Below are positions 1-64,000 of a stretch of 64,000 nt of DNA, one piece after another. This DNA comes from an uncultured Flavobacteriaceae bacterium (lineage in GTDB: Bacteria; Bacteroidota; Bacteroidia; Flavobacteriales; Flavobacteriaceae), in contig CANLWB010000009.1 of assembly GCA_947494695.1 (NCBI GenBank), positions 186,001 through 250,000 on the forward strand. Reading direction: 5' to 3'. The translations under genes were made by a program, and so were the position numbers. The first letter of the stretch is position 1. Every line of letters begins with the position of its first letter. The notes under the pieces were generated by a model. The model was not told the DNA's origin and searched no databases. It worked only from the letters and a program-made list of their open reading frames with translations.

Positions 1-1202
1 ATGGAATACACATCTCTGTTAATAGAACCATTTTCTACTGATTGATAAAAAATTCGGTTCGAGTTTTTGTCATAACCATAATATCTGGTTACCTCCCAAT
101 TTCCTTTGGTTATTTGATTAATAAGTTTTCCGTTTTTATCGTAATGATAAATATGGTTAAATCCATCTTTTTCGCTAGTCCAGATAAAACTATTGTCTTT
201 CAAAAAGGTTAGGTTGTCTGTTACATCTATATAAGCCTTATCTTTTTCGGCTAAAACTAAATTAGAGGTATTGCTTTTTGCGTTTATCAACCATAAATCC
301 AACTCGTTTTGATGTCTATTCATATAATGAGCACTCAAAATATTAGGATCATTGGTCCATTCAATTCTTGGAATATAGAAATCACTATAAGTCTTGTTTA
401 CTTTTACCTCACGAATTTCATTAGTTTCTAAGTCATATATATGTAAAGACACTTCTGAATTTGCTTCTCCTGCTTTTGGATATTTGAATACATGTTGTGT
501 TTGGTAGAGCTCTTTTCCATAAACATCCATAGAAAACTCTGGCACCTTAGATTCATCAAATCGTATAAAGGCTATTTTATTGCCTTCGGTATTCCACTCG
601 AAAGCACGTACAAAAGAAAACTCCTCTTCGTAAACCCAATCGGTTATACCATTTATGATAACATTCTTTTTACCATCCTGTGTTATTTGATTGGTTTCTC
701 CGGATTCTAAATTTTTAACATATAGATTATTGTTTTTTGCAAAAGCGACCTGACTTCCATCTGGAGAAAATGTAGGTTCCTGAATCTTATCTTCATCAAT
801 TAACGTTATAGATTTATCATCCACATTATAGACATAGTAGTTACCAAGACTTGAACGACGAAAAATGGCTTCTTCGTTCGTTGCTAAAATCACTTTGTTC
901 TCATCGGCACTAAAGGCGTAATCTGTAAAATATGGTATAGCGTCGAGAGTTCCTGAATTTACAAGGGTTTTAACCTTTTCCAGGGTCTTATAATCGTAAA
1001 CATCTATAGTTGTTGTTCTTGCTGCTCTATTAAAACCTAAAACGGAATATTGTTGTCCATTTGCCATGGAATGCAATACATCCATTCTTTCCGTTCTAAA
1101 AGCGCCATTCCAAATGGATTCGAGTGTAATTTCTTTTGTTTGTGCAGTTAAGAAAAACGTTGTTAACAAACAAAAGAAAACAGACAATTTTAGGTGTTTC
1201 AT
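1..1202 (-). CDS. Dipeptidyl peptidase IV (S9B), N-terminal part, cut by window edge
   Basis: This open frame starts at an ATG at 1200-1202 (complement) and runs off the left edge, so about 400 residues are visible and the catalytic domain is missing. It opens with a signal peptide (MKHLKLSVFFCLLTTFFLTAQ), which predicts export to the periplasm. The rest reads as the DPP IV beta-propeller. The motif DWVYEEEF matches the double-Glu motif that holds the substrate N-terminus in DPP IV enzymes. The family removes dipeptides, usually X-Pro, from peptide N-termini. The ORF track omits it because it is incomplete. I am confident of the family but cannot check the catalytic Ser-Asp-His. Confidence 0.9.
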   Translation of the reverse strand, partial: MKHLKLSVFFCLLTTFFLTAQTKEITLESIWNGAFRTERMDVLHSMANGQQYSVLGFNRAARTTTIDVYDYKTLEKVKTLVNSGTLDAIPYFTDYAFSADENKVILATNEEAIFRRSSLGNYYVYNVDDKSITLIDEDKIQEPTFSPDGSQVAFAKNNNLYVKNLESGETNQITQDGKKNVIINGITDWVYEEEFSFVRAFEWNTEGNKIAFIRFDESKVPEFSMDVYGKELYQTQHVFKYPKAGEANSEVSLHIYDLETNEIREVKVNKTYSDFYIPRIEWTNDPNILSAHYMNRHQNELDLWLINAKSNTSNLVLAEKDKAYIDVTDNLTFLKDNSFIWTSEKDGFNHIYHYDKNGKLINQITKGNWEVTRYYGYDKNSNRIFYQSVENGSINRDVYS

Positions 1203-1326
1203 TAAAAAAAATATTTATTTCGTAAAAGGACGTCAAGTTTACTAAAAATTCTTCAAAAAACCAGTTTTATTAACACTTAAATAATTTCCTGCAAATTGAG
1301 GTATTTAATATTCATACCAAGAGTAG

Positions 1327-1334
1327 TATCTTTG
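1327..1334 (+). promoter_or_regulatory. Bacteroidota -7 box upstream of HMG-CoA reductase
   Basis: The sequence tatctttg matches the Bacteroidota sigma-A -7 consensus TAnnTTTG and ends 19 bases before the ATG of the reductase gene. I see no clear -33 TTTG at the usual spacing. Confidence 0.5.
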
Positions 1335-1353
1335 TACTGCAAACGAACATTTT

Positions 1354-2670
1354 ATGAGTAAATCTATCTCGGGTTTTTCTAAACTAACCAAATCAAAAAA
1401 AATCGATTGGATTGTTGACACTTATTTTTCAAATACGGAAGAAGCTAAACGTGTTTTAATCCAATATTGGAATACAGATGAAAAACTGCAACAACTCCAT
1501 GATGAGTTTATTGAAAATACGATAACCAACTATTACCTGCCTTTGGGTGTGGCTCCTAATTTTTTAATTAACGATAGGCTTTACACGATTCCTATGGCTA
1601 TTGAAGAAAGTTCGGTAGTTGCTGCGGCGAGTAAAGCTGCAAAATTCTGGTTAGATCGCGGCGGATTTAAAACACGAGTTGTTTCGACCACCAAAATTGG
1701 TCAGGTCCATTTTATATATAAAGGTGATTTTAATAAATTAAGTCAGTTTTTTAGCGTCATAAAGTCTAAACTTATTGAGGATTCCAAATCGATTACGTCC
1801 AATATGGAAAAACGTGGCGGTGGAATTTTAGATATTGAATTGCGAGATAAGACTAAGGACATAGATCATTACTACCAACTTCACGCATCATTTGAAACCC
1901 TAGATGCTATGGGTGCTAATTTTATAAATTCCTGCCTGGAACAGTTTGCTACAACTTTTAAAAGAGAAGCTCTTGAATTTTATGCTTTCACTGAAGCTGA
2001 AAAGCAAATAGATATTGTCATGAGTATTTTATCTAATTATGTTCCAGATTGCTTAGTGCGTGCCGAAGTAAACTGTAAGGTTGAGGACTTAAGCGAAAGC
2101 GACTCCATATCTGGAGAGGCATTTGCGAAAAAGTTTGTACAGGCCATTAATATTGCTGAAGTAGAGCCTTACCGAGCCGTTACTCATAATAAAGGGATCA
2201 TGAATGGCATAGATGCCGTTGTTTTGGCTACTGGAAATGATTTTAGAGCTGTTGAAGCGGGCGTGCATGCCTATGCGTCCAGAAAAGGCACATACAGCAG
2301 CCTAACTCATGCTAAAATTGAAAACGGAATCTTCTCTTTTTGGATGGATATTCCATTAGCACTGGGTACTGTTGGCGGACTTACGGGTTTACATCCGTTA
2401 GTAAAATTAGCATTAGAGTTATTACATAAACCATCTGCTAAGGAACTTATGCAAATCGTTGCTGTTGCCGGTTTGGCTCAAAATTTCGCAGCTATTCGTT
2501 CACTCATCACAACGGGAATTCAGCAGGGACATATGAAAATGCATTTAATGAATATTCTTAATCAATTCGATGCAAATAACGAGGAAAAGGAAAGGATTAC
2601 CGCATACTTTAAGACGAATACCGTAACACATAGTGCCGTTGTTGAAGCCATTAATAAGTTGAGGGAGTAG
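1354..2670 (+). CDS. mvaA: Hydroxymethylglutaryl-CoA reductase, class II (degradative-type)
   Basis: The 438-residue length fits class II HMG-CoA reductases, which interconvert HMG-CoA and mevalonate. Family landmarks are visible: the catalytic Glu in PMAIEESSVVAAASKAA, DAMGANFINSC in the dinucleotide-binding part, the catalytic Lys and Asp in THNKGIMNGIDAVVLATGND, and the catalytic His region GHMKMH near the C-terminus. Databases call such proteins degradative, but Flavobacteriaceae use the mevalonate pathway, so I infer a biosynthetic role. The GYDIA-type GHMP kinase downstream, separated only by a repeat array and a GIY-YIG gene, supports this. There is no signal peptide, so it should be cytosolic. 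Confidence 0.93.
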   Translation: MSKSISGFSKLTKSKKIDWIVDTYFSNTEEAKRVLIQYWNTDEKLQQLHDEFIENTITNYYLPLGVAPNFLINDRLYTIPMAIEESSVVAAASKAAKFWLDRGGFKTRVVSTTKIGQVHFIYKGDFNKLSQFFSVIKSKLIEDSKSITSNMEKRGGGILDIELRDKTKDIDHYYQLHASFETLDAMGANFINSCLEQFATTFKREALEFYAFTEAEKQIDIVMSILSNYVPDCLVRAEVNCKVEDLSESDSISGEAFAKKFVQAINIAEVEPYRAVTHNKGIMNGIDAVVLATGNDFRAVEAGVHAYASRKGTYSSLTHAKIENGIFSFWMDIPLALGTVGGLTGLHPLVKLALELLHKPSAKELMQIVAVAGLAQNFAAIRSLITTGIQQGHMKMHLMNILNQFDANNEEKERITAYFKTNTVTHSAVVEAINKLRE

Positions 2671-2722
2671 GATTGGGTTATTAGGTAAAAATATTTATAA
2701 TGTATTACCGGTGACTAAGTGC

Positions 2723-2741
2723 CGGCCTGCCGCACGGGCAA
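2723..2741. repeat. Second palindrome nested in a left arm (copy 1)
   Basis: The left arm of the first unit is interrupted by gccggcctgccgcacgggca, a decayed relative of the perfect palindrome at 3744-3764. The normal arm resumes after it as agtagtcgaagc. Confidence 0.6.
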
Positions 2742-3132
2742 GTAGTCGAAGCTACAAAACAATGACGGAACCTCTAAAAAATATTGGCAACATACAACAA
2801 TCAGTGATTTCGACTACGCTCAATCACCGCACAAAAATTAATACCACACCGGTGGCTGAGCGCAGCCGAAGCTACAAAACAATGACGGAATCTCTAAAAA
2901 ATATTAGCAACATACGACAATCAGTGATTTCGACTACGCTCAATCACCGTTCGACTACGCTCAATCACCGCACAAAAAGTAATACCACACCGGTGGCTGA
3001 GCGAAGTCGAAGCTACAAAACAATGACGGAATCTCTAAAAAATATTAGCAACATACAACAATCAGTGATTTCGACTACGCTCAATCACCGTTCGACTACG
3101 CTCAATCACCGCACAAAAAGTAATACCACACT

Positions 3133-3497
3133 GGTGGCTGAGCGCAGCCGAAGCCACATCAATTTAACAGCATATGCCTAAAGGTTTTGTATATATATTA
3201 GAATGTTCAGATGGCACCTTTTACACGGGTAGCACCATTGATTTGGATAAAAGATTAGCGGAACATCAAAATGGTCAGGGAGCTAATCATACAAAGAAAA
3301 GACTTCCGGTTGAGCTGGTATATATTCAGAAATTCCCAAGGATTGATGAGGCTTTCTATAGAGAGAAACAAATTCAGGGATGGAGCAGAAAAAAGAAACA
3401 AGCACTCATCGAAAACAATTTTGATGAATTAAAAAAATATGCTGAATGCATGAATGATAGTCATTATAAAGAGTGGCTTCGACTACGCTCAGCCACC
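3133..3497 (+). mobile_element. GIY-YIG gene bounded by 24-bp inverted repeats (putative mobile element)
   Basis: The left end (3133-3156) begins ggtggctgagcgcagccg and the right end (3474-3497) is its reverse complement with two mismatches in 24 bases. The 365 bp between the outer edges hold almost nothing but the GIY-YIG ORF. These ends are the same arms as in the surrounding 98-bp units, so those units look like non-autonomous derivatives in which a spacer of about 55 bases replaces the gene. I see no flanking target-site duplication, because the neighbouring sequence is itself repeat. Mobility is an inference; the repeat architecture is read directly. Confidence 0.6.
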
Positions 3498-3530
3498 GCA
3501 GATCATAAAAAAAATGAAGATCAGAAATAA
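3174..3530 (+). CDS. Small GIY-YIG nuclease-like protein
   Basis: This 118-residue protein has the single-domain GIY-YIG fold signature: FVYILECSDGTFYTGS (GIY and YIG segments), the Arg in LDKRLAEHQNG, and the metal-binding Glu in AFYREKQIQGW. The domain ends near residue 98, so it resembles UPF0213-type proteins of about 95-100 residues. The last 17-20 residues (LRLRSATADHKK...) are simply translation of the right inverted repeat, so the natural stop may have been lost or the tail is inert. The ATG at 3174 lies 17 bases inside the left inverted repeat. It could be a stand-alone nuclease or the enzyme acting on the surrounding repeats; the second idea is inference from position. Confidence 0.85.
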   Translation: MPKGFVYILECSDGTFYTGSTIDLDKRLAEHQNGQGANHTKKRLPVELVYIQKFPRIDEAFYREKQIQGWSRKKKQALIENNFDELKKYAECMNDSHYKEWLRLRSATADHKKNEDQK

Positions 3531-3743
3531 AGACCTGTCAATACTTATTTCGACAACGCTCAATCACCACACAACAAATAACTCTAAACCGGTGGCTGAG
3601 CGAAGTCGAAGCCACAAAACAATGACGGAATCTCTAAAAAATATTGGCAACATACAACAATCAGTGATTTCGACTACGCTCAATCACCGTTCGACTACGC
3701 TCAATCACCGCACAAAAATTAATACTAAACCGGTGGCTGAGCG

Positions 3744-3764
3744 CCCGCCTGCCGGACGGGCAGG
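3744..3764. repeat. Second palindrome nested in a left arm (copy 2)
   Basis: The left arm ggtggctgagcg is split from its continuation aagtcgaagcc by cccgcctgccggacgggcag plus one g, which folds on itself (CCTGCC-GGACGGGCAGG). It looks like a different palindromic repeat family inserted into the first. Confidence 0.75.
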
Positions 3765-3827
3765 AAGTCGAAGCCATAACCCGAAAGAACACATACCAAA
3801 ACCAAACTCACAAAGCCACACGAAATC

Positions 3828-4736
3828 ATGAGGAACCCTATTTATAGTAATGGAAAACTTTTACTCACTGGAGAATACGCTGTCCTTGATGGTGCACTGT
3901 CTTTAGCCGTGCCTACTAAATTCGGACAGTCCTTATCGGTCGAGGCCATCGACGTTCCCCAAATAATATGGAAAAGTTTGGATGAAAACGATGCTATTTG
4001 GTTTGAAACCGATATTTCTGTGGAACATATTAATTCGAATACCGTAACCAATCACGAGTATACAGATCGGCTTATTCAAATTTTAGGAGCTGCTAAAAAG
4101 CTTAATCCCGACTTTTTAAGTGATGGTCGTGGTTATAATGTTTCTACCAAACTGGATTTCCCAAGACATTGGGGGTTAGGCACCTCTTCGACATTAATAA
4201 ACAATATTGCTCAATGGGCCAATATTGATGCTTACAAGCTCTTAGAGCTGACCTTTGGTGGCAGTGGGTACGATATTGCATGTGCACAGCATGACTCTTC
4301 TATCCTTTATCAATTAGAACACAACAAACCTTTTGTAAAATTGGTAGATTTTAACCCAGTTTTTATAGATCATCTATACTTTGTATATCTAAACAAAAAA
4401 CAGAACAGCCGAGATGGCATAAGGCATTATAATGCCAATAAGACTAATTTAAAATCCGTTCTTGAAGATATTAACAAGATTACTTCTGAGGTGATTAATA
4501 CAGCCAACCTGGAGCATTTTGAAACCTTGATAGATAAACATGAAACCATCATATCTAAACTAACCAGGCAAGCCCCTGTTAAGACACGTCTCTTTAGTGA
4601 TTTTAAAGGCAGTATTAAAAGCCTTGGCGCCTGGGGAGGCGATTTTGTCCTGGCTACCACTAAGAACAACCCAATCACCTATTTTAAGGATAAAGGGTTT
4701 GAGACCGTAATTCGTTATAGTGATATGGTCTTATAA
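3828..4736 (+). CDS. GYDIA family GHMP kinase (mevalonate-pathway kinase candidate)
   Basis: The 302-residue protein has GHMP-kinase layout: an N-terminal GKLLLTGEYAVLDGALSLAVP strand-loop, the ATP-binding segment PRHWGLGTSSTL (GHMP P-x3-GLGSS), and GGSGYDIACA, the motif that names the GYDIA subfamily. GHMP kinases phosphorylate small metabolites such as mevalonate, phosphomevalonate or galactose. The nearby HMG-CoA reductase argues for a mevalonate-pathway substrate, but which kinase step it performs cannot be read here. The ATG lies 53 bases past the end of the repeat array, so its promoter may lie in or beyond the repeats. Confidence 0.88.
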   Translation: MRNPIYSNGKLLLTGEYAVLDGALSLAVPTKFGQSLSVEAIDVPQIIWKSLDENDAIWFETDISVEHINSNTVTNHEYTDRLIQILGAAKKLNPDFLSDGRGYNVSTKLDFPRHWGLGTSSTLINNIAQWANIDAYKLLELTFGGSGYDIACAQHDSSILYQLEHNKPFVKLVDFNPVFIDHLYFVYLNKKQNSRDGIRHYNANKTNLKSVLEDINKITSEVINTANLEHFETLIDKHETIISKLTRQAPVKTRLFSDFKGSIKSLGAWGGDFVLATTKNNPITYFKDKGFETVIRYSDMVL

Positions 4737-4768
4737 AAAAAGGCCTCGTTAAGACGAGACCTTTTAAA
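4735..4768. terminator. Bidirectional intrinsic terminator
   Basis: The segment aaaaggcctcgttaagacga followed by gaccttttaaat forms a stem with a TTAA loop and T/A tails on both sides. It sits between the convergent GHMP kinase and isomerase genes and would serve both. Confidence 0.75.
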
Positions 4769-4788
4769 TACTTTATTTCTTTGTGTTC

Positions 4789-6912
4789 TTACTGAACCTG
4801 AGTTTCGGCTCTGTTATCTTCGATTTCTGCTGCTTCTTTTAAAGCCTGATACAGTTTTGTATTTACTGTACTCATTTTTTGTTGCTCTACTCTGTTTGCA
4901 GCCGCCTGATAGTTATCTAGTTTTACAGCTGGAGTTACTTTAGTAACTTGAATTAGGTATACTCCCTTTTCGCCATCTACTAGTTTTGAGGTCTCTCCTT
5001 CTTTCAATCCAAATGCAGCACCAACTACCATAGGCTCTCTTCCTGCTCCAGAAATGGTTGGGCTTTTCATATTAAGAGCTGATGCCGATCTTACAGTTGT
5101 ATTTTCTGCAGCAGCTAAATCCTCCAATGTTGTAGCAGAGACTCTATCTCTTATCATCTTAGCCTTCTTTTCTTTTCTTACTAAAGGCAATACTTTAGCT
5201 GTAGCATCTTCTACAGACATTAGTCCTTCTTTATGCTTAGCAACTAACTGTGCCACAACATAACCGTTAGGAATGTTAAAACGTTTTACAGCTCCAATTT
5301 CTGTATCTTTATTAAATGCCCAACGCACAATTGGCCTTTGGTTCCCTACTCCAGGGATGTTCTCATCTAATACTTTTATCCCATTTACTGGTCGTACTGT
5401 AAATGAATTTTCTTTAGACATAGCTTCGAAATCTCCTTCGCTTGCTTTGATTTCAAAATTAGAAGCGTCTCTAAATAATTCTGCTGTAGTTGCTTCAGAA
5501 GGTTCTATTTTTCTTGCTATAGTTCCTACCTGAACGGCTTTTGTTTTATTCTTCTGACCTTCAATCTCAATAATGTGAAATCCAAAAACTGTTTTCACTA
5601 CTCCGATATCCCCTACTTCACCTTCGAATTCAAAATCATTAAACTCTGGAACCATTCTATTATATGGATGCCAATCGTAACGTCCTTCGTTGTTAACGCT
5701 TCCTTGATCTGATGAAAATTCTTTTACTAAATCCGGGAATTTAGAACGATCTGATTTTATTACGGTTAGTAAACTATCTGAAGTAACTTTAGCCTCTGCT
5801 TCTGTTTGAGTTACATCTGGACCTGCACTTTGAGCACCTTTAAATGGAATTAAAATATGTCTTACTTTAGCCGAATCTGGAACCTGCTTTACAGCAATAA
5901 CTTTAGTAATCTTAAAATACCCGTTATCTTTATATGGTCCGTAAACTCCAGATGCTTCTAAATTGTAAATACTATCTGCTGCAGTAGTAGGTAAACTTGA
6001 TTTAAATACAAAACGCTTATCAAACTTAATATCTGAGTTTGAGTTGATATAATCCTCATTATCCTTAACTTGAGAAAATGCGTGGATGGTATCTTTTCTT
6101 CCTCTGTCATCAACAAAACGTCCTTTTAAAAAGACATTAAGATCGGCTTTTAATGCGTTTTCATCTTCTACAGACGCCACTTCACTAAACTGTACAAATT
6201 TAATATCTCTTGAAGCTTCAACTTCGTAAGCTTTTTTATTTTCATTAATATAACCTGCTATCTCAGATTTAGAAACTTCTACTAAACTATCCTTAATAGT
6301 AGAATAAGCAACCTGAACATATTTTATATCAACTTTATCGCCTGCTAACTTATGCTCTAATTCACCTTCTGCCAATGTTCCGGTTAATCCGGCTTTCACC
6401 ATGTTAAAGTAGTTTTGCTGTAATCCGTTTGCCGCTATAGACTGCTCGTAATTAATCCAGCTAGCATAAGCTTGTTGCGATGTTTCTTTTAAGTTAGCGA
6501 TATACTCATTTAACTTATTTTCATCAAAAATACCGGCTTCGTTTAAAAACTCTGGGCTTGTAGCCAGAGAGGTCTTTAACAAATCTCTCATTTGATCTTT
6601 CTCAACAGAAATACCTAGCTCGTCATACTGAGTCTGCATAACAGCTCTTCTCACCTCTTGCTCCCATACCATGTTCATCACTTGTGTATTTGTAGCATTT
6701 GGCCCGGATTGTCTTTGTGCGCGTTCTACCTTCTCCAGGAAATCTTCACGTGTTATATCTGTACCATTTATAGTAGCAACGATGTTTTGCGATTTTGAAG
6801 AAAGCGCATCACTATTTTTAAATAAATCTGCTAATACAAAAGAAAATAACGCCAATGCTATAATTAATATTAAAAATAGTGAGCGTTGTCTAATCTTATT
6901 TAAAACTGCCAT
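4789..6912 (-). CDS. SurA/PpiD-like peptidylprolyl isomerase, membrane-anchored
   Basis: The 707-residue protein starts MAVLNKIRQRSLFLILIIALALFSFVLADLF, with one transmembrane helix and most of the chain in the periplasm, as in PpiD. Residues about 40-170 form a SurA-N-like chaperone region. Residues about 345-452 are a PPIC/parvulin rotamase domain (AKVRHILIPF ... FGFHIIEIEG). A long second chaperone-like region follows. It should assist folding of exported and outer-membrane proteins. It is the last gene of the leftward block that includes lptC and an outer-membrane barrel, which fits an envelope-biogenesis role. The length is typical of Bacteroidota PpiD-like proteins. Confidence 0.9.
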   Translation of the reverse strand: MAVLNKIRQRSLFLILIIALALFSFVLADLFKNSDALSSKSQNIVATINGTDITREDFLEKVERAQRQSGPNATNTQVMNMVWEQEVRRAVMQTQYDELGISVEKDQMRDLLKTSLATSPEFLNEAGIFDENKLNEYIANLKETSQQAYASWINYEQSIAANGLQQNYFNMVKAGLTGTLAEGELEHKLAGDKVDIKYVQVAYSTIKDSLVEVSKSEIAGYINENKKAYEVEASRDIKFVQFSEVASVEDENALKADLNVFLKGRFVDDRGRKDTIHAFSQVKDNEDYINSNSDIKFDKRFVFKSSLPTTAADSIYNLEASGVYGPYKDNGYFKITKVIAVKQVPDSAKVRHILIPFKGAQSAGPDVTQTEAEAKVTSDSLLTVIKSDRSKFPDLVKEFSSDQGSVNNEGRYDWHPYNRMVPEFNDFEFEGEVGDIGVVKTVFGFHIIEIEGQKNKTKAVQVGTIARKIEPSEATTAELFRDASNFEIKASEGDFEAMSKENSFTVRPVNGIKVLDENIPGVGNQRPIVRWAFNKDTEIGAVKRFNIPNGYVVAQLVAKHKEGLMSVEDATAKVLPLVRKEKKAKMIRDRVSATTLEDLAAAENTTVRSASALNMKSPTISGAGREPMVVGAAFGLKEGETSKLVDGEKGVYLIQVTKVTPAVKLDNYQAAANRVEQQKMSTVNTKLYQALKEAAEIEDNRAETQVQ

Positions 6913-7136
6913 TTTGTAATTTAAATTTTAAAAATCCGTGTTAGGATTTAACTGGTTAAGTTAGTTGTCAATTTCATTCGAATTGACAAAATATCGTGCG
7001 CGAAAATACCATTTTCTATTTAATAATAAAAGTAGAAAGACGCATTAATTATATTAAACGCATAGATTCTCGCTTTCTTATAAATAACGGTAGCAGATCA
7101 ATCTTTAGTAAAAATCTAACCGTAACTTTTTTACCA

Positions 7137-8426
7137 TCAATCTTCTTCTAAACGTCTCAATTCCACCAGGTCAATTTTCGTATTAGAAACTTCTAATATT
7201 TTAAACTGAAATGTTTCTATTTTAACGATATCATCCTGGTTGGGAATTCCTTCGGTATGGTTTACAATAAGCCCTCCAAGTGTTTCATAATTCTCACTTT
7301 CGGGCAAGTTTATTTTATAGGTTTCATTTAGATAATCTACCTCTAAACGTGCAGAAAAACAATACGTATCTTCATCTATAACATCTTCAATAAGATCTAC
7401 AGTATCATGTTCATCCTCAATTTCACCAAATAATTCTTCTACAATATCTTCAACAGTCATTATACCAGATGTTCCTCCGTATTCATCTAAAACTACAGCT
7501 ATACTTCTACGCTTTTTGGTCAATACGCCTAGCACATCTTTAACCAATACTGTTTCTGGAACAAACTCTACGGGTAGCATCATGGATTTAATATCCCTGG
7601 GTTTCTTAAACAATTCAAAAGAATGTACATACCCCAAAATATCATCCATAGTATCCTTATAAACCAATATTTTGGTACACCCCGATTCAATAAACAAATT
7701 GTTAAGTGATTTAATAGAATCGTTAATTTCTACCGCAATAATTTCAGTACGTGGCACCATAACCTCCCGGGCCTTAACTTCTGAAAATTCCAGAGCATTT
7801 TGAAAAATCTGAATTTCGGTATCAATCTCTTCATGAGCTTCCACAGCTTCCATTTGTTCACTGATGTAGTTTCCGAGCTCTACTTTTGTAAACGCAAGCT
7901 GTATCTGGTCTCCTTCCGTCTTAAACAGATGTTTAAGCACAAAGTCTGAAATCCAGATAACAAAATCTGAGATGAATGTGAACAAAAGATAAAATGCATA
8001 GGCCGGAATTGCCAATGCTTTTATGAGGGTATTCGAATAGATCTGAAAAAACACCTTAGGCAAAAATTCTGCAGTAATTAAGATAATGAATGTCGATATT
8101 AACGTTTGAGAAAGCAAACTTAAATCGGTAAGCATATAGTTTATAAAACTATACGAGGTTGGTAATATGCCTTGAAACCATTTCACCAATACATCGCCCA
8201 TAAAAAACCCATAAATTACCAGTGCTATATTGTTCCCAATAAGCATGGTCGCAATAAACTTGGAAGGTTTGGCTGTAAGTCTACTTAGCACTTTCGCAAA
8301 AATACTCTCTTGCTTTTTTTCAATTTCTATATGAATTTTGTTTGAAGATACATAGGCAATCTCCATTCCCGAGAAAAAAGCAGAAAGCATCAATGATGCA
8401 ATTATAATAATTACATATATGCTCAT
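7137..8426 (-). CDS. CNNM/HlyC-CorC family membrane protein (hemolysin family)
   Basis: The 429 residues show the CNNM layout. A DUF21 membrane domain (about 1-185) opens MSIYVIIIIASLMLSAFFSGMEIAYVS. A CBS pair follows at about 205-325 (REVMVPRTEI; VLDEYGGTSGIMTVEDIVEELFGEI). The CorC_HlyC domain is at about 340-425. Such proteins are linked to magnesium or cobalt efflux; the hemolysin name is historical. A related Bacteroidota paralogue is GldE, but nothing here requires that assignment. Its start abuts the stop of the upstream small membrane protein, so they are probably co-transcribed. Confidence 0.9.
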   Translation of the reverse strand: MSIYVIIIIASLMLSAFFSGMEIAYVSSNKIHIEIEKKQESIFAKVLSRLTAKPSKFIATMLIGNNIALVIYGFFMGDVLVKWFQGILPTSYSFINYMLTDLSLLSQTLISTFIILITAEFLPKVFFQIYSNTLIKALAIPAYAFYLLFTFISDFVIWISDFVLKHLFKTEGDQIQLAFTKVELGNYISEQMEAVEAHEEIDTEIQIFQNALEFSEVKAREVMVPRTEIIAVEINDSIKSLNNLFIESGCTKILVYKDTMDDILGYVHSFELFKKPRDIKSMMLPVEFVPETVLVKDVLGVLTKKRRSIAVVLDEYGGTSGIMTVEDIVEELFGEIEDEHDTVDLIEDVIDEDTYCFSARLEVDYLNETYKINLPESENYETLGGLIVNHTEGIPNQDDIVKIETFQFKILEVSNTKIDLVELRRLEED

Positions 8427-8621
8427 TTAGTTGGTATTACCTTTCTTTTCGAACTTTTTACTAAACTTCCTTCTAAAGAAAAACATAAAAATTGCGAGGG
8501 CAGCAAGTAATATAGAAGGATAGGCAATTTCGCCTGTACTGGTATATTTTGCAATGGCATCATAAATAAATAGCCCTGCAAACCCCAAATAGGCGTATTG
8601 AAAAATCTTTGAATATTTCAT
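8427..8621 (-). CDS. Small two-helix membrane protein
   Basis: The 64-residue ORF has two predicted helices (around AYLGFAGLFIYDAIA and ILLAALAIFMFFF) and a strongly basic C-terminus (RRKFSKKFEKK). I do not recognise a family. It lies between lptC and the CNNM gene with almost no gap to the latter. The position and hydrophobic pattern suggest a real gene. Confidence 0.7.
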   Translation of the reverse strand: MKYSKIFQYAYLGFAGLFIYDAIAKYTSTGEIAYPSILLAALAIFMFFFRRKFSKKFEKKGNTN

Positions 8622-8690
8622 TAAATAACAATCGTTAGTTTATTATAACAAAGATAATAAATTCGAAACAAGAATTCTGTGAAGGTATAC

Positions 8691-9248
8691 TTATTCCTCT
8701 AGCGAAATAATTCCTGTGACCTCTAATACCTCTGCATTCTTGAATTTGGAGTCAGAATCGAAACCGTTACCATGAATAATATCCTGCTCTGTGGTAAACG
8801 TTACAGGCACATTGGTAAACAACCACTCTCTCTTTTGGTCGTAATACAATTGTTCACTCTTTAAGACATTACCATCGTGTGTTGTAATGATCACGTTTCC
8901 CTGTAAATCTATGAGATCGGTCTCATCGTATACAATGCCATAATCGGAAACAATCGTACTCTTTTTGTTTTCATTGTCGTACACATATAGGGTTAACCCT
9001 CCTTTAAACTCATTAAAAGGGAAATCTCTATTTGAATAATCGTACATTTTAGCACTTAAAAGGTTTGCCGTTACTCTTCCTGAGTCTGTATATTTTAAAT
9101 TTATATTTTCGGCAACTCCTATGGGTTCATTTTCTGAAATACCAATTTTCTGAACCTGTTTGTAGTTATCATTACATGAAAAAAACATAGCCACAGCGAT
9201 AAAAGCTGTGACTATGTTTATTGTATTTATATATTTTCTTTTGTTCAT
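8691..9248 (-). CDS. lptC: LPS export periplasmic protein LptC
   Basis: I choose the ATG at 9246-9248 (MNKRKYINTINIVTAFIAVAMFFSC), not the ORF-track start, because it forms a TAATG overlap with the stop of the upstream TPR gene and gives a clean lipoprotein-like signal ending in a Cys. The 185-residue product has the LptC beta-jellyroll pattern: NLKYTDSGRVTANLLSAKMYDYS, then YGIVYDETDLIDLQGNVIITTHDG. LptC is anchored in the inner membrane and passes lipopolysaccharide from the LptBFG ATPase to LptA. The Bacteroidota version often carries a lipid anchor, as here. Confidence 0.88.
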   Translation of the reverse strand: MNKRKYINTINIVTAFIAVAMFFSCNDNYKQVQKIGISENEPIGVAENINLKYTDSGRVTANLLSAKMYDYSNRDFPFNEFKGGLTLYVYDNENKKSTIVSDYGIVYDETDLIDLQGNVIITTHDGNVLKSEQLYYDQKREWLFTNVPVTFTTEQDIIHGNGFDSDSKFKNAEVLEVTGIISLEE

Positions 9249-10630
9249 TAGATTTTTGGCACAGTAACTGAAGCCCCAATCCAACATCCAATTTTAATAA
9301 CTTCTCCTGATCTTCCAGAACTAAATATTTCGGACTTCTGAGGAGCTTTAGCTTTGTAATTGGCAACCGATTTAGCAGAGTTTTTCTTTTGCGTAGGGTC
9401 TACTCTGCCCGCTTTTTTAGCTTCTGCTGCTGCTAACCAATACACCGCTCTTTTATCAAAGTTACTGGTTCCACAATTATTAGCACTTGCCGCATACATG
9501 GCTGCAATTGATAAATATGGACGCCCGTTTGAAGGATTCAATTTCAAGGCTTGTCTAAAGTAATTTCTAGCTTTACCATATCTGTGTTTCTTCTTTAACT
9601 TTAAAGCAATTCTATTGTAAAGTTTTGCTTTCTTAAAGTTATCCTTTTCTAAACTAAGGGCTTGTTCGTAAAATTTGATAGCCTCGTTAGTTTTCTTCTC
9701 TTTATCTTTTAAGATCCCTAAATAATACGCGGAGTTAGCCGATGGACTTAACTCATGGTAAGCATTTACTAACTGGAAGAATAATGGGTCGTCTGTACAT
9801 TCTTTTTCAGACATTTTTCCGGCAGCTCTTTGCAACCAAACCGCATCCTTTTTATGCGCATCAAAATCTTTCTTATACAACGGAATTAGATTTTCACAAT
9901 TTGCTCTATCTCCTAATTTCTGATCGATACTCCCTGAAATTTTATCATAAGCATTTAAATAACTCGAATAAAACTTCTTATAACGTCCTTCTTTCCCCGA
10001 TAATGTCGTACCACCGTCTTCTTTTGCAATTAGTTTATTAAGCTTTTCTGAATAATTCTTAACTTCTTCTTCAACTTTCTCTACAACATCATCATACTTA
10101 TTAAATAAATCTTTTGCTGGCTTCTTCTTGGCATCGTACAAATCTACCATTAAAGAGAAATAAGTGTATAAACTCTTAGGATTTGTAAACGTTTTTTTAT
10201 CTAATTTATAAGCCGCATCAAAGCATTCATAAAGCTCTTCTTTAGATATGTTTAAAACTTTTCGGTTGTCGTACTTTAATTGACAGGCTTTGGCTGCATA
10301 TTCTCCTTTTTTAGTCTTACTGGCAAAGTGAAGGGCTCTTTGTTCCCAAAGTTTTAACAGATCGTTAATATAGTTTACCTGCTCTGTCCCTGTTGATTTT
10401 TTAATCTTATGGTTTAAAATTTTCTCTCCGTCAATATAAATAGCATTATTAAACTTCGGACATTTATTTCGCACCGCCATCCATGGCTCAAAAGCCGCAT
10501 CGTAATTCTTAGCTTTCGCATACTCGTGAAAAATAGAAAGCTTCGTCATACACTCTTCATCCTGTTGCGCAAAACCAATATTTAAAGCAACAAATAGTAA
10601 TGTAAATAATAATGTAATTTTCGTTTTCAT
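9248..10630 (-). CDS. Secreted tetratricopeptide-repeat protein
   Basis: The 460-residue protein has a signal peptide (MKTKITLLFTLLFVALNIGFAQ) and a long helical body. The C-terminal third has clear TPR units (AYYLGILKDKEKKTNEAIKFYEQALSLEKDN and AKLYNRIALKLKKKHRYGKARNYFRQALKLNPSNG). The specific role is unknown. It lies between an outer-membrane barrel gene and lptC and overlaps lptC by one base, so translational coupling is likely. Confidence 0.85.
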   Translation of the reverse strand: MKTKITLLFTLLFVALNIGFAQQDEECMTKLSIFHEYAKAKNYDAAFEPWMAVRNKCPKFNNAIYIDGEKILNHKIKKSTGTEQVNYINDLLKLWEQRALHFASKTKKGEYAAKACQLKYDNRKVLNISKEELYECFDAAYKLDKKTFTNPKSLYTYFSLMVDLYDAKKKPAKDLFNKYDDVVEKVEEEVKNYSEKLNKLIAKEDGGTTLSGKEGRYKKFYSSYLNAYDKISGSIDQKLGDRANCENLIPLYKKDFDAHKKDAVWLQRAAGKMSEKECTDDPLFFQLVNAYHELSPSANSAYYLGILKDKEKKTNEAIKFYEQALSLEKDNFKKAKLYNRIALKLKKKHRYGKARNYFRQALKLNPSNGRPYLSIAAMYAASANNCGTSNFDKRAVYWLAAAEAKKAGRVDPTQKKNSAKSVANYKAKAPQKSEIFSSGRSGEVIKIGCWIGASVTVPKI

Positions 10631-10648
10631 GATAATAATTTTATGCTG

Positions 10649-11950
10649 TTAGTCATACTTTCTTTTTTGAAACCATCTGTCATTTAAAGATAAACTTATC
10701 CGTAAATTAACAAAGTCTTCTTGAATAAGATTACTATTCGTAGTTCCACGTTTTCCAATCTCAACACCAATATTTGCATTAGACAGAAAGTTTCCCAGTG
10801 GTAATCCTACTCCAAAAGATATGCCAAACTCGTTAATCGATTCATTATTTATATTTAATCCTGTTTTTTCGTAACGCACACCAGCTCTGTAAACTGTGCG
10901 CTTAAGGTAGCTGGTGAATGAATTATATTGGGGTATATAAAACCCTCCTAAAGCGATCGTCGAGGCATCCTCATAGGACGTTGAAATACCAGTATATAAT
11001 TGATTTGAGAAATCACTCGTTTTTTCTGCTGTATACTCTGCACCAACAAACCAATGTCTTGGTTGCCCTATCCCAGCTCCTACAGAGAATTTCGAAGGTA
11101 ATGTTAAATCGGTTTCTAGCAGATTAAGTGCTTCTAAATCGACTTCTACCGTGTTTCCTACAAGCTCTCCTCCGGTAGTAAAATTCGTCACAACGTTAGA
11201 AAATGACCTTTCATTTTTAGATACCAGATCACTTTTTGGTGTATAAGTTGCGCCCACAGAAAGTTCTAGTTTATCTGTGATCATTCTCTTATAAGCCAGC
11301 CCGATATTATAGTTTAGACCACTTAAATCGGATCTGTTATCCTCTCGCGATTGGGATTGAATCGGTACCCCATCCTCATCATAAGCGAACGCAACCGTAC
11401 TGTTTTGAATATTTCCAAAGTTATATTGTACATCCACTCCAATACTTAATCCGTCAATAATTTGATACCCTAAGCCCAGAAATGCTTTATTTACGCCTCC
11501 TTCTCCTCTAAATTTATTTTCTATGGCTCCATCTGAATTTAATGCCTGTAATTTATAGCCAACTGCGGTATATGGTAACAACCCGAAAGTCGCTCCAAAT
11601 TTCCCTATAGGAACCGATACAGCCAGATAATCGAAGGTAGAAGACGATGTCCTATCTTCGCTGGTGTCACTTTTTAGTCCAATGCTGGAATAACTTCCCC
11701 CTACCGTAAACTTAACGGGTCTGCTTTCTCCTTCAAAAATATTTTTTCCAGCATATGAAGCCGGATTTCGTAAATTAATGTGAATACTATCACTATAGAT
11801 ACTAAGCCCTCCCATACTCCTATTCTCAACGGTTCCCTTAAATTTAAGACTTCCAATACCATAAAAAGAATAAGGTGAAGCCGTACCTTCCTGACCGTAA
11901 CTTTGAATTGCTAAAACTGCAATAAAAACTAATACAAGTTTTTTTATCAT
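10649..11950 (-). CDS. Outer-membrane beta-barrel protein
   Basis: The 433-residue protein has a signal peptide (MIKKLVLVFIAVLAIQSYGQ) and alternating amphipathic strands throughout. It opens with the ASPYSFYGIGSLKFKGTVENRSMGGLSI pattern seen in Bacteroidota outer-membrane barrels near coaX. Barrel-like strands such as YNIGLAYKRMITDKLELSVGATY recur, and the C-terminal strand ends in an aromatic-rich segment. It vaguely resembles FadL/OmpP1-type barrels, but I would not assign a substrate. It overlaps coaX by four bases. Confidence 0.8.
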   Translation of the reverse strand: MIKKLVLVFIAVLAIQSYGQEGTASPYSFYGIGSLKFKGTVENRSMGGLSIYSDSIHINLRNPASYAGKNIFEGESRPVKFTVGGSYSSIGLKSDTSEDRTSSSTFDYLAVSVPIGKFGATFGLLPYTAVGYKLQALNSDGAIENKFRGEGGVNKAFLGLGYQIIDGLSIGVDVQYNFGNIQNSTVAFAYDEDGVPIQSQSREDNRSDLSGLNYNIGLAYKRMITDKLELSVGATYTPKSDLVSKNERSFSNVVTNFTTGGELVGNTVEVDLEALNLLETDLTLPSKFSVGAGIGQPRHWFVGAEYTAEKTSDFSNQLYTGISTSYEDASTIALGGFYIPQYNSFTSYLKRTVYRAGVRYEKTGLNINNESINEFGISFGVGLPLGNFLSNANIGVEIGKRGTTNSNLIQEDFVNLRISLSLNDRWFQKRKYD

Positions 11951-12678
11951 TCGCTTGAGTTATATTGTAACATATAATTTAATCCCTCTAAAAGAAAATT
12001 AGAATTCGCAAATATGCTACTTTTTAATTGTTTTGACAAAAAATTAGCGTCACCTCCTGTTAAAATTACTGTTAAACCTTGGTATTTCGTGTTATATTCA
12101 TCGATAACACCATCTATTTCTTTTAAAATACCATATACCACCCCAGAATGTATAGATGTGTTTGTTGAATTACCAACAATGTTTTCAGGGATTTCAGATT
12201 CTAATAACGGTAAATTCGCTGTTAAATTATTTAATGATTTATAACGCATACGAAGACCTGGCGAAATAGCACCTCCCATGTATTCGTTATTTTTTGTAAT
12301 AAAGTCGTAAGTAATACACGTTCCTGCATCAATAATGAGTACATTATGATCTTTGAACTGATCAACCGAAGCACATACTAAAGCGATTCTGTCTACTCCT
12401 AACGTTTTTGGTGTAGCGTACAGATTCTTGAATGGTAACTTGACCTTAGTATCTAAAATCATGACATCGAAAGACGCTTTAATGGTCTCTACATCTTCTT
12501 TTCTCAATGTTCCCACCGAAGAGATTATGGCTCTTTTTACAGAAGGATATCTTTCTTTTAAAGCATTTATGTTCGTTATTATATCATCTACAGCGACTAC
12601 TTCTTTGTATTCCAACGTACTCGATTTAAAAACGGCCAGTTTAACGAAAGAATTACCTACATCTATTACTAAATTCAT
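11947..12678 (-). CDS. coaX: Type III pantothenate kinase
   Basis: The 243-residue protein has the type III PanK (ASKHA fold) motifs: DVGNS at residue 6, GVDRIALVCA in the middle, DAGTCITYDF near residue 117, and GGAISPGLRMRYKSLN. It phosphorylates pantothenate, the first step of coenzyme A synthesis, and type III enzymes are not feedback-inhibited by CoA. It is the first gene of the leftward block and overlaps the barrel gene by four bases. Confidence 0.95.
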   Translation of the reverse strand: MNLVIDVGNSFVKLAVFKSSTLEYKEVVAVDDIITNINALKERYPSVKRAIISSVGTLRKEDVETIKASFDVMILDTKVKLPFKNLYATPKTLGVDRIALVCASVDQFKDHNVLIIDAGTCITYDFITKNNEYMGGAISPGLRMRYKSLNNLTANLPLLESEIPENIVGNSTNTSIHSGVVYGILKEIDGVIDEYNTKYQGLTVILTGGDANFLSKQLKSSIFANSNFLLEGLNYMLQYNSSE

Positions 12679-12792
12679 AAATTCATTAAAAGGGTAAATT
12701 TACAAAATGACGCATAATTATATTTTTATTTAACTTTATATTATGCCTAATCAAGCATATAAAGAAAAAGGATGTTATTTTTTATAATTTTC

Positions 12793-12823
12793 TTTGGTAA
12801 TAATAAAAATGAATTTATATTTG
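12793..12823 (+). promoter_or_regulatory. Promoter of tRNA-Phe
   Basis: A TTTG at 12793-12796 is followed after 19 bases by tatatttg at 12816-12823, matching the Bacteroidota TTTG-N17-23-TAnnTTTG promoter. The tRNA begins 16 bases further on. Confidence 0.75.
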
Positions 12824-12838
12824 CATCCGCTTTAGCGA

Positions 12839-12911
12839 GGTACCTTAGCTCAGTTGGTAGAGCAAAGGACTGAAAATCCTTGTGTCCCTGGTTCGATTCC
12901 TGGAGGTACCA
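12839..12911 (+). tRNA. tRNA-Phe (GAA)
   Basis: A 73-base cloverleaf can be drawn. The acceptor stem is ggtacct/aggtacc. The D arm is agctcagttggtagagc. The anticodon stem aagga/tcctt surrounds the loop ctgaaaa, giving anticodon GAA. The T arm is cctggttcgattcctgg. The CCA end is not encoded after the discriminator A. Confidence 0.97.
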
Positions 12912-12924
12912 CAACTAAAATTAG

Positions 12925-12957
12925 AAACCCTTGATTATCTTTCGATTTTCAAGGGTT
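12925..12957 (+). terminator. Intrinsic terminator after tRNA-Phe
   Basis: The sequence aaacccttga ... tcaagggttt makes a ten-base stem followed by a run of T. Confidence 0.85.
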
Positions 12958-13011
12958 TTTTTGTGGCGTAAAAAATTGGGATCAATCTCGGATCATGACT
13001 AAAAGTTGTGT

Positions 13012-13190
13012 TTATGGAAAAATTTGTGTTAGTCTGAAGAGGAAGAATTCTATATTTTTGACCCCTCTGAATTGTGCTCTGAAAGCTTTAATTTTAGCAT
13101 TGAAAGATTCAGCAGAAGCGTTAGTACTTCTGTTTATAAAGTAATTTAATATTGATCTATAGTTAATGCGGATCAATCTCAAAACATCTA
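13012..13190 (-). pseudogene. C-terminal relic of an ISL3/ISAon1-type transposase
   Basis: Read leftward, the frame gives ...YRSILNYFINRSTNASAES, then FNAKIKAFRAQFRGVKNIEF, then FLFRLTQIFP and a stop at 13012-13014. This is the conserved C-terminus of ISL3-like (ISAon1-type) DDE transposases. The upstream part of the gene is missing, so this is a fragment. The bases just beyond the stop (ggatcatgactaaaagttgt, 12990 onward) recur at 56284 with few changes and may be the element's end. Confidence 0.8.
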
Positions 13191-13376
13191 AATATTTAAG
13201 ATCTTAAATATGGTTTTGATTGCTGAGTAAATCGTTACTCTATTTTATTCTCGCCTTACTTTAATAAAAACAAAAGTCAGATAATCTTTTTAAGCCTTAC
13301 GCTTATTCTTATGACATATATCACTGTTTGTGAACAACTTAAGCAAAAACATCGCCATAAAATTTCACAAACTTTG

Positions 13377-13384
13377 TATCTTTG
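13377..13384 (+). promoter_or_regulatory. -7 box immediately upstream of TetR pair 1
   Basis: The sequence tatctttg matches TAnnTTTG and ends only six bases before the ATG at 13391. The transcript would have almost no 5' leader. This, and the TTG used by the ORF track, favour ATG 13391 as the start. Confidence 0.55.
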
Positions 13385-13390
13385 TTTTTA

Positions 13391-13954
13391 ATGAGATATA
13401 AAGAATATAATCCAAATAAAGTTTTAGAAAAAGCAATTGAGTTATTTTGGAAAAATGGTGTTAACGGGTGTTCTATTAATGATTTAGTTGAATACACTGG
13501 TGTTAATAGATTTTCATTATACAACGAGTTTGATAACAAGCTAGGTATACTTTACGCTTCATTTGATTTGTATCGAGATCGATTTTGTAAAAGCAAGTTT
13601 TCGATACTAGACGGAGAAGGCAAATTAATTCAAGTTCTGTTTGAGTTTTATATATCCTTCTTAAACAATAGCAATCCTATTTCTGGCTGCTATATTATTC
13701 ATGTAGGCACAGAATTAGCAGATACCGATATGGTGGTAAAAGAAAATCTCAAAAGTTACTTAAAAGACATAGAAAGTCTATTCTCAAAATTACTGGTAAG
13801 GCATGGTTATTCAGAAATCAAATCTAATTTTCTTTCAAAACACTTTATAGGATTGTATTGTACAGCTATGAGCTTCTGTCTTATTCATACCAGAGAAGAG
13901 CAGAAAAAATATTTGTTAAACGGCATTCAATTAATCTTATCTAATCATGGCTAG
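13391..13954 (+). CDS. TetR/AcrR family regulator, pair 1 member A
   Basis: I use the ATG at 13391 (MRYKEYNPNKVLEKAIELFW) rather than the upstream TTG, which lies inside the -7 box. The 187-residue protein has an N-terminal TetR helix-turn-helix (WKNGVNGCSINDLVEYTGVNRFSLYNEFDNKLGILYASF) and a helical ligand/dimer domain containing CYIIHVGTELAD. Its stop overlaps the start of a second TetR gene by eight bases. It is closely similar in pattern to the protein at 19111 (VNRFSLYNEF versus VNRYSLYEEF), so the two pairs look paralogous. The ligand is unknown. Confidence 0.88.
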   Translation: MRYKEYNPNKVLEKAIELFWKNGVNGCSINDLVEYTGVNRFSLYNEFDNKLGILYASFDLYRDRFCKSKFSILDGEGKLIQVLFEFYISFLNNSNPISGCYIIHVGTELADTDMVVKENLKSYLKDIESLFSKLLVRHGYSEIKSNFLSKHFIGLYCTAMSFCLIHTREEQKKYLLNGIQLILSNHG

Positions 13955-14522
13955 AGTACTAAACGCATCATATAACGATTTAATCGAACGCGCCCAAGAA
14001 ATATTTTGGATTAAAGGGTATAAAGGACTTTCTGTACAAGAACTATCTAAATATCTAGAAGTAAGTCAATCTGTTTTGTATAATAAGTATTCTAAAGATA
14101 TGTTATTCACAGGATCTTTAGACTATTATACAAATACATATTCCGATCCGTTTCTAAGTCAACTAAGAGCATCAAACAAAGGTTTAGAATCTTTAAAACT
14201 ATTTTTTTATGAGCTAATAGACGCTTTAAAGAATAAAACATTTCCTAAAAGTTGTTTAATGGTTAACACCATTGTTGAGTTAAGAAACGAAAACCGAGAA
14301 GTTGTTGATAGATATGACTCATATCTGGAAGTCTTAAAAGACAGCTATATAGTTGTTCTTAAAAAATCTTATAAATTAGGGCAATTCAAAAAAAAGGAAT
14401 GTATTGATAATTATGCTGATTTTTTATTAGGTATCATTTTTAGCATGAGTATTCTATATAAGCTAAATGATGTTCCAGAATTGCGTAAATATATCGACGA
14501 ACAACTTTCCTTTATAATATAG
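13947..14522 (+). CDS. TetR/AcrR family regulator, pair 1 member B
   Basis: The 191-residue protein has an N-terminal helix-turn-helix (EIFWIKGYKGLSVQELSKYLEVSQSVLYNKYSKDMLFTGSLDYY) followed by a helical domain with SCLMVNTIVELRNENREVVDRYDSYL. It overlaps member A by eight bases, so the two are almost certainly co-translated and may act as a heterodimer. Its pattern resembles the protein at 19665 (SQSVLYNKYSKD versus SKSFLYNHWGKE). Confidence 0.87.
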   Translation: MARVLNASYNDLIERAQEIFWIKGYKGLSVQELSKYLEVSQSVLYNKYSKDMLFTGSLDYYTNTYSDPFLSQLRASNKGLESLKLFFYELIDALKNKTFPKSCLMVNTIVELRNENREVVDRYDSYLEVLKDSYIVVLKKSYKLGQFKKKECIDNYADFLLGIIFSMSILYKLNDVPELRKYIDEQLSFII

Positions 14523-14603
14523 TTTAGAAAATAACTGAACGCCATTTTTTTATTCCGCTTAGTCTGTGTTTAGATTTGATATATAAATTTAAAACAGCAA
14601 GTT

Positions 14604-15020
14604 ATGAATAAAGTAAGCGTAAGCAAACAAATTAAAGTTCCTGCAAAAAAAGCTTGGGCTGCATTGTCTTCATTTAAAGGAATTGAAAATTATTCACCAA
14701 TAGCAGGTTCTACAACTTCTGGAGAGGGCAAGGGAGCAACCAGAACCTGTGTTATGCCCGATGGTGCAAAAATTAATGAAATGTTAAATTTTGTAGATGA
14801 TGATAAAATGGAAATGCAATATATTATAACTGACGGCCCTTTTCCCGTTACTAATTATGTTAGTGATGTGAAAGTAACCGCAGTTGACAATGCTAACAGT
14901 AACGTTACTTGGGAATGTGATTTTGATTCATCATTAGAAGTTCAGGAAGACATGAAAGATTTATTTGAAGGTTTCTATAATGTAATCATTGACAATTTAG
15001 AAACTTATTTAAATACTTAA
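14604..15020 (+). CDS. SRPBCC (START/polyketide-cyclase-like) protein
   Basis: The 138-residue protein fits the SRPBCC fold: MNKVSVSKQIKVPAKKAWAALSSFKGIENYSP at the start, a central G-EGKGATRTCVMPDG, and an amphipathic C-terminal helix (MKDLFEGFYNVIIDNLETYL). The fold binds hydrophobic ligands in a deep pocket. There is no signal peptide. It lies 81 bases downstream of the TetR pair and is probably in the same unit, suggesting that it binds or modifies the compound sensed by the regulators. Confidence 0.82.
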   Translation: MNKVSVSKQIKVPAKKAWAALSSFKGIENYSPIAGSTTSGEGKGATRTCVMPDGAKINEMLNFVDDDKMEMQYIITDGPFPVTNYVSDVKVTAVDNANSNVTWECDFDSSLEVQEDMKDLFEGFYNVIIDNLETYLNT

Positions 15021-15029
15021 ATAATAAGC

Positions 15030-15058
15030 ACAAAGTCTCTCAAATTGAGAGGCTTTGT
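15030..15058 (+). terminator. Hairpin after the SRPBCC gene
   Basis: The sequence acaaagtctctcaaattgag followed by aggctttgt makes a strong stem with one mismatch. The T tract after it is poor, so it may be an attenuator or a processed end rather than a full terminator. Confidence 0.55.
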
Positions 15059-15113
15059 ATACACGGTATTTAGTTATATAGTAGTACTAACTAATTTTTA
15101 AAGATTCTAAGCC

Positions 15114-16277
15114 ATGAAATCATCAAATGAATCCACTGCACAACCAACGCTTATTTTCATTCCTGATATAAGTGGTTTTACCAAGTTTGTTCATGAAACT
15201 GAAATATCTCATAGTGAACATATCATTAAAGAGTTGTTAGAGGCGCTTATAGATGCTAACGAAATGGAACTTCAAGTTTCGGAAATTGAGGGAGATGCTG
15301 TTCTTTTTTACAGAACGGGTAGAAAACCCACTGCCGTTGAAACCCTTGCTCAAGTACAAAGAATGTATACTAAATTTCACGCAAGTCTTCGAAAATATGA
15401 TTCACAAAGAATATGTCAATGTGGTGCCTGCATAAAAGCTAATAGTTTAGCTCTAAAGTTCATTATACATTATGGAAATATATCAATTAATCAAGTTAAA
15501 TCCAGTTCAAAGCTATTTGGAAAAGATCTAATTGTAGCACATCGACTCATGAAAAATGATATTTCCCTTAAAGAATATGTTTTAATTACACATCAACTTA
15601 TAAATGCATGCTCCACATGGATAGAAATAGATCATATTGCTTGGGAAAAACCAAATCAAGGAAATGGTAAATATGACTTTGGGAATATTAAATATTGTTA
15701 TTTATCGCTAGCCCCTTTAGAGTCGCATATTCCTCAACCTACTATTGAAAATTACACATCTGACTCTAAAATGAGTAAAATTCTCTCTGTAGAATCTGTA
15801 ATAAATGCGCCTATCGAGTTAGTCTTTGATGTTGTTTCTGATACTCATGCAAAACACCTCTGGGTACTTCATGTAAAAGGAAGTGATAAAACAAATGGTA
15901 AAATTACAAAAAATGGCAGCACACACAGATGTGTTATGAATGGAGACGAAAATGACCCTTTTCTTACTTCTCGTAATTTTGAAATCTCAAAAGACCTAAT
16001 CACTTGGATAGATACAAATCATACAGCAAAATCTGATCTATTGATAACTCTTAGACGTATTGGAAATCGTTTAACAAGAGTTAATTTAACTGTATTACAA
16101 AAGAAAAACCCTATTAAAAAAACATTTTATAATCTATTTAAAAAGAAAAGTTTTGTACAATTCTATGGTAGCTCATTGGCAAAACTCAACGAATATTGTC
16201 AAGGTTTAGTGAAAGAAGGCAGTAGTCATTCTTCTGGTATCTTGTTGAAGCCCGCTAATAAAGTTAGTTCAAACTAA
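15114..16277 (+). CDS. DUF2652 domain protein with C-terminal SRPBCC-like domain
   Basis: The first 200 residues match DUF2652, a nucleotide-cyclase-like fold (TLIFIPDISGFTKFVHETE; EIEGDAVLFY; LALKFIIHYG; FGKDLIVAHRLMKND). The cyclase-like FIPDISGFT and EGDAVLFY lines are present, but I cannot show that metal-binding and catalytic residues suffice for activity. Residues about 220-365 look like a second SRPBCC domain (SVESVINAPIELVFDVVSDT). A cysteine pair CQCGAC is notable. It follows the SRPBCC gene by 93 bases, beyond a hairpin. Confidence 0.78.
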   Translation: MKSSNESTAQPTLIFIPDISGFTKFVHETEISHSEHIIKELLEALIDANEMELQVSEIEGDAVLFYRTGRKPTAVETLAQVQRMYTKFHASLRKYDSQRICQCGACIKANSLALKFIIHYGNISINQVKSSSKLFGKDLIVAHRLMKNDISLKEYVLITHQLINACSTWIEIDHIAWEKPNQGNGKYDFGNIKYCYLSLAPLESHIPQPTIENYTSDSKMSKILSVESVINAPIELVFDVVSDTHAKHLWVLHVKGSDKTNGKITKNGSTHRCVMNGDENDPFLTSRNFEISKDLITWIDTNHTAKSDLLITLRRIGNRLTRVNLTVLQKKNPIKKTFYNLFKKKSFVQFYGSSLAKLNEYCQGLVKEGSSHSSGILLKPANKVSSN

Positions 16278-16322
16278 TATTGGTAGTATCTCACCAAGTA
16301 TGTAAACACCTTGTTTTGGCTT

Positions 16323-17156
16323 TTACTCTAGCTCCAATGTTATAGTTCCAACTGATTCTGTATTACCAACTGCAACACTTACTTCAGCCGAAGTATAATC
16401 AACATAACCTTCTCTAGTGATTTTTAAAATATAATTTCCAGCTTCAAGCCCTTGTACCGTAAAATTGCCTTTGTCATCCGTTAATGTATCTTTAACTAAT
16501 ATGTCATCTGTAGTATAAACTTCTACTACTTGATTAGCAATTGCTGTTTCAGCTTCTTCAATATTTTCTACTACTTTACCATCTATAGAACCTGAACTAA
16601 CTTCAGCATTAACTTTAATTACTGGTTTTAAAATATACTTTCCAGAATTACCTGCTTTAACAATAGATTTTTGAACGCTCCAATCTAAAACAAACGTATA
16701 CACAAACCCTGCTTCCAATTCTTCATATAAATTAAGTTTTAAACCCGATTGCTCTGCACTTGGGGTATCTAATGGGATTAACTCATCTTCCCCTTCTATT
16801 TTAAGCGTGTTATTATCACTTAAAACCAATCTTACTTGTTTTAACACACCAACTTGAACTACTTCATCAGTTAACAACAAACTATTACCTGCAATAAGTT
16901 CAGTAATATCAACATTAATAGGGTATCCTACATTAGGAGTAAAGCTTTCCCAGCTCTTTTCTTCTTCAGATTGATATTGAATGTCAATTATTTCAATATT
17001 TACTTCTTCATAATCTCCTGGCTCGTCTACTAATTTTAATTGAACCCTTGCTGTTTCACTTTTATTACTATTACCACTATCACAATTAACCACTAATAAT
17101 AGTGCCATAATAGTTAATACGGTTCCTAAAACAGATTTCAAACACTTAACACTCAT
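16323..17156 (-). CDS. DUF4382 lipoprotein with carboxypeptidase-regulatory-like domain
   Basis: The 277-residue protein begins with a lipoprotein signal (LTIMALLLVVNCDSG). Residues about 35-190 match DUF4382 (ARVQLKLVDEPGDYEEVNIEIIDIQYQSE; YILKPVIKVNAEV). The C-terminal 85 residues are a carboxypeptidase-regulatory-like beta-sandwich (VLVKDTLTDDKGNFTVQGLEAGNYILKITREGYVDYTSAEVSV). It is probably lipid-anchored in the envelope. The function is unknown. It is convergent with the DUF2652 gene and divergent from the next gene. Confidence 0.85.
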   Translation of the reverse strand: MSVKCLKSVLGTVLTIMALLLVVNCDSGNSNKSETARVQLKLVDEPGDYEEVNIEIIDIQYQSEEEKSWESFTPNVGYPINVDITELIAGNSLLLTDEVVQVGVLKQVRLVLSDNNTLKIEGEDELIPLDTPSAEQSGLKLNLYEELEAGFVYTFVLDWSVQKSIVKAGNSGKYILKPVIKVNAEVSSGSIDGKVVENIEEAETAIANQVVEVYTTDDILVKDTLTDDKGNFTVQGLEAGNYILKITREGYVDYTSAEVSVAVGNTESVGTITLELE

Positions 17157-17439
17157 AATTCTCTTTTTTACAGATAATTACAAAAATAACATCTACCTCA
17201 AAACAAATCTAATTCCTAGCAAACTTTTCGATAAAATACGCTCTTTTAAATATTCAAAAAAAAGAAAAAAAGCCATCTAAGAAGTGACTTTTATGCGACC
17301 TTAAATATTCTCTTTAAAGAATAAGTCTAACATTAAGACACATCAACAAAATATTGGATCTTAACAAGGTACACAATATTTAGTGCAATTTGATAAACAT
17401 ATGTTAACGCTCTCTTAGATTTAGATAAATATATTTTAT

Positions 17440-17625
17440 AAAAAAGGCGAGTATTAACTCACCTTTTTTGCCCCAAATCTACCATGAACTTAACCTACTT
17501 ATGTTATGGTGACTCAAACATAAATAAGTTCTATAAATTAAAATAGAATTTTCTACAAACCTCTTATCTAATCGTTTAAATGAGTTTAATCTACTAAATA
17601 ATAGTAATTTTCATCCTCTCTACTG
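17440..17625. repeat. 186-bp dispersed repeat, copy A, with terminator hairpin
   Basis: It starts with a hairpin aaaaaaggcgagt...actcacctttttt, followed by gccccaaatctaccatgaac and a further 20 bases identical to copy B at 33855-34040. Divergence rises toward the distal end. It lies in the 565-base gap between the DUF4382 and metallo-hydrolase genes and is not directly downstream of a rightward gene. I see no other feature in that gap. Confidence 0.85.
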
Positions 17626-17721
17626 GTTAGCCCCCTTAGTGATTAAACTATTATAAAACAGCATATTACTTACTTTTTATTATCTTAGTTACAAACCATA
17701 TATGAAATTATTAAAAATTCT

Positions 17722-18684
17722 ATGTCTAAAGTTTTGTTAATCTTTATTTTATTTATTCTTATAGGATGCTCAAAAAATAGCTATAAAAAATTAGATGAAA
17801 ACACTATTATCAATCTATATGATGCATTTGGGGATAATAAAGAAGGCTTGACTAAAGACTTTGGGTTTTCATGCATAATTAAATATAAGGGCAAAACAAT
17901 ATTATTTGATAGTGGTACAAATGCCGACATTTTTAAAAATAATGTAGAAGCATTGAATATAGATTTATCTCAAATTGATTTTGCTGTAGCTTCACATTCT
18001 CATTTTGATCACATCAATGGTTTTGATTACCTCCTGAAAATTAACCCTAATGTTAAAATCTATTTTCCGTTTGACTTATTTTGGGGAGCCAATATTCCTT
18101 TTGATATTTCTGGTACAGATTCCACGGCAACAGATTCCCTGGATAAAAGAATGCAATATTTTGAAGGAAATTACAAAAATTATCATTTTAATCAAACAGG
18201 ACGGTTTTGGAATGCTAATATTAAATTTATTAAAGAGAATACAGAAATTGAGCCAGGCATAAAGTTAATTACTACGTCTTCTGAATATATGGGCTATTTT
18301 AACAAATACCCTGGTCTTGATGCATGTGAAAATTGTGAAACTCATAACGCTAAATTCAATGGACTTAAAGAAATTTCCCTGTCACTAAAATCTGATAAAG
18401 GAGAAATATTATTTGTAGGTTGCTCTCATAGTACCATTGAAAAAATTATTTCTGAATCAAAAGAATTTACCAATAACAATATTGAAATGGTTTATGGAGG
18501 TTACCACCTTCTTCCTTATGATAAAACTGTGCTAATAGATTTAGCCAAAAGGTTAAAAAATAATTTGAAAGTTAATAAAGTAGCCCCTACGCATTGTACA
18601 GGCCATTTAGCTCTTAAAATCTTACAAGATTATTTTGGAGAAGATTATGTATTTGCCGGATTAGGAGAAAATATAAAATTTTAG
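17722..18684 (+). CDS. MBL-fold metallo-hydrolase lipoprotein (COG1237-like)
   Basis: The 320-residue protein has a lipoprotein signal (LIFILFILIGCSKN). The metallo-beta-lactamase metal motif reads SHSHFDHINGF, with an upstream TILFDSGT strand and downstream VGCSHSTIEKI, YGGYHLLPYD and PTHCTGHLA. The overall layout resembles COG1237 hydrolases, which include proteins annotated as methanopterin-related synthases; that name should not be taken as function. The substrate is unknown. It is likely bound to the outer face of a membrane. Confidence 0.85.
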   Translation: MSKVLLIFILFILIGCSKNSYKKLDENTIINLYDAFGDNKEGLTKDFGFSCIIKYKGKTILFDSGTNADIFKNNVEALNIDLSQIDFAVASHSHFDHINGFDYLLKINPNVKIYFPFDLFWGANIPFDISGTDSTATDSLDKRMQYFEGNYKNYHFNQTGRFWNANIKFIKENTEIEPGIKLITTSSEYMGYFNKYPGLDACENCETHNAKFNGLKEISLSLKSDKGEILFVGCSHSTIEKIISESKEFTNNNIEMVYGGYHLLPYDKTVLIDLAKRLKNNLKVNKVAPTHCTGHLALKILQDYFGEDYVFAGLGENIKF

Positions 18685-18714
18685 CATATGGATAAAAAAA
18701 CTAAAGGTTCAATA

Positions 18715-18997
18715 ATGCAGATTGTAAAAATTAAAACAAAACTATCTGAAGATAACATGTTCAAAATTGCAAAAGAGCGTGAGCCAGAGTTTAAAGCAAT
18801 TCATGGCATAAATACAGAAATATTATGTAAAAATGAACGAATCTGGCTATTATGGAGGTGTATATATTTGGGATTCTATGGAATCATTGAAAAAGTTTAA
18901 AGAATCTGATTTGGAAGCTTCAATCCCAAAGGCTTATCAAGCTATAGAACCACCCTCGGTTGAAATAGTTGACATCATGTTTGAACTAAGAGAATAA
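18715..18997 (+). pseudogene. Frameshifted small protein (YdhR/monooxygenase-like)
   Basis: Starting at MQIVKIKTKLSEDNMFKIAK (18715) the frame reads sensibly to about residue 45 and then closes in the wrong frame. A one-base shift near 18840 continues as ESGYYGGVYIWDSMESLKKF, then KESDLEASIPKAYQ, then VEIVDIMFELRE and a stop at 18995-18997. The joined product of about 94 residues looks like a dimeric alpha-beta barrel protein of the YdhR type. This is either a true frameshift mutation or a sequencing error. Confidence 0.65.
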
Positions 18998-19110
18998 ATT
19001 TCACATAGCCAATTATCAGCTTAAAAACAATGCTTAACTTGTAGTTGTATTTTTGAGTGGATATTGCCCCCCTTATTCGAACTTAAAAAGACAACTAGAG
19101 TTTGTTATAT

Positions 19111-19680
19111 ATGAGACCTAAAGAATTTAGTAGAAACAATGTTTTAGAAAAGTGCTTAACTCTCTTTTGGAAAGCAGGGTATAACGGAACTGGTATTCAA
19201 GAAATAGTTGATCGAACTAATGTAAATAGATATTCACTTTATGAAGAATTTGGAAACAAAGAAGGCATATTACTTGCTTCTCTAGAATTATATAAAAAGA
19301 GGCATATTGACTGGGAGCTATTGTCTCAACCTATATCAATTGAGCAGAGATTATTTCAATTTTACATGAGTTTTTTTAACCCATCCAAGAACAATAATAA
19401 TCCCATTGGATGCTATATTTCCTCTATGGCAATGGAACTTAGAGAAACTCATGAAATGCAATCATTTTTCAATACGTACTTGGATTTTCTAAAAGACAGG
19501 TTCAAGCAACTACTCAAAGAAAAATTAACGCTTAGTATTGATACGTTAAAGATAACGTCGCAGCAACTAACTACTTTCTATTGTACAAGTATGGGTATGT
19601 ATGTGATTTTTTCACATAAAGAAGCAGAGAGGTATATTCAAAATAATTTAAACTTAATCACCAAATGTATAAACACATAG
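19111..19680 (+). CDS. TetR/AcrR family regulator, pair 2 member A
   Basis: I start at the ATG at 19111 (MRPKEFSRNNVLEKCLTLFW) in preference to the TTG used by the ORF track. The 189-residue protein has a TetR helix-turn-helix (WKAGYNGTGIQEIVDRTNVNRYSLYEEFGNKEGILLASLELYKK) and a helical C-terminal domain (CYISSMAMELRETHEM). It overlaps member B by 16 bases. Length, helix-turn-helix and arrangement match the pair at 13391. Confidence 0.88.
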   Translation: MRPKEFSRNNVLEKCLTLFWKAGYNGTGIQEIVDRTNVNRYSLYEEFGNKEGILLASLELYKKRHIDWELLSQPISIEQRLFQFYMSFFNPSKNNNNPIGCYISSMAMELRETHEMQSFFNTYLDFLKDRFKQLLKEKLTLSIDTLKITSQQLTTFYCTSMGMYVIFSHKEAERYIQNNLNLITKCINT

Positions 19681-20231
19681 ACCAGGAACAACTGATTAAA
19701 AAAGCTGTTCCTATATTTTGGGAGAATGGCTATAGGGCAGTTTCATATAAAGAGCTTGCCGAAGGGATGGGAATAAGCAAATCTTTTCTCTACAATCATT
19801 GGGGAAAAGAACAACTTTTATTGGATAGTATAGACAGTTACCTATCGGAAAATATTGATCCTGTATTTCACTTTATTGAACATAGCGAGAAAGGCGTTGA
19901 AGCAATAAGAGACGTTTATCATGAAGTAGCAAATTCCAATTTTAATGACGACCCTTGTACTTGCATGCTCATGAATATTGCATTGGAGCTAAAACAAGAG
20001 CTAAAAATCCTCAGTCCAGTGTATAACCAATTTCTTAAAAACATGAGAAACTCCTATAGTGCTGCACTGCATAACACCTATAAAGCTGGAGGAATTAAAG
20101 ACATCAACAAAATACCTGAGTTTGTAGAAATGTTAGTAGGATTAATGTTTGGATTAAATCTACTTCTACATTATAAACAGAGTAGTGAACTTATCGTCTA
20201 CATTGATTCGTTCTTTAATCTTATTGAATAA
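19665..20231 (+). CDS. TetR/AcrR family regulator, pair 2 member B
   Basis: The 188-residue protein has the helix-turn-helix FWENGYRAVSYKELAEGMGISKSFLYNHWGKEQLLLDSIDSYL and a helical domain with CTCMLMNIALELKQELKIL. It starts 16 bases inside member A. The next gene is on the other strand past a shared terminator, so the target could be the convergent SnoaL-like gene or unlinked genes. Confidence 0.87.
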   Translation: MYKHIDQEQLIKKAVPIFWENGYRAVSYKELAEGMGISKSFLYNHWGKEQLLLDSIDSYLSENIDPVFHFIEHSEKGVEAIRDVYHEVANSNFNDDPCTCMLMNIALELKQELKILSPVYNQFLKNMRNSYSAALHNTYKAGGIKDINKIPEFVEMLVGLMFGLNLLLHYKQSSELIVYIDSFFNLIE

Positions 20232-20261
20232 TGAAGACACATACGTTTTGTTAAAAACATC

Positions 20262-20292
20262 AAAAAAGCAGGTATTGCAGAACCCTGCTTTT
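20262..20292. terminator. Bidirectional terminator
   Basis: The sequence aaaaaagcagg, ten loop bases, then ccctgctttt forms a stem with A and T tails. It lies between the convergent TetR pair 2 and the SnoaL-like gene. Confidence 0.8.
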
Positions 20293-20315
20293 CTATTGTT
20301 TTAACACTTCAGAGT

Positions 20316-20738
20316 TTAGCCTATCCAACCTAATTCACGTAATGCCCATGGTGCATTCCAGATTTTGGTCATACTCGATACTTTGCCATTGTTATCCATT
20401 TTTATGGCATAGACATAATCGGTATTTGTAGTTTTTTGAGTTGGTGGAATAGGCCCTCCTTCACCAGTATGTGTTCCAATAAATGTTGAGAAAAAAATAG
20501 CAGTATTGGTTTCTTCATCATAAGCAGAAGCATGAACCTCATATTTACTTCCGGGCATTGTCACATTACTCAAGCCATATACCCAATCAACATAACTTTT
20601 AATGTCATTAACATTGGCTAGTGCTTGGGATTGACAATCAAATTTACCATTACCATCTACATATGCTGCACAGGCTTCCCAACCTTTTGCAGATTCACAA
20701 TTGTGAAAGAATTTTTGAGCATTTTCAAATAAAGTCAT
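20316..20738 (-). CDS. SnoaL/NTF2-like protein
   Basis: The 140-residue protein has the NTF2/SnoaL layout: an N-terminal helix (ENAQKFFHNCESAKGWEACAAYVD), then DIKSYVDWVYGLSNVTMPGSKYEVHASAYDEE, and a final strand YVYAIKMDNNGKVSSMTKIWN. Family members are small cyclases, isomerases or ligand binders. There is no signal peptide. It is convergent with TetR pair 2, much as an SRPBCC gene accompanies pair 1; both partner folds bind small molecules. Confidence 0.8.
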   Translation of the reverse strand: MTLFENAQKFFHNCESAKGWEACAAYVDGNGKFDCQSQALANVNDIKSYVDWVYGLSNVTMPGSKYEVHASAYDEETNTAIFFSTFIGTHTGEGGPIPPTQKTTNTDYVYAIKMDNNGKVSSMTKIWNAPWALRELGWIG

Positions 20739-21161
20739 AATATTTTGTTTTTAACGGTTTATATATACAATACTATGGAGTATTGCCCATCACCTAAATA
20801 ATTTCGTTCAGAAACTTCTCATTGAATTTAGCTAAACTTGTATTTACCAACTCAAAAAATGTAACAACAACATACCTTATAAAAATCCCTAATGAATTTC
20901 AGGTAAAAAAACTAATTCCCTAAAAATTGAAGTTTAAACCCTAAGAATTCCTTGATACTTGTATCGGTTGTAACATACAAAATCTGTAAATTTCTAATAG
21001 AACTCGATTATCAAAAAATAATGTCAGTCTTAAATATGCTCTCGAATACTCAATTGTGCATCAAACCACACAAATACATTTACTAATTAAAAGAATACTA
21101 CAAAAGCGCAAATAAATATATACAGGTATATACGAATACATTATGGCAAGCTACTGGAGGC
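20739..21161. other. Intergenic stretch without a recognisable gene
   Basis: Upstream of the SnoaL-like gene the sequence is AT-rich and all short frames are closed. I see no hairpin with a T tract and no repeat shared with the rest of the window. Confidence 0.5.
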
Positions 21162-21232
21162 TCCACTTTCAAACCCCACAAACCCTTAATTATCAGTTGA
21201 TTTTCAAAGATTTTTTAGTTACCGCTCTTAAA
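21162..21232 (+). other. tRNA-3'-end-like relic plus terminator-like tail
   Basis: The segment ctactggaggctccac, then aaacccttaattatcagttg and attttcaaagatttttt, aligns by eye with the end and terminator of tRNA-Phe at 12897-12960 (cctggaggtaccac, aaacccttgattatctttcg, attttcaagggtttttt). No intact tRNA precedes it. It may be a remnant of a tRNA 3' end carried by an integrated element, just upstream of the metal-resistance operon. Confidence 0.4.
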
Positions 21233-21310
21233 CATGGTCAAATATCTTTCTTGATTTAAATTATTTCAAATAGTCTCATTCTTATACTATTAAATATAAG
21301 TTAAAACAAG

Positions 21311-21339
21311 TTGGGATGTAAAGGGGTTTTATATCTTTG
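21311..21339 (+). promoter_or_regulatory. Promoter of the metal-resistance operon
   Basis: A TTG at 21311-21313 is followed after 18 bases by tatctttg at 21332-21339, matching the Bacteroidota TTTG/TTG-N17-23-TAnnTTTG pattern. The ATG of the first gene is eight bases past the box, so the mRNA leader must be very short or absent. Confidence 0.65.
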
Positions 21340-21347
21340 TATATATT

Positions 21348-21764
21348 ATGAAGCAGGTATTCAGCAAAATAATGTCATTTTTGATGGCTTTTGTAGTCTT
21401 ATTTTCTACAATGTCATTTACAATAGATATGCACTATTGTGGAGATACTTTAGTTGATACTTCTGTTTTTAGTAGGGCACATACGTGTGGTATGGATATG
21501 CAAAAACCTGAAGAGACTTCAGATTGTTCTCCTACTAAAAAGAAATGTTGTACAGATAAACAAATTACTATTGAAGGTCAGGATGAGTTAAAAATATCAT
21601 TTAATAAACTCACTTTCAACCAACAAGCTTTTGTTGCTTCATTTGTTTACGCTTACATCAACCTTTTTGAAGGTTTAAATAAAAGTGTAACTTCTTACGA
21701 AGAATACGAACCACCACTCGTCATTAGGCAAATCTACAAGATTGACGAGACTTACTTAATTTGA
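21348..21764 (+). CDS. HYC_CC_PP family protein
   Basis: The 138-residue exported protein carries the three name-giving motifs: HYC in IDMHYCGDTLVD, CC in KKKCCTDKQ, and PP near the end in EYEPPLVIRQI. The N-terminus MKQVFSKIMSFLMAFVVLFSTMSF is a signal peptide or anchor. The family is common beside Bacteroidota metal-efflux genes, and its His/Cys content suggests periplasmic metal binding; the exact role is not established. It leads the operon. Confidence 0.88.
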   Translation: MKQVFSKIMSFLMAFVVLFSTMSFTIDMHYCGDTLVDTSVFSRAHTCGMDMQKPEETSDCSPTKKKCCTDKQITIEGQDELKISFNKLTFNQQAFVASFVYAYINLFEGLNKSVTSYEEYEPPLVIRQIYKIDETYLI

Positions 21765-21870
21765 TTTTTAAACATTAGACTGTTTATCCTATAGCAAATG
21801 TTATAAGGATAATTTGCTGTATTCGGTGTTATCGTAACATCAATGTCTAACCGTTTAATAATCATTTATA

Positions 21871-24800
21871 ATGCTAAACAAAAGCATAAAATTTTTAATA
21901 GAAAATAAACTTGTAGCTGTTTTATTGCTCGCTCTTTTTATAGGATGGGGAACTGTAAACGCTCCATTTAATTGGGATATTGATTTTTTACCAAGTGATC
22001 CAGTGGCCGTTGATGCCATCCCAGATATTGGAGAGAATCAACAAATTGTTTTCACCAAATGGGATGGTCGTTCCCCACAAGATATTGAAGACCAAATTAC
22101 ATATCCGTTAACAACATCTTTATTAGGAATACCAGGAGTAAAAACGATTCGTAGTTCTTCCATGTTTGGCTTTTCCAGTATCTATATCATTTTTGAAGAA
22201 GATGTAGAGTTTTATTGGAGTCGAAGTCGGATTCTTGAAAAATTAAACTCATTACCGAGTGGATTACTTCCAGAAGGAGCGAATCCAGCTTTGGGGCCAG
22301 ATGCAACAGGTTTAGGTCAAATATTTTGGTACACGCTTGAAGGAAGAGATGAAAATGGCAATGTAACTGGAGGTTGGGATTTGCATGAATTGAGAAGTAT
22401 TCAAGATTTCTATGTAAAGTATGCCCTGTCATCGACAAGCGGTGTTTCCGAAGTTGCATCCATAGGAGGCTATATTCAAGAATACCAAGTAGACGTTAAT
22501 CCTGAATTAATGAGACAATACAATATTGGTTTACACCATATTGTAAAAGCAGTAAAAGAAAGCAATAAAGACATTGGAGCACAAACCTTAGAGATTAATC
22601 AAGTCGAATATTTAGTCAGAGGTTTGGGGTATATAAAATCCATTGCAGATATAGAAAACGCCGTCGTTACATCTAAGGACTATACAGCCATTAGAATTAA
22701 AGATATTGGAAAGGTGTCTTTAGGAGCTACTACAAGAAGGGGGATTTTAGATAAAGAAGGTGCTGAAGTGGTTGGAGGAGTTATTGTAGCTCGTTATGGA
22801 GCAAATCCAATGGAGGTTATCACAAAGGTAAAAGAGAAAATAAGCGAGTTAAGTTCAGGATTACCTTCAAAAGTTTTAAGTGATGGTAGAACATCGCAAC
22901 TTACAATAGTTCCCTTTTATGATAGAACCGAATTAATTCAAGAAACATTGGGAACACTTAATGAAGCCTTAACTTTAGAGATATTGATTACCATTTTAGT
23001 CATCATTATTATGGTGTTCAACTTGCAAGTTTCGGCACTTATTTCTGGTCTATTACCTGTGGCGGTTTTAATGGTATTTATTGCGATGAAGCTCTTTGAG
23101 GTAGATGCTAATATTGTTGCTTTGTCGGGTATAGCTATCGCCATCGGTACAATGGTAGATGTAGGTGTTATTCTTTCCGAGAACATAATAAGACACTTAG
23201 ATGAAATTAAAGACAAATTACCAATTAATACAATAGTCTATAATGCAACTGCTGAAGTTTCAGGTGCCATTGTTACAGCGGTTATGACTACCATCATAAG
23301 TTTCATTCCTGTATTTACAATGATAGGTGCAGAAGGAAAACTATTTAGACCTCTGGCATTTACAAAAACCTTTGCTTTAACGGCTTCAATAATTGTCGCC
23401 CTGTTTTTAATACCACCTTTGGCAGCATTTCTATTTAAGTCGAAGGAAGTAAAAAAGACATTCAATTATGTGATAAACGGACTTTTAATTTTTTCTGGCG
23501 TTGTGGGTATAATCTTTGGATATTGGCTCGGACTTATATTGATTGCATTTGGTATAACTGCACTACTAAAATTAAATAAGCAACTTTCGGAAAAGAGAAC
23601 AAACTTCATAAATATTGTTATTTCGGCTCTTGCCATAGTGTTTCTTCTTGCAGAATATTGGAGGCCTTTAGGAGTTGATAAGAGTATTTTTTGGAATCTC
23701 CTTTTTGTGGGCTTAATATGTTTTGGTTTATTAGGGGGCTTTAGATTATTTAGAAGATATTATACTCACATTTTGCAATGGGCTTTAGCCAATAAAGTTT
23801 TATTTCTATCCATTCCTACACTCATTGTTACTGGAGGCTTCTTTATTATGAAAAATACCGGAAAAGAATTTATGCCATCATTAAATGAGGGATCTTTTCT
23901 TTTAATGCCAACATCGATGCCTCATTCTGGCGTGGAAGAGAATAAACGAGTACTTCAGCTATTAGATATGGCCGTGGCAAACATTCCAGAGATTAAAACA
24001 GTAGTTGGGAAAGCTGGACGCACAGAATCTGCCTTAGACCCAGCCCCTTTATCAATGTATGAAAACGTGATTCAATATAAACCTGAATACATGTTAAATC
24101 TATATGGAGAACGTCAACGTTACAAGGTTAATGAAAAAGGTTATTTTGAGTTGAAGGATGGAAGTTTTGCAGGAAACCCTAATAACACATCCGAAAACAT
24201 TCCACTTAATTCTGGTATAGTTAAAGAACAATTAATTAAAGATAATAGCGGAGAATTTTATAGAAACTGGAGACCAGAAATAAAAAATCCAAATGACATT
24301 TGGAAGGAGATTGTTCGTGTCACCAAATTACCAGGTGTTACATCAGCCCCTAAATTACAGCCCATAGAAACACGTTTAGTCATGTTACAAACAGGTATGC
24401 GTGCTTCAATGGGCATTAAAGTGAAAGGGCCAGATTTAAAGGGAATTGAAGGCTTTGGCATTCAGTTAGAGGACATTTTAAAGCAAGTCGAAGGTGTTAA
24501 AGTTGACGCTGTATTTGCCGATAGAATTGTTGGCAAACCATACTTGTTAATTGATATAGACAGAGAAAAAATAGCGCGTTATGGTATCTCTATTGAGGAC
24601 GTTCAAAATGTTTTAAAAGTAGCTGTTGGAGGTATGGTGTTAACACAAACTGTTGAAGGCAGGGAACGTTACGGCATTAGGGTGCGGTATCCCAGAGAAC
24701 TACGTGGTAATCCTACAGATTTGGAAAATATTTATGTTCCAGTAGAAAAAGGAAGTCCAGTACCACTGAGTGAATTGGCAACCATTCGTTACGAACAAGG

Positions 24801-25584
24801 AGCGCAAGTCATTAAGAGCGAAGATACTTTTTTAGTGGGCTATGTGCTTTTCGATAAATTAGATGGATATGCAGAGGTTAATGTTGTTGAAAATGCACAG
24901 GCACTAATTCAACAGAAAATTGATTCAGGAGAATTAGTAGTTCCAAAAGGGATTAATTATCAGTTTACAGGAACATACGAGAATCAATTACGAGCAGAAA
25001 AAACCTTGTCGGTTGTAGTACCTCTAGCACTATTAATTATCTTCTTAATTCTATATTTTCAGTTCCGTTCAGTCGCCACATCTTTTATGGTATTTACAGG
25101 TATAGCTGTTGCCTTTGCAGGTGGTTTTATCATGATTTGGTTATATGGTCAAAACTGGTTTTTAAACTTCAACTTCTTTGGAGAAAACCTGAGGGATTTG
25201 TTTCAGATGCACCCCATTAATTTGAGTGTAGCCGTTTGGGTCGGTTTTATAGCCCTATTCGGTATTGCAACAGATGATGGCGTTGTAATGGCAACATACC
25301 TTACTCAAATATTTGATAGAAATAAGCCAACAAATAAAAAGGCTATAAGAGCTTCGGTAGTGGAAGCAGGAGAAAAACGTATTAGACCTTGTTTAATGAC
25401 CACAGCAACTACCATATTGGCATTATTGCCAGTATTGACTTCAACAGGTCGTGGTAGCGATATTATGATTCCAATGGCAATTCCAAGTTTTGGAGGTATG
25501 CTCATTGCCTTGATTACACTATTTGTTGTTCCAGTTTTATACAGTTGGAAAGCAGAGTTACAACTTAAAAAAGTAGTAAAATGA
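21871..25584 (+). CDS. CusA/CzcA-type RND heavy-metal efflux permease
   Basis: The 1237-residue inner-membrane pump has the RND layout. An N-terminal helix is followed by a periplasmic porter domain (DIGENQQIVFTKWDGRSPQDIEDQITYPL), then helices with GIAIAIGTMVDVGVILSENIIRHL, a second porter domain (TGMRASMGIKVKGPD) and helices with GIATDDGVVMATYLTQIF and RIRPCLMTTATTILALLPVL. It is roughly 190 residues longer than CusA of enterobacteria, with extra helices in the middle (about residues 530-620), common in Bacteroidota relatives. It should export Cu(I)/Ag(I) or divalent ions by proton exchange with the TolC and CusB-like partners of this operon. It overlaps the TolC gene by four bases. Confidence 0.93.
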   Translation: MLNKSIKFLIENKLVAVLLLALFIGWGTVNAPFNWDIDFLPSDPVAVDAIPDIGENQQIVFTKWDGRSPQDIEDQITYPLTTSLLGIPGVKTIRSSSMFGFSSIYIIFEEDVEFYWSRSRILEKLNSLPSGLLPEGANPALGPDATGLGQIFWYTLEGRDENGNVTGGWDLHELRSIQDFYVKYALSSTSGVSEVASIGGYIQEYQVDVNPELMRQYNIGLHHIVKAVKESNKDIGAQTLEINQVEYLVRGLGYIKSIADIENAVVTSKDYTAIRIKDIGKVSLGATTRRGILDKEGAEVVGGVIVARYGANPMEVITKVKEKISELSSGLPSKVLSDGRTSQLTIVPFYDRTELIQETLGTLNEALTLEILITILVIIIMVFNLQVSALISGLLPVAVLMVFIAMKLFEVDANIVALSGIAIAIGTMVDVGVILSENIIRHLDEIKDKLPINTIVYNATAEVSGAIVTAVMTTIISFIPVFTMIGAEGKLFRPLAFTKTFALTASIIVALFLIPPLAAFLFKSKEVKKTFNYVINGLLIFSGVVGIIFGYWLGLILIAFGITALLKLNKQLSEKRTNFINIVISALAIVFLLAEYWRPLGVDKSIFWNLLFVGLICFGLLGGFRLFRRYYTHILQWALANKVLFLSIPTLIVTGGFFIMKNTGKEFMPSLNEGSFLLMPTSMPHSGVEENKRVLQLLDMAVANIPEIKTVVGKAGRTESALDPAPLSMYENVIQYKPEYMLNLYGERQRYKVNEKGYFELKDGSFAGNPNNTSENIPLNSGIVKEQLIKDNSGEFYRNWRPEIKNPNDIWKEIVRVTKLPGVTSAPKLQPIETRLVMLQTGMRASMGIKVKGPDLKGIEGFGIQLEDILKQVEGVKVDAVFADRIVGKPYLLIDIDREKIARYGISIEDVQNVLKVAVGGMVLTQTVEGRERYGIRVRYPRELRGNPTDLENIYVPVEKGSPVPLSELATIRYEQGAQVIKSEDTFLVGYVLFDKLDGYAEVNVVENAQALIQQKIDSGELVVPKGINYQFTGTYENQLRAEKTLSVVVPLALLIIFLILYFQFRSVATSFMVFTGIAVAFAGGFIMIWLYGQNWFLNFNFFGENLRDLFQMHPINLSVAVWVGFIALFGIATDDGVVMATYLTQIFDRNKPTNKKAIRASVVEAGEKRIRPCLMTTATTILALLPVLTSTGRGSDIMIPMAIPSFGGMLIALITLFVVPVLYSWKAELQLKKVVK

Positions 25585-26816
25585 AATACTTAGAAAAGAA
25601 TGCTTCAATAATCTTTGCTCTTTTGTCTTTATTCTTTTTTCTAAAAGGTAATGCACAACAGTTGGAAATATTAATCAACGAAGCCTTAGCCAACAATCCA
25701 GAAATCCAGAAGTTTGAATTACAATATAACATAGCTTCAGAAAAGGTGAACGAGGTCAACACTATTCCAAACACGGAATTTGGAGTGGGCTATTTTGTAA
25801 GTGAACCTGAAACAAGAACAGGCGCACAGCGTTTTAAGATTTCTGCCAAACAAATGATACCCTGGTTTGGTTCCATTACTGCCAGAGAGAATTACGTTAG
25901 CTCGTTAGCTGATGCTAAATATGAAGATATTACCATAGCGAAACGAAAATTAGTTGCCTCCGTGTCGCAATCTTACTATAATCTTTATGCGCTTAAAACA
26001 AAACAAAAGGTTTTTGATGAGAATATAGCTCTTCTCAAAACTTATGAAACGTTGGCTTTATCGTCTCTTGAAGTTGGTAAAGCTTCAGCCGTTGATGTAT
26101 TACGATTGCAAATGAGACAGAATGAACTGGAACAATCTAAGCAAGTATTAGCGCAATTATATTTGGCAGAACAGACAACATTCAATAAGCTTTTAAATAG
26201 AGAAAAGTCTGTTGAAATTGATTTAGTAAACGCATTGACTATACCGTTAAATGATGCTGTAAATGATTCAGGAGATTTAGCATTGCATCCTGAATTGACA
26301 AAGTATGATAAGTTGTTTCAATCTGTAGAACAATCCGAGCTATTAAATCAAAAAGATAGTCAGCCAATGATTGGTTTTGGACTAGATTATGTTTCGGTTT
26401 CAGAACGACCCAATATGAATTTTAGTGATAATGGGAAGGATATTGTAATGCCAATGGTATCGCTTTCAATTCCAATTTTCAATAAGAAAAACAAGTCACA
26501 AACCAGACAAAATGAATTAAAGCTAAAGGAGATTACATTTCAGAAACAAGAAAGGGAGAACATTTTAGAAACAGCTTTGTCTAAAGCAATTAATAACAGA
26601 ATTGCTTCACGGATAACTTACGATACACAAGCTAAAAATTTAAAGCAGGCAAAAGACGCAGAAGAAATTTTAATAAAGAGTTATGAAACCGGAACGATTG
26701 ATTTTAATGATGTATTGGACATCCAAGAATTACAATTAAAGTTTCAAATTAATCAGATAGAATCTGTTAGGAACTATTATGTGCAATCAATTGTTATTAA
26801 CTATTTGACAGAATAA
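25581..26816 (+). CDS. TolC family outer-membrane channel (CusC-like)
   Basis: The 411-residue protein starts MKYLEKNASIIFALLSLFFFLKGNAQ, a signal peptide. It shows the paired coiled-coil repeats of TolC proteins (LEILINEALANNPEIQKFELQYNIASEKV; VDVLRLQMRQNELEQSKQVLAQL; FNDVLDIQELQLKFQINQIESVRNYY). It forms the outer-membrane exit duct of the tripartite pump. Its start overlaps the permease stop by four bases and the next gene follows after two bases. Confidence 0.92.
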   Translation: MKYLEKNASIIFALLSLFFFLKGNAQQLEILINEALANNPEIQKFELQYNIASEKVNEVNTIPNTEFGVGYFVSEPETRTGAQRFKISAKQMIPWFGSITARENYVSSLADAKYEDITIAKRKLVASVSQSYYNLYALKTKQKVFDENIALLKTYETLALSSLEVGKASAVDVLRLQMRQNELEQSKQVLAQLYLAEQTTFNKLLNREKSVEIDLVNALTIPLNDAVNDSGDLALHPELTKYDKLFQSVEQSELLNQKDSQPMIGFGLDYVSVSERPNMNFSDNGKDIVMPMVSLSIPIFNKKNKSQTRQNELKLKEITFQKQERENILETALSKAINNRIASRITYDTQAKNLKQAKDAEEILIKSYETGTIDFNDVLDIQELQLKFQINQIESVRNYYVQSIVINYLTE

Positions 26817-26818
26817 TT

Positions 26819-27376
26819 ATGAAACATACATTAAGTATAAAGAATATGGTGTGTAATCGTTGTAAAACAATTATTGAACAACAATTTAAAAGAGAAGGCT
26901 TTGAAGTTGAATCCATTGAACTTGGAAAGGTAGTTGTTAAAGGAGATAAAGAGTTTGATTTTATAAAACTCGAAGAATTATTGAAAGCTGAAGGTTTTGA
27001 ACTTATTAATAACGCTTCAGAAGTACTAATTGAAAAAATTAAAATATCGATGATTCAAAAGATGGAGAAAAATGATGTAGAGAATATACTTTCTGAATTA
27101 CCAAAAGAATTTGGAAAGAGCTATGCTGTATTGAGCAGATACTTTAGTAAATCAGAAGGGATGACACTTGAGAAATACCTTATTAATTTAAAAATTGAAA
27201 AAGTAAAAGAATATATTCAAATAAATCAGTTGAACTTTTCGGAAATAGCTTATAGCCTCAATTATAATAATAGTAGCCATTTAGCTAAGCAGTTTAAATC
27301 TGTAACAGGCATGTCAATGTCACAATACAAAAAGTTACAAGATTGGAATAGAAAAGAATTGGACAAAATTGTATAA
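26819..27376 (+). CDS. HMA domain fused to AraC-type DNA-binding domain
   Basis: The 185-residue protein joins two modules. Residues 1-70 are a heavy-metal-associated fold with the CxxC line NMVCNRCKTIIEQQF. Residues about 80-180 are an AraC helix-turn-helix pair (FSKSEGMTLEKYLINLKIEKVKEYI; NFSEIAYSLNYNNSSHLAKQFKSVTGMSMSQYK). I infer a cytosolic regulator that binds copper or a similar ion directly through its HMA domain and controls this operon. The fusion is compact, with no other sensor domain. Confidence 0.88.
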   Translation: MKHTLSIKNMVCNRCKTIIEQQFKREGFEVESIELGKVVVKGDKEFDFIKLEELLKAEGFELINNASEVLIEKIKISMIQKMEKNDVENILSELPKEFGKSYAVLSRYFSKSEGMTLEKYLINLKIEKVKEYIQINQLNFSEIAYSLNYNNSSHLAKQFKSVTGMSMSQYKKLQDWNRKELDKIV

Positions 27377-27451
27377 AAATTAATCATAATTAGAAAAACA
27401 ACAAGTTCAAGGTAAATATAGTTTTGGGAGTTAATTCTAAAATTTAAAAAA

Positions 27452-28174
27452 ATGAAACACACATATAAAATTGAAGGAATGACTTGTGGAGGATGCAAAG
27501 CTTCAGTAGAGAAATATTTAAACGAATTAAATGATGTTACCAGCGTAGTTGTAAACCTTGAAAAAGGAGAAGCAGAAATAGAAATGAAAGCGCATATTGA
27601 TACTAAAGAGCTACAAAATGCCTTGCCTGAAAAATATACACTTTCAGAAAAAAATGTATTTACTTCAGCACCACAATCAAGCTTAGAAATAGAACAAGAA
27701 AAAAGCAAACTAAAACAATTAAAGCCTTTATTGCTTATTATCTTTTATATAGTGTCAGCAAGTATTCTGCTCCACTATAAAAACTGGTCTTGGAGTTCTT
27801 TTATGCTCGATTTTATGGGATTGTTCTATATCGTATTTAGTTTCTTTAAAATGCTGGATTTAAAGGGGTTTCCTAAATCCTTTAGCATGTACGACCCATT
27901 AGCTAAAAGACTGCCTATTTACGGTAAAATTTATCCATTTATAGAAACAGCTTTAGGTTTGATGTTCTTGATACGAATTGAAGTGAATATTGCCCTTATT
28001 ATTACACTGGTAATATTGGGTATAACTACAATTGGAGTTACTAAAACTTTATTTGATAAAAAATCTATTAAATGTGCTTGTCTTGGGACTGCGTTAAAAT
28101 TGCCTATGACAGAAGCCACATTCATTGAAAATGCCATTATGATTGTGATGGCTATATTTATGTTATTTTATTAA
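27452..28174 (+). CDS. HMA domain plus MauE/DoxX-like membrane domain
   Basis: The 240 residues comprise an N-terminal HMA domain (IEGMTCGGCKASVEKYLNEL) and a membrane domain of four or more helices from about residue 90. The membrane part resembles MauE/DoxX proteins, including the cytosol-edge Cys pair KCACLGTALKLP. MauE-like domains often support redox or disulfide chemistry; here a metal-relay or thiol role is an inference. It is in the operon, with two bases before the next gene. Confidence 0.82.
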   Translation: MKHTYKIEGMTCGGCKASVEKYLNELNDVTSVVVNLEKGEAEIEMKAHIDTKELQNALPEKYTLSEKNVFTSAPQSSLEIEQEKSKLKQLKPLLLIIFYIVSASILLHYKNWSWSSFMLDFMGLFYIVFSFFKMLDLKGFPKSFSMYDPLAKRLPIYGKIYPFIETALGLMFLIRIEVNIALIITLVILGITTIGVTKTLFDKKSIKCACLGTALKLPMTEATFIENAIMIVMAIFMLFY

Positions 28175-28176
28175 TC

Positions 28177-28968
28177 ATGTATAAAACAGTATTTAAAATA
28201 TCAAAAATGGACTGTCCTTCAGAGGAAAACCTGATTAGATTAAAGTTATCTGAAATTGAAGGTATAAATCAGCTCGATTTTGATTTGGAGAAAAGAAATT
28301 TGACTGTATTTCATATAGGCAATGTTGACTCTATCCATTATGCTTTAAAAGAATTAAATCTTAATGAAACTATATTAAGTACAGAAGAGACAGATATTGT
28401 TATTAATAAAGATGTATCAGACCAATCAAAGTTACTTTGGACGGTTTTAATTATCAATTTTATATTTTTTATTGTAGAAGTTGCAACTGGAATTATTTCC
28501 AAATCGATGGGCTTAATTGCTGATAGTTTAGATATGCTTGCTGATTCTTTTGTGTATGGTTTGAGCCTTTTAGCAGTTGGAGGAACGGTTATAAAAAAGA
28601 AACGTATTGCAAAGTATGCTGGATATTTTCAAATACTTCTCGCACTAATAGGAATTGTTGAAGTTATTAGAAGGTTTTTAGGTTTTGAAGCTTTACCTGT
28701 TTTTACAACAATGATTATAGTTTCAATCTTTGCTTTGATAGCCAATAGTATTTGTCTTTTCATATTACAAAAATCGAAAAGTAAAGAGGCTCACATGCGA
28801 GCAAGTATGATTTTTACATCAAACGATATTATCATAAATCTTGGAGTAATCGTTGCAGGAGTTCTCGTTTATTGGACAAACTCTAATATTCCAGATTTAG
28901 TAGTAGGTATCATTGTTTTTTTATTGGTGGTACAAGGGGCATTACGAATAATGAAACTAAGTAAATAA
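28177..28968 (+). CDS. Cation diffusion facilitator-like transporter with N-terminal HMA domain
   Basis: The 263-residue protein has an HMA-like N-terminus (FKISKMDCPSEENLIRLKLSEI, one Cys only, so an incomplete CxxC). Six helices follow with the CDF line SKSMGLIADSLDMLADSFVYGLSLLAVG. It lacks the usual long cytosolic C-terminal CDF domain. It should move divalent cations out of the cytosol. The single Cys in place of CxxC may mean the N-terminal domain reads Zn, Cd or Co rather than Cu(I). Confidence 0.82.
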   Translation: MYKTVFKISKMDCPSEENLIRLKLSEIEGINQLDFDLEKRNLTVFHIGNVDSIHYALKELNLNETILSTEETDIVINKDVSDQSKLLWTVLIINFIFFIVEVATGIISKSMGLIADSLDMLADSFVYGLSLLAVGGTVIKKKRIAKYAGYFQILLALIGIVEVIRRFLGFEALPVFTTMIIVSIFALIANSICLFILQKSKSKEAHMRASMIFTSNDIIINLGVIVAGVLVYWTNSNIPDLVVGIIVFLLVVQGALRIMKLSK

Positions 28969-28974
28969 ATAGAA

Positions 28975-30696
28975 ATGAAAACGTATGTAATTTATATAGG
29001 AATATTAATAGCTGGTTTACTTTTAGGCTGGTTGTTGTTTGATGATTCTTCCAATGAACAAACGGAGCATAATCATTCTGAAATGGCTTCAGATAGTCAA
29101 ATATGGACGTGTTCTATGCATCCGAAAATTATGCAACCGGAATCAGGAGATTGTCCAATATGCGGTATGGATTTAATTCCTGTAGAAAGTGGAGCTAACG
29201 GATTAACGGCAGACCAATTTAAATTAACTAAAAATGCAATGGCTTTGGCCAACATCCAAACATCTGTTGTTGGTAAGAGTAAAGTCGAAGGGAATACGAT
29301 AAAACTTTCAGGAAAAATAGTTGAAAATGAAGAGTCAAACGTAGTTCAGGTAAGTTACTTTTCTGGTAGAATAGAAAAACTGAACGTTAGCTATACTGGG
29401 GAAAAAGTAAGAAAGGGACAATTACTAGCAACTATATATTCTCCGGAATTATTTGCAGCCCAACAAGAACTTATTACAGCATCTTCTTTAAAAGAATCTC
29501 AGCCAGAACTATATCAGGCGGTTCGTAATAAACTAAAACTTTGGAAGCTATCAGATGCCCAAATAAACCGAATTGAAGCATCTGGTAAAGTGAAAGAGAA
29601 TTTCTCCGTTTTCGCTACTGTATCGGGTACGGTATCTAAAAAATTAGTAGAACAAGGTGAGTATATCAAACAAGGGCAACCTTTATTAAAAATTGCAAAC
29701 CTAAACACTGTTTGGGCAAATTTAGATGTCTATGAAAATCAAATAGACTTGTTTAAGGTAGGACAGGAAATTTCAATTAAAACCAATGCCTATCCTAATA
29801 AAACGTTTAAATCAAAAGTATCTTTTATAGACCCAACCCTCGATGTAAAAACAAGGACTATGAAATTAAGAACTGTGTTAGATAACGGAGCAGATTTGTT
29901 CAAGCCGGGCATGTTTATAGAGGGTAATATAGAGCCCGTTAATGCTATGACTGAACAGACACTTGTTATTCCTTCAAGTGCTGTTTTGTGGACAGGAAAA
30001 CGCTCTGTAGTGTACCTAAAGAAGAATCCTAACGAACCCTTATTTGAATTACAAGAAGTAACTCTGGGTAATAGAACTGGAGAAAGCTACCAAGTATTAG
30101 AAGGTATTAATGATGGAGATGAAATTGTAACTAACGGCACGTTTACTGTAGATGCTGCTGCTCAATTGCAAGGTAAGAAATCCATGATGAATAAAGAAGG
30201 TGGCAAGGCAATGACTGGTCATGAAGGGCATGTTATGGATGATAAGGTTGAAAAAATTGATTTTAATAGTAACGTTGAAAAATCATTTCAACCAGTAATT
30301 GAAGCTTATATAAGTCTCAAAGATGCTTTAATTAAGTCTGATGTATTGTTGGCATCCCATGAAAGTAAAGTATTCAGAAAGGTATTAGAAGAAATACCTG
30401 TCGGTAAAAGAAAGCAAACACGTAATTATTGGTCTATTCTACATAAAACATCTAAAGGGATAAATGAAAATGTGAGTTTAGAGCATCAGCGTAAACAGTT
30501 TCAAATGATTTCAGATAAACTCATTGAAATGGTAAGAAACTTTGATAAGATTAGCCATAAGCTATTTGTACAGTTTTGTCCAATGGCAGATAATAACAAA
30601 GGAGCCTATTGGTTAAGTAAAGAAGAAAAAATTCTTAATCCATATTTTGGGGATGCCATGCTTAAATGTGGAGAAGTCAGACAAATAATAGAATAA
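28975..30696 (+). CDS. CusB-type periplasmic adaptor with metal-binding and DUF3347 domains
   Basis: The 573 residues contain a membrane anchor, then a heavy-metal-binding domain (WTCSMHPKIMQPESGDCPICGMDLIPV). An HlyD-like adaptor follows (barrel-sandwich GEKVRKGQLLATIYSPEL; EQGEYIKQGQPLLKIANLNTVWANLDV). The C-terminal DUF3347 domain (about 430-570) carries FCPMADNNKGAYWLSKEEKI, NPYFG and MLKCGEV. It links the RND permease to the TolC channel and probably hands over metal. The order in this operon, pump first and adaptor late, is unusual compared with cusCFBA. Confidence 0.93.
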   Translation: MKTYVIYIGILIAGLLLGWLLFDDSSNEQTEHNHSEMASDSQIWTCSMHPKIMQPESGDCPICGMDLIPVESGANGLTADQFKLTKNAMALANIQTSVVGKSKVEGNTIKLSGKIVENEESNVVQVSYFSGRIEKLNVSYTGEKVRKGQLLATIYSPELFAAQQELITASSLKESQPELYQAVRNKLKLWKLSDAQINRIEASGKVKENFSVFATVSGTVSKKLVEQGEYIKQGQPLLKIANLNTVWANLDVYENQIDLFKVGQEISIKTNAYPNKTFKSKVSFIDPTLDVKTRTMKLRTVLDNGADLFKPGMFIEGNIEPVNAMTEQTLVIPSSAVLWTGKRSVVYLKKNPNEPLFELQEVTLGNRTGESYQVLEGINDGDEIVTNGTFTVDAAAQLQGKKSMMNKEGGKAMTGHEGHVMDDKVEKIDFNSNVEKSFQPVIEAYISLKDALIKSDVLLASHESKVFRKVLEEIPVGKRKQTRNYWSILHKTSKGINENVSLEHQRKQFQMISDKLIEMVRNFDKISHKLFVQFCPMADNNKGAYWLSKEEKILNPYFGDAMLKCGEVRQIIE

Positions 30697-30727
30697 ACAA
30701 AAACAAATAATAATTAAATTTTTAAAA

Positions 30728-31123
30728 ATGAGAAAAGTAATTTTAGGTTTAGTAGTAATTGCAGCTATTAGTTTCATTAGCTGTAAAAATGAGACAAAAC
30801 AGAAAACAGATACAACTGCTGAAGTTGCACAAGAAATGGCAATGGCAGATTTGTCTTTTGGGGTAAGAGGAAATTGTGGTATGTGTAAAAAGACAATTGA
30901 AAAAGCAGCCAATAGTATAGATGGTGTTGCTAAAGCAACTTGGGATGTAGATAAAAAGAAAATTGATGTAACTTTTGATGATTCTAAAACTGATGCAATG
31001 GCAATTCATAAAGCAATAGCAGCTTCAGGTTACGATACCGAAAAAGTAGCTGGTAGTGAAGAAGCGTATAAAGTTTTACCAGGTTGTTGCCAGTACGACC
31101 ATGAAATGGCAATGAACCAATAA
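30728..31123 (+). CDS. HMA-domain lipoprotein
   Basis: The 131-residue protein has a lipoprotein signal (VVIAAISFISCKNE) and a periplasmic HMA domain with FGVRGNCGMCKKTIEKAANSIDGVAKATWDVDKKKIDV. It ends in a His/Cys-rich tail (GCCQYDHEMAMNQ). It probably binds copper in the periplasm and closes the operon. Confidence 0.87.
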   Translation: MRKVILGLVVIAAISFISCKNETKQKTDTTAEVAQEMAMADLSFGVRGNCGMCKKTIEKAANSIDGVAKATWDVDKKKIDVTFDDSKTDAMAIHKAIAASGYDTEKVAGSEEAYKVLPGCCQYDHEMAMNQ

Positions 31124-31353
31124 TTCGATCTTTCGATTTTCAAGTTTTTTTCATTCGTACTCTAGAAAACATAAAATATACTAGTTTTGTGACTATAATC
31201 GTATAACAGACTCAATGCCCAAAAACGTTACTAACAGGTTTTCCCTTTTGGAACCCACAGTAGACAAATACACGTTTAAGCAAGCTCGAAAGTCGTATTA
31301 AAACCAACACAACAATTTCTTAGCAGAAACGCTAGCCCTAATGAACCAAAAAG
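31124..31353. other. Gap after the metal operon
   Basis: It begins with ttcgatctttcgattttcaa followed by gttttttt, a T-rich tail resembling the terminator after tRNA-Phe but without a matching left stem. The remaining sequence shows no gene. Confidence 0.4.
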
Positions 31354-31965
31354 ATGAGTAAAAAGAGAATAACATTAAAAATTGACCCCAATTTATTGAT
31401 AGCCATTGGTGTCCTAATTGCAAGTTTTGGGACTTTAATCGTTTCTATGAAACAGGCATCTATAATGAACGAACAAACTGAAGTCCTCTTAGAACAATCT
31501 AAATTAAACGCCTGGCCAAGCCTGAGTATTGAAATGCACAAAGGATTTCAAAAAAATGGAATTAATAGATTTAGTGTTGAAATCTCAAATAGAGGAACAG
31601 GTCCAGCTATAATTGAACAAACTATTATTAAATATAATGGGGTATCTTTTAAGAATTGGACTGAGTTTTATGAATTACTACATGCCCCAGACTCTATACG
31701 AACTGGTCATGGCAATGATATTCTTTACAATAGAATTATTTCGCCTAATGAGGATTTCATATTAGTTAATTGGTCATTTAATAAAAAACTTGCTCGATTT
31801 ATTTACGAGAGAGCTAACAATTTTAGTGTTGAAATCTGTTATAAATCCGTTTATGGAGACTTGTGGAATGTATGCAGAAATGGACTAAAAAGCAATTTAG
31901 AAAAGAATCAAAGAAAAAAAATAGATGCTTGTGACGCCTCAAATGAAGTCTTATTTGAAGAATAA
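31354..31965 (+). CDS. Hypothetical membrane-anchored protein
   Basis: The 203-residue protein has one N-terminal helix (LLIAIGVLIASFGTLIVSMKQAS), then a short coiled region (MNEQTEVLLEQSKLN) and a soluble beta-rich domain (WPSLSIEMHKGF; FSVEISNRGTGPAIIEQTIIKYNG). I do not assign a family, though this arrangement of anchor and beta-sandwich is frequent among unannotated bacterial proteins. Confidence 0.7.
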   Translation: MSKKRITLKIDPNLLIAIGVLIASFGTLIVSMKQASIMNEQTEVLLEQSKLNAWPSLSIEMHKGFQKNGINRFSVEISNRGTGPAIIEQTIIKYNGVSFKNWTEFYELLHAPDSIRTGHGNDILYNRIISPNEDFILVNWSFNKKLARFIYERANNFSVEICYKSVYGDLWNVCRNGLKSNLEKNQRKKIDACDASNEVLFEE

Positions 31966-32149
31966 ATACTAAAGCTGATAAGACTCTGAAGAAATAGATG
32001 CAAACATACCCCACCAACTGGAATACCGCAATGAGTCAATCATTCGGAAATAAGATTATAAAATCACCCCATAGTATTGATAATATGATGAAACATCATA
32101 AGTATAAAGATCATGAACGCCCCGAACACAAAACCGAAAAAATAGTAAA

Positions 32150-32515
32150 ATGGACATCGAAATTATTGAAAACAATGGCATTAAAATAGCAAAATTATTA
32201 TCCGATAACATAGAAATTAACAACCCGCAAGATGCTGTTGAAATACTAATGAACTGTAGATATCAAGGCGCTCAAAGCATTATTATCTCAGAAAAGAATT
32301 TGAACAAGGATTTCTTCGAGTTAAAAACAAAAATAGCCGGTGAAATTTTGCAGAAATTTTCAACCTATGATTCGAAACTAGCGATTATTGGAGACTTCAA
32401 CAATTTAGAGCGTAAGAGCTTAAAGGATTTTATATATGAAAGCAATAGGCTAAAACGAATAAATTTTGTTAGCTCAATAGAAGAAGGCATTGAAAAACTG
32501 ACTTCAAAAAAGTAA
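32150..32515 (+). CDS. DUF4180 domain protein
   Basis: The 121-residue protein matches DUF4180: PQDAVEILMNCRYQGAQSIIISEKNLNKDFFELKTKIAGEILQKF, then KLAIIGDFNNLERKSLKDFIYESNR. It is a small cytosolic alpha/beta protein of unknown role, sometimes found beside stress or transcription-factor genes. It is preceded by an overlapping spurious ORF (31998-32189). Confidence 0.85.
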   Translation: MDIEIIENNGIKIAKLLSDNIEINNPQDAVEILMNCRYQGAQSIIISEKNLNKDFFELKTKIAGEILQKFSTYDSKLAIIGDFNNLERKSLKDFIYESNRLKRINFVSSIEEGIEKLTSKK

Positions 32516-32591
32516 CAACATCTTAGAAGAAGTCTTTAACCACAGGCTAAAAGAAACTGTAACATTATAAACCTAACCCCCTTATTATCAA

Positions 32592-33833
32592 ATGAATTAT
32601 AAAGATCAAAAAACAAAGATTTTATTAAGTGCTATTAGTTTACTCAATTGTATTATCGTTTTTTCCCAAAGCATAAAGGCATACGATGGACACATAAACG
32701 TCGATATCAACCAGCGAAAAATTCGGGCCACTTTCGAAATCACGTTTAATACATTACCACAGGATGATACCATAAAATTATTTATACATCAATCAGCAAA
32801 TATTGCTAGAATCTCTTCCAATTCTAATACTATTGAGTACAAGGAACTCAGTGAACAATTTCAAGAAGAAGATAAAGCCATTGAAATTAGCCCAGAAGAC
32901 ATTAGAAATAAAAAATTAACAATAGCATACTCCCATAGTTTAGATCGTATTGAGAATGAAAATTTTCAATTCAATGAAAACTGGCATGAACTCAATCTAT
33001 ATACCGCATGGTTTCCACTCAATATGGAATATGGTCGCTTTGAATACAGTATTAGTGCTCAAATCCCAGAGAATTATAAACTAGTAAGTTCTGGAACCGT
33101 ATCTAATAACAGGGGGTTTTGGCAAATCAATCAAAAGTCGCCATCCTTTGATATACCAATCATTATCTCGCCTCAATTTAAATCTATATCGGTTGCACAG
33201 GAGAGCATTAAAATTCACCATATAGATTTAAATTCAGAAACCGAAAAAGCTATAGAAAATGCTACCAATTCACATTATGACTTTCTAAACAAAACCTTAG
33301 GAAAGTCCAGTACGACTAATCTCACCCTGGCCGTTAATCAATTTAACCGTCCGATGTCGTACGCCCGAAAAGGCTTTATTTCCCTCACAGTTAGAAATTC
33401 ATTTAGTATTAAGGATGAACAAATACTTGCCCACGAAATCGGACACCTGTGGTGGAATAAGGTATCAGTTAGTAACTGGGAAGATTGGTTGAATGAAGGG
33501 TTTGCCGAATATTCTTCTATTTTAATATTAAGGAATACATATGGAGATGAAAATTTCGACAAAAACATAAGAACTTTAGAACATAGAATTAAAGATTTAC
33601 CATCGCTGTATAAACTAAAAAAAGAAAACACAAAAAACCAAAGTTCTATTACATACAAAGGAGCGTATTTGCTTTATCTACTTGAAACTAAAATTGGGCG
33701 TGAAAAATTTTCTACTTTTCTTAGAATTGTACATCAGAAAAATATAAAGAAAACTTCCGATTTTCTCATGTTGGTTAAGGACGAATTAGGAGAGGATGTA
33801 GAAAAATTTCTAAATGAACAAATGAACAAATAA
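32592..33833 (+). CDS. Small M1-family (aminopeptidase N-like) metallopeptidase
   Basis: The 413-residue protein has an N-terminal signal (LLSAISLLNCIIVFSQ), an aminopeptidase-like beta domain, and the gluzincin zinc site AHEIGHLWWNKV with the second Glu in WLNEGFAEYSS. It is much shorter than the family's usual 600-850 residues, lacking most of the C-terminal helical domain, so it is a minimal exported M1-like enzyme. A terminator (inside the 186-bp repeat) follows 21 bases after the stop. Confidence 0.87.
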   Translation: MNYKDQKTKILLSAISLLNCIIVFSQSIKAYDGHINVDINQRKIRATFEITFNTLPQDDTIKLFIHQSANIARISSNSNTIEYKELSEQFQEEDKAIEISPEDIRNKKLTIAYSHSLDRIENENFQFNENWHELNLYTAWFPLNMEYGRFEYSISAQIPENYKLVSSGTVSNNRGFWQINQKSPSFDIPIIISPQFKSISVAQESIKIHHIDLNSETEKAIENATNSHYDFLNKTLGKSSTTNLTLAVNQFNRPMSYARKGFISLTVRNSFSIKDEQILAHEIGHLWWNKVSVSNWEDWLNEGFAEYSSILILRNTYGDENFDKNIRTLEHRIKDLPSLYKLKKENTKNQSSITYKGAYLLYLLETKIGREKFSTFLRIVHQKNIKKTSDFLMLVKDELGEDVEKFLNEQMNK

Positions 33834-33854
33834 CCAGAGCTCAATAGCTCTAAT

Positions 33855-34040
33855 AAAAAAGGTGAACTAACGTTCACCTTTTTTGCCCCAAATCTACCAT
33901 GAACTTAACCTACTTATGTTATGGTTCTTCAAACATAAAGAAGTTCTATCAATTAAAACAGAATTTTCTATAAACCCCTTATCTAATCGTTTAAATGAGT
34001 TTATACTCCTGAATAGTAATAGTTTTCAACCTCTTTATTG
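33855..34040. repeat. 186-bp dispersed repeat, copy B, with terminator hairpin
   Basis: The hairpin aaaaaaggtgaactaacgtt followed by cacctttttt ends the M1 peptidase gene. It continues with the same gccccaaatctaccatgaac tract as copy A at 17440. The first 70 or so bases after the hairpin are nearly identical and later parts diverge. The hairpin has A and T runs on both sides, so it can also stop leftward transcription, which would make the conserved part a possible small RNA. Confidence 0.85.
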
Positions 34041-34353
34041 TCATAATAACTTATAGCAGTTAAATTATTAACAAGCAACACTTAAAAAATAGAGTATAAA
34101 ACTTTTCATATATTCTAGAAGGGTGCTTCAAGAAAGATAAACTTTAAAGCTAGTGTTTACCAAAAAAAAGGAAAACGAAACTCCGGATATAAAACAGGTG
34201 ATAACAATATCTACCAAAACTAATTGCTTTGGCTAAGCTTTTATTTATAAAATTTCATCAGTTCTTTTTAGATTTGCTCTTGTTTTCTAACTTAGCTTCT
34301 TAACCTCGAAACTAACCATAAACATGCTGTTAGTATCCATTTAAAAAAAATTA

Positions 34354-34553
34354 ATGAAACGAATTCAAGCTATAATTTTCTTGCTTCCAGTATTTTTTTT
34401 GAATGCAAAAAATTCAACACTCGACAAATCTGAAAAACCAATCGAAAAAAACGAAAAATCAAAGACATTATAGAAGACAAACCAAGGGTCTGTTTTACAT
34501 TTGACAATGGAACACCATCCAATACCAATGATGAATTTTGTAGAGAAAACTAA
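34354..34553 (+). pseudogene. Broken secreted protein, possibly a NodB-type deacetylase N-terminus
   Basis: A signal-peptide ORF (MKRIQAIIFLLPVFFLNAKN) stops after 39 residues. One frame over, the sequence continues KDIIEDKPRVCFTFDNGTPS before stopping again. The VCFTFDNG line resembles the TFDDG metal motif of NodB polysaccharide deacetylases. Only this motif supports the idea, so it is weak. Confidence 0.35.
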
Positions 34554-34839
34554 GGGAATTTTAAACGAAAACGCAGCTGTATTATATGGTATATTTGGTA
34601 TTATTTCCGATTCGGGCTTCTTTCCTACAAGAAAACTCCTAAATGAATTCCTTCTTAAAGGAAATGACCCTTGCGACCAAGACGAAAGAATGGATCATTG
34701 GAAACCGTTTGAACTTAAGACCAAGGAGTATTCTGAAATAAAAAATTGGTGGATTGGTTTATATCCTAATGCAGTTGAAAGTGATTTAGAACAGAAATCT
34801 TGGGAAGATTGGGTACAGATTATTATAGATCTCGAATAA
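34507..34839 (+). CDS. Hypothetical protein, doubtful start
   Basis: This open frame of about 110 residues contains a plausible soluble protein (FFPTRKLLNEFLLKG; MDHWKPFELKTKEYSEIKNWWIG; KSWEDWVQIIIDLE). ATGs at 34507 and 34531 are possible; the track start is a TTG. It overlaps the decayed fragment before it. I recognise no family, and the neighbourhood is decayed, so it may be the end of a broken gene. Confidence 0.45.
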   Translation: MEHHPIPMMNFVEKTKGILNENAAVLYGIFGIISDSGFFPTRKLLNEFLLKGNDPCDQDERMDHWKPFELKTKEYSEIKNWWIGLYPNAVESDLEQKSWEDWVQIIIDLE

Positions 34840-35373
34840 TTATTTATAACATAAATAAAATGAACAGCCAACAACATATCCTAAAATCAATCGCTGATGT
34901 AGGTCTAGTTATAAAAGCCCTCATGGGTTTTCTATCGGGTTTACAACCATACCCCGAACAACTTTTATAATAAAAAAAGCGAACTGCAAAATAGCCGAAC
35001 TACTCCAAAAATCTAGTAAACCCTTAGTCAAACACATTGTTCTTTTATCTGCTAGCTTAGCTTCGAATAAAAAACAATGAAGGTATTACAATACAATAAG
35101 ATTATAGAATTGTTTGGAATCCTTTTACTTCCAAATACCAATTCCATAGTCTAAGACAAAACATCGAAAAGAACGTTTTACTAAATATTATTTTATCGAT
35201 TAAAAACAATCAATGAAGCCATTTTTTTTAAAAATCTTAAAATTAGCTAGTTATAAAAAACAACTTTTATATATTTGAATCAGTAGAGCCTACTAAATAC
35301 CAATTGTCAATCATCAAAAAAACACGCTCAATAAGTGTTAAAACCTTAAACTTCTAAATTAGAATACCCGAAC
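34840..35373. other. Stretch with only tiny frames
   Basis: It holds a 36-codon frame from 34861 (MNSQQHILKSIADVGLVIKA...) and a 25-codon frame from 35077, neither with recognisable homology. The remainder is AT-rich without clear hairpins. It reads like remnants of lost genes. Confidence 0.4.
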
Positions 35374-36561
35374 ATGACCTCCTTTAAAACCAACACTCTA
35401 ACTCCTATAAAACTTTTGCTATTATCCCTAATTTTTTTTTCTTGTAGTAAGGATGATGGGGAAGATCAATCTATTTACATAAATGATGTATCTAATATAG
35501 TTTTAGATTTTTACAATATAAAAACCTCTGAAGTATACACCAACATCAATTATCAATTTTCAGGACCAAACACAATAGACATTCTCAAAAAAATCTTATA
35601 TAAGCTTCCAACTGATGATAGTTACACAGAAGCCAATGAAGGTCTTATAACCAATTTAAAACCTGGTAAAAAATATTTAATCAAAGCAGTAATCGAAATA
35701 GGTGGCAAACAGAAAGCATCAGAGGAATTGAGTTTTATCACCTTAGGCTTTGAATCTAATTTATTAATTGGAAGAGTATTAGACTACGAGAATAGAATAT
35801 ACTCTATTTCCGATCAATCAGGATCTTTTAACTATAAAAAAGCTCCCGAATTAAGAGGCTACTTAAAGGTTGGTCAAGATAGTTTGGAACTAGAAAAAAT
35901 TGAACCGACTAGTTATGGATCATTCAGAATAACGCTACCCCAAGACACCCAATATTTTTTCGAAAAAGATTCAGAACATGTTATTAGAAAAGAATTTAGC
36001 ATTGGTTTGTTTAGTGGTGATTATTATATAGAAATAACCGAATCTGTTTTAGAAGATAATTCTAAGTTTTTAATTAAACATGATCACCATTTTACGCTTT
36101 ACAACAAAGTACCATTTATTGACAAAATTCTACTCTATAGCCCCTTTTTACAAGAATATACCTGTGATGGTATTTCCAAAATTAGATTCAGTATTCACGG
36201 AGGCTTTGGAAAACAAAAAGCATCCATCTGGAGCGATAGCCAAGAGAATAAATATGAAGAAATCTCTATCTCCATTAAAAGGAATGAATCTACAAGCAAT
36301 GAACAACTAAGCATTCTTGACTATAACGCTTTAGCCCCCAGATCTGAAAATGAAAATGGTTGGGTTTGTGACTTAGAACAGTATCGTGCTTATGAAAATA
36401 TTTCCGATCCAGTAGTGGGTATGGAACATTTAATTAATTCAATTCAATTCTCATTAAACAGAGATACTTATAGAAGAGGACACTATCAAATTCAATTTAG
36501 TGGAGTTGATAATACTGGCAAAGTATGGCACTCTAATCCCTTTGACTTTTTTCTTGAATAA
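35374..36561 (+). CDS. Hypothetical lipoprotein
   Basis: The 395-residue protein has a lipoprotein signal (LLLLSLIFFSCSKDDGED) followed by beta-rich domains, the first like a fibronectin-III fold (GLITNLKPGKKYLIKAVIEIGGKQKASEELSFIT). The C-terminal half (YRRGHYQIQFSGVDNTGKVW) may be another beta sandwich. The Asp-rich segment after the lipidation Cys suggests surface export of a Bacteroidota lipoprotein. No family was recognised. It precedes the SusC gene by 538 bases and is probably a separate unit. Confidence 0.72.
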   Translation: MTSFKTNTLTPIKLLLLSLIFFSCSKDDGEDQSIYINDVSNIVLDFYNIKTSEVYTNINYQFSGPNTIDILKKILYKLPTDDSYTEANEGLITNLKPGKKYLIKAVIEIGGKQKASEELSFITLGFESNLLIGRVLDYENRIYSISDQSGSFNYKKAPELRGYLKVGQDSLELEKIEPTSYGSFRITLPQDTQYFFEKDSEHVIRKEFSIGLFSGDYYIEITESVLEDNSKFLIKHDHHFTLYNKVPFIDKILLYSPFLQEYTCDGISKIRFSIHGGFGKQKASIWSDSQENKYEEISISIKRNESTSNEQLSILDYNALAPRSENENGWVCDLEQYRAYENISDPVVGMEHLINSIQFSLNRDTYRRGHYQIQFSGVDNTGKVWHSNPFDFFLE

Positions 36562-37099
36562 AAACAATTTATGGTCATGTTTTACCAACTTACATATATA
36601 CCACCCCAATCCTAAAAACTCCTTGGTAAATCGATACTTGTAAAATTAAGCACCAAACGAAATAACTAATCTTATACACACATTACGGTCAAACATACTT
36701 GTAACAAACTCGAAGTAAACCATTTGGTATTAAACAATTCTACTGTCACACCTCTAAACTGTACTTTAAGGGCTGTTTAAAAATTGTTAGTAGAAACGCA
36801 AACCCCGAAAACTAACAATATCAGAACACGATTGGTTTATTAATTCTTTTATTAAAAATTAAATCAACACATCTATTCTTTTTATTGAGTAATTTAATGT
36901 TAGAAATGTTATAATAGATCACCTATCCAGTTTCAAAGTTTTTAGCGCAAATGTAGGAGATGTTTTAATACAATTTTTCAAATATCGCTAACATTAACGA
37001 GCAGAATTATTTACCCCCTTTCATAGACTGCTATTTTACCCTTAAAGACATTTTCTTCTTTTGATATTTGACAAATTAAACTAAATAACTAAGACTTTT
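36562..37099 (+). promoter_or_regulatory. Upstream region of the SusC gene
   Basis: The 538-base gap holds no gene. A gatatttg at 37063-37070 is one base from the TAnnTTTG -7 box and lies 29 bases before the SusC ATG. HTCS binding sites are expected here but I cannot identify them. Confidence 0.35.
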
Positions 37100-40000
37100 A
37101 TGGAAAAAACCAAATTAAAACAATTAAAATATGGTAAAGCTTTACTCTGTTTTATGTTACTTTTTACAAGTATGTCCGCAATAGCGCAAAATACAATTAA
37201 TGGTATGGTTTCAGATAAAAACGGACCCTTGCCAGGAGTTAATATCATGGTAAAAGGAACGAGCAATGGAACACAAACTGATTTTGATGGAAAATATAGT
37301 TTAAATAACATATCTAGTACCGATATATTGGTATTTAGTTTTATAGGATTTGTAACTCAGGAGATCACAATGGGCAATCAAACAACTATGAATGTTATTC
37401 TACAGGAAGACACACAATCCTTAGATGAAGTTGTAGTTGTTGGATATGGTACACAAAGGAAGAGTGACCTAACCGGTGCAGTATCGGTAGTGAAAGGAGA
37501 TGCTGTTAACATTGCTCCAACACCAAACCTTACCCAAAACTTATCAGGTAAGTTAACCGGTGTTATTACCAGGCAAGTTTCTGGGAACCCTGCGGGCGAT
37601 AACGATAATGAATTTTTAATTCGTGGTCAAAGTACTTTTGGCAACAACAGTGCGCTTATACTTGTAGATGGGATTGAAAGAAGTATTGATAGAATTGACC
37701 CCAATGCCATTGAAAGTATTACGATATTAAAAGATGCTGCCTCTGCTGCCATTTACGGAGCCCGAGCTGCAAATGGTGTTGTGTTAGTAACCACAAAACG
37801 TGGAGCTACTGGAGCTCCAAGTATTTCATTTAATAGCACTTTTGGATTTCAATCTGCCGCCAATGTTCCTGAAGTTTTAAATGCAGGACAATTCGCCGAA
37901 TTTTATAATGAAGCCAGAGCTAATATTGGAGACACCCCTGCTTTTACTGATGAGCAAGTAAGACAGTACCAGGACGGCACATTACCAAGCACAAATTGGT
38001 GGGACGAAGTTATTCGCAAATCGGCTCCAATTCAACAATACGGTCTTACAGTTAGTGGTGGAGGCCAAAAAGTGCGATATTTCACTAGTTTAGGTATGTT
38101 AGACCAAAAAGGGCTTTATGAAACGTCTTCGTTTAAAAGGTATAACGTACGAGCTAATATTGACGTTGATATAACAAACAGGCTTACCTTCGCAATCGAT
38201 TTAGCAGGAAGAAGAGAAGAAATTAGCGATTCTAGTAATGAACCGTTTGGTTCTTTATTAAATGCACAACCTACATCTCCTGCCTATGTTCCCGATAGTG
38301 TTGAACCAGGAGGCTTAAATTATAATGGTGTTAATATTAGCCCTATTGGAGAGGCGCTTCGTTCAGGTTATAATAGAACGAACTGGGCCGTATTTCAAGG
38401 AAACTTAAAATTAGATTATGATATTCCTATTGACGGCTTATCTACTACCTTTAAATATAGTTATGACCACTCTTTTAGAACCGATAAAGATTTCGAAAGA
38501 CCTTATACATTTTATGTTTTCGATCCTGTCAATGATATATATAATGCCTTTCCAAGCCTTACTAACATTACTTTAGAAGAGCGATACGAGCAACCCATTA
38601 GGCAAACCACTCAGTTTTTTCTAAAGTATAATAAAGACTTTGGAAAACATAAAATTGGTGGATTATTTGTGTTTGAGCAGGTAGATTTTAGTAGAAATAA
38701 TATAAAAGCTAGAAGAGAAGGATTCATTTCTCCGGCATTAGATCAATTACTTGCTGGTGGATCCATAGAATCATCTGATGGTGGTGGATTTGAAGAAGCC
38801 AGACAAGGGTATATAGGAAGGTTTACCTATAGCTATGCAGACAGGTATTTATTTCAAGCCAATGTTAGGCATGATGGATCCAATATTTTCCCTAAAAATG
38901 GTAGATGGGGTACATTTCCCGCATTTTCGGCCGCTTGGAAAATATCTGAAGAAAACTTCTTAAAAAATGTAAACTTTATTCAATCCTTGAAAGTTAGAGC
39001 ATCCTGGGGTAAATTTGGTAATGACAGAGTTAGTGCTTTCCAATATTTATCTGCATACGAGTTTAGACTTGGTTCTGTAATTGGAGGGGCTTTTAATCCA
39101 GGAATTAGAGATACGGGTGTTCCAAATCCAAATATTACCTGGGAAACGGCAACCGACAAAAACCTGGGGGTAGATTTTAGTTTATTCAGTGGTCGTTTAT
39201 CTGGGGAATTCAATGTATTCAATAAACGCACAGAAGATATTCTACTCCCCTTAACAGGAAAAATCCCGGAAACGTTTGGAGGTGCTTTACCAGACACGAA
39301 TCAGGCTATTACTGAGAACAAAGGTTTTGAAGTTGTCTTAACCTATAAAGATCAAATTGGTAAAGACTTTAACTTTACAATCTCTCCAAATATTACCAGA
39401 GCGCAAAATGAGGTTATATTTCGCGCAGAAGCCGATGACGTACCAGATCGAATAAAAAGAACGGGGAGACCTTTCAATCAAATATTTGGTTTTACAGATG
39501 CAGGACTTTTTAAAACACAGGCAGAAATAGATAATTGGGCCGATCAAGATGGCCAGGGCAATGCATCTATAAACACAGGAGACATAAAGTATGTTGATTT
39601 AAATAATGATGGTATTATTGATGGAGAAGACATAAGTCATATAGGTAAAAGTGTGATACCAGAAATTATATTTGGTTTAAACCTTTCTGCAAACTATAAA
39701 AACCTTGATTTTAGCGCAAGTTTCCAGGGTGCTACAGAATTTAACTCGTATGCTTTCTTAGGTGCTTTCGGACTTGGTAGTAACGCCATCAAAGAACGGG
39801 TCGTGAATGCCTTTAGAGAAGGTAACGAGAATGCCCCCTACCCTAGAACGTATTTTAATGACCCTCCTAATAACACAAGAACATCTACCTTTTGGATGAT
39901 CGATGGATCTTATGTAAAATTAAGAAACGTTGAAATAGGATACACGTTACCCAAAACAGTACTTGAAAAACTTGGACTTTCCACTTGTAGGTTTTTTGTT

Positions 40001-40132
40001 TCTGGAAACAACCTGTTAACCATCTCAAAATATGATTTCTTCGACCCAGAAAGACCTTCTCAAGGCGATGCTAACATACTTTACTATCCGCAGTTAAGTC
40101 GTGTGAACTTTGGTTTTAATGTTAACTTTTAA
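37100..40132 (+). CDS. SusC/RagA-type TonB-linked outer-membrane transporter
   Basis: The 1010 residues are typical of SusC: a signal peptide, a carboxypeptidase-D-regulatory-like domain (INGMVSDKNGPLPGVNIMVKGTSNGTQTDFDGKYSL), the junction SLDEVVVVGYGTQRKSDLTGAVS, a plug (ILVDGIERSIDRIDPNAIESITILKDAASAAIYGARAANGVVLV) and a 22-strand barrel ending RVNFGFNVNF. It imports oligosaccharides by TonB-driven transport, with the SusD lid encoded 14 bases downstream. The substrate is probably uronic-acid-containing, judging from the GH88 gene. Confidence 0.96.
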   Translation: MEKTKLKQLKYGKALLCFMLLFTSMSAIAQNTINGMVSDKNGPLPGVNIMVKGTSNGTQTDFDGKYSLNNISSTDILVFSFIGFVTQEITMGNQTTMNVILQEDTQSLDEVVVVGYGTQRKSDLTGAVSVVKGDAVNIAPTPNLTQNLSGKLTGVITRQVSGNPAGDNDNEFLIRGQSTFGNNSALILVDGIERSIDRIDPNAIESITILKDAASAAIYGARAANGVVLVTTKRGATGAPSISFNSTFGFQSAANVPEVLNAGQFAEFYNEARANIGDTPAFTDEQVRQYQDGTLPSTNWWDEVIRKSAPIQQYGLTVSGGGQKVRYFTSLGMLDQKGLYETSSFKRYNVRANIDVDITNRLTFAIDLAGRREEISDSSNEPFGSLLNAQPTSPAYVPDSVEPGGLNYNGVNISPIGEALRSGYNRTNWAVFQGNLKLDYDIPIDGLSTTFKYSYDHSFRTDKDFERPYTFYVFDPVNDIYNAFPSLTNITLEERYEQPIRQTTQFFLKYNKDFGKHKIGGLFVFEQVDFSRNNIKARREGFISPALDQLLAGGSIESSDGGGFEEARQGYIGRFTYSYADRYLFQANVRHDGSNIFPKNGRWGTFPAFSAAWKISEENFLKNVNFIQSLKVRASWGKFGNDRVSAFQYLSAYEFRLGSVIGGAFNPGIRDTGVPNPNITWETATDKNLGVDFSLFSGRLSGEFNVFNKRTEDILLPLTGKIPETFGGALPDTNQAITENKGFEVVLTYKDQIGKDFNFTISPNITRAQNEVIFRAEADDVPDRIKRTGRPFNQIFGFTDAGLFKTQAEIDNWADQDGQGNASINTGDIKYVDLNNDGIIDGEDISHIGKSVIPEIIFGLNLSANYKNLDFSASFQGATEFNSYAFLGAFGLGSNAIKERVVNAFREGNENAPYPRTYFNDPPNNTRTSTFWMIDGSYVKLRNVEIGYTLPKTVLEKLGLSTCRFFVSGNNLLTISKYDFFDPERPSQGDANILYYPQLSRVNFGFNVNF

Positions 40133-40146
40133 AAAATTTAAGAATA

Positions 40147-41817
40147 ATGAAAAGGATAAAAATATTTTTAGCTTTAATCGCGGTTTTTGTAGTTGTAATG
40201 TCCTGCGATGAAGACTTCTTAGAAAGAGATGCTCTGGATAAAATTAATGATTCCGCTGTTTATGGTGATGAAGGGTATGTAAAAGCCGTGTTATTCAGAC
40301 TTTATAACTATATGCCTATAGGTTACCCAGGACGTGGACAAGTTGGAAAAAAAGATGGCGAAGAACAACAGCCAGGTGTAAGATCTAATGGTTTTACGTC
40401 CATTTTAGATAACAACACCGATATTGCCATGACCAAAAGTGGTTGGATAGAGTCTTGGAGACATATTAGATCAGGAAACATTACACCAACCAATAACCCT
40501 TTAGATAACTGGGGAGATCTTTATGAGGGGATTTATCTTGCGAATCTCATGCTATCAAATCTTCAAGATGCCGAGCTGGATGAAGACTTCAAATCCAGAA
40601 TAATTGCAGAAGTAAGATTTGTAAAAGCGTTTCAATACTTCGATCTGGCCAGACGCTATGGTGATGTTCCCATAATTAAAGAAATACAGTCGTTAGACGG
40701 TGACTTATTAGTATCAAGAGACCCAGTAAGTGAAGTGTATGCCTATGTTGATGAAGAATTCACGGCGGCAGCAGCAGATTTGCCTTCAAAAGCAGATTTA
40801 CCTGATTCAGAAGTTGGTAGAGCAACTAAAGAAGCCGCCTGGGCTTTTAATGGTAGAGCGCAGCTATTTGCGAAAAACTATACGCGTTCAGCAGAGCTAT
40901 CTAAACTGGTAATGGACTCTGGAAATCACACATTAGCACCAGACTATGAAGCATTATTTCAAACCTATGGTGGTGATCCGGAAGCTATTTTCGAAGTACT
41001 TTTTGATGGCATAACTAAAGGTCATGGTATGGATCGAATCATGCTACCATTTAGCTATAGATCAGACTGGGGTTCTCAATGTAACCCTACTCAGGAATTT
41101 GTGGATAGCTACGAAATGACTAATGGACTACCAATTACCGATCCTACTTCTGGATATGACCCTTTAAGACCATATGAAGGAAGGGACTCCAGATTTCATG
41201 CCACCGTTTTATATCAGGGATCTGAATTTATGGGAAGACCGTTGGATGTTATATTCCCTGATGGTCTTGACGCACCACTAAGAACAGGACTCCATTCAAT
41301 TACAGGATATTACATTAGAAAATTCATGGATCAAAGTGCTCCTTTTGGAGTTGGATTTGGTGAAAGTAAACAAAGTTGGATTGAAATGAGATTAGCCGAA
41401 GTGCTACTTAATTTTGCCGAAGCTCAAAACGAAGCCACTGGCCCAGATGCCTCTGTGTATGCGGCCATTAATATGGTACGTTCCAGAGCTGGGCAACCCG
41501 ATTTACCTGCAGGTCTTACTCAACCTCAAATGTTTGATAGAATTGTACATGAACGCAAAATAGAATTAGCTCTAGAAGGACATCGTTTTTGGGATTTAAA
41601 ACGTTGGAAAATGGGTGTTGATGTATTAAATGGAAACAATTTTACAGGAATGAAAGTTTTAAGCGTCGATCCAACAACAGGAGAAATGGAATTAGAACGT
41701 TTTCCTATTGATTTTAGACCAACAACCGTATATTTTGAACGATTTGATCTTTTCCCTATTCCTCAAAGTGAAATTGAGAAGAATCCAAATCTACTACCTC
41801 AGAATCCGGGATATTAA
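40147..41817 (+). CDS. SusD/RagB-type nutrient-binding lipoprotein
   Basis: The 556-residue protein has a lipoprotein signal (LIAVFVVVMSCDED) and SusD hallmarks: AEVRFVKAFQYFDLARRYGDVPI in the N-terminal TPR-like helices and IVHERKIELALEGHRFWDLKRWKMG with the C-terminal FPIPQSEIEKNPNL. It forms the surface lid of the SusC transporter and binds glycan. It is tightly coupled to the SusC gene. Confidence 0.96.
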   Translation: MKRIKIFLALIAVFVVVMSCDEDFLERDALDKINDSAVYGDEGYVKAVLFRLYNYMPIGYPGRGQVGKKDGEEQQPGVRSNGFTSILDNNTDIAMTKSGWIESWRHIRSGNITPTNNPLDNWGDLYEGIYLANLMLSNLQDAELDEDFKSRIIAEVRFVKAFQYFDLARRYGDVPIIKEIQSLDGDLLVSRDPVSEVYAYVDEEFTAAAADLPSKADLPDSEVGRATKEAAWAFNGRAQLFAKNYTRSAELSKLVMDSGNHTLAPDYEALFQTYGGDPEAIFEVLFDGITKGHGMDRIMLPFSYRSDWGSQCNPTQEFVDSYEMTNGLPITDPTSGYDPLRPYEGRDSRFHATVLYQGSEFMGRPLDVIFPDGLDAPLRTGLHSITGYYIRKFMDQSAPFGVGFGESKQSWIEMRLAEVLLNFAEAQNEATGPDASVYAAINMVRSRAGQPDLPAGLTQPQMFDRIVHERKIELALEGHRFWDLKRWKMGVDVLNGNNFTGMKVLSVDPTTGEMELERFPIDFRPTTVYFERFDLFPIPQSEIEKNPNLLPQNPGY

Positions 41818-42074
41818 GTTTTTGATGTGAATTGAGACTCAATAATAACAATTTTAAAAATCATTAAGGACGTTTATTGTTTGAGTTTATTTTTAGTTTT
41901 TATTCCCTGTTCTATTTTGGAACAGGGAATTTTAACATTGAACTCATTTAAACCATTTATAAACTGGTTTTTCCTTAAAATTGCATGACCGTTATTTTTA
42001 GTTGGAAATATCATTTTTTGATGATATCTTATTAAGGTTGTTTTTTACAGGCTATAAGTTTAAAATAAGTAGGT

Positions 42075-45000
42075 ATGAAGGGACATAAACACCCATTTTC
42101 GCAAACAAAAAATAGCGGCTTGAATATAAAATCTCTTTGCCTGTTATTGATATTCTTGTGCGCTTTCTCACAAATTGTTTTTTGTCAGGAAGACAACATG
42201 TTTTACAACAACCTTAACTTCAAACACATCTCCACCAAAGAAGGGCTTTCCCAAAGATCTGTTATAACCATACTACAAGACAAACAAGGTTTTTTATGGT
42301 TTGGTACGAGATATGGTCTTAATAAATACGATGGAAGCACTTTTAAGAATTACAATTATAATTCGGAAGACCAAAATAGTTTAACCCATAATTGGATTAC
42401 ATGCTTAACTCAAGATGATCAAGGTCAAATCTTAATAGGCACCAGAAGAGGATTAAATGTATTAAATACCAAAAATGATAATTTTGTTCGAGTAAAAATA
42501 GATCCCGACAGAGAAAAATACTACACTAAAAGTATACGGGATTTGGTGTCTATAGACTCATCCCATGTTTTAATAGCTACAGAAAACGGTTTAGACAAAT
42601 TCAATACCAGAACCGGAAAAATCTCAAAAACAACCGATGCCATTTCCAAAAAATTAAGCTCAAACAACATAACGTCATTAATCGAAGATAAAAACGATGC
42701 GCTTTGGATTTGTACAGCTAAAAAAATAGATTTTTTTGATAAAGATTCCAAAGCTTTAAAATCTTTTGATTATCCAGAACATGGTGCACCGGATATGGTG
42801 AAAAATTATACAACAAAACTATTTGAAGATAAAGATGGCAACATTTGGCTAGGTTATTTTGGTGGTTTAGCTTTTTTTAACAGAGTAACCAAAACTTTTG
42901 AAGATTATAAACTGAACTCAAAAAAAGCAATCAACAGCCCCGTTAGGAACATTTGCCAGGATCGGGAAGGCGTTTTTTGGGTTGGAAGCTATTCGGGGTT
43001 ACACAGGATTAACATTGACAATAAATCAATTGACACCTTCAAACATAATGTAAACGATTCCAAAACCTTAAGTCAAAATTCTATTTACAGCATTATAGAA
43101 GATGCCAAAGGAGACTTATGGATAGGAACTTGGGCTGGCGGTATTAACTATTTAGATAGAAACTCAAACAATTTCTTAACCTTCACGGTTGGCCCCAACC
43201 GCAAACACCTTAATTATAAAGTAGTTAGTTCTATTGTAGAAAATGAGACAGGAGACTTATGGATTGGTACAGAAGGAGGGGGGTTAAATTTTTATGACTC
43301 TAAAAATCGCCAATTTACGTATTACACGCACGATCCCAAGAATATAAACAGCCTAAATACGAATAACGTAAAAGACATTATAAAGAGTCGGGATGGCAAC
43401 TTGTGGGTTGGAACTCATGAAGGAGGTTTGCATTTTATTGACTCGAATAATCGCCCCATGACATTTAAGCATTTCGTTAATATTCAAGGCAATATTAATA
43501 GCTTAAACGATAACAAGGTTACCGCTCTAGAAGAAGACAGCAACAGTAATATTTGGATTGGAACAAACGAAGGCGGTGTGAATTTTTATGACACCCACTT
43601 AAAAAAATTCTCCACAATTGATGATCCTAATAACATTCTTGGAAAATCCATCTTTACAATTTTAAAATCCTCGAATGAAAAAACCCTATTTGTTGGTGGT
43701 CAATATGGGCTCGCCAGTATTGATATTAGTTCAAAAAAACTTCAAAAAATAGACTTTCGAGATAAACCTCAGGGAAATTTTTCTGTTAATGAAGTCATAA
43801 GTATTTATGCCACATCAGACAGTAATTTATGGATTGGTACAGAAGGAGATGGTCTGTATAACTATAACCTGAAAACAAAAGAAAGTAAAAGTTACGGATT
43901 AAACGAAGGCCTACCTAATGAAATTATTTATGGTATTTTGCCAGATGATAAGAATAACATCTGGGTGAGCTCAAATAAAGGTATTAGCCGATTAAACCTG
44001 GATTCAAAACAAATTAAGAATTTCGATGAAACCGATGGACTTCAAGGAAATGAATTTAATTACGGAGCCTGCCTAAAAACCAGAAAAGGCAAATTAATTT
44101 TTGGAGGCACATCCGGTTTAACAATCTTCGATCCAAATAATATCATTGAAGTTGATTCTTATATCCCTCCCATTCAAATTACAGGTTTTAAAGTAAGAAA
44201 TAAGCCTTTTATTAAAAAAGTTGATTCTATTGAAGAACTCCAGCTTGTTCATAATCAAAATGATTTTAGTTTTGATTTTGTTGCTCTGGGGTATGCCCAC
44301 CCAAACAAAAATCAATATGCCTACAAATTAGAAGGTTTTGATAGCGATTGGAATTACATTGGTAATAAAAGAACCGCCACTTACACGAATATAAATCCGG
44401 GTAAATATACTTTTTTGGTTAAAACAGCTAGTGCAGATGGCAGTTGGAGCAAAGATGTAAAAAAAGTTCATCTCTTTATAAAATCACCTTTCTGGAAAAA
44501 TTGGTGGGCCTATTTAGGGTATGTTTTAATTTTTATCATTCTTACGTTAACCATTAGGAAATATAGCTTATTACGTGTTAAGGATCGCAGGCAATTAAAG
44601 CAAGAACGCCTGGATAGAGAAAAAATAGAAGAAATGAATAGACTAAAACTGCAACTATTCACTAATATTTCTCACGACTTCCGTACCCCGTTAACCCTTA
44701 TTTTAGGGCCATTAAAACGGCTTATCGATAAAAATGAGGGCAATGGTAGTATTCAAAAGCAACTTGCAGGTATGTATAGAAATGCCACAATACTCTTGCA
44801 ACTTATTAATCAGTTACTTGATTTTAGAAAAAGTGAAGCAGGTAAATTAAAGCTATCTGCCAGTAAAAGAAATATTGTTCCTTTTCTTGAAAACATTAAG
44901 CTTTCCTTTGAAGAACTGGCACTTGAAAGAAATATAGATTACCTATTTAAGTCAGATAAGAACCAATACGATATTTGGTTCGATAAAATTGAAATGAAAA

Positions 45001-46256
45001 AGGTTATCTTAAATATTCTATCCAATGCCTTTAAATTCACTCCTAAAGAAGGTCAAATATCCTTATCGATCTCTAACGTCAAGTCAAATACGTCAGATTC
45101 TAACAAGCTAAAAATCGTTATTCAGGATAATGGAAAAGGTATCAGAGAACAGGATATTCCATATATTTTCGACAGATATTTTCAGCTCGGTCAGCATCAC
45201 GAGTTAAGATCGGGTACTGGAGTTGGTTTAGCTCTTGCTAAAGACATCGTATTACTTCACAATGGAGAAATTTTTGTAAAAAGTGAAGAAGGGCGAGGCA
45301 CTCAGTTTACGATATTGCTTCCCAAGGGTCACAGTCACTTATCTGAAAATCAAATGGTTCCTCATGAAAACAATCTGGAATCCGAAATGAGTCACTTCCC
45401 TCAATATGACACATCTTCTGTTGTCAATATAGGTTGGACTAATGTAGATGAAACTTCAGAGGTATTTATAAATGATACCTTATCTTCAATTTTAATTGTC
45501 GAAGATAATATCGAAGTACGAAGCTTTATTAAGGATATTTTTGAAGGTATGTACAATGTATTTGAGGCAAAAAATGGCTATGAGGCTATTTCCATTGCCC
45601 AATCCAAGTCTATAGACCTCATTATTAGTGACATTATGATGCCTGAAATGGATGGCTTAAAGTTTTGTAGCGAAATAAAAACAGATATAACAACAAGTCA
45701 TATCCCGGTTGTCCTTTTAACAGCAAGAACATCTACCAAAACCAAACAACAAGGATATAACAAGGGAGCAGATGCCTATATTACAAAACCTTTTGATGCA
45801 GACTTGCTTAAAATGCAAGTTCAAAACCTCATAAATTCAAGAAAAAAGCTCATTGAAAAATTCAAAAAAAATATAATTCTGGAACCATCAGAACTCAAAC
45901 TGGAATCTCCCGATGAAATTCTACTTAATAAACTATTAAAAGTTGTAGAAGACAATTTATCCGAATCCACATTTATGGCTTCTACGTTAATAGAAAAAAT
46001 GCATATGAGTCAATCTGTCTTATATAGAAAACTAAAAGTTCTAACAGGACAATCTATTTCAGAATTTATTAGAACCATTAGAATCAAAAGAGCAAGCCAA
46101 TTACTACTACAAACAAACCTAAGTATTGCAGAAATCGCCTATGAAGTAGGCTTTAATGACCTTAAATACTTTAGAAGGTGTTTTAAAAAGGCCTTTGAGC
46201 AAACACCATCACAATACAGGAAATCCCAATTACAAGACATAGATTCCCAAAAGTAA
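42075..46256 (+). CDS. Hybrid two-component system sensor-regulator (HTCS)
   Basis: The 1393 residues carry, in order: a signal/anchor; two Reg_prop propellers (repeats such as FLWFGTRYGLNKYDG, LWIGTWAGGINYLD, LWIGTEGGGLNFYD, LWIGTEGDGLYNYN); a Y_Y_Y domain; a helix at about 808-832; HisKA with ISHDFRTPLTLILGPLKRL (His near 866); HATPase with NAFKFTPKEG and GTGVGLALAKD; a receiver (ILIVEDNIEVR; Asp near 1186 in SDIMMPEMDG); and an AraC domain (LSIAEIAYEVGFNDLKYFRRCFKKAFEQTPSQYRK). HTCS proteins sense a periplasmic oligosaccharide and activate their own locus. Confidence 0.96.
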   Translation: MKGHKHPFSQTKNSGLNIKSLCLLLIFLCAFSQIVFCQEDNMFYNNLNFKHISTKEGLSQRSVITILQDKQGFLWFGTRYGLNKYDGSTFKNYNYNSEDQNSLTHNWITCLTQDDQGQILIGTRRGLNVLNTKNDNFVRVKIDPDREKYYTKSIRDLVSIDSSHVLIATENGLDKFNTRTGKISKTTDAISKKLSSNNITSLIEDKNDALWICTAKKIDFFDKDSKALKSFDYPEHGAPDMVKNYTTKLFEDKDGNIWLGYFGGLAFFNRVTKTFEDYKLNSKKAINSPVRNICQDREGVFWVGSYSGLHRINIDNKSIDTFKHNVNDSKTLSQNSIYSIIEDAKGDLWIGTWAGGINYLDRNSNNFLTFTVGPNRKHLNYKVVSSIVENETGDLWIGTEGGGLNFYDSKNRQFTYYTHDPKNINSLNTNNVKDIIKSRDGNLWVGTHEGGLHFIDSNNRPMTFKHFVNIQGNINSLNDNKVTALEEDSNSNIWIGTNEGGVNFYDTHLKKFSTIDDPNNILGKSIFTILKSSNEKTLFVGGQYGLASIDISSKKLQKIDFRDKPQGNFSVNEVISIYATSDSNLWIGTEGDGLYNYNLKTKESKSYGLNEGLPNEIIYGILPDDKNNIWVSSNKGISRLNLDSKQIKNFDETDGLQGNEFNYGACLKTRKGKLIFGGTSGLTIFDPNNIIEVDSYIPPIQITGFKVRNKPFIKKVDSIEELQLVHNQNDFSFDFVALGYAHPNKNQYAYKLEGFDSDWNYIGNKRTATYTNINPGKYTFLVKTASADGSWSKDVKKVHLFIKSPFWKNWWAYLGYVLIFIILTLTIRKYSLLRVKDRRQLKQERLDREKIEEMNRLKLQLFTNISHDFRTPLTLILGPLKRLIDKNEGNGSIQKQLAGMYRNATILLQLINQLLDFRKSEAGKLKLSASKRNIVPFLENIKLSFEELALERNIDYLFKSDKNQYDIWFDKIEMKKVILNILSNAFKFTPKEGQISLSISNVKSNTSDSNKLKIVIQDNGKGIREQDIPYIFDRYFQLGQHHELRSGTGVGLALAKDIVLLHNGEIFVKSEEGRGTQFTILLPKGHSHLSENQMVPHENNLESEMSHFPQYDTSSVVNIGWTNVDETSEVFINDTLSSILIVEDNIEVRSFIKDIFEGMYNVFEAKNGYEAISIAQSKSIDLIISDIMMPEMDGLKFCSEIKTDITTSHIPVVLLTARTSTKTKQQGYNKGADAYITKPFDADLLKMQVQNLINSRKKLIEKFKKNIILEPSELKLESPDEILLNKLLKVVEDNLSESTFMASTLIEKMHMSQSVLYRKLKVLTGQSISEFIRTIRIKRASQLLLQTNLSIAEIAYEVGFNDLKYFRRCFKKAFEQTPSQYRKSQLQDIDSQK

Positions 46257-46694
46257 ACAAACCTTTATAGGGTTAAAATCCATCGTTTTAATTGACAGAC
46301 CGAATGATGCCAGCTTCGCGAAGTAGTCTCATCAAATTCATAGGTTAACAGGCCATGTATTTGTGACTCATACATGTATAGAAACCAAAATATTCACACT
46401 AAAATTATAGGGTTTTTAACATGACCCAGATCATAAAATGTTAGGATTTCAAACGCCCTTTCTACTCAGAAAGACATATTTACACCATAACAACTTAGAT
46501 AAAACCCGATTAAATATGCATGTCTTAAACAGTTCTTCCAAATAAATTAGGTATAGATTAATTTCCCCCCCTTATTTCAATCAAAAATACCCCACAAACA
46601 AATAGCATCTCAGGACATTTGTTTTTCTATACACAAGATAATTAACCTTTTACATTTAGTTAACACGAATCCTAGATAAACCTAAAATTATAAA
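46257..46694. other. Gap between HTCS and GH88 genes
   Basis: The 438 bases contain no gene. A short palindromic bit cttcgcgaag is at about 46309-46318 and a T-rich stretch precedes the GH88 start. A promoter controlled by the HTCS may lie here but no -7 box is clear. Confidence 0.4.
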
Positions 46695-47900
46695 ATGAAA
46701 ATTATTCATACCAACCTTACTTTAATCATCCTATGTCTTGTCTTTTCCTGCAATAGCAATAGCTCAAAACCAAATTCCACTACGTCGCTTGTCGAAGAGC
46801 AGTTGAATCTATCCAAAATGCAAATATCAGGTCTGCTTGATACCGCTATAGCCATAAAAAAGATCCCTAGAACGGTTAAATTGAATAAAGAAATTCGCTG
46901 GACAAATTCCAATTTCGATTGGACGGAAGGCTTTTTCCCTGGTACACTTTGGTATTTATATGAACATACCAAAGATGACAAATGGAAAAACGGAGCACAA
47001 GAATTACAAGCTTTATTCGAAAGTCATAAACATGTCACGAACAATCATGATCTGGGGTTTGTTTTTAATTGTTCATATGGAAATGGGTATAGATTAACCA
47101 AAAATGAAGCGTACAAAGCAACATTAATTACTGCTGCCGATTCTTTACTCACACGATTTAGTCCAAAAGTAGGATGCATTAAAAGTTGGAATGTAGATAA
47201 AGGTTGGCAATCTAAAAGAAACTGGCAGTTTCCTGTAATTATAGATAATATGATGAATCTTGAATTATTATTCAAAGTAAGTGAGTTTACCAATGATTCA
47301 AAGTATAAAAATGCGGCTATTAAGCATGCCAATACGACATTAGAGCATCACTTTAGACAAGATTATAGCTCATATCATGTCGTGGATTATGATCCATTAA
47401 CCGGAACCGTAAGACATAAGGAAACCGCACAAGGTTTTTCTAACGAAAGCTCCTGGGCGAGAGGACAGGCCTGGGGACTCTATGGTTTTACGATTTGCTA
47501 CAGGTTTACAAAAGATGAAAAATATTTAATTCAGGCTAAAAAAATTGCAGATTATATTCTAAATAATGCTCCAGAAGACCTCGTTCCGTTTTGGGATTAT
47601 AATGCGCCTAATATTCCAGATGAATTCAAAGATGTATCGGCTGCTTCAATTACATTATCAGCCTTAATTGAATTAGACGCATATACACAACATGCTTATT
47701 TCTCTAAAATAGAAAAATTAATGTATGCTTTATCTTCCAATACATATTTGGCTAAACATGGTGAAAATAATAACTTTATTTTAAAACATGGCGTGGGGAG
47801 TATTCCTCATAACAATGAAATCGATGTCCCATTAGCTTACGCAGATTACTATTATGTTGAAGCCCTAATGAGATACAAAAACGCTTACTCTAAAAATTAA
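46695..47900 (+). CDS. GH88 unsaturated glucuronyl hydrolase lipoprotein
   Basis: The 401-residue protein has a lipoprotein signal (LILCLVFSCNSNSS) and the GH88 alpha6/alpha6 barrel. Expected catalytic aspartates are in NNHDLGFVFNCSYGNGY and IIDNMMNLELLF. ARGQAWGLYGF and DVSAASITLSALIEL are further family landmarks. GH88 enzymes hydrate the 4,5-unsaturated uronic acid left at the non-reducing end by polysaccharide lyases and release it as a keto-sugar. This implies a lyase-cut, uronate-containing polysaccharide substrate. Confidence 0.93.
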   Translation: MKIIHTNLTLIILCLVFSCNSNSSKPNSTTSLVEEQLNLSKMQISGLLDTAIAIKKIPRTVKLNKEIRWTNSNFDWTEGFFPGTLWYLYEHTKDDKWKNGAQELQALFESHKHVTNNHDLGFVFNCSYGNGYRLTKNEAYKATLITAADSLLTRFSPKVGCIKSWNVDKGWQSKRNWQFPVIIDNMMNLELLFKVSEFTNDSKYKNAAIKHANTTLEHHFRQDYSSYHVVDYDPLTGTVRHKETAQGFSNESSWARGQAWGLYGFTICYRFTKDEKYLIQAKKIADYILNNAPEDLVPFWDYNAPNIPDEFKDVSAASITLSALIELDAYTQHAYFSKIEKLMYALSSNTYLAKHGENNNFILKHGVGSIPHNNEIDVPLAYADYYYVEALMRYKNAYSKN

Positions 47901-48290
47901 CCTCGTCCATAATAATATGGTTTCAAAAGTGCTATCCTTTATGACATTAACATTCAATGTATTAGAAAATAAGATGCTTCGTGATCCAACTGGCCAGCTC
48001 ATATTTTCAAGTTAAGGTAAAATGCCTGTTTGAGTATAGCGGAAGACATGTAACCCTTGATTTTAATAGTATTTTCCCAGAAAAACATTAAAATTATAAC
48101 ATTATCAATAACATAACAGACAGAATCTTTATTAGTTTCAACCTCAAGAATAAAGAATAAAAAAAATGTTATATCTTCAATGCCTTTAATGCTCAACGCA
48201 TTGAAATAAAAGTAGGCTAGGAAATTTAATAACTTACTTGCCTCATCTAAAAAGAACATTGTAACAACACATGAATCAATCCGTAAAAAA
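47901..48290. other. Gap between GH88 and TRAP genes
   Basis: The 390 bases contain no credible rightward gene. The leftward ORF at 47999-48382 is antisense to the TRAP start and lysine-rich with no family, so I do not call it. Confidence 0.45.
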
Positions 48291-49298
48291 ATGAGTATCA
48301 ACAAAAAAAGTAGAATTAAGAAGCTATATGCCATGCAGCTTTTAGTATTTGCTTTATGTTTTTTAATGCTCACCAATTGCAAAAGTAAAAACCAGGACGT
48401 TTACCTTTTTCGAGCTAGTCTTTTGGTAAATGAAGATCACACGGTTTTTAAGGGTTTCGAATATTTCAGTAAGATTTTAGAAGAACGTTCGAATGGTAGA
48501 ATGAAACTTCAGGTATACCCTTCAGAACAACTGGCAAAAGAAATTGAAGCCATTCGGCTTATTCAGGCGGAAGTGATTGATATGACGGTTACAAGTTCTT
48601 TATTAAACAATTGGTTTGAGACTGCTGTATTTTGCGAACTCCCTTTCTTTTTTAAGGACACGACCGAAGTTCAAAACTTTATAAAAGGTCCCGTAGGCCA
48701 GCGTATGGAAGACCAAATGATAAACATTACCGGGTTAAGACCATTGGGATATTTTCAAAGAGGAGCAAGACATCTCACTTCAAATAAACCCATAAAACAC
48801 CCCGATGATTTACAGGGCTTAATTGTAAGGGTTCCTAACGTACCTTCATTTGTAACGACCTGGGAAGCTTTGGGTGCGAAACCAACACCAATGGCATTTT
48901 CAGAAGTATTTACCTCCCTGCAACAAGGGACTATTGAAGCACAAGAAAACCCGTTTGCCTTTATTAAAAATGCCGGATTTTATGAAGTTCAAGACTATAT
49001 TAATCTAACAGGACATGTTTTAGGTTTTGGTTACCCCGTGATTGGTGAAAAACAATTTCAAAAACTACCCGAAGATCTAAAAGCTATTTTATTAGAAGCT
49101 GCCAAAGACATGCAGGCCTACGAACATAAATTATTCCTGGAAAACGAGTCTAAGATTATTGCGGAATTAAAATCTAAGGGTATGGAGTTTATTGAAGTGG
49201 ACAAGGAAGCCTTTATTAAAAAAAGTGAGAAAGCCATATACAACAGTTTATCAGAAGATATGCAAGCGGTTTATCGGGAGTTAAAAAAACAGGATTAA
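48291..49298 (+). CDS. dctP: TRAP transporter substrate-binding protein (DctP)
   Basis: The 335-residue protein has a lipoprotein-type signal (LLVFALCFLMLTNCKSK) and the DctP fold: HTVFKGFEYFSKILEERSNGRMKLQVYPSEQL, then QGLIVRVPNVPSFVTTWEALGAKPTPMAFSEVFTSLQQGTIEAQENP. The Arg in LIVRVPN is the residue that usually binds a substrate carboxylate, so an acidic sugar is likely. With DctQ and DctM it forms a complete sodium-driven importer. Tethering by a lipid is less usual for DctP. Confidence 0.93.
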   Translation: MSINKKSRIKKLYAMQLLVFALCFLMLTNCKSKNQDVYLFRASLLVNEDHTVFKGFEYFSKILEERSNGRMKLQVYPSEQLAKEIEAIRLIQAEVIDMTVTSSLLNNWFETAVFCELPFFFKDTTEVQNFIKGPVGQRMEDQMINITGLRPLGYFQRGARHLTSNKPIKHPDDLQGLIVRVPNVPSFVTTWEALGAKPTPMAFSEVFTSLQQGTIEAQENPFAFIKNAGFYEVQDYINLTGHVLGFGYPVIGEKQFQKLPEDLKAILLEAAKDMQAYEHKLFLENESKIIAELKSKGMEFIEVDKEAFIKKSEKAIYNSLSEDMQAVYRELKKQD

Positions 49299-49335
49299 AG
49301 ACAGGTACATAAATAACGTATTAAAAATCGAACTT

Positions 49336-49797
49336 GTGAAAAAATACATTGAAAAGTTTTTAAAAATTGGCACTATTTGGAGTGTTTTCCTGTTGATTGG
49401 GTCTGTACTATTACAAATATTTGCTCGATTTTTTTTAGAGCAAGCACCGTCATGGACCGAAGAAGTATCCCGACTATTTTTTATTTTTTCTGTAGCTTTT
49501 GCATCAGCCCTGGCATTAAAATCAAATTATTATATCCATTTGGACGTGTTTTTTAATATGTTGAAGAAAAACTGGCAAAAAAGAGTTAACATCATCATTT
49601 TAATCGCTGTCTTTTTGCTTTTTTTGGTACTTACCATTGGGGCCTTTGAATTTGTAGTTATGGGCTTCACAGAGCACTCTCCAAGTATGGGTATTAAAAT
49701 GGGAATTGTATTTTCCAGCATGCTTATTTTAGGAATTGCTATGTGCTATTTTATAGGCTTAAAGCTATTAAAACAACTTAAAAAATCACAATCATGA
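49336..49797 (+). CDS. dctQ: TRAP transporter small permease (DctQ)
   Basis: The 153-residue four-helix membrane protein starts at a GTG (MKKYIEKFLKIGTIWSVFLLIG) and carries the DctQ line PSWTEEVSRLFFIFSVAFASALALKSNYYIHLDVF. It overlaps the DctM gene by four bases. Confidence 0.92.
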   Translation: MKKYIEKFLKIGTIWSVFLLIGSVLLQIFARFFLEQAPSWTEEVSRLFFIFSVAFASALALKSNYYIHLDVFFNMLKKNWQKRVNIIILIAVFLLFLVLTIGAFEFVVMGFTEHSPSMGIKMGIVFSSMLILGIAMCYFIGLKLLKQLKKSQS

Positions 49798-51068
49798 TAT
49801 TAGTCTTGTTTATTGTTTTTGTAGTATGCTTAATACTGCGTTTTCCTATTGCATTTTCATTAGGGTTATCGTGTCTGGTTTATATTGTTTTAAATGGCAT
49901 TCCTATAGTGGTTATCCCTATGAAACTCTATTCGGGGATTGACGTCTTTGTTTTATTAAGCATCCCTGGTTTTATCATGGCCGGAAATTTGATGAATTAT
50001 GGCGGACTTACAGAAAAGATTGTCAATTTCTGCAACCACCTAATGGGACATATCACAGGTGGTTTATCTTTAGTAAATATTGGAGCATCCATGTTATTTG
50101 CAGGTATTTCTGGTACTGCGGTTTCAGATACCGCCAGTATGGGCTCTATTATGATTCCTGCTATGAAAAAAGAAGGTTATGATGCCGACTTTTCATGTGC
50201 AGTAACGGCTGCTTCATCCACTATGGGGCCAATAATACCGCCAAGCATTCCCATGATTATTGCAGCCACTTTAAGCGGACTTTCTGTTGGAAGGCTTTTT
50301 CTCGCTGGAGCACTTCCAGGACTATTATTAGGTGGTGGTTTAATGGCCACTGCATATTTTATATCTAAAAAGAAGAAATATCCCAAGCACCCAAAAAGTA
50401 GTTTAAAACAAGTATTGCATAGCTTTAAAGACACGTTTTGGTCTCTATTAATGACGTTTATCATTCTCTTTGGAATTATTGGGGGTGTTTTCACACCAAC
50501 CGAAGCCTCTATTATTGCTGTGATTTATGCGTTATTAATTGGTGCTTTCGTTTATAAAAAGCTAAACTTTAAAAAAGTTCAAATCATCGTTTTAGATTCT
50601 ATGAAAACCTCGGCATCGCTCATGCTATTAGTTGGTTTTGCTAATTTATTTGGCTGGATTCTAATCACCGAACAAGTACCTCAGCTCATTTCATCCGAAA
50701 TTCTAGGGATTTCCACAAATAAGTATATGGTATTACTTATGATAAACATCCTACTCATTTTTGTAGGCACATTTATGGAAACCATTGCAGCTCTATTAAT
50801 CCTTTTCCCTATTTTACTCAAACTGGCTATTTCTGTAGATATAGACCCTATCCATTTTGCGGTAATTGCAGTACTAAATCTCATTATTGGCTTAACAACA
50901 CCTCCTGTTGGTGTGTGTTTGTTTATTTCTTCAAGTATTGGAAAAGTATCTATCGCAAAAGTTAGCAAAGCTGGATTTCCATTTTTAATCGTTAGCTTTA
51001 TAGTTCTGGCTGTGGTTACTTTATTTCCAGAGATTTCATTAGTATTGCCTGCTTGGATTTTAGATTAA
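49794..51068 (+). CDS. dctM: TRAP transporter large permease (DctM)
   Basis: The 424-residue protein has twelve or so helices with the DctM landmarks LLSIPGFIMAGNLMNYGGL, SGTAVSDTASMGSIMIPAMKKEGYD, GPIIPPSIPMIIA and NLIIGLTTPPVGVCLFI. It translocates the substrate bound by DctP. A degenerate copy of its last 90 or so bases is found downstream at about 51950-52040. Confidence 0.94.
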   Translation: MILVLFIVFVVCLILRFPIAFSLGLSCLVYIVLNGIPIVVIPMKLYSGIDVFVLLSIPGFIMAGNLMNYGGLTEKIVNFCNHLMGHITGGLSLVNIGASMLFAGISGTAVSDTASMGSIMIPAMKKEGYDADFSCAVTAASSTMGPIIPPSIPMIIAATLSGLSVGRLFLAGALPGLLLGGGLMATAYFISKKKKYPKHPKSSLKQVLHSFKDTFWSLLMTFIILFGIIGGVFTPTEASIIAVIYALLIGAFVYKKLNFKKVQIIVLDSMKTSASLMLLVGFANLFGWILITEQVPQLISSEILGISTNKYMVLLMINILLIFVGTFMETIAALLILFPILLKLAISVDIDPIHFAVIAVLNLIIGLTTPPVGVCLFISSSIGKVSIAKVSKAGFPFLIVSFIVLAVVTLFPEISLVLPAWILD

Positions 51069-51342
51069 ACTGTTTTAAAAATTTCTGATTGTCTGTAATT
51101 TGTCATAATAGAATTTTGTCAATCTGGAGGTGTTTAAATTTTAGGTTTAAACTGCTAAATATTACCATTATAAGATTCTTCACTGCTGTTTAGGAATGAC
51201 ACAAAGCATGTGTTTATGATACAAAACGGACATTCAAATAAAAATTTAACAGTTAAAAATATCAAAAAAGTTTAAGGCTTTTATTTGCATGTATTATCTT
51301 ATATACTAATTAAATAAAATTAACCCCTTAAATCTAAAAAAC

Positions 51343-51828
51343 ATGAGCACACAGATGCAAATTGGAGGTATTATTATAGATATCCCTATTCTCCTTGAAA
51401 AATTAACCCCATCAACATCTCCAATTATTGAGCCCGAAACTTCAATTCCTGAGCCCGCGACAAATGTCATAGAAAAAGACGACAAAAACTACGTCAATAT
51501 TTTCGCTTATTTACCAAATCATTTAGTTGAAGTAGAACAGGTTGAAAGTGCTATAGAAATCACTAAAGACATATGGCTTCAATTTAATGGACTTGTAAAT
51601 ATCCCTACACCAATACCTAATGCCCCCAGTGGTACTGTACTTTGTAGAGCTTTTAAAGTAGTTTTTAATTCTGATGTACCAGATCCCCAACCATATCCTG
51701 ATTTATACAGAATATCATTTAGTTATGCTGTAACGGCAGATAGTGTTAATGCCGAAGCTCTTTTTGTACAAACCGAAAATTTAGACCCGGAAACTTCAAG
51801 AGGAACCGTAACAACCATTAGACGATAA
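51343..51828 (+). CDS. Unknown 161-residue protein, copy 1
   Basis: I recognise no family. The protein lacks a signal peptide or helix for membranes. It opens with MQIGGIIIDIPILLEKLTPS, has a Pro/Thr/Ser-rich linker, then a beta-rich core (NYVNIFAYLPNHLVEVEQVESAIEI; YRISFSYAVTADSVNAEALFV) with PTPIPNAPSGTVLC and ends SRGTVTTIRR. It is about 70 percent similar by eye to the protein at 52152. It is followed by a two-base gap and a broken start of the kinase gene. It may work with the histidine kinase/LytTR pair. Confidence 0.7.
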   Translation: MSTQMQIGGIIIDIPILLEKLTPSTSPIIEPETSIPEPATNVIEKDDKNYVNIFAYLPNHLVEVEQVESAIEITKDIWLQFNGLVNIPTPIPNAPSGTVLCRAFKVVFNSDVPDPQPYPDLYRISFSYAVTADSVNAEALFVQTENLDPETSRGTVTTIRR

Positions 51829-51915
51829 TAATGAAATGGTTCGTTTTTTTATGGACTCCAAATAAGTCTGTTTTCTCAAAACAATATTGATGACATCCAA
51901 TTAAAACGAGCCATT
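51829..51915 (+). pseudogene. Duplicated 5' fragment of the histidine kinase gene
   Basis: The bases atgaaatggttcgttttttt, followed by about 65 more, nearly duplicate the start of the kinase gene at 52637. One substitution and one extra base (gactccaaataagt versus gattccaataagt) shift the frame to a quick stop. Identity ends at gagccatt. Confidence 0.9.
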
Positions 51916-51949
51916 TTAATGGCTTTAAGCCATTAAAAAGTATCCATAC

Positions 51950-52040
51950 CACTTTCAATCTTAAACTTCATAGTTCTTACCTTGGTTACCATGTTCTATA
52001 AATTTCATTTGTATTGCCTGATTAGATTTCATATTAAATT
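51950..52040 (+). pseudogene. Duplicated 3' fragment of dctM
   Basis: The sequence catagttct...tggttac...atttcatttgtattgcctga followed by ttgttttaaaaattt matches the end of dctM at about 50990-51075 with many changes. With the kinase fragment before it, it marks the junction of a tandem duplication. Confidence 0.7.
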
Positions 52041-52151
52041 GTTTTAAAAATTTAACGGTCAAAAATTTCGAGGATATTTGAGGTTTTTTTTATTTATAAG
52101 TATTAACTTACCCCTCATTTAAAGAAGATTAACACCCTAAATCATTAAAAC

Positions 52152-52634
52152 ATGAGTACACCATTACAACTTGGAGGAATAGCAATAGACACGCCTATTC
52201 TTCTGGAAAAATTAGAACCAACAACACCTGCTCCTGCTCACCACACTAATGTCGTTCCAGAGCCTCTAGCCAACGTTATTGAGATGGGCGACAAATATCA
52301 CGTCAATATTTTTGCCTATTTACCCGACAATCTCATTGACTTAGAGCATGTAGAAAGTGCTGCCAAGGTATCCAACAAAATATGGTTACAATACAACGGG
52401 CTAGCAAATATCCCTACGCCAATACCCAATCAACCTAGTGGAACTGTACTTTGCAGAACGTTCGAAGTGGTTTTCGAGTCTCAGGAAGAAGCTACTAAAT
52501 ACCCTAATTTATACAGAATTTCATTCAACTATTCGGTAAGAGCACATAGTGTTAATGCAGAAGCTATTTTTGTCTTAAGTGAAAACTTAGATCCGAAGAC
52601 TTCCAGAGGAACTATTACGACTGTTAGAAGATAA
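52152..52634 (+). CDS. Unknown 160-residue protein, copy 2
   Basis: This is a paralogue of the 51343 product with the same order of segments: MSTPLQLGGIAIDTPILLEK, the proline-rich linker (here with APAHHTN), YHVNIFAYLPDNLIDLEHVESA, PTPIPNQPSGTVLCRTFEVVF, YRISFNYSVRAHSVNAEAIFV and SRGTITTVRR. The kinase ATG follows after two bases, so this copy is probably translationally coupled to it. No function is known to me. Confidence 0.7.
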   Translation: MSTPLQLGGIAIDTPILLEKLEPTTPAPAHHTNVVPEPLANVIEMGDKYHVNIFAYLPDNLIDLEHVESAAKVSNKIWLQYNGLANIPTPIPNQPSGTVLCRTFEVVFESQEEATKYPNLYRISFNYSVRAHSVNAEAIFVLSENLDPKTSRGTITTVRR

Positions 52635-52636
52635 TA

Positions 52637-54370
52637 ATGAAATGGTTCGTTTTTTTATGGATTCCAATAAGTCTGTTTTCTCAAAACAATATTGATGACA
52701 TCCAATTAAAACGAGCCATTGAAACTGTTTGCCGGGGAAAATCCCCTAACTTTCACAAAGCCCATCTATTCTATTTTAAACAAGACATGGACTCTGCATA
52801 TTTATATAGTAGTAGAGCCTCTCACTTAAGAAAAAGAGATGAAATAAACGATTTTTTAAATTTGATATATGGGGTAAGTGCTTATAAAAAGAAATTTGAT
52901 TCTATTGCAAAAAACAAACTTGACAATATAAGTCCTGAATTCCCTTTTCAACATCTCGTCAATTTTAACCTAGCGGGTATTTCCGTAGAATCCCAAAAAT
53001 TTAAAGAAGCTTTAATATATTATAACAAAGCTCTGAACAATAATAAAATTAAAAGTAATACTAAGCTAAAAATTGCTTACCACAATATTGGTATTTGCCA
53101 CTTACACTTGAAAAATTATAATAGGGCTGAAACCTTTTTAAAAAAAGAAATTGAGATCGCTAAATTGGATAAAGACACCTTAGGCCTGTTATACGCGAAA
53201 TTAGATCTGGGCAATGTATACTACGAGCAATATAAGGACAGCCAAGCTATAGCTTTATTTGAAGAAGCTTATCATTTAGGGAAAACTCAGGAGGATTTAG
53301 CCACAAAACAAATTACAACTCAAAATATGGCTGTAGTAGAGAAAAACAGAAATAACTATAAAAAAAGTGTCGAATATTTTGAAGAAAGTATAGAGTTGAA
53401 AGATTCCCTATGGAATAAGGACAAAATTTCATTGCTACTAGAAAAAGACAAACAACAAATTGTAGCTTTAAAAGAAAAGGAAGTTCAAATTCAAAAAGAG
53501 CATGTTAAATTTCAAAAACAACGAAGCCATTGGTTTTTAGGAGGTGGTATCGTGTTCTTCCTGCTGTTCGGGATGTTACTTTATTTCTATAACATTAAGA
53601 CCCAACAAAACAGAACGATCACCGCTCAGAAAAAACAATTAGAAACATTAAATAACACAAAAAACTATTTGCTGTCTGTAATCTCTCATGACTTAAGATC
53701 TCCACTCAATTCCATCAATTATAATAATGAAACGCTACATCATGCATTAACCCATAACGACTCTCAGAAAGCATTACAACTAAATAATGAAAACATAACG
53801 ATTTCTAAAAACACGTCTCACCTACTAAACAACATTCTAAACTGGGCACTTGAGCAAAATGATCAATTATTGTTTTATCCTGATGTCCATAACATAGGCA
53901 TCCTAATAGAATCGGTCTTGTTTGATTATACCCCATTGGCTGCTATTAAAAATATTGATCTGGCATCAAACTTTCAAAATACACATACACAAGTGTTTTT
54001 AGATCAGGAGTTGTTTAAAATTACGTTTAGGAATTTAATTGACAATGCTATTAAATATACACCAGAGCATGGCAAAATAACTGTAGACATGTCTATTTCA
54101 GACCATACATGCTTTATTGAAATAAAAGATAATGGTCCGGGAATGCCTCAAGATATTCTTGATACCATCAATACCTACGAAACCCTAACCATAGAAAAAA
54201 TTGATCGCTCTAAAGGGCTTGGGCTAGGTTTACTTCTAAGTAAAGTGTTAATGCACAAAAACAAGGGCATTTTTAAGATAAAAAACAACGACAATAAGGG
54301 AATAATAATTACCTTGGGAGCACCTTTAAAAATGTCTGAAAATGAGGCCCCTGCACATACTCTTGCTTGA
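52637..54370 (+). CDS. TPR-containing sensor histidine kinase
   Basis: The 577-residue protein has a signal peptide (MKWFVFLWIPISLFSQ), a TPR sensor region at about 80-260 (HIGICHLHLKNYNRAETFLKKEIE-type units), a helix near 300-322 (WFLGGGIVFFLLFGMLLYFYN), HisKA (LSVISHDLRSPLNSINYNN, His near 349) and HATPase (FRNLIDNAIKYTPEHGK; DNGPGMPQD; GLGLGLLLSK). It should phosphorylate the response regulator overlapping its 3' end by 29 bases. It does not resemble the HTCS of the PUL. Confidence 0.9.
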   Translation: MKWFVFLWIPISLFSQNNIDDIQLKRAIETVCRGKSPNFHKAHLFYFKQDMDSAYLYSSRASHLRKRDEINDFLNLIYGVSAYKKKFDSIAKNKLDNISPEFPFQHLVNFNLAGISVESQKFKEALIYYNKALNNNKIKSNTKLKIAYHNIGICHLHLKNYNRAETFLKKEIEIAKLDKDTLGLLYAKLDLGNVYYEQYKDSQAIALFEEAYHLGKTQEDLATKQITTQNMAVVEKNRNNYKKSVEYFEESIELKDSLWNKDKISLLLEKDKQQIVALKEKEVQIQKEHVKFQKQRSHWFLGGGIVFFLLFGMLLYFYNIKTQQNRTITAQKKQLETLNNTKNYLLSVISHDLRSPLNSINYNNETLHHALTHNDSQKALQLNNENITISKNTSHLLNNILNWALEQNDQLLFYPDVHNIGILIESVLFDYTPLAAIKNIDLASNFQNTHTQVFLDQELFKITFRNLIDNAIKYTPEHGKITVDMSISDHTCFIEIKDNGPGMPQDILDTINTYETLTIEKIDRSKGLGLGLLLSKVLMHKNKGIFKIKNNDNKGIIITLGAPLKMSENEAPAHTLA

Positions 54371-55079
54371 AGATGACATTCATGATTTACAACAAATAAT
54401 GAATGTATTATCTGAAAACTATACCATCACAACGGTTAACTCCTTACATAAGGGAAAAAACATACTGGAATCTACGCATTTCGACCTTGCTATTCTGGAC
54501 ATTAGCATTAACGGCAAGCCTGATGGTATCGAACTTGCAAAGCACATACAATCGTTAGCGTCTCCCATACCATTTTTGTTTCTAACGGCAACACAAAGCA
54601 GAGCGACTTTCGAAGAAGCTAAACTTACCTTACCATTTACTTATCTTCTAAAGCCCTTCAATATTATAGAATTACAATATGCTATTGAGCTTGCTATTGA
54701 AAAGCACTTCCAAAATGAAAACAAACCGGTTTTAAGCCAAGAAGGTATTTTAACGACAGATTACGTCTTTGTAAAAAAACAAGGTAAAATATTTAAAGTG
54801 GTTATCGACGATATTGAATATGTAGAGGTTGAAGAAAACTATTGTATGCTGTGCAGTAAAGCGGAAAAGCACATGGTCAGACTTTCGCTAACTAAAATAA
54901 AGGACATCTTGTATCAGAAAAAATTCATACAAATACATAGAAAAATTTTAGTGAATTTAAATAGGGTTAAATCATTGAATTTATCCGAAAACACGGTTTA
55001 TCTAAATTCTGGTTCCCATGTTACTATTAGTGACCGTTATAAAAAGAAATTTCTTCAAAATCATTCTATTTTAAAGTAA
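54342..55079 (+). CDS. LytTR-type response regulator
   Basis: The 245-residue protein has a receiver domain (HILLLEDDIHDLQQIMNVL; phosphoacceptor Asp near 51 in LAILDISINGKPDGIELAKHI; Lys in YLLKPFN) and a LytTR DNA-binding domain (about 140-240; DDIEYVEVEENYCML; FIQIHRKILVNLNRVKSL). It overlaps the kinase gene by 29 bases, so the two form a pair. Targets may include the unknown 161-residue proteins upstream. Confidence 0.92.
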   Translation: MRPLHILLLEDDIHDLQQIMNVLSENYTITTVNSLHKGKNILESTHFDLAILDISINGKPDGIELAKHIQSLASPIPFLFLTATQSRATFEEAKLTLPFTYLLKPFNIIELQYAIELAIEKHFQNENKPVLSQEGILTTDYVFVKKQGKIFKVVIDDIEYVEVEENYCMLCSKAEKHMVRLSLTKIKDILYQKKFIQIHRKILVNLNRVKSLNLSENTVYLNSGSHVTISDRYKKKFLQNHSILK

Positions 55080-55417
55080 CATATTACCACGCAAAAAAGT
55101 AAAGATGCGCTTGTCATTAAAAACGAGCCACTCGTAACATCATTTACCTCGTTTATGTATATTTTTATATACGGCACCTTATTTTATTACAAATTTGTAC
55201 AAGGTTATATTAAACATAAACACCTTATTATGTTGAGTGCTTCGACTGCGCACAGCCCGTACTTTGTCAAGATGTTTTCAGACCGCTATTAATTAATATA
55301 AATTTTGACAAGTCTTGCCTTGAGCGGAGTCGAAAGACTCAAGATAAATTCAATGTAAACTACGATGATTTTTAGATCTTTTTATAAACTTTAAGCGTCC
55401 AAATCAAATTATTCGAC
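55080..55417. other. Gap containing an inverted repeat
   Basis: The 338 bases hold the palindromic repeat at 55233-55342 and no gene. The first part (ttattttattaca... ) is AT-rich. Confidence 0.4.
55233..55342. repeat. Inverted-repeat REP-like unit
   Basis: The left arm ttgagtgcttcgactgcgc at 55233-55251 and right arm ttgagcggagtcgaaagact at 55320 onward are near reverse complements, enclosing about 65 bases. The core gctTCGACTgcgc is related to the arms of the 2.7-3.8 kb array, but the sequence is otherwise different. Confidence 0.65.
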
Positions 55418-56185
55418 ATGGGAATATTAACTTTAGATCACGCCTATACGATTAGCCTTTCTATTTTAATTATTTCTACCGTCGTATCCAGATTAGAACT
55501 CTTAATTATATCGTCTCTCTATGTAGACTTTGCGTTTTCGGGAAGACATACAAAATATAAAGAATTGGAATGGAAACTGCTTAACTATGTCATTATGGTA
55601 TGTTCCTTTTTTTCAGGAATTTCATTCATGTGCAAAGCAAGTATGTTTTTCAAATTCTTTTTTTATATCGCTGCTATAGGTGTTATTTATCTATATTCCG
55701 TAAAGAAAACAACAAAAGACAGTTCGGATCAAATTCGCGTTTTAGCTTACTTCTCTTTTATCCTTTGTATGGTATTGGATAATGAAACCGGAAAAATAAT
55801 AACCATTGGTTCCCTGGGGGTTCAATCATTAATTTCATACACCACATCTGGGCTTTCAAAAGCATTTTCTAAAAACTGGAAAAGTGAGAATATTTTAACT
55901 AACATTCTAAGTACCTATTCTTATGGGATATCCAGAACTACTATTTTCTTAAAAAAATCCCCTTCCTTTGAAAAGTTTTTATCGCGTTTAACAGTAGCTA
56001 CTCTGCTGGCCATACCAGTATGCTTTTTTATCCCTTACCAGTACCCTTTAATTGTTACCCTGCTGGGGATACTCATATTTCATTTTTTCACAGCCATATT
56101 ACTAGGCTTAAACGACTTTCTGTTCACCTTCTCTCTAACATATCCCGGAATACTAATATTGCATGCTTTTATATTTAAGTATTGA
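55418..56185 (+). CDS. HTTM-like multipass membrane protein
   Basis: The 255-residue protein has about seven helices and no signal peptide. The ISYTTSGLSKAFSKNWKSENIL segment and the later LIFHFFTAILLGLNDFLFTFSLTYP segment resemble the conserved lines of HTTM-domain proteins (vitamin-K-dependent carboxylase-like, SdpB type). The match is by eye and weak. It follows the kinase/regulator pair after 338 bases. Confidence 0.5.
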   Translation: MGILTLDHAYTISLSILIISTVVSRLELLIISSLYVDFAFSGRHTKYKELEWKLLNYVIMVCSFFSGISFMCKASMFFKFFFYIAAIGVIYLYSVKKTTKDSSDQIRVLAYFSFILCMVLDNETGKIITIGSLGVQSLISYTTSGLSKAFSKNWKSENILTNILSTYSYGISRTTIFLKKSPSFEKFLSRLTVATLLAIPVCFFIPYQYPLIVTLLGILIFHFFTAILLGLNDFLFTFSLTYPGILILHAFIFKY

Positions 56186-56439
56186 CCTCTTGTAAACACA
56201 TGTACTAACACCTCTATTCTTAAAATAAGAACCACCATTTAAACATCATCCGACCTGTTATAGCCTCGCTTAACACTATTTAAGGATCATGAGTAAAAGT
56301 TGTGCTTAACGCTTCGCAAAGTCTTCCAACTTTGCGGAACATGAACCAACTAGGCATCTAAAATTAGAAAGATGTTTACACGGGATACGAAGTCACGAAA
56401 AAACGCATTCTATTGATGTATGGATAGATTGGATTGATT
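56186..56439. other. Gap with IS-end match and small hairpin
   Basis: A 25-base stretch at 56284-56308 matches the end next to the transposase relic at 12990-13014 (23 of 25 by eye). A hairpin cgcaaagtcttccaactttg with cg follows at 56315-56336. No gene. Confidence 0.55.
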
Positions 56440-56712
56440 GGTGGATAGTATCTTAATTGTCATTGTTTTTTCAAAAGGCCAATCTAGTGCTATAGCTTAT
56501 AAAACATCCTCTTTTGTAGTAAAACGAATATCCTTACTGCTCCATTCTTTCGAGGATTCTGTATCAAACCCAGTTTTTATTTGTGTAGGACCTTCTCCAT
56601 ACGTAATCCAGGGTCTTGTACCATATATAGCTTCTCCGTTTAAATTCTGCTGTACCAAATACTTTTTTACCCTTAAATTCTTCTAAGTTTTTAAAATTCA
56701 CCCAACTCTTTT
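56440..56712 (-). pseudogene. C-terminal remnant of a GH29 alpha-L-fucosidase
   Basis: Read leftward the frame gives NGEAIYGTRPWITYGEGPT, QIKTGFDTESSKEWSSKDIR and FTTKEDVL, then a TAA where a Tyr codon would be expected, then AIALDWPFEKTMTI. These are typical closing segments of GH29 alpha-L-fucosidases. A frameshift separates an upstream piece (NFKNLEEFKGKKVFGTAEF). The gene is decayed by truncation, frameshift and stop. The rightward ORF at 56438-56686 is its antisense. Confidence 0.8.
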
Positions 56713-56839
56713 TGGGTGGGTTTATAATCCGTTTTGGATAGAATTTAGCCTAAACACAAATATTAGAATTTAAGGCGTATCCTATGGGTAGAAATGTCTC
56801 TTTATAGTTAATATTTAGTTCAGAAGGAAACGCACATCT
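56713..56839. other. Short gap
   Basis: There is no feature here apart from an inverted bit cccaactctttttgggtggg at about 56701. Confidence 0.3.
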
Positions 56840-58390
56840 TTACTTCTTTTTTATATCCTTTATCCATTTAGGGAGGTTTCCAAGTCTTAATTTTAACTGT
56901 GCTTCAAATAAAGATTCAGGGTTAACAGGTGTTCCTAAACTTTCTAAAATTTGAACCTCATCTTTTTTAAATGTTGTTCCCGCTCCATGAAATCCAACAA
57001 TAATGGGAGGCGAAATTCGCCAGAACCAAGTATCGGTAGCCACAAATCGGAAGTTTTCTTCCGGTTCATCAATTTCCTTAAAATTCCAGAGCACCAGATA
57101 TCTTCCATGATTAGGTAAATTAAATCGAGCCCCTCCAGCTCTACCTTGAAAAAACCCGCCTTCCACCTTATCGAAAAGCGTACATCGAGGTTGTGATGCA
57201 TGAGATTCGAACGAAGAATGAGCAGCATAATTAGAGCGCCATATAACGGTACCTGTAGCGTGACCATCCACTCCAAATGAATGATGCATTCCCGCTCTAT
57301 CTACACAATTCGCTATCAAAATACCTGTAGAGCGCGCTGCATGTATAGCACTATGCCCCAGGTTTCCGTCTATAGTATTGTTTAAAGCTGTAGAATAGGC
57401 CGATTGAGAAAAACTAACGGCACTGCTCACATTTCTGAATGTACAATTTTTAACCCACGAATTAACAACTTGGGACATCTTTAAAATACTCCACCCACCA
57501 TCATCTTGTGCAGACCTATGGTGAACAAACTTTTTTGTCCAATGTCCCTCGAATGTCAAATTTTCAAATCCTATATGATCTATATGGGAAAAACTATACA
57601 CTTCCCAATGATGTTTTGCTTTGATATCATAATGTATTGAAGCTACGGTCTCGATCGTATTCCCTGTAACAGATGCGACCTCGTGATATTCATTTACTTT
57701 GACGCCCTTCTCCAATATAGAAGTCCATGCCTTATCTGACTTCAGACCTCCTAAGTCGTAGTTCACCAGTTCCTTGCTATTGTTTAAAACTTTTAAGATA
57801 ATCCAATCTCCCTTTTTAATTTTAGACGCATCATCTACTTTTATTTTATGAGATTCTCTTTTTGAATCTGAAATAATCTTAGTTATAAAAGTCCCTCTTT
57901 TTAAACACATGGCCTGAATAGCCTGGGGGCATGTCCATAACTTTTTGGGATCGGTGGGCGGTAAATCCTTATCAAAAAATAAAGTAGTACTGTTTTTATC
58001 TTCTCCTCTAAACACAATATTAGATGATGTTATTTTAACAATGCTTTGATCATCATTATTAGTATTGATATAATATTTCCCTTTTGGGAAATAGATCACG
58101 CCACTTCCATGCTTTGATGCTGCTTTAATCGCTTCTTTAATGGCGTTCTTATCGGAAATTTCATCATTAGGGTTAGCCCCGTACTTCGTAACATCAAATA
58201 TTTTATAATCTGTATGAGGAATTTCAACTTCACTAAATTTATAACCAGCATAAGAGAAATCGGGTAATATGGGTTCCAAATTAGCCGTTTTTGCTTGTTC
58301 AAAGTTTTCCCAAAGGGTGGTTTCTTGTGCTCTAGAACTCCAAACGGAACATGAAATAACCACAACCATTATAAATAACTTTGAAAACAT
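56840..58390 (-). CDS. DUF4955/pectate-lyase-3-like beta-helix protein
   Basis: The 516-residue protein has a signal peptide (LFIMVVVISCSVWSSRAQ) and a right-handed beta-helix opening FDVTKYGANPNDEISDKNAIKEAIKAASKHGSGVIYFPKGKYYI, the pectate_lyase_3 line. Helix turns such as FENLTFEG, CTFRNVSSAVSFSQSAYSTALNNTIDGN and FGVDGHATGTVIWRSN follow. The end resembles DUF4955 proteins. It is probably a periplasmic or surface polysaccharide lyase or hydrolase that supplies the unsaturated oligosaccharides for GH88, but I cannot name the glycan. Confidence 0.8.
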   Translation of the reverse strand: MFSKLFIMVVVISCSVWSSRAQETTLWENFEQAKTANLEPILPDFSYAGYKFSEVEIPHTDYKIFDVTKYGANPNDEISDKNAIKEAIKAASKHGSGVIYFPKGKYYINTNNDDQSIVKITSSNIVFRGEDKNSTTLFFDKDLPPTDPKKLWTCPQAIQAMCLKRGTFITKIISDSKRESHKIKVDDASKIKKGDWIILKVLNNSKELVNYDLGGLKSDKAWTSILEKGVKVNEYHEVASVTGNTIETVASIHYDIKAKHHWEVYSFSHIDHIGFENLTFEGHWTKKFVHHRSAQDDGGWSILKMSQVVNSWVKNCTFRNVSSAVSFSQSAYSTALNNTIDGNLGHSAIHAARSTGILIANCVDRAGMHHSFGVDGHATGTVIWRSNYAAHSSFESHASQPRCTLFDKVEGGFFQGRAGGARFNLPNHGRYLVLWNFKEIDEPEENFRFVATDTWFWRISPPIIVGFHGAGTTFKKDEVQILESLGTPVNPESLFEAQLKLRLGNLPKWIKDIKKK

Positions 58391-58756
58391 ACTTATGTAT
58401 TAAAGGTGACAAAATATACTTTATACAAAGTTGGTATGATTACCAACTAAAAAAGGGTGCGTCCAAAATTCCCCACCCTTTTATTAACTAAACCAAACTC
58501 AAAAATATTTTAAACTTTTGAATTCTGTAAATCAACTTCCGTTAACTTAACAACAACTTACAAATTAAACTAAGCTTAAATACGGCTTACGCTCAAACCA
58601 TATTACCTTAGCAGGTATAAAATTACTTTTAATTTCATACTCAAAGGGAGTAAATGCGTTCATTTAATAAGGACTAATAAGTCAAAAACGATCTTATGCT
58701 TAAAATAAGCCGCCTCATGTTAGCTTATTATGATCTATATTTAATATCCCCCAATA
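58391..58756. other. Gap holding a terminator
   Basis: The 366 bases upstream of the beta-helix gene contain the terminator at 58449-58482 and otherwise AT-rich sequence without a gene. Confidence 0.4.
58449..58482. terminator. Terminator downstream of the exporter operon
   Basis: The sequence aaaaaagggtg, twelve bases, then caccctttt forms a stem flanked by A and T runs. It lies downstream of the leftward TolC gene. Confidence 0.7.
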
Positions 58757-60166
58757 TTAGTTCACATAATCCAATGGATTTGTTCCCACAGTATTGAAAA
58801 ATCGCATACCAGACTCCAAACGCTTTATGATAATATTATTCTCTTTTAATTGAGCATTTATAAGGCTTCGTTCACGAGAATTGATAAGAAATAGTGAGCT
58901 TTCACCTAAAGAGAACTTACGCTCTTCCCCTTGTAGTAGTATTTTATAGTTTGCAACCACACGAGTTGCCAATTGCTCTTGCTTTTCTAATGATTTAATT
59001 TCACTACTAATCGCGCTAACTTTGTTTCTTATGGTAAGCGCTTGAGAGGTTCTTTCATAATCAATATCTTGTAATTTTAGCCTGGCTAGCTTTAAATCTC
59101 CGCGCTCTTTACGCAGAAAAACTGGAATACTAAAATTCACAAATGCTTTGTAATTTGCAGTGTTAAAACTTTGAAACGGTTCATAATCTTCAGATAAAAA
59201 ATTATATTGTAAATCAAGCTTAGGCAATAATTTATTCATTTTTAAATTTCTATCAACTTTTAGCGCAGCCATCTTGTTATCTAATGATCTTAATTTTGGA
59301 TGGTTGCCTAACTCCAGGGAATCCGTTAAACGTTGTTTCATCATTAGCGCCATGTCCAAATCGTCTACAGATGGTTTAGAAGGAAAAACGGTATCTTCAA
59401 TCTCCAGTGGAATGTTTTGTACCCATAAATAATTACTTGCTTTTAAAGCTGCTTTTATTCGTTTAAGCTTGGCAGCTTCAAAACTTAATTGTCTATTTTG
59501 AAACGTAATTTTAGCTTCCGTTGAATCGATTGCCGCTTTATCACCTGTTTCTACACCACGCTTTACCGCTAGAAAACGCGTATTTGCATTGGTTAAGAAA
59601 CTCTCAAAAATGTGTTCTTCATTTGCTGCTTCCAACCATTCTAAATAGGCCTTTCCTGCTTCGAACAACACTTGATTAACTAATAAATCTCTATCTGCTT
59701 TCGATTGCTCTCTAAAGAATTTTGCTTTTCTAAGTGATGCCATTCTTTCATTAATTAAAAGCCCTTGTGCTAGAGACAGAGATACACCAGCACTGTATAA
59801 TCCATCATCTGGCACCGTTAGATTCGGATTTAAAAAAGCTCCGGAGTTTTGCTCAAAACTGGCTTTAAATTCTACGCCGTACCATGTTGGAATCTTGAAT
59901 GTGGTATTTAACTCGTCATAATATTCGGTGTTCTTAAACTTCTTCCGGTTGAAATCGACTTCAATTTTCGGATCAAACCCGCCTCTTGCTTTTAAAAGAT
60001 TGGCTTCTCCTATATTTAAGATTAAATTCGCCTGCTTAACTAAAGGATGATGCTGTTTCACATACCCCATATACTCATGGAAAGACAGTGAATCCTTAAC
60101 CACAGACTGGCCCAACACCGAAATACTAAAAAGTAATATATAACAGTTAAAAAATAACTTCATCAT
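58757..60166 (-). CDS. TolC family outer-membrane channel
   Basis: The 469-residue protein has a signal peptide (LFFNCYILLFSISVLGQ) and TolC-type coiled-coil segments (FHEYMGYVKQHHPLVKQANLILNIGEANLLKARGGFDPKIEVDF; EERKFSLGESSLFLINSRERSLINAQLKE). It provides the outer-membrane duct for the ABC/HlyD exporter of the same operon, from which it is separated by a single base. Confidence 0.92.
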   Translation of the reverse strand: MMKLFFNCYILLFSISVLGQSVVKDSLSFHEYMGYVKQHHPLVKQANLILNIGEANLLKARGGFDPKIEVDFNRKKFKNTEYYDELNTTFKIPTWYGVEFKASFEQNSGAFLNPNLTVPDDGLYSAGVSLSLAQGLLINERMASLRKAKFFREQSKADRDLLVNQVLFEAGKAYLEWLEAANEEHIFESFLTNANTRFLAVKRGVETGDKAAIDSTEAKITFQNRQLSFEAAKLKRIKAALKASNYLWVQNIPLEIEDTVFPSKPSVDDLDMALMMKQRLTDSLELGNHPKLRSLDNKMAALKVDRNLKMNKLLPKLDLQYNFLSEDYEPFQSFNTANYKAFVNFSIPVFLRKERGDLKLARLKLQDIDYERTSQALTIRNKVSAISSEIKSLEKQEQLATRVVANYKILLQGEERKFSLGESSLFLINSRERSLINAQLKENNIIIKRLESGMRFFNTVGTNPLDYVN

Positions 60167-60167
60167 C

Positions 60168-61526
60168 TTATTTTTTTACGATTTTACCCTTGTCTTTACG
60201 TATTGCCGGTTTATAATAGTTAGGAGGAAAACCATTTAACTTCCGCCATACCTCAAACCAAATGGGTACGTCCTCAAGAAGTGCCATGGTATAGGCCCCA
60301 GAGCCAACCCGTATATTTGGAGGCCATATGTGACCGTTCTTATCGGGTGCAATAAGCACTCGAAACTTCCCATTATCACTAATAAAAGTTTCAATCGCAA
60401 CCACTTTACCCCCAAAGGTTCCAAATGATGCATTTGGCCATCCACTAAAGAAAATTGCCGGCCATCCATCAAACTGAATTCTTACTTTCTCCCCAGTGTG
60501 TATTAATGGTAAGTCTATAGGTTCTACGAAGGTTTCTACCGCTAAATCATAATTCGCAGGCATAATACCCACCAGGGCTTCCCCTTCTTTAAATGTTTCT
60601 CCGATCCCTGCACGAACGGCCTTATTTATATAACCATCCTGAGGTGCTGTGATGTAATAAAGTGCGTTTCTAAGTTCGTAATTCGACGTTTGGTTTTCTA
60701 GCTTTGATGTTTCTGCTTCGGCCTCAAATTGATTAGACCGTGCGGTAAATTTATTACTTTGTGTTTTAGCAAGTTTATTGGCATATTCAGCCGTAATTCT
60801 ATTCATTTCCAACCTGGAATTTATCACATCATTTTTGCTTGACAACAATTTGTTTTCCTGAGAAATCAACTTGGCCTGCGATTCCTGCATTTTTAAACGT
60901 TTAGCTTCAACAGCCGTCATGGGCTTTAACCCCTCTTTTTGGAGGGTTATAACACGTTCTAATTGCGTATTGGCTATTTTGTAATTTGTCTTAGCCGCCT
61001 CTAGGTCTATGCTATCGCTTTTTACTTTAAAAAAGGCTTGCTTCAACTTGTTTTCAGCCTGAGAAAGCTTTAACCGTCTTTCGCTAGAAATAGCATGTAT
61101 TTGATTCTCTAAAGCTTTTATTTTTTCTTTATAGGATAACACCGAATTACTTTTCGCATCTCTTTGAATTTTTGTTCGTTCTACGAGTTTCGGATCTTGA
61201 TACTCCGTCTTAATTTCCGAAATACGAAGTATCGTATCCCCCTTATTTACAATGTCTCCTTCCTTAATGTACCATTCCTCTATCCTTCCAGGTATTGGAG
61301 ATTGTATCGTTTGAGGTCGTTGCCCAGGTGTTAAGGTTGTTACATAGCCGTCTGCGGTTACATTTTGTGTCCAGGGTAAAAACAAGATAATGAGCCCTAC
61401 AATAGAAAACACTCCTAAAAACCTGTTAAACAACTTATAATGTTTTCTTTGAAATATCTTATCATGAGATCTATACCCCTTTAGTGTGACTTTTTTACTT
61501 AGTTGATTGTGAGATATATTGAGCAT
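60168..61526 (-). CDS. HlyD family membrane-fusion protein
   Basis: The 452-residue protein has one N-terminal helix (FLGVFSIVGLIILFLPW), a barrel-sandwich (IPGRIEEWYIKEGDIVNKGDTILRISEI), a long coiled coil at about 130-280 and the closing beta-barrel (YITAPQDGYINKAVRAGIGETFKEGEALVGIMP). It bridges the inner-membrane ABC transporter to TolC. It lies two bases from the ABC gene. Confidence 0.93.
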   Translation of the reverse strand: MLNISHNQLSKKVTLKGYRSHDKIFQRKHYKLFNRFLGVFSIVGLIILFLPWTQNVTADGYVTTLTPGQRPQTIQSPIPGRIEEWYIKEGDIVNKGDTILRISEIKTEYQDPKLVERTKIQRDAKSNSVLSYKEKIKALENQIHAISSERRLKLSQAENKLKQAFFKVKSDSIDLEAAKTNYKIANTQLERVITLQKEGLKPMTAVEAKRLKMQESQAKLISQENKLLSSKNDVINSRLEMNRITAEYANKLAKTQSNKFTARSNQFEAEAETSKLENQTSNYELRNALYYITAPQDGYINKAVRAGIGETFKEGEALVGIMPANYDLAVETFVEPIDLPLIHTGEKVRIQFDGWPAIFFSGWPNASFGTFGGKVVAIETFISDNGKFRVLIAPDKNGHIWPPNIRVGSGAYTMALLEDVPIWFEVWRKLNGFPPNYYKPAIRKDKGKIVKK

Positions 61527-61528
61527 GA

Positions 61529-63196
61529 TTAGTCGTTTTTGTTAATTAGTGCACCTTTTTTTAATGTAATCGTTCTATTGCACTTATCACTCCACACCTG
61601 GTTTCTACTGGAAATAATAAGTGCCCAGTCTCGCTCTGGAGAAAGTAAGTAATCCACAATGCGATTCACCTCTTCTTCTTCAAAATGTTCTAAAGGATCT
61701 TTAAGTACTAACAATTTGGGGTTATGAATAATAGCTCGCGCCAACACAATACGTTTTGAAACGGTATATGGAATTCGCTGTCCTTCCGGATAAATCATAG
61801 ACATCAAGCCATTTGGTTGCTTTTTAATAAAATCTAACAAGCCTACTGCCTTTAAAACTTCATGTAATCGTTCTTGTGTATAACTATTGCCTTTGAACGT
61901 AATATTTTCAAGAATAGTACCCTCAAAAGGCGTTTGTTCTGGTAATACCTGACCAATGTTAGCTCTATAAAGACTTGGCCACACTGCTTTTAAGGACACA
62001 TCGTTAACGTATATAGCTCCTCCTTCCGGCTCGATTAAACCCGAAATTATTTTAAGTAAAGTCGTTTTACCGGACCCCGCTGCTCCACTCAAGTGAATTC
62101 TATCTTTAGATGATATCGAAAAATTGATTCTTTTAAGAATCTTCTCTCCTTCTTGAGTATTATATGTGATGTCATCTAATTCCAGAGTAATACCCTTCTT
62201 TCTTTCAAAAGGATCTATCCCCTCCTGCTTTTCTAATTCTTTATCTACAATTTGGCCTATTTTCTCTAAAGACGTCAGTACATCATAAAAAGACTCTAAG
62301 CCGGTGATTACCTTTTCTACCGAGCTTATTAAAAGTAGGATAATGATTTCTGCGGCCACAAATTGGCCAATATTCATCTGCTGATTGAGGACAAGCATCC
62401 CCCCTATTAATAATAATCCGGCGGTTACGAGTACTTTAAAACCAATCATTTGAATGAATTGGGTTAACAAAATTTTAAAATGACTTTCCCGGGCCGAAAG
62501 ATAATCTGCGGTTAACACATCATTTCTATCCATCGCCAATTGACTCTTTCCTGATAACTTAAAGCTGATTAAGGATCTGGCAATCTCCTGTATCCAGTGT
62601 GCAACTCTATATTTATTTTTAGATTCTTTAAGGCTTGTTTCAAGTCCTTTTTGAGCTGTGGATTTAAACAAGATGTAAACCAGAACAATAAGTAAAATAC
62701 CATAAATAATAAAGAAGGGGTGATACAGCGATAATAACAACAGCCCCAATATTATTTGTAACAATGCTGCTGGAAAGTCAATTAAAATTTTGGACAATCC
62801 TTTTTGCACTGTTAAGGTATCGAAGAATCGATTAGCCAGTTCTGGTGGGTAAAAATCTCTTAATTCGCTCATTTTAATCTTTGGGAACCTATAGGCAAAC
62901 TCAAAAGAAGACCTGGTAAAAATCTTTTGCTGAATGTTCTCTAAGATTCGAATTTGCATGAGTTGTAACACGCCTTGGAATGCCACACCAAGGGTTACCA
63001 AAATTACAAGTATCACCCAAGAGGTGGACACTTGGGCACTTTGAATAAAATTGATTATTGCTTGAATCCCCAAGGGCAATGACAAGGCAACAATACCAGC
63101 AAAAATGGCATAGTAAAAGATTTGTCTAATATCCTTTTTATCAAGCTGTAATAGCCCTACAAACCTCCTCCAGGGTGTTAATTTTTCTTCTTTCAT
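61529..63196 (-). CDS. ABC exporter of type I secretion type, peptidase-less, with degenerate NBD
   Basis: The 555-residue half-transporter has six membrane helices (about 25-300) and a C-terminal NBD. Walker A is intact (GAAGSGKTTLL, near 372). The signature at about 478 reads RIPYTVSKRI instead of LSGGQ. Walker B ends LLVLKDP instead of LLILDEP. The H-loop is IISSRN with Ser for His. The N-terminal C39 peptidase domain is absent. The exporter may secrete an unprocessed protein or peptide; its ATPase function is uncertain. Confidence 0.9.
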   Translation of the reverse strand: MKEEKLTPWRRFVGLLQLDKKDIRQIFYYAIFAGIVALSLPLGIQAIINFIQSAQVSTSWVILVILVTLGVAFQGVLQLMQIRILENIQQKIFTRSSFEFAYRFPKIKMSELRDFYPPELANRFFDTLTVQKGLSKILIDFPAALLQIILGLLLLSLYHPFFIIYGILLIVLVYILFKSTAQKGLETSLKESKNKYRVAHWIQEIARSLISFKLSGKSQLAMDRNDVLTADYLSARESHFKILLTQFIQMIGFKVLVTAGLLLIGGMLVLNQQMNIGQFVAAEIIILLLISSVEKVITGLESFYDVLTSLEKIGQIVDKELEKQEGIDPFERKKGITLELDDITYNTQEGEKILKRINFSISSKDRIHLSGAAGSGKTTLLKIISGLIEPEGGAIYVNDVSLKAVWPSLYRANIGQVLPEQTPFEGTILENITFKGNSYTQERLHEVLKAVGLLDFIKKQPNGLMSMIYPEGQRIPYTVSKRIVLARAIIHNPKLLVLKDPLEHFEEEEVNRIVDYLLSPERDWALIISSRNQVWSDKCNRTITLKKGALINKND

Positions 63197-63409
63197 ATGA
63201 ATTATGCACTCAAACCAGCGCTTAATATTGTTTTATTGAATAAATGTTGACGTAGTTGGGGACAGCCTTCAAAATTTTTAGAAACTGAGACCGTAAGCGC
63301 GTTTATCTGAAAAAGGGAAGCTACACATAGATGTATAACGACTTATAAAATTTAGCAGATCATATCAAGTTTACAGTAGGTTCAAGGCATAGTCCTTTGG
63401 TAAAGAAAT

Positions 63410-63733
63410 TTAACTCCGTTCGGGTGGCGGGTTTAAAATATCGAAGCTAAGTTGAGTCTCAGCAGATTCTGTATAATACGTAAAATTCTCTTTAAGACTG
63501 TAAAGCAAAACATCATACACTTCAGGTATATGAAATTTTTTATATTCTTCTTTTGATTCCTCATTAGAATCTTCACCTTGAGTGTCGCTTTCGGAGTCCC
63601 ATTCTGAAGAAACGATCTCAGTTTTCAACTCAATGAAATAATTTTGAATAGATACCTGTCCAATGAAATAAGATGACATTATCACAGCGACAAACAGGTT
63701 TATCAGTTTATGTATTTGAGATTTGGGAATCAT
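63410..63733 (-). CDS. Hypothetical small membrane protein
   Basis: The 107-residue protein has one N-terminal helix (LINLFVAVIMSSYFIGQ), a highly acidic middle (SEWDSESDTQGEDSNEESKEE) and ends NPPPERS. I recognise no family. Its ATG overlaps the TGA of the preceding leftward gene, and it precedes the ABC exporter genes. It could be part of the exporter or a secreted substrate; nothing decides this. Confidence 0.65.
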   Translation of the reverse strand: MIPKSQIHKLINLFVAVIMSSYFIGQVSIQNYFIELKTEIVSSEWDSESDTQGEDSNEESKEEYKKFHIPEVYDVLLYSLKENFTYYTESAETQLSFDILNPPPERS

Positions 63734-64000
63734 GATATACCTAATACTTTAAAAACTAAGTTTGTATAAAACCTTACAATATTATTTTTTCCTTGTTCAA
63801 AATCTGTTAACGATGGTAGGTGCTGCGAAAAGTAACGTTGTTGATGTGCTCCTTCGATCACAGTCGAAACTAACATATGAGGAAACTCAAACTGCGGATT
63901 ACACTCTAAAGCAAGATCACTTATGTGCTGTACAACGCGTTTATAAGATTTAAAAAAGCCTTTTTCATTTTCAGCATCAACAGACTTGGTGTGATAGCCT
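63730..64000 (-). CDS. C-terminal part of an unidentified protein, cut by window edge
   Basis: Reading leftward from the right edge in the second frame gives YHTKSVDAENEKGFFKSYKR, then LECNPQFEFPHMLVSTVIEG, then FYTNLVFKVLGIS and a TGA that overlaps the next gene's ATG (ATGA). The helical character could fit the end of a TetR-type regulator, but that is a guess. It would be the first gene of the exporter operon visible here. It is absent from the ORF track. Confidence 0.6.
   Translation of the reverse strand, partial: GYHTKSVDAENEKGFFKSYKRVVQHISDLALECNPQFEFPHMLVSTVIEGAHQQRYFSQHLPSLTDFEQGKNNIVRFYTNLVFKVLGIS

Follow-up and report, generated by a model that had tools for sequence, protein, structure and literature searches.

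The GIY-YIG locus

The window, the whole 64,000-nucleotide stretch of DNA that was analysed, was taken from an uncultured Flavobacteriaceae bacterium and contains a small GIY-YIG nuclease gene between the gene for HMG-CoA reductase (HMGR) and an open reading frame of 302 residues (Table 1). The latter is presumed from its sequence to be a GHMP-type kinase; no Pfam family was matched. The spacer between the two neighbours is 1.16 kb long and consists, besides the GIY-YIG ORF, of an array of arm-type sequence in which thirteen 15-nt cores were found on both strands, allowing up to two mismatches. The two arms nearest the gene are 25 nt long and were complementary at 23 of 25 positions (92%) in the repeat search. 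A preliminary description of this DNA had the gene enclosed exactly by the arms. Their flanking position and near-perfect complementarity, with two mismatches, were confirmed, but the downstream arm is coding (E-W-L-R-L-R-S-A-T) and the stop codon at 3528-3530 lies beyond it, so that the gene is not exactly enclosed. The same arms were found in gene-free units on both sides of the gene, as had been described, and the repeat families gave a unit of approximately 141 bp. One solitary core lies elsewhere in the window, with none of the GIY-YIG genes listed for the genome nearby.

Table 1. Features of the GIY-YIG locus and its repeats, in window coordinates.
Feature	Position	Strand	Evidence or remarks
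HMG-CoA reductase gene, left neighbour	1354..2670	+	PF00368, E 6e-95
Hairpin copy with longer loop insert, left array end	2707..2757		
Gene-free upstream array, hairpins with two stem types	2809..3132		unit ~141 bp
15-nt cores of upstream array	2809(+), 2856(-), 2929(+), 2950(+), 2997(-), 3070(+), 3091(+)		
Upstream hairpin arm	3133..3157 (15-nt core 3138-3152)	-	repeat and core search
Small GIY-YIG nuclease gene, 118 aa	3174..3530	+	ORF; PF01541, E 3.7e-19
Downstream hairpin arm, within 3' end of GIY-YIG ORF	3473..3497 (core 3478-3492)	+	
Gene-free downstream array	3549..3744		cores 3549(+), 3596(-), 3669(+), 3690(+)
Hairpin copy with 26-nt insert between TCGA and CTC, right array end	3729..3771	-	
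302-aa ORF, right neighbour	3828..4736	+	no Pfam match; adjoins HMGR in genus and family
Solitary 15-nt arm core	55320..55334	-	genome core search (G000:C9:241320-241334)

Structure of the repeats

Each arm forms a small hairpin in which the loop, GAGCGNAGTCGA (TCGACTNCGCTC on the opposite strand), is conserved and the complementary stem varies, with a tag on the 5' side. Since this loop is asymmetric, the inverted repeats of the locus are one hairpin repeat present twice in opposite orientations. The general layout is a 4-nt tag, a stem of 4-7 bp whose sequence is free, and a loop or internal loop that is conserved. This loop has TCGA and CTC on its two sides and encloses a tip of 3-5 nt or, in other copies, a longer inner hairpin. 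The longer variant, seen in loci that lack short arms, reads TCGATAC-inner hairpin-ACTC between outer stems. The tag sits outside the stem at positions -8 to -5. Some families have GTCA preceded by T; that of the window has G at -7 (87%), T at -5 (71%) and often C at -8 (57%).

The pairing of the stem was measured on 328 distinct copies, gathered by the core alone from the loci collected, with no stem demanded. Stem positions 1-4 paired in 97, 94, 93 and 88% of these copies; shuffling of the left and right flanks among copies lowered this to 70, 52, 30 and 37%. A perfect stem of at least 4 was present in 258 of the 328, and those 258 contained 66 different 5-nt stems. Copies with the loops GAGCYTGTCGA (107 copies) and GAGRYTCTCGA (48) gave the same pattern of a free but paired stem. 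The combination of a conserved loop with a stem that is free in sequence yet paired therefore indicates selection on a hairpin.

Hairpin copies occur singly, as inverted doublets and in arrays, and the gene occupies one spacer of the array in the window. Twenty stretches were picked for a doublet-like look from the listed core positions, and all 20 were read. Many copies lay 34 to 55 bp apart (72 bp in one case), for example as TGTCA-hairpin-spacer-hairpin-TGACA, which is the arrangement of a REPIN. Genes of clade II, one of the GIY-YIG clades defined below, share the outer frame of the doublet, TGTCA-hairpin-gene-hairpin-TGACA, and the nearest arm pair had its tags outward in 47 of the 75 loci with short arms on both sides.

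The GIY-YIG protein

Profile, alignment and structure model all placed a GIY-YIG domain with Tyr, Arg and Glu in the protein of the window, residues that presumably have catalytic roles. Sixteen arm-bearing homologues share Y7, Y17, G19, R27, H31, E64, W70, K74 and K75 among others. The dN/dS ratio was 0.03-0.18 in the pairs where dS was computable; the protein is under purifying selection. The structure model had a mean pLDDT of 83, and the nearest folds retrieved with Foldseek were UPF0213 proteins, followed by Slx1. The small GIY-YIG proteins of the UPF0213 type, BH0048 (1zg2) and EF2693 (1ywl), contain the same domain over their full length (E 3e-22 and 4e-18 with the A1 profile), and we know of no repeats associated with either. 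Slx1 is a structure-specific endonuclease that cuts branched DNA. Its likeness to the model extends over 67-79 columns at an rmsd of approximately 2-4.6 Å, with weak E-values of 0.003-0.05, and it differs in being a eukaryotic, two-subunit enzyme without known cognate repeats. These nearest folds would fit an enzyme that acts on hairpins or cruciforms. The protein had no match in PADLOC or PHROGs, and its matches in plasmid and phage collections were all under 60% identity.

Filled and empty states of the HMGR junction

The preliminary description had proposed a search for empty sites in relatives, and these were found: in 8 of the 12 species of the genus the junction between HMGR and the presumed GHMP-type kinase is empty, HMGR and the next gene being 18-64 nt apart with neither a GIY-YIG gene nor an arm between them. 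The other four species are filled, and the three genes besides that of the window are 83-87% identical to it. At 28 loci from other genera of the sampled family genomes the gene and arms were missing from 27, the filled one being that of genome G085. The site is also filled in Bizionia arctica, three Winogradskyella, Lutibacter oceani and two metagenome-assembled genomes (MAGs), and a third MAG record has a GIY-YIG gene behind HMGR and stops before the next gene. The filled state required at least four changes on a tree of HMGR and the GHMP-type kinase, with locus L161 left out as its contig ends. Repeated loss, repeated gain at one junction or transfer of the whole segment could each account for this pattern.

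The gene and arms had been described as one minimal element. Movement of the gene with its arms as one unit is not supported: the gene keeps the same site in several genera, and no recent jump was seen. The arms were also considered as the terminal repeats of a compact transposon; this was rejected on three grounds: the arms are hairpins, that downstream of the gene is part of its coding sequence, and several genera have the gene at one site. By eye, no target-site duplication was noticed in the comparison of filled and empty sites or in the doublets. A GIY-YIG gene at the same place without arms had been named as a sign that the link is coincidental, and the gene of G085 (L049) was considered as such an armless ortholog. 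It was rejected in that role because arms with a changed loop, GAGGCTCTCGA, occupy the same positions.

In several filled sites the GIY-YIG frame continues without a stop into the kinase, namely in L049/L271 (G085), L150 (Bizionia), L153 (Winogradskyella luteola) and L080, L083 and L089 (genus of the host). These fused frames read the arm as a linker; the gene of the window is separate.

Association of the hairpins with GIY-YIG genes

The association predicted from the window was measured on 82 GIY-YIG genes from 77 loci of the host family, comprising best matches, further matches by rank and loci of the host genome itself; the best 30 and the next 41 by rank among the window-protein matches listed were read. 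The canonical 15-nt core lay within 200 bp of 18 of the 82 genes; 32.5 kb of flanking sequence contained 40 copies, and 400 kb of random sequence drawn from 20 of the genomes contained none. With a wider definition of the short arm (TCG, 4-7 nt, CTC and a perfect stem of at least 4), arms were found within 200 bp of 35 of the 82 genes, on both sides in 26, amounting to 91 copies in the 32.5 kb of flank compared with 8 in the 400 kb background. Two scrambled-core controls gave 0 and 3 of 82, compared with the 35 for the real pattern.

The hairpins were not spread evenly over the protein tree, on which the presence of arms required 9 changes compared with 26.7 for shuffled labels (0 of 500 shuffles were as low). 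Short arms accompanied 12 of 13 genes in clade I, to which the window belongs, 18 of 21 in clade II, 3 of 6 in clade III, none of 12 in clade K and 2 of 30 other GIY-YIG genes. Longer-looped arms were found at all 12 clade K genes, at the remaining three of clade III and at none of the 30 others, with one match in the 400 kb background; this definition was made after inspection of the loci, a first stricter filter having matched none, and the background count is that of the loosened version. Taken together, hairpins accompany 48 of the 52 genes in these four GIY-YIG clades and 2 of the 30 other GIY-YIG genes.

Outside the family, GTDB genomes were scanned with a 16-row alignment, giving at least 591 pattern matches of which 534 were confirmed and the best 80 used; the figures below therefore speak for the best homologues. 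A short arm lay within 200 bp of 70 of these best 80 of 534 loci (both sides in 49, upstream only in 10, downstream only in 11), at a density of 5.0 per kb near the gene compared with 0.13 per kb beyond 500 bp, and two scrambled cores were found near none of the 80. Of the ten loci that lacked short arms, seven had a longer-form match, two of them (L187 and L193) weak by eye. Of the 48 Bacteroidota records 43 had arms, as did 27 of the 32 others, with phylum labels taken from record titles and many of the records being MAGs. The armed loci included 5 of 5 each from Gammaproteobacteria, Cyanobacteria and Chloroflexi and single records from Planctomycetota and Nitrospirota, and among the records titled as strains were Sphaerospermopsis kisseleviana NIES-73, Cysteiniphilum sp. 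JM-1 and Methylomonas koyamae. Clade labels of the best 80 are those of the best BLASTP match, with narrow margins for L221, L227 and L228. The link between arms and GIY-YIG genes put forward in the preliminary description is thus borne out as clade-specific and present in many phyla.

Dispersal of the repeats and matching to the enzyme

In the 5.49 Mb host genome the 15-nt core TTCGACTNCGCTCAR has 49 copies and its reversed sequence none. These cores fall at approximately 22 places, just one of which has a GIY-YIG gene. Across the 12 genomes of the genus there were 17 to 103 cores per genome, and the reversed pattern was absent from all. Within the family, the median number of canonical cores was 18 in the 26 genomes with an armed gene, 2.5 in the 38 with unarmed matches only and 1 in the 36 without a match, a comparison that is partly circular because an armed gene brings its own arms. 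Among the 31 genomes with at least ten cores, the loci read included no armed GIY-YIG gene for 13, and the 54 cores of G080 are accompanied by no match to the protein of the window at E ≤ 1e-3. The concern, raised beforehand, that the arms might occur genome-wide with no tie to GIY-YIG genes has a two-sided answer: arms do occur genome-wide and mostly lie away from the genes, but the association across genomes is strong.

G080 shares its state with G097, G027, G015 and G058, these five genomes having 10-54 canonical cores without a window-protein match at E ≤ 1e-3, and in them the enzyme may be lost or more distant. The host genome also contains an array of about nine 123-bp units with two alternating hairpins (L035, G000:C11:154600-155700), at which no GIY-YIG gene was seen.

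Both tag and loop were found to be matched to the gene. Among the arms of clades II and III, 63 of 81 had the tag GTCA, compared with 1 of 252 for clade I. The arms of the gene in G085 and G074 have the loop GAGGCTCTCGA. Across 100 genomes this loop (TTCGAGARCCTCA) had 35 copies in G085, 19 in G033, 18 in G074, 5 in G006 and one each in eight others, so that at least 15 copies were reached in only three genomes, including both whose gene carries that loop. The exception is G033, which has its 19 copies of TTCGAGARCCTCA but a broken gene with a different loop. Similarly, the arms of the gene in G042, G024, G079 and G039 have the loop GAGCYTGTCGA, and the top five of the 100 genomes for copies of this loop are G039 (27), G079 (27), G024 (23), G005 (22) and G042 (18); TTCGACARGCTCA reached at least 15 copies in five of the 100, including all four whose gene carries it. 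The loop type at the gene predicts the dispersed loop type in the same genome, with one mismatch, G033.

Comparison with REP repeats and alternative explanations

REP sequences are repeats served by RAYT transposases. REP/RAYT systems have a tagged hairpin, inverted doublets, arrays, dispersed intergenic copies and a gene flanked by its own repeat type, with a separate gene for each of the repeat types that share a genome, and with a gene that does not multiply with the repeats (PMC3733652, PMC6006769); a stable home site with dispersed copies is among the features reported (PMC6006769). The repeats of the window type are like REPs and REPINs in having a four-base 5' tag, a hairpin, inverted doublets, arrays and dispersed intergenic copies. 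The GIY-YIG gene is like a RAYT in being flanked by its own repeat type, matched genome-wide, and in being stable and not multiplying with the repeats, and here too several types occur in one genome, each with its own gene. Unlike the RAYTs, the nuclease is of the GIY-YIG type (PF01541) and not HUH/Y1; unlike the REPs, the tags are GTCA or CGKT-like and not GT[AG]G, and the conserved part is the loop TCGA...CTC, the stem being free. The parallel with RAYTs drawn in the preliminary description holds in anatomy (tagged hairpin, doublets, flanked gene and matching dispersed copies).

The window probably holds the home locus of a REP/REPIN-like repeat family served by a cognate small GIY-YIG nuclease in place of an HUH transposase. 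The occurrence of gene-plus-hairpin sets across phyla, with their types matched, suggests a second and independent counterpart of the REP-repeat systems. We incline slightly to a broader, pan-bacterial reading. In it, at least four clades of small GIY-YIG nucleases would each have a cognate hairpin family with the shared TCGA/CTC internal-loop signature, changes of tag and loop would go together with changes of the enzyme, and the dispersed repeats would be made and maintained by that enzyme, as has been proposed for RAYTs and REPs, but through an unrelated fold and with no covalent tyrosine intermediate. The nuclease would recognise the extruded or single-stranded hairpin through its loop and tag and would nick it; repair or replication from such nicks could then copy hairpins to new places and keep the copies of one genome alike. 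The host may retain the gene for a by-benefit, for example in the control of recombination or DNA uptake. Cleavage by the GIY-YIG nuclease and mobility of the repeats are putative, proposed from sequence.

It was considered whether the repeats are ordinary REPs made by a RAYT or IS200-type tyrosine transposase (PF01797), with the GIY-YIG gene a passenger in repeat-rich spacers. PF01797 genes are present in 40 of 100 family genomes, the host genome has three PF01797 matches, two of them approximately 1-3 kb from arm cores on contig C17, and Bacteroidetes have RAYT-type genes with atypical repeats (PMC6006769). However, only 1 of 30 PF01797 loci read had a short arm within 200 bp and 2 had one within 1 kb. 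Core-rich genomes track armed GIY-YIG genes (18 of 26 compared with 13 of 74, Fisher p 2.7e-6, partly circular) and do not track PF01797 (15 of 40 compared with 16 of 60, p 0.28), four genomes (G085, G054, G073 and G076) have 36-56 cores and no PF01797 match, and a passenger gene would not show the match of tag and clade. With an arm within 200 bp of one PF01797 locus in 30 and no link at the genome level, RAYT genes were rejected as the main cause of the repeats, and the passenger explanation is very improbable. Still less probable is a role of the hairpins in transcription termination or RNA stability at small genes of mobile appearance, without any relation to the protein. Their position between genes and near gene ends would suit that role, but no T run is required, the stems are free and the loop is fixed, copies lie upstream as often as downstream, and other GIY-YIG genes are without them.

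GIY-YIG homing enzymes exist, and the patchy presence of the gene at one site (four of the 12 species of the genus, one of the 28 loci from other genera, and the further genera and MAGs named above), with at least four changes forced on the tree, would be expected if a free-standing homing endonuclease cut the empty HMGR/GHMP-kinase junction of relatives and was copied in, the arms being incidental. This is unlikely: close armed homologues occur at other sites in other genera and their arms would be left unexplained, and a single gain with repeated loss, or transfer of the whole segment, fits the pattern too. A more serious possibility, although we consider it less likely than not, is that the nuclease is a sequence-specific ssDNA endonuclease of the Ssn type that acts on the repeats during DNA uptake or recombination, the repeats being marks spread by ordinary recombination. 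Ssn is reportedly a small, site-specific GIY-YIG ssDNA endonuclease of Neisseria meningitidis with a target repeated in the genome, and on this description the likeness would extend to the small GIY-YIG protein, the site specificity and the genome-repeated target. The protein of the window falls among small GIY-YIG proteins, with UPF0213 nearest in the PDB, the target resembles a structure that forms in single strands, and the patchily present gene is under strong purifying selection. Against this, the matched tags and loops, the doublets and the arrays at the gene look like copying tied to the enzyme. The earlier statement that no system of this form has been described is made doubtful by Ssn and its repeated target. 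A full-text search of a limited collection found no paper on an association between GIY-YIG genes and hairpin repeats. If the work on Ssn covers these hairpins, the present system is a member of that kind; otherwise the matched hairpin families across phyla are new.

Should the cognate-nuclease reading be correct, an unrelated nuclease fold has reached the REP/REPIN way of life, and the palindromic repeats that are widespread between genes in Bacteroidota, Cyanobacteria, Chloroflexi and Proteobacteria gain a candidate enzyme. The function of small GIY-YIG proteins would become testable, with the clade-matched pairs of enzyme and hairpin as ready substrates for specificity swaps and possibly as hairpin-specific nicking tools. 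The system would also be an independent case in which to ask why bacteria retain repeat-serving nucleases.

Tandem GIY-YIG genes

Several loci contained more than one GIY-YIG gene. In the host genome, outside the window, three near-identical small GIY-YIG genes lie in tandem with no short arms nearby (L030, G000:C9:151779-152608). Two identical clade K genes lie approximately 1 kb apart amid longer-looped hairpins in L097 (G013:C15:34564-35863). Tandem GIY-YIG genes were also seen in L316 (G106:C29:12286-13185) and L318 (G107:C22:6470-7659), where the repeated blocks show 90-92% identity over 358 and 775 nt, respectively, and are local duplications of the gene together with its hairpins.
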